Shown: piece by piece, positions 1-12,295 of the stretch
How the letters are laid out: every line of letters begins with the position of its first letter
How positions within the stretch are numbered: position 1 is the first letter of the stretch
Origin: an uncultured Phascolarctobacterium sp.
GTDB lineage: Bacteria > Bacillota > Negativicutes > Acidaminococcales > Acidaminococcaceae
NCBI GenBank assembly: GCA_949287345.1
Contig: CASEGD010000085.1
Location: forward strand, 1-12,295
Direction of reading: 5' to 3'
Length of the DNA stretch: 12,295 nucleotides
Made by a program: the position numbers and the translations under genes
Notes under the pieces: model-generated
What the model was told of the DNA's origin: nothing
Databases searched by the model: none
The model's input: only the letters and a program-made list of their open reading frames with translations

Positions 1-95
1 TCTGCCAGCTCCGGCGCATAAACTTCTATTAATTTTGTTGAACTGTTTAAGACACGCTGGCCTACAACTTTAGCTTCAACTATTTTTTTAGGCAT
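1..95 (-). CDS. pyrK: Dihydroorotate dehydrogenase electron-transfer subunit PyrK, N-terminus only (partial)
   Basis: An ATG at 95 opens a frame running off the left edge (31 codons visible). The peptide begins MPKKIVEAKVVGQRV and continues to a VYAPELA segment. This resembles the first FAD-binding beta strands of PyrK proteins, which carry electrons from the type 1B dihydroorotate dehydrogenase PyrD to NAD+. A GGGAGGG Shine-Dalgarno lies inside the last codons of carB, and the carB stop is only 3 nt upstream. In Bacillus-type pyr operons pyrK directly follows the large carbamoyl-phosphate synthase gene, so position supports the call as much as the short sequence does. FAD and iron-sulphur motifs would lie outside the window. 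Confidence 0.8.
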   Translation of the reverse strand, partial: MPKKIVEAKVVGQRVLNSSTKLIEVYAPELA

Positions 96-98
96 ATA

Positions 99-296
99 TC
101 AGCCCTCCCAGGCAAGATCCTGCAAAGCCACGATGCTTACAACGCGGCGGCGGCGCATAGCGCTCATTACATGCTGCAATTCGCGTGCCGTATCCAGAGA
201 AGTCAGACAGGCAATGGCATGTTCAACCGTGGAGCGGCGGATTTTGAAGCCGTCGCGTTCGGCGTCGCGCCCGTGGTTTGTTGTATTGATAACCAT
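99..296 (-). pseudogene. carB: carB fragment 3: C-terminal tail
   Basis: The frame restarts at the second copy of MVINT, then continues TTNHGRDAERDGFKIRR to the end DLAWEG. This is the normal end of the MGS-like domain that binds UMP, PRPP or ornithine in CarB proteins. It has no ribosome binding site of its own. It would be fused to fragment 2 if one copy of the 43-bp repeat were removed. Confidence 0.75.
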
Positions 297-368
297 ACTG
301 ATATGGCCTTCTTTAATTTCGTCCAGTATTGATAACCATACTGATATGGCCTTCTTTAATTTCGTCCA
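283..368. repeat. Perfect 43-bp tandem duplication inside carB
   Basis: Positions 283-325 and 326-368 are identical 43-nt units (start gtattgataacc, end atttcgtcca) with no spacer. Because 43 is not a multiple of three, the second copy shifts the carB frame and creates a stop near 313. Loss of one copy by slippage or recombination would exactly restore the gene. Confidence 0.95.
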
Positions 369-2226
369 AAATGTTCGGGCTGCCTTCGCTTACTTTGGTG
401 GCTACCCTTACTTTTACGCCGTGGCTCTGCAAATATTCGGCAGTACCGCCGGTTGCGGTAATTTCATAGCCCAAATCGGCAAAACCGGCAGCAATTTCGC
501 AAGCTTCTTCCTTGTCCATATCGGCAACGGTAATCAAAATCGAACCTTCGTGCGGCACGTTAATGCCGGCAGCAATGCAGGCTTTGTACAGCGCGCGCGA
601 ATACTGGTAGTCGATTGCCATAACCTCGCCGGTGGATTTCATCTCCGGCCCAAGGGTGATATCGACGTTGCTCATCTTGTTAAAGGAGAATACCGGCGCT
701 TTAACCGCATAGTAGTCCGGGAACAACTGCAAGCCCGGGCGGAAGCCCTGCTCGCGGATACCGTGGCCCATTGCGCATTTAGTTGCAACGTCAACCATCT
801 GAATGGTAGTAACTTTGCTGAGGAACGGCACGGTACGGGAAGAACGCGGGTTAACCTCAATAACGAATACTTCGTTGTTGCGCACGATGTACTGAATGTT
901 GATCATGCCGTGAACTTCAAGGCCAATGGAAATTCTGTTGGTGTAGTCGATAATCGTTTTAATAACGGATTCCGACAGGGTGCGCGGCGGATATACGGCA
1001 ATGGAGTCGCCGGAGTGTACGCCTGCGCGTTCGATATGTTCCATAATGCCCGGAATCAATACGTCGGTGCCGTCGCAGATAGCGTCAACCTCAACTTCGG
1101 TGCCCTGCAAATAATGGTCAACCAGTACCGGGTGTTCATGCGATGCCTTAACGGCGTTCGTCATGTAGTATTTCAGTTCGTCGTCGTTGTAAACGATTTC
1201 CATAGCACGTCCGCCGAGTACGTAGGATGGGCGCACCATTACCGGGTAACCGACATCGGCAGCAGCTTTCAAAGCGCCTTCAGTATCGAATACGGTATGT
1301 CCTTTCGGGCGCGGAATGTTGCAGGAAGTCAGCAGCTCATCAAAACGTTCGCGGTCTTCGGCGCGGTCAATGCTTTCCACGCTGCTGCCCAAAATCTTAA
1401 TGCCTGCTTTTTCCAGCGGGCCTGCAAGGTTAATTGCAGTCTGTCCGCCGAACTGAACAATAACGCCTTCCGGTTTTTCTTTATCAAGGATGTTCAGTAC
1501 GTCTTCAATCGTCAGCGGCTCAAAATACAGGCGGTCGCTTGTGTCAAAGTCGGTACTTACTGTTTCAGGGTTGTTGTTGATGATGATGGTTTCGTAGCCA
1601 AGCTCTTTCAGCGCCCATACGGAATGTACGGAACAATAGTCGAACTCAACGCCCTGACCGATACGGATCGGGCCGGAGCCAAGTACGGCAACTTTCTTCT
1701 TGTCGCTTACCTCAACTTCGTCTTCTTCCGCATAGGTGGAATAATAATACGGAGTTGCAGCTTCAAACTCTGCGGCGCAGGTATCAACCATTTTATAAGT
1801 CGGGATAATACCCCAGCCTTTTCGCATTTCGCGTACTTCCTGCCAGGTTTTGCCAATGTAGCCCGCAATAACAACATCTGCAAAGCCCATCTTTTTGGCA
1901 GCGCGCATTAAATCTTCCGTCATAGGTTCGGATTTAATGCGTTTTTCCATGTTGACAATGTTCATAATCTTCTGTAAGAACCATTTGTCGATCATGGTAA
2001 TTTCATGCACTTCGTCAATCGTCACGCCGCGGCGGAAGGCTTCGGCAATAACAAACAGGCGCTGGTCATCAATCAAATGGATGCGGTCATGCACTTCTTC
2101 GTCGCTCAACGCTTTCAGTTCCGGCATTTCCAGATGGATAAGGCCGATTTCCAAAGAGCGTACTGCTTTCAACAAAGATGCTTCCAGTGTTCTTTCGATA
2201 GCCATAACCTCGCCGGTTGCTTTCAT
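313..2226 (-). pseudogene. carB: carB fragment 2: second ATP-grasp and most of the regulatory domain
   Basis: The CarB-like frame actually begins near 2337. The first ATG is at 2226 ([15 protein letters not shown]), an internal CarB motif with no convincing ribosome binding site. It contains the oligomerisation region, the second pre-ATP-grasp fold ([21 protein letters not shown]) and the carbamate-phosphorylating ATP-grasp domain ([32 protein letters not shown]). It also holds most of the C-terminal MGS-like allosteric domain ([15 protein letters not shown]). After MVINT the 43-bp duplication adds GRN and a stop. Confidence 0.8.
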
Positions 2227-2285
2227 CTGGGTGCCCAGAGTACGGTCGGCGGTAACAAATTTATCAAACGGCCAGCGCGGGAATT

Positions 2286-3263
2286 TTAAAACAACATAGT
2301 CCAGCGAAGGCTCGAAGCACGCCGTCGTCTTTTTGGTAACGCCGAAGAACGGCTTACACGCGGGTTAACTTCAATAACATAATAACGGTAGGAATTCGGG
2401 TCCAGCGCAAGCTGTACGTTGCAAGCGCCGCGCACGCCAAGCTCGCGAACAATGTCGATGGAAGCCTGACGCAGCATCTGAACTTCATGGTCGCTCAAAG
2501 TCTGTGCCGGTGCGGCAACGACGGAGTCACCGGTATGCACGCCAACCGGGTCAAGGTTTTCCATGGAGCAAACGGTAATGCAGTTGTCATCAGCGTCGCG
2601 CAGAACTTCATATTCAATTTCTTTCCAGCCGGCAACGCTGCGTTCAATCAGCGCCTGGCCGATAAGGCTGTAAAGCAAACCTTTGCTTACGATATCGTCC
2701 AGCTCGTCCATGTTTTCAGCAATGCCGCCGCCGGTGCCGCCCAAAGTATATGCCGGGCGTACAATCAGCGGGAAACCAACCTCGCGCGCAAATTCCTTAG
2801 CGGCGGATACGGTTTCAACAATCGTGCTTTCCGGAATCGGCTGGTTAATTTTTTCCATCGTTTCCTTGAACAGTTCGCGGTCTTCGGCGCGTTTAATGCT
2901 TTCAATCTGGGTGCCCAGCAGTTTAACATTGTATTCGCGCAAAATGCCCTGTTTGTCAAGATCAATGGCAAGGTTCAAACCAACCTGCCCGCCCAGGGTT
3001 GCCAGCATGGCGTCCGGGCGTTCGCGTTTAATAACGCTTTCCAAAAATTCTACGTTGACAGGCTCAACGTAAACGCGGTCGGCAATATGCACATCCGTCA
3101 TAATGGTAGCCGGGTTGCTGTTAACCAGTACAACCTCCAGCCCTTCTTCTTTTAAAGCGCGGCAGGCCTGTGTGCCGGAATAGTCAAATTCTGCCGCCTG
3201 CCCGATAATAATCGGGCCCGAACCGATAACCAGTACTTTTTTTACATTTTGCAGCTTCGGCAT
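2286..3263 (-). pseudogene. carB: carB fragment 1: first ATP-grasp domain
   Basis: This frame encodes 325 residues, of which the first 309 are CarB-like. It has the pre-ATP-grasp fold ([21 protein letters not shown] at about 10-30) and most of the carboxyphosphate ATP-grasp domain. Visible active-site residues are R129 (AEDRE), R169 ([10 protein letters not shown] with the following glycine-rich loop), and E298 and N300 in [14 protein letters not shown]. The final 16 residues (PKRRRR onward) are an out-of-frame tail ending at a TAA. The lesion removes the end of the domain and the start of the oligomerisation region, so this piece alone would not be an enzyme. Confidence 0.8.
2335..2340 (-). 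other. Deletion junction in carB
   Basis: Reading the minus strand, TCG GCG TTA (SSAL) runs straight into the GTTACCAAAAAGACG part of the later codons. GTTA fits both sides, so the breakpoint lies in a 4-nt shared sequence. From reading-frame arithmetic the missing DNA must be 1 modulo 3 in length. About 88 nt brings CarB to the expected size. Confidence 0.7.
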
Positions 3264-3265
3264 AA

Positions 3266-4342
3266 TCAGCGGCCTCCCATCATTTTAATAAAGCGTTCAA
3301 ACAAATATTCGTGGCCGCCCGGTCCGGGGCTTGCCTCCGGATGGTACTGCACGGTAAAGGTCGGGTGGTCAAGGTAACGCACGCCTTCAATCGTGTGGTC
3401 GTTCAGCGAAATATTTGTAATTTCAATATTCTTGCCTTCCAGCGATTTTTCATCAACGGCATAGCCGTGGTTCTGGGAGGTAATCATTACTTTGTGTTCC
3501 AGCAAATCTTTAACCGGGTGGTTAATGCCGCGGTGGCCGAACTTCATTTTATAAGTATCGCAGCCGTTGGCAAGCGCCATCAGCTGGTGGCCAAGGCAGA
3601 TGCCGAAAATCGGGCGTTTTCCGATGAATTTTTTAACTTCTTCGATAACCGTAGTCAAATCCTTCGGGTCCCCCGGTCCGTTGGAGAGGAAAATTCCGTC
3701 CGGCTGGGAAGCCAGAACTTCCTGCGCGTCGGTAAACGCAGGGAACACGGTCAGGCGGCAGCCGAAGCTTGCCAGATAATTAAGAATGTTTTGTTTAATG
3801 CCGTAGTCCATAACGGCAACATGGTATTTACCCTCGCCCATTGTATAAATTTCCGGCGTGGTAACCTTTGCTACCTGGTCATGCACTTCGGGCAGTGCCA
3901 GCAGTTTGTCAACTTCTTCCTGCGGCATTTCTTCGGGCACAATAACGCCCTGCAATACGCCGTAGTTTCTCAGTTTTCTGGTAATCGCGCGCGTATCTAC
4001 GCCCACAAGCACAGGCACATCCTGCTCATCCAGAAAATCCTCCAAAGATTGTTCGTTTTTCCAGTTGCTCGGGTGGTCGCAAAGCTCGCTGATAACGTAG
4101 CCCTGGAAGAAGCACCTTCTGCCCTGATTAAATTCGGGGTTAATGCCGTAATTGCCAACCAGAGGATAAGTCATAACGACAATCTGGTCGCAGAACGACG
4201 GGTCAGTCAAAGTTTCCTGATACCCGCTCATGCCAGTTGTAAAAACAACTTCGCCGACAGCATTGCGTTTGCCGTACAAAGTACCCCTGTAAACGCTGCC
4301 GTCTTTTAAAACCAGTTTACCCTTTCTTCCTACTTGCCGCAT
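3266..4342 (-). CDS. carA: Carbamoyl-phosphate synthase small (glutaminase) subunit
   Basis: A 358-aa protein of normal CarA length. The N-terminal CPSase small-chain domain (about 8-135) includes [20 protein letters not shown] and [12 protein letters not shown]. The C-terminal class I glutamine amidotransferase domain (about 173-357) has its nucleophile Cys249 in IFGICLGHQ. The catalytic pair His334/Glu336 lies in [11 protein letters not shown], and LSNGPGDP is at 219-226. It hydrolyses glutamine and tunnels ammonia to CarB. The ATG overlaps the end of pyrC by 13 nt (4330-4342), and the ribosome binding site is weak, suggesting translational coupling. carB starts 2 nt after its stop. The gene itself is intact, but if the downstream carB lesions are real it has no functional partner in this operon. 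Confidence 0.96.
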
Positions 4343-5622
4343 ACTACACCATCTCTCATAACAAATTTACCTGCTACCATGGTGGCAACCGCTTTGCCTT
4401 TGCACTGTTTTCCGTTGAAAGGCGTTACGTTGCCGCGTGTATAAAATTTCGTATTATCAACTGTCCATTCCTTGTCAAGGTCGATGACAGTTACATCTGC
4501 CGGACTGCCTACTTTTAAACTTCCAGCTTTTAATGCAAAAATATTCGCAGGCGCTGTACTCATTTTATCAATAATTTCGTTAATTGTGAAGAGCCCTGTA
4601 TGATAAAGTTCGGTTAAAATTACGCCCAGCGAAGTTTCCAGACCGGTAAAACCGTTCGGCGCATAACGGAACTCAACGTCTTTTTCTTCCGGCGCATGCG
4701 GAGCGTGGTCGGTAACAATCGCGTCGGCAGTGCCGTCTTTCAATGCCTGACGGCAGGCTTCAACGTGGTCCATGCTGCGCAGCGGCGGCGATACGCGCGT
4801 TGCAGTACTGTAACTGCTGCATGCTTCGTCCGTCAGCGTCAGGTGATGCACCGTAACTTCGCAGGTTACGTTTACGCCTCTTGCCTTCGCGCGGCGGATA
4901 ATATCCAGCGCGCCTTTGGAAGCAACATGCGCGATATGCACATGCGCACCGGTATATTCAGCAATTATGCAGTCACGCGCAACCGCGATATCTTCGGAAA
5001 TGTACGGAATACCCGGCACACCGATACGCGCGGAAACAGCGCCTTCGTGCATATAGCCTTCGTGGTTCAGTTCTTCTTCAATAGAATGGGAAATCAGCAC
5101 CTTATCAAAAGCGCTTACATAGCGTGCTGCCAGCAAAAACAGGCGGCTGCTTTCAACATAATGACCGTCGTCACTGAAAGCCATCGCGCCTTTTTCGGCC
5201 ATATCGCCAAGCTCAGCCAGTTCCTTGCCCTGCTCACCCTTGCTGATTGCGCCGATAACTTCAACATTTACATAGCCTTCGCGTGCGGCGCGTTCTTTAA
5301 TGCCGCTTACGATAATGCTGTTATCAACAACCGGTTTGGTGTTCGGCATGCAGGCAATGGTCGTTACGCCGCCTGCCGCTGCCGCCATCGTACCGGTAAC
5401 AATGTCTTCTTTGGCTTCCAAACCCGGCTCACGCAGATGAGTATGCACGTCAACAAGTCCCGGTGCAACTACAAGGCCGCTGGCGTCAAAAACTTCATCG
5501 GCAGCGGTTTCGATTTTTTTATCAACCGCAGCAACAACGCCGTCCTCAATCAGCACGTCCATTACCGCGTCAAGGTTTTGCGAAGGGTCAACCACACGTC
5601 CGTTTTTAATTAATGTTTTCAA
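4330..5622 (-). CDS. pyrC: Dihydroorotase, type I (Bacillus PyrC-like)
   Basis: A 430-aa zinc amidohydrolase that cyclises N-carbamoyl-L-aspartate to dihydroorotate. All metal and catalytic positions of Bacillus-type dihydroorotases are visible. These are H60 and H62 in DVHTHLREPG, D151 in AFSDDG, H179 in LISHSIEEE, H232 in HIAHVASKG and D305 in VTDHAPH. PNT at 93-95 and PPLR at 279-282 are also family signatures. Residue 179 sits in SHSIEEE where Bacillus has AHCED, a modest variation that keeps the histidine. The start is TTG at 5622, chosen because a GGGAGGG site lies 7 nt upstream and the protein then begins KTLIKNGRVVDP as the family does. It overlaps pyrB by 17 nt, with its Shine-Dalgarno inside the last pyrB codons. 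Confidence 0.96.
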   Translation of the reverse strand: MKTLIKNGRVVDPSQNLDAVMDVLIEDGVVAAVDKKIETAADEVFDASGLVVAPGLVDVHTHLREPGLEAKEDIVTGTMAAAAGGVTTIACMPNTKPVVDNSIIVSGIKERAAREGYVNVEVIGAISKGEQGKELAELGDMAEKGAMAFSDDGHYVESSRLFLLAARYVSAFDKVLISHSIEEELNHEGYMHEGAVSARIGVPGIPYISEDIAVARDCIIAEYTGAHVHIAHVASKGALDIIRRAKARGVNVTCEVTVHHLTLTDEACSSYSTATRVSPPLRSMDHVEACRQALKDGTADAIVTDHAPHAPEEKDVEFRYAPNGFTGLETSLGVILTELYHTGLFTINEIIDKMSTAPANIFALKAGSLKVGSPADVTVIDLDKEWTVDNTKFYTRGNVTPFNGKQCKGKAVATMVAGKFVMRDGVVCGK

Positions 5623-6562
5623 TTTGTTTCCCTCCCGTCAGCGTTAAGAACAGCAAAGCCATACGCACAGCAACGCCGTTTTGTACTTCGTCCCTGATTT
5701 TGGCGTTGTCGCAGTAACCAACGTCCCACGAAATTTCAAGGCCGCGGTTCATCGGACCCGGATGCAGAATGGTAACGTCCGGTTTTGCCAGTGCCAGGCG
5801 TTTTTCGTTAATGCCAAAAATGCGAGCATATTCGCGTGCCGAAGGGAACAGGCCTTTCTGCTGGCGTTCAAGCTGAATACGCAGAATGTCGATAACATCC
5901 GCGCCTTCGATAGCGTCTTCAACACGTTTGTGAACCGTAACGCCCAAAGCTTCAATATCGTGCGGCATTAAGGTCATCGGGCCTGCAACATGCACATCGG
6001 CGCCCAGTTTCGTCCATGCGGCAATATTGGTGCGCGCAACGCGGCTGTATAAAATATCGCCGATAATCGCCATTTTGAGGCCTTTAAAATCCTTGCCCTG
6101 CTCGCGGATAGTAAACATATCCAGTAAGCCCTGCGAAGGATGGGCATGTGCACCGTCGCCCGCGTTGATTATAACTGCTTTGGAAACATCCGCAGCATAA
6201 GCAGCAGCACCTTCAATCGGGTGGCGCATAACAATCGCGTCGCACGCCATGGACTGCACGGTAAGGATGGTATCGCGCAGGCATTCGCCCTTAACAACGC
6301 TGGAGCTGGAAGTGGTAATGTTTACAACATCCGCTCCCAAATATTTGCCTGCCAGTTCAAACGAAGTACGTGTTCTGGTACTTGGTTCGTAAAACAGGTT
6401 GATGATAGATTTGCCACGCAGCGAGGGAACCTTTTTGATATCACGCTTCATAATTCTTTTCATCTCGGCTGCGGTTTTAAGGATGAGTTCATATTCCTCA
6501 ACGGAAAGTGAATCCAGATCCAGTATATCCCGGCCGCCGAGAGAAACTGTTGCTTTTGCCAT
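5606..6562 (-). CDS. pyrB: Aspartate carbamoyltransferase catalytic subunit
   Basis: A 318-aa enzyme joining carbamoyl phosphate and aspartate, the committed step of UMP synthesis. The carbamoyl-phosphate loop is FYEPSTRTRTSFE (58-70). The 80s loop supplied by the neighbouring subunit is SSSSVVKGE (85-93). MRHP (112-115), DGAHAHPSQ (136-144) and HPGPMNRG (267-274) follow. The aspartate-domain LRIQLERQ (227-234) is also present. AGGAGG lies 8 nt before the ATG. No pyrI regulatory-chain gene is seen, consistent with the unregulated Bacillus-type trimer. It is the first gene of the operon, about 60 nt downstream of the PyrR-controlled terminator. Confidence 0.97.
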   Translation of the reverse strand: MAKATVSLGGRDILDLDSLSVEEYELILKTAAEMKRIMKRDIKKVPSLRGKSIINLFYEPSTRTRTSFELAGKYLGADVVNITTSSSSVVKGECLRDTILTVQSMACDAIVMRHPIEGAAAYAADVSKAVIINAGDGAHAHPSQGLLDMFTIREQGKDFKGLKMAIIGDILYSRVARTNIAAWTKLGADVHVAGPMTLMPHDIEALGVTVHKRVEDAIEGADVIDILRIQLERQQKGLFPSAREYARIFGINEKRLALAKPDVTILHPGPMNRGLEISWDVGYCDNAKIRDEVQNGVAVRMALLFLTLTGGKQIENIN

Positions 6563-6599
6563 TGCAGAAACCTCCTGTATGATTATTTAAGCAAAACCT

Positions 6600-6613
6600 G
6601 CGGGCATGCCCGC
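6600..6613 (-). promoter_or_regulatory. 14-bp perfect GC palindrome in the pyrB leader
   Basis: GCGGGCATGCCCGC reads the same on both strands. It lies between the pyr attenuator terminator and the pyrB ribosome binding site. As RNA it could form a 5-bp hairpin with a CATG loop, followed by AGGTTTTGC. It could be a leader hairpin or a weak secondary terminator. No function is established. Confidence 0.4.
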
Positions 6614-6621
6614 CTACTTAC

Positions 6622-6664
6622 AAAAAATAAAAGCCTTCCGGTCCCCATGAGGATAGGAAGGCTT
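6622..6664 (-). terminator. Intrinsic terminator of the pyr attenuator
   Basis: On the minus strand AAGCCTTCC (6664-6656) pairs perfectly with GGAAGGCTT (6639-6631), followed by TTATTTTTTG. Position just after the PyrR-binding hairpin and before pyrB makes it the conditional terminator of the operon. Confidence 0.85.
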
Positions 6665-6688
6665 GTAGTACAAGTTACCTAAAAGTCT

Positions 6689-6720
6689 ACCTTACAGTCT
6701 CACAGGACCGATTTAAAGGT
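6689..6720 (-). promoter_or_regulatory. PyrR-binding RNA hairpin (anti-antiterminator)
   Basis: The minus strand reads ACCTTTAAATCGGTCCTGTGAG then ACTGTAAGGT. The outer stem ACCTT/AAGGT and inner stem CGGTC/GACTG surround a CTGTGA loop. This matches the conserved PyrR recognition element of Firmicutes pyr leaders. By analogy, PyrR with bound UMP stabilises this hairpin and allows the downstream terminator to form. When UMP is low an antiterminator forms instead; ACUUACCU just upstream can pair 7 of 8 with AGGUAACU near 6673-6680. pyrR itself is not in the window. Confidence 0.85.
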
Positions 6721-6738
6721 AAGTTTTATGCTGTTATT

Positions 6739-6768
6739 ATTGTAACACTTCACAGCAGCGTAAGTCAA
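6739..6768 (-). promoter_or_regulatory. Sigma-70 promoter of the pyr operon
   Basis: Minus-strand -35 TTGACT (6768-6763), an 18-nt spacer and -10 TACAAT (6744-6739). Transcription would begin around 6732, immediately before the PyrR-binding leader. Confidence 0.75.
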
Positions 6769-6779
6769 ATTTTTTGCGG

Positions 6780-6811
6780 GTAAAATTCATTTTAAAAATT
6801 ATGAATTTTAC
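6780..6811. repeat. 11-bp inverted repeat between divergent promoters
   Basis: GTAAAATTCAT (6780-6790) and ATGAATTTTAC (6801-6811) are perfect reverse complements separated by 10 nt. They lie upstream of both the pyr promoter (minus) and the antisense RNA promoter (plus). An AT-rich operator for a dimeric regulator is possible. No regulator is identified. Confidence 0.55.
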
Positions 6812-6836
6812 TGTAAACGGCAAAATTTCAGTTTAT

Positions 6837-6864
6837 TTGACTTTTTGCTCACTTTTGCTATAAT
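6837..6864 (+). promoter_or_regulatory. Strong plus-strand promoter of a putative antitoxin RNA
   Basis: TTGACT (6837-6842), a 16-nt spacer and TATAAT (6859-6864) preceded by TGC, an extended -10. Transcription would start near A6871. No plus-strand gene with a ribosome binding site follows, so the promoter appears to serve a noncoding RNA. Confidence 0.8.
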
Positions 6865-6870
6865 ATTTAT

Positions 6871-6977
6871 AGAAACACAAATGGCTGCCGATAGACGGTC
6901 AGCCCCTAATTATATTGAATTACTAAAAAGTAAGTCGCCACAATTTCAGCAGGGCTGTGGCGGCTTACTTGTTTTTA
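6871..6977 (+). ncRNA. Putative antisense antitoxin RNA
   Basis: A transcript of about 107 nt is predicted from the start implied by the promoter to the end of the T-tract at 6977. It would fold as two hairpins. One is a GGCTG-CCG/CGG-CAGCC stem (6882-6905). The other is the 15-bp terminator stem (6928-6970). Its last roughly 56 nt are complementary to the 3' end of the peptide mRNA, including its stop codon, which would end near 6922. This 3'-end overlap, with convergent promoters and a shared terminator, is the layout of TxpA/RatA-type modules. The assignment is inferred from structure, and the RNA class is not recognised by sequence. Confidence 0.6.
6922..6977. terminator. Bidirectional intrinsic terminator between peptide gene and antisense RNA
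   Basis: AAGTAAGTCGCCACA (6928-6942) pairs with TGTGGCGGCTTACTT (6956-6970), 15 bp with one G-U. The plus strand ends in GTTTTTA (6971-6977) and the minus strand in TTTTTAG (6927-6921). The peptide stop codon (6965-6967) lies inside the stem. Confidence 0.88.
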
Positions 6978-7063
6978 TAGCGTCGTTCTCTCCCAAGGGC
7001 ATAGCCAAAGGAAAAGATTGTTACAGTGTAACCTATTACGGTTAACAATTCAATAACATTCAT
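6965..7063 (-). CDS. Putative type I toxin: 32-aa single-helix membrane peptide
   Basis: An ATG at 7063 follows a near-perfect AAGGAGGGGA ribosome binding site and opens a 32-codon frame ending TAA at 6965. The peptide starts MNVIELL, has one uninterrupted hydrophobic stretch (about residues 6-24, containing TIFSFGYALG), and ends in a basic tail (RERRYKNK). Short length, a single membrane helix with a positive C-terminus, its own promoter and a structured leader are all visible. So are a terminator overlapping the stop and an antisense RNA. Together these are the features of Bacillus/Enterococcus type I toxins (TxpA, BsrG, Fst, holin-like toxins). I do not recognise it as a member of a named family. 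It could instead be a harmless small membrane protein with antisense control. Confidence 0.68.
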   Translation of the reverse strand: MNVIELLTVIGYTVTIFSFGYALGRERRYKNK

Positions 7064-7178
7064 GCTATCCCCTCCTTCATAGTATTTCCGGCTTATGCCG
7101 GATTTCTATTTTATCGGAGGGTCACAGTCCCTCCGCGGGGAGGGCTAACCGCCTACCGTTTAATGGCAGCACATTTGC
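7064..7178 (-). promoter_or_regulatory. Structured leader of the peptide mRNA that can mask the ribosome binding site
   Basis: The predicted 115-nt leader carries four alternating blocks on the minus strand. They are A CCCTCC (7144-7139), B GGAGGG (7134-7129), C CCCTCC (7121-7116) and D GGAGGG (7075-7070), D being the Shine-Dalgarno. A:B forms a hairpin with a 4-nt loop. C:D hides the ribosome binding site and encloses a perfect CCGGC-ATAA-GCCGG hairpin (7101-7088) and an AUAG/CUAU helix. B:C, with a 7-nt loop, would free D. So A:B plus C:D is an off state and B:C an on state. Confidence 0.6.
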
Positions 7179-7181
7179 TTT

Positions 7182-7213
7182 ATTATAATAACAGAAAAAT
7201 ATAAACCTGTAAA
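7182..7213 (-). promoter_or_regulatory. Promoter of the small membrane peptide gene
   Basis: Minus-strand TTTACA (7213-7208), 17 nt, then TATTAT (7190-7185). A TATAAT (7187-7182) overlaps it at a 20-nt spacing. A start near 7178 gives a leader of about 115 nt. Confidence 0.6.
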
Positions 7214-7257
7214 GAAAACAAACAGGCTTTCACCAAAAATACAGGTAAAAGCCTGTT
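7211..7257 (-). terminator. Intrinsic terminator of the small HTH gene
   Basis: Minus-strand AACAGGCTTTTACC (7257-7244) pairs with GGTGAAAGCCTGTT (7234-7221), 14 bp with one G-U, followed by TGTTTTCTTT. It begins 3 nt after the stop codon of the HTH gene. The T-tract overlaps the next promoter's -35 box. Confidence 0.85.
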
Positions 7258-7260
7258 CAT

Positions 7261-7611
7261 TTATTTCTTATCGGTTACACTCTTACCGTTAACGATAAGT
7301 GAAATTGAAGGCTGGCTGATATTGAACAAATTTCCGAGGAAGATTTGTGATATTCCTTCTTCCTTATATAACCGTAATATTTCGGCGTTGCGTTCCGCGC
7401 GAGTCTTAAAAGGATGGATTTGTATTTCTTCGTGGTCGATTTTATAGCCGTAATCACGCACAACGATAATTTTGCGGGTGTTGTCGGTGTTACGCACCTT
7501 TATTTCCCATGTCTGGATGCCGCTTTTGCTGCGAGGATTATATAAACAAAATTCGGCTTCGGCGTTCCCGCAGATTTGGTTTAAGAATTTTGGGTTTAGT
7601 TCTGTGTTCAT
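7261..7611 (-). CDS. Small helix-turn-helix protein of unknown function
   Basis: A 116-aa soluble protein with no signal or membrane segment. Residues about 73-109 (RNAEILRLYKEEGISQIFLG followed by NLFNISQPSISLIVNGK) form a clear helix-turn-helix. They have a resolvase/sigma-region-4-like look, in which NISQPSISLIV would be the recognition helix. The N-terminal 70 residues (WEIKVRNTDNTRKIIVVRDYG) look like a small beta-rich domain I cannot assign. A GAGGT site lies 8 nt before the ATG, and a strong terminator follows at once, so it appears to be a single-gene unit. I found no convincing promoter. It lies between the peptide module and a repeat-rich stretch. It could be a DNA-binding regulator or a remnant of a mobile element. 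Confidence 0.65.
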   Translation of the reverse strand: MNTELNPKFLNQICGNAEAEFCLYNPRSKSGIQTWEIKVRNTDNTRKIIVVRDYGYKIDHEEIQIHPFKTRAERNAEILRLYKEEGISQIFLGNLFNISQPSISLIVNGKSVTDKK

Positions 7612-7676
7612 ATTTATTACCTCATTTACTTTTTCGTCTTTGCAGGTAGTTTAATATTACTAATTTAGTTCTTTTG

Positions 7677-7729
7677 CTCATGTTCATTCTTTGTAACCAA
7701 AGAACGAACCAAGAAAGTTCCACGGCTAG
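7677..7729 (+). repeat. Interspersed repeat, left copy
   Basis: The sequence CTCATGTTCATTCTTT...AAAGAACGAACCAAGAAA...CACGGCTAG matches the reverse complement of 8178-8239 with mismatches and small gaps, by eye roughly 80 percent. A TTC/GAA-rich palindromic core (CATTCTTTG / CAAAGAACG) recurs in both copies. The function is unknown. Confidence 0.65.
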
Positions 7730-7781
7730 GCGGATTTTCCCGCTGCGCCGCTGACACGTCTTGCTACGCAACTATTGGCAT

Positions 7782-7836
7782 AACAGCTACAAAAATACGA
7801 AATTCGCTTCGCTCAGGTTCGATTTTTGCAGTTGTT
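7782..7836. repeat. Imperfect stem-loop within the repeat region
   Basis: AACAGCTACAAAAATACGAA (7782-7801) pairs imperfectly with TTCGATTTTTGCAGTTGTT (7818-7836). The loop contains GCTTCGCTCAGG, whose complement CCTGAGCGAAGC echoes the loop of the hairpin at 8067-8120. Confidence 0.5.
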
Positions 7837-7854
7837 CTTTAGTAAATGTTGCTA

Positions 7855-7916
7855 AAATCCGATGCCGCGTGTTGCCGAGCGTCGTAAATCCGATGCCGCG
7901 TGTTGCCGAGCGTCGT
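7855..7916. repeat. Perfect 31-bp tandem duplication
   Basis: Positions 7855-7885 and 7886-7916 are identical 31-nt units (start aaatccgatgcc, end ccgagcgtcgt) with no spacer. They lie in noncoding DNA. This is the second exact short tandem duplication in the window. Confidence 0.95.
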
Positions 7917-7962
7917 ACTTTACTACTTCTTTTGATTGATTAGCACACATCGTAAGATAGCA

Positions 7963-8010
7963 GGCTGCTGAAAAGTTCGGTAACAGTGTAAGCAAAACAA
8001 AAAAGCAGCC
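7963..8010. repeat. 7-bp inverted repeat GGCTGCT/AGCAGCC
   Basis: GGCTGCT (7963-7969) and AGCAGCC (8004-8010) are perfect complements around a 34-nt AT-rich interval. It could be the end of a small mobile element or just a weak hairpin. No flanking target duplication was seen. Confidence 0.35.
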
Positions 8011-8066
8011 ATAGTACGAATATGGGCGAAGCGCGGCATTAAAAATTTAGCGGCATTGATAAAGAG

Positions 8067-8120
8067 CAATAAAAATTTCCCGGTGTCTGAGCGCAGCGAG
8101 TTCCGTGGAAATTTTTATTG
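8067..8120. repeat. Perfect 14-bp stem-loop
   Basis: CAATAAAAATTTCC (8067-8080) and GGAAATTTTTATTG (8107-8120) are exact complements. CGG/CCG extends the pairing inward. The loop carries CTGAGCGCAGCGAG, the same motif family as the left hairpin in inverted orientation. Confidence 0.75.
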
Positions 8121-8177
8121 GTTGCAGCGGGACGCGTGCGGATTTTTTGCGCAGGCAACAAAATCCGTAAATTTTTG

Positions 8178-8239
8178 CTAGCCGCAGGAGTTTTCTTGCT
8201 TCGTTCTTTTGTTCCGTCAAAAGAATGAAGATGAATGAG
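8178..8239 (-). repeat. Interspersed repeat, right (inverted) copy
   Basis: The minus strand reads CTCATTCATCTTCATTCTTT, then AAAAGAACGAAGCAAGAAAA and CGGCTAG, aligning with 7677-7729. Together with the two inverted hairpins inside, 7677-8239 is organised as a diverged large palindrome. Confidence 0.65.
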
Positions 8240-8326
8240 TAAGTAAAAATTAAAAAGCACTATCCAACATACAAAGACGCTCTCTAAATTTAATCAAAAT
8301 AAAATTTATAACTTAATATTATTACT

Positions 8327-8362
8327 CGTTTAAAACAAAAGGGAGCTTTTGCTCCCTTTTGT
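8327..8362 (-). terminator. Intrinsic terminator of the autotransporter gene
   Basis: Minus-strand ACAAAAGGGAGC (8362-8351) pairs perfectly with GCTCCCTTTTGT (8346-8335) around an AAAA loop, followed by TTTTAAACG. It lies 8 nt after the stop codon. Confidence 0.88.
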
Positions 8363-8369
8363 TATTTAA

Positions 8370-11300
8370 TTAGAACGTCCACTGTACACCTGCGTTAATC
8401 TGGTAGGTTTCGTCGTTGTCGTTGCCGAAGGATTTTTCAAAATCCATAAATGCATAGCTACTATTGCTAAGAGCCGTTGCAAAACCGAAGCCTACATCAT
8501 ACCATGTGCCTTTGTTTTCGTATTCTTCACGCAAAGTGCCGGTAATATCCGTCGCCGTTATATCCTGGTCGCCCAAAAATTCGTGCAGCAGGTCGGCTTT
8601 AATATAAACAGTGCTGCTTTCGTTAAGGTCACGCCCAAGGCGGAAGCCCGCGCGCCCGATTAAGCTGTTAATGCCGTCAAGGCTTACTTTGGTGTCCTGG
8701 CTTGTTACATAATCCGCACCCGTTACGCGCGCAAATTGCAGCTGTGCCTGCGGCTCAAAGTACCAGCCGCCGCCCATGTCGTTCTTTTTGCCGTATTCCG
8801 CGCTGGCGCTGAACACATTGTTGCTGTAATCGCCGGTAATTTTTTCTCCGGTTGTGCGTGCCATAATGTCAAAGTCGTTTTCTAAATGTCCCCATTTTAA
8901 CACATAATCGGTGTAATGGCCTTTGTCGCCCAGCCAGGTGTCATACAGCCACAGACCGTAGCGTTTTACATCGCCATCGCCCGCAATGCCGGTGTATTCC
9001 GCCTTGCCGTCCATGTAGTCAATAGCCATGCCTACGCGGCGTTCGCCGTTGTCGCAGTCCTGCTTAACATCGTAACCCATTTCGTACATGGTGTTCTGGC
9101 TTCTAAATGCGTCGTCCTTACCGATTCTGTCGTGGCGGATACGCACCCACATGCCCTGTTCATCTTCGGGGCTGATGTAGCGTGCTTCGCCAAGGCGTTT
9201 ATTCAATCTATCCATGTAGATAGCGTTGTTATAGTTTACTTTGCTCATGTTAATGATGGTTTTAGCAGCGTCGGATTTATTTTCTTCCGTTACCTTATTT
9301 CTTACAAGGTAAACATTTTGCGCTCCGTCAACACTGCCATAAACAGAGTCTACATAATCCGTGCCCGGCTTGGCTTCGCTTTCGGTAAATTCCGCGCCGC
9401 CGTTATAAGCGTGGTCATCATCTTTTTCGGTATCGGTTTTATAATCTACATATTCAACGTCAAAATCTACGTTAAAAATGCCTGCGTCGTTAATGCGGGT
9501 GCTTCTGCCAAAGGTTGCCGTGCCGTCCGTAACATTACCAAAACCTTCACCGGCTTTTGCCACCGTTGCAAAACGGATTCTGTCACCTTCGCCCATACTG
9601 CTTAAAACTTCTTCGCGGTTGTTAATTTGCAAAGTCTGCGCATCACTGGTGCCGTCAGCAACATAAAGCATATCGCTTGTGCCAAGCTCGCCCGGTTTAA
9701 GGTTTACAATAAAGGTATTATTGCCGCTTACCTTGCCAATGTGTACAGCGTCGCTGCCTTCTGCTTTGGTTAAATCCACAACGCCGTTGCCGTTAAGCTC
9801 GCTAATCCAGCTCTGGCTGGTTACGTTCCACGTTGCGCCCTGCGCAAGGTTTACGCTTACATCGCCGCTTGCAGCAATTTCATGGCTGAATTTGGGGTTA
9901 AACTGTGCTTCGTGCTTATTTGCCCAATCATCCAAATCAGCGTCCTGATAGTCGTCCGCACGGCCTGTCCATGTACTGCCGCTTGTTAAGTTAATGCTTA
10001 ATTTGCCACCGTTGGCGGAAAGTGCGTCGCCTGTTAATTTAAGCGTGCCTGCGTTATTACGGGTGCTTAAAGTGCTGATACCGGTTTCTGCATTGCCAAT
10101 GGTAATGTTGCCGCCGTAACCGCTGATAATATCGCCGGTAATATTACTGCCTACGCCATAGTTAAGGTTGATGTTGTTGGTGCCGCCTAACGGATTTTCA
10201 AAATCGGCACTTTCTTCATTCCAACCTTCCGTGCCTGCTACAACGGCAATATCCTGCCCACCGGTAGTGCTGATAGTTGTTGTGCCGTTAATTGTAATAT
10301 TGCCGCCAATTGTTGACCAAAGCCCGTAAACTTTAGAACCTTCTGCCGCGCCGCTTGCATTTGCAGAAATATTCGCCGCGCCGTTAACAGTAACATTACC
10401 GCCACTTGTTTTAATACCAACATTTTCAACAGTACCACCAGTTGAATTAGTTATAATATCTATATCAGCAGTATTAACAATATCATTACCATAAGTAAAT
10501 AAATAACCTTCTGCCATTTCATTACTAATGGTTTTAATACCTGCTACACTCACGTTACCATTACTGTTTGCAGTTACATTAACAGAACTTTTTTTAGCAA
10601 CTTCAATTAAAGTATTTGCATTTGATTTATAGGAACTTCCTATAATACCCGTAGCTTCTACTGCTGCATCTTGTTCGTTTGTTGCAACAACAGTTATATC
10701 TGCACTTTTTACAGCAATAACGTTTGTAACATTCTTTTTACTACTAACCACATTTAAACCTTGTGCCTTACTCAACGTATAGTAATCACTGCTGCCCGCT
10801 GAAGTAGCTTCTGCCTTAATAATTACGTCACCGGCAGCAATAATATTATAAGCAGTATTCTCACTTTTTTCACCTGTTTGAGCCAAATCTATTCCTGTTG
10901 CCGTAGCTTCACTATCGTTATTTTGGGAAGTATTAGTTGCTGTTACGTTAATTTCTACACTACCTAAATTTTTTACTGTATCTTTCAAATTATCAACATC
11001 ATTAAATTTTTCAAAATCACTGTCATTATAATTACCATGATAGCCTAAAATTATTTTATGATTATTGCCAGATGCATTTCCATCCATATGTACACCAGTA
11101 AGTCTATTATATAAACCAAGATCTTTATTTATTATACTTGTATTTGTTATAATGCCTGTACCATATACTAACAAATTATCTTCATCACCCGAAATATTGC
11201 CGCCATATAAATTAATGGCATGAATATCATAACTGTTATCAGTATTTGTTAAAGTGATATTTCCATTACCTAAATAAATTTTATTATTCGTACCATTCAA

Positions 11301-11732
11301 TTGAACTGCACTATTACCACCTATTATTTCAAGATTAGCACCTTCACGCATATCCAGCATAGAATTTGAACCTTTTGTTGATATTCCGTAAAGTACATCT
11401 GGATCAAATTTTTCTTCACCTTTCTGCATTTTTATATCTATTGCACCAGAAATGACAATATTTTCATTTTCAGCATTAATGCCAATAGTATTAAAATTCA
11501 ATATTTGAGTGGTATTATTATAATAAGTTTTTAAATCAAGTACTGCACCATCACCTAAAGTATATTTATAAGTATTTGTATCTTTGTCATAAGTTTTTTG
11601 TGATTCAGTATATTTATCATCAGCACCGCTTATTGCTTCCGTATATATTGTTTCAGCCTGCGCCATACCATACGGCAGCATTAACAGCACGCTTAAAGTT
11701 ACCGCCTTTGCTAAAGTTTTCTTGGTCATCAT
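8370..11732 (-). CDS. Type V autotransporter with C-terminal outer-membrane beta-barrel
   Basis: A 1120-aa surface protein. Residues 1-26 are a Sec signal peptide (MMTKKTLAK, hydrophobic core, cleavage at AQA|ET). Residues about 27-830 are a Ser/Thr/Asn-rich passenger with recurring GGN-T-NG strand motifs (GGNVTVNGAANISANASG, GGNITINGTTTIS, GGNITIGN), as in parallel beta-helices. Residues about 860-1120 form the autotransporter barrel, opening with GMWVRIRHDRIGKDDAF. It shows alternating strands (YGLWLYDTW, WYFEPQAQLQFARV, GFRLGRDL) and ends in the aromatic outer-membrane signal VQWTF. The start at 11732 (or the next ATG, 11729) follows AAAGGAG; an upstream in-frame ATG at 11771 lacks such a site. 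The cargo function (adhesin or other) is not recognisable, and no protease triad is evident. DNA encoding residues about 35-430 is much more AT-rich than the rest. Confidence 0.93.
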   Translation of the reverse strand: MMTKKTLAKAVTLSVLLMLPYGMAQAETIYTEAISGADDKYTESQKTYDKDTNTYKYTLGDGAVLDLKTYYNNTTQILNFNTIGINAENENIVISGAIDIKMQKGEEKFDPDVLYGISTKGSNSMLDMREGANLEIIGGNSAVQLNGTNNKIYLGNGNITLTNTDNSYDIHAINLYGGNISGDEDNLLVYGTGIITNTSIINKDLGLYNRLTGVHMDGNASGNNHKIILGYHGNYNDSDFEKFNDVDNLKDTVKNLGSVEINVTATNTSQNNDSEATATGIDLAQTGEKSENTAYNIIAAGDVIIKAEATSAGSSDYYTLSKAQGLNVVSSKKNVTNVIAVKSADITVVATNEQDAAVEATGIIGSSYKSNANTLIEVAKKSSVNVTANSNGNVSVAGIKTISNEMAEGYLFTYGNDIVNTADIDIITNSTGGTVENVGIKTSGGNVTVNGAANISANASGAAEGSKVYGLWSTIGGNITINGTTTISTTGGQDIAVVAGTEGWNEESADFENPLGGTNNINLNYGVGSNITGDIISGYGGNITIGNAETGISTLSTRNNAGTLKLTGDALSANGGKLSINLTSGSTWTGRADDYQDADLDDWANKHEAQFNPKFSHEIAASGDVSVNLAQGATWNVTSQSWISELNGNGVVDLTKAEGSDAVHIGKVSGNNTFIVNLKPGELGTSDMLYVADGTSDAQTLQINNREEVLSSMGEGDRIRFATVAKAGEGFGNVTDGTATFGRSTRINDAGIFNVDFDVEYVDYKTDTEKDDDHAYNGGAEFTESEAKPGTDYVDSVYGSVDGAQNVYLVRNKVTEENKSDAAKTIINMSKVNYNNAIYMDRLNKRLGEARYISPEDEQGMWVRIRHDRIGKDDAFRSQNTMYEMGYDVKQDCDNGERRVGMAIDYMDGKAEYTGIAGDGDVKRYGLWLYDTWLGDKGHYTDYVLKWGHLENDFDIMARTTGEKITGDYSNNVFSASAEYGKKNDMGGGWYFEPQAQLQFARVTGADYVTSQDTKVSLDGINSLIGRAGFRLGRDLNESSTVYIKADLLHEFLGDQDITATDITGTLREEYENKGTWYDVGFGFATALSNSSYAFMDFEKSFGNDNDETYQINAGVQWTF

Positions 11733-11737
11733 AATCG

Positions 11738-11759
11738 CTCCTTTGCTTTTTGCTTTTTG
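11738..11759 (-). repeat. Heptamer repeat just upstream of the autotransporter ribosome binding site
   Basis: The minus strand reads GCAAAAAGCAAAAAGCAAAG then GAG: two and a half GCAAAAA units running into the Shine-Dalgarno. It is short, and any role in leader-length variation is speculative. Confidence 0.45.
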
Positions 11760-11790
11760 CATTTTATACAAATGCAGTTTATGTAAAACT

Positions 11791-11818
11791 ATTTTATCAC
11801 AAACTTCCCCCCCATCAA
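11791..11818 (-). promoter_or_regulatory. Autotransporter promoter with a G7 tract in its spacer
   Basis: Minus-strand -35 TTGATG (11818-11813), a 16-nt spacer and -10 TAAAAT (11796-11791) preceded by TGTGA. Seven consecutive G (11813-11807) start in the -35 box and fill the upstream part of the spacer. The start would be near 11784, giving a leader of about 52 nt. The -35 is a 4/6 match. Confidence 0.55.
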
Positions 11819-11860
11819 GACATTTTGGTTGGCATAAGTTAAACTTTTTCTGGTCTTGAT
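11814..11860. repeat. 8-bp inverted repeat overlapping the autotransporter -35 box
   Basis: ATCAAGAC (11814-11821) and GTCTTGAT (11853-11860) are perfect complements 31 nt apart. One half overlaps the -35 box, so paired operator half-sites are conceivable, though chance is not excluded. Confidence 0.4.
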
Positions 11861-11983
11861 TACTTTTCCCTACCGGTAGTGTACGTTGGCTGCGCTGTTT
11901 AGCAGTAATCCGCCTGTTTACGGCAGTGTGTTAAGTTACTTATGGCATTTTTAAAAAATTGTTAAATTTTTTCGCCAAAGGGC

Positions 11984-12012
11984 TTGCCAAAATTTTTATT
12001 TTCAGTTATAAT
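11984..12012 (+). promoter_or_regulatory. Sigma-70 promoter of the right-edge gene
   Basis: TTGCCA (11984-11989), a 17-nt spacer and TATAAT (12007-12012). The start near 12019 leaves a leader of about 62 nt containing a small CACG/CGTG hairpin. In the rest of 11819-11983 I see only a CTACCGGTAG palindrome (11870-11879) and no gene. Confidence 0.75.
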
Positions 12013-12080
12013 CATTTTCACGTCGCTTTTGCGTGGCCACAATTAAGCGGATAAAATTTTTATTACAGGAGGCTTTTAAT

Positions 12081-12295
12081 TTGAAAGCGAATAGTCACTT
12101 TATTAACAACCCCCTGCCCAATGAGGCAAGCAAAACCGATTACGAAAAGCAGGCGGAGCTTACCAAATCACTTATTACAGCCGCGCAAAACGGCAACCGC
12201 AATGCGCTGGAAAGGCTGTGTATTTTTTACGAGCCTTTGTTTAAAAAAGAGATGCGCAGGGAAATTTTTTATAACTCTATCGGTTATGAAGAAGG
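12081..12295 (+). CDS. Probable sigma-70-like factor, N-terminus only (partial)
   Basis: A TTG start at 12081 lies 8 nt after AGGAGG, and 71 codons are visible before the right edge. After a polar N-terminus comes SLITAAQNGNRNALERLCIF followed by YEPLFKKEMRREIF and SIGYEEG. The pattern of a helix with NGN-ALE-L, then Y-PLF-K, then an acidic DxEE-like turn is typical of the start of sigma-70 region 2 in ECF-like or small helix-turn-helix factors. The DNA-binding region 4 would lie outside the window, so the assignment rests on a short match. It is transcribed away from the autotransporter from its own promoter. Confidence 0.6.
   Translation, partial: MKANSHFINNPLPNEASKTDYEKQAELTKSLITAAQNGNRNALERLCIFYEPLFKKEMRREIFYNSIGYEE

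Follow-up and report, generated by a model that had tools for sequence, protein, structure and literature searches.

A multi-copy family of candidate type I toxin-antitoxin modules with a predicted Shine-Dalgarno-masking leader, found beside pyrB in Phascolarctobacterium and in distant relatives

The window analysed here is a 12,295-nucleotide stretch of a contig from an uncultured Phascolarctobacterium sp. (CASEGD010000085.1), and upstream of its pyrB gene two predicted transcription units converge. The minus strand encodes at 7063-6965 the 32-residue peptide MNVIELLTVIGYTVTIFSFGYALGRERRYKNK, which has one membrane helix and a basic tail, as a preliminary description of this DNA had reported. 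The promoter proposed there for the peptide mRNA was likewise found (TTTACA-17-TG.TATTAT, 7213-7185, matching the consensus at 10 of 12 positions), as was the stronger extended -10 promoter on the plus strand (TTGACT-16-TG.TATAAT, 6837-6864, 11 of 12), and both are kept in most of the other modules. The first would give a toxin mRNA running from 7178 to 6921 and the second a predicted antisense RNA antitoxin of ~110 nt at 6871-6981, a prediction drawn from conservation and a 5' motif; the ends of both are estimates. At the sequence level the short plus-strand RNA has its promoter, 5' hairpin and terminator where the earlier account placed them. In its predicted fold the conserved 5' hairpin (6884-6904, plus strand), similar by motif and alignment to the start of the toxin mRNA, is followed by a weak hairpin in the middle and then by the 15-bp stem of a bidirectional terminator. 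This terminator (6928-6970, both strands; stem arms 6928-6942 and 6956-6970) is common to both transcripts, again as described, and the stop codon of the peptide (6967-6965) lies inside its stem. An antisense overlap of about 56 nt had been proposed; the overlap and its inclusion of the stop codon are borne out, and its length comes to ~61 nt with the estimated transcript ends. A promoter scan over 1.4 kb gave 8 promoter-like sites against 3.6 ± 2.0 in shuffled sequence, which is weak by itself, so that it is conservation in relatives that raises the layout above chance.

Directly upstream of this module copy lies an HTH-like gene of 116 aa (7261-7611, minus strand). Six genomes of the genus contain 56 matches to it, 5-12 in each, and by manual count it adjoins a module or an antisense remnant in 12 of the 56; it was rejected as a third component on account of this inconstant linkage. 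The protein database yields 123 homologues of the gene, with one precomputed Pfam domain among the 120 listed. On the other side of the module, the pyrB leader (6563-6720, minus strand), with a hairpin rich in GC and a stretch of conserved sequence, resembles an attenuator of the PyrR type; no Rfam family reached its gathering cut-off there. The minus-strand region read as carB (313-3263) holds one ORF at 313-2226 and another at 2286-3263, a split that a disrupted frame or an error of the draft assembly would explain. A 1133-aa ORF at 8370-11771 (minus strand) has a signal-like start and an autotransporter-like C-terminal barrel, labels that come from reading the sequence.

The preliminary description had envisaged a single module; what we found is a multi-copy family. 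The 1.46-Mb genome (207 contigs) holds 9 DNA matches to the 377-bp module, that of the window included: near-complete paralogues on contigs C9, C64, C107 and C66, a copy on C28 with a different upstream region, remnants on C94 and C102 that lack much or all of the toxin, and a contig-end piece on C98. Among paralogues and genus relatives the module is conserved from one -35 box to the other, and the promoter-to-promoter layout recurs in paralogues and distant relatives. The peptide was matched in all six genus genomes, 2-10 times in each and 39 times in total (one match partial), and all 38 full matches are open frames with a start and a stop codon and a purine-rich stretch before the start. 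Homologues with the frame lost and the flanking DNA kept, named beforehand as one of two cases that would speak against the proposal, are absent from the genus, where the frame is kept while the terminator loop and flanks diverge. The median dN/dS was 0.33, with 99.6% of values below 1, over 452 pairs from 35 genus ORFs that are mostly paralogues (median dS 0.92) and whose 3' ends overlap the antisense RNA; the set omits pairs beyond the dS or dN limits and three ORFs in which no leader was recognised.

Beyond the genus, the family has 59 genomes in 18 genera, of which 11 genomes and 3 genera gave a peptide match (48 genomes without one). R1, a covariance model of the leader built from 48 sequences, with matches accepted to an E-value of 1e-4 (E-values being rough), found 16 genomes of the same family, 47 of 380 genomes and 15 of 102 genera of the class, and 7 of 398 genomes in an even sample of the phylum, three of these outside the class. 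In a second family of the phylum, that of one of these three genomes and, at a guess from its size, perhaps Lachnospiraceae, R1 matched 46 of 200 genomes, each from a different genus. Peptides were inspected at 21 loci of the class and 19 outside it; all 19 of the latter give a peptide with G-[YF]-x-x-G, a motif also used to choose the frame, and at one of them (L154) the tail is extended. Most of 30 loci in named relatives come from Phascolarctobacterium, several of them in genomes that coincide with G001-G005; the other records bear the names Selenomonadaceae, Anaerovibrio, Veillonellaceae, Eubacterium, Eubacteriales and Clostridia, and the last of these (L083), nearly identical to a genus copy, may be misbinned. 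Phage and plasmid records gave no match to the module. A first pattern scan of viral contigs found nothing, and a second gave two matches, one chance-like (L145) and one on a 5.9-kb viral contig (L144) that carries a complete-looking module of the out-of-class type; a phage or plasmid origin was rejected, with no match among those records and this single viral contig.

The peptide set numbers 89 and contains one wrong-frame entry (L100, a duplicate of L078), which also enters the masking, promoter, terminator, hydropathy and leader counts below. The 89 peptides have a hydrophobic N-terminal part, at least 80 of them have a G-Y-x-x-G tail, and 77 are 27-34 aa long. The best 19-residue hydropathy has a median of 1.67 over 70 modules, of which 69 reach 1.3 and 48 reach 1.6, and the last nine residues carry a net positive charge in 68 of the 70. 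The peptide is thus small and hydrophobic with a charged tail, a recognised feature of type I toxins. The preliminary description had not recognised its sequence, and library searches agree: among 27 members compared with all Pfam and NCBIfam models nothing rose above cut-off, the best PHROGs match had an E-value of 0.061, and no PDB chain matched.

Both promoters are widely kept, matching the consensus at 9 or more of 12 positions in 59 of 70 modules for the mRNA and in 58 for the antisense RNA, and within the genus the antisense promoter reads TTGACT-16-TG.TATAAT in 33 of 35. The antisense 5' motif has 47 sites in the six genus genomes, against 0 for a reversed-pattern control. Outside the class the motif was found at 17 of 19 loci, the exceptions being L140, where a variant is seen by eye, and L160, which has none. 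It is a strict test, matching 49 of the other 70 modules, and by local alignment a corresponding antisense 5' end was judged present in all but two of the 70. Measured against shuffled sequence, the terminator has a median z-score of -4.3, with values under -2 in 64 of 70 modules, and T-rich stretches flank it on both sides in 49 of 70. In 41 of 70 modules the stop codon is fully paired within it (TAA/TTA 28, TAG/CTA 9, TGA/TCA 3, TAG/CTG 1). Every paired stop type meets its complement in the terminator arm, one G-U case excepted, and comparison shows the predicted arm to covary with the stop codon. At the level of sequence, then, a predicted antisense gene overlaps the toxin mRNA. Predicted pairing of the overlap, computed in two genomes with five and nine modules that have a recognised leader, is -107 to -126 kcal/mol with the cognate mRNA, complementary by construction, and -24 to -79 kcal/mol with paralogous mRNAs; because of this weaker predicted pairing, the paralogues look partly insulated from one another. 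Comparison further shows that the candidate toxin frame, the leader, both predicted promoters and the predicted terminator are kept as one unit, and the convergent promoters and common terminator, whose conservation with the peptide had been set as a check on the proposal, accompany it in other families and outside the class.

The 5' leader of the toxin mRNA (7064-7178, minus strand; a match to R1) carries four alternating segments, CCCUCC, GGAGGG, CCCUCC and GGAGGG. Segment 1 lies at 7139-7144, segments 2 and 3 form the hairpin CGGAGGG-ACUGUGA-CCCUCCG at 7115-7135, with a covarying stem and a near-invariant loop, and segment 4 is the Shine-Dalgarno sequence AAGGAGGGG itself at 7069-7077, all on the minus strand. 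The ribosome binding site had been called very strong; the sequence is indeed present, but in the predicted folds the leader masks it, its GGAGGG core having an unpaired probability of 0.009. The stem of segments 2 and 3 occurs as CGGAGGG/CCCUCCG (47 leaders), CAGAGGG/CCCUCUG (10), CGGAGGG/CCCUUCG with one G-U pair (8), CGAAGGG/CCCUUCG (3) and others. Of 89 leaders examined, 83 have a loop that can be recognised, and it reads ACUGUGA in 74 of these; the AUAGAAA after it is present in 70 of the 89. Both are kept across classes though unpaired in the predicted hairpin. A run of at least 6 pairs between segment 3 and the Shine-Dalgarno sequence is possible in 74 of 83 leaders, and the mean count drops to 12.6 when segment 3 is shuffled; this is a weaker result than covariation because the ribosome already fixes the Shine-Dalgarno sequence.

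Folds of single sequences place the Shine-Dalgarno sequence either in a stem of segments 3 and 4 or in one of segments 1 and 4, and the consensus fold of the alignment, which is poor at this site, forms the stem of segments 2 and 3 with the site open. Among 67 distinct leaders the unpaired probability of the core is below 0.1 in 57 (10 miss this threshold), with a median of 0.011 against 0.285 in shuffles, and 66 of the 67 lie below their own shuffle mean; the choice of site is doubtful for L100, L111, L120 and L121. Four leaders with a GAAGGU-type site (G000_C66, G004_C18, G002_C28 and L083) also fall below 0.1, yet about half of their own shuffles (16-24 of 40) are masked at least as well. 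Outside the class the value is below 0.1 at 10 of 19 loci, several of the sites being imperfectly chosen where in-frame start codons lie upstream. The primary transcript is therefore predicted by these folds to be non-translatable. Activation by 5' truncation was rejected as an explanation, since removal of segment 1 is predicted to open the site above 0.5 in only 11 of 67 leaders, and the activation step is on this account a guess. A leader stretch, RRCGGUUA, could pair with the post-stop sequence UAACCGCC at 7 or more of 8 positions in 57 of 67 modules, against 21 in shuffled controls; this pairing is mostly invariant, the terminator also accounts for it and one compensatory case (L116) was seen, so that we treat the predicted interaction as a lead. 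Rfam gave no gathering match for the leader in the window, at 19 distant loci (two tRNAs only) or at 4 further loci, and its best match in the module by E-value was NrrF, at 18.8 bits against a cut-off of 60.

The 5' ends of the mRNA and the antisense RNA align better within modules than between them (13.75 versus 9.77, 0 of 10000 permutations), as judged on 32 representatives of 67 modules, uncorrected for descent; the 67 are the 70 less three, dropped as duplicate loci or for want of a located antisense end. A cognate strictly outscores all other antisense RNAs in only 8 of the 32, some are outscored by many, and in G023 one module aligns slightly better to the antisense RNA of a sister. In three genomes (G022, G023 and G035) the 5' ends differ from module to module within one genome, that of the antisense RNA mostly tracking its own mRNA or the nearest sister. 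Cognate recognition between the two 5' ends is not supported, the predicted 5'-5' duplexes being no better for cognates (-22.1 kcal/mol) than for non-cognates (-22.0 kcal/mol, p 0.36). Their likeness may come from gene conversion of the inverted ends or from some binding factor.

The genus also records how the modules decay. Matched by hand, 37 of the 38 full toxin ORFs adjoin the antisense 5' motif, and 10 of the 47 motif sites lack a full toxin ORF. Six independent-looking loci have lost all or part of the toxin and retain a normal antisense promoter and the terminator: C94 and C102 (L007 and L008), L124, L125, L128 (with its likely orthologue L126) and L130. At L127 the antisense promoter has decayed, and L129 and L131 reach contig ends. 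Remnants of the toxin promoter lie beyond the antisense terminator at L124, L126, L128, C94 and C102. The sole toxin without an antisense gene, G005:C24, is also without the usual leader, and its helix has an L to S change relative to C28. Addiction to the antitoxin would leave such an asymmetry, with toxins going before antisense genes, though the raw counts are small (six antisense-only loci against one of the reverse kind).

Taken together, the module of the window probably belongs to a new, chromosomal family of type I toxin-antitoxin systems, in which the plus-strand RNA most likely keeps the candidate toxin peptide off. Under this model the minus-strand mRNA would encode a single-helix membrane peptide, and the plus-strand RNA, with the better promoter, would be the antitoxin. 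The full-length mRNA would be translationally silent, its leader hiding the Shine-Dalgarno sequence in two mutually exclusive folds (segments 1:2 with 3:4, or 2:3 with 1:4). The antisense RNA would pair with the last ~60 nt of its cognate mRNA, terminator loops first, and the duplex would be degraded or blocked. Were the supply of antisense RNA to fall, the mRNA would persist and a processed or refolded form could be translated, the peptide then inserting in the membrane and stopping growth. An extension of this model, conceivable and on balance unlikely, is that the toxin leader is a sensor, a factor (protein, RNase or RNA) recognising the loop or the mirrored 5' hairpins and so releasing the toxin. 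It is suggested by the retention of ACUGUGA and AUAGAAA from Negativicutes to the second large family, beyond what masking would need; if it held, release might follow phage attack, for example, and the modules would form a new class of RNA-switched type I systems.

Purifying selection, a membrane helix and an antisense RNA would be equally compatible with a regulated, non-toxic small membrane peptide silenced by the antisense RNA, such as a modulator of a membrane complex. A likeness to the transmembrane stretch of the Pfam family Proton_antipo_N, found below threshold in 8 of 27 members (best E-value 0.00056; in a further search 0.00025, its 21.3 bits falling short of the 24.5 cut-off), also points that way, and we read it as generic transmembrane similarity. 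We consider this alternative improbable, because 2-10 copies per genus genome, a patchy presence, the predicted two-way masking and the loss of toxins before antisense genes fit addiction modules better.

Far less probable still is a MITE-like repeat with promoters at its ends by chance and the ORF and RNA as passengers. Such an element would explain a multi-copy, promoter-to-promoter unit with similar inverted 5' ends, and also the variation at the pyrB locus, where the module is present in G004 and G005 and absent from G002 and G003 (G001 left out). Frame, start and stop are kept as the DNA diverges, however, stop codon and terminator covary, the leader persists in genomes that are only very distantly related, and comparison of the flanks at the pyrB locus, the one locus compared in this way, showed no clean empty site. 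That the open frame and the promoter matches are accidental, as a lone 32-aa frame with promoter hits in AT-rich intergenic DNA might by itself suggest, is refuted for practical purposes by conservation in six of six genus genomes and far beyond.

If the toxin-antitoxin reading is right, it adds a widely distributed RNA-regulated family to common gut and rumen Firmicutes, and the presence of similar modules in one genome, antisense-only remnants and a two-state leader would make cross-talk, insulation and activation testable. Annotation pipelines are likely to miss both peptide and RNA, neither having a library match above cut-off. Relative to Rfam, Pfam, NCBIfam, PHROGs and PDB the family is new. 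For Clostridium species, PMC6563280 mentions an earlier in silico screen with type I candidates that were unstudied. In the titles and opening abstract lines of open-licence literature we found no type I module of this kind described for Negativicutes, Phascolarctobacterium, Selenomonas or Lachnospiraceae.

Among known systems, TxpA/RatA and BsrG/SR4 of Bacillus subtilis, with which the module had been likened, consist of convergent genes that overlap at their 3' ends and encode a small membrane peptide. The likeness holds for the layout, a convergent toxin and antitoxin with a 3' overlap, whereas leader masking and repeats make Fst/par the closest analogue. Unlike in the B. subtilis pairs, one terminator ends both RNAs of the module, and comparison with the library models of Pfam, NCBIfam and PHROGs did not place the peptide in the TxpA/BsrG family. 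The B. subtilis modules, families named in PMC6563280, are located in prophages according to that paper, in contrast to the present family with no matching phage or plasmid record and a single viral contig. The CD2517.1-RCd8 type of Clostridioides difficile shares the convergent arrangement and small hydrophobic peptide, and has a lysine-rich tail (PMC6563280); its three characterised toxins named there have 50-53 aa, against 27-34 aa in 77 of the 89 module peptides.

A non-translatable primary transcript is given as a hallmark of type I loci in PMC6733600, where masking in aapA3 of Helicobacter pylori is attributed to a long-distance 5'-3' interaction and successive metastable hairpins. The module is predicted to share with aapA3/IsoA3 a primary mRNA kept silent by alternative hairpins that mask the Shine-Dalgarno sequence, but its competing segments all lie within the leader, where aapA3 uses the 5'-3' interaction. 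SymE is named in PMC11318856.

The closest parallel is with Fst/par of pAD1, as described in PMC7472228. Both have convergent promoters, a common bidirectional terminator, a toxin or candidate toxin with a charged tail (~33 aa for Fst), repeats read by both RNAs and a 5' structure that masks the Shine-Dalgarno sequence, by prediction in the case of the module, and in par the interaction initiates at the terminator loops. The peptides differ, Fst carrying a PXXXG motif where proline is rare in the helix of the module, with one inside residues 4-24 in 3 of the 89 peptides; 27 members remained below cut-off against all Pfam and NCBIfam models, which gives no membership of the Fst family. The repeats differ too, being direct in par (DRa and DRb) and inverted, at both 5' ends, in the module, where complementarity of the DRa/DRb type was not found and the predicted 5'-5' duplexes are not cognate-specific. 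The module would thus work like par in its layout without being a par member in sequence, and it is distinguished from par by its leader of four alternating segments with the ACUGUGA-loop hairpin.
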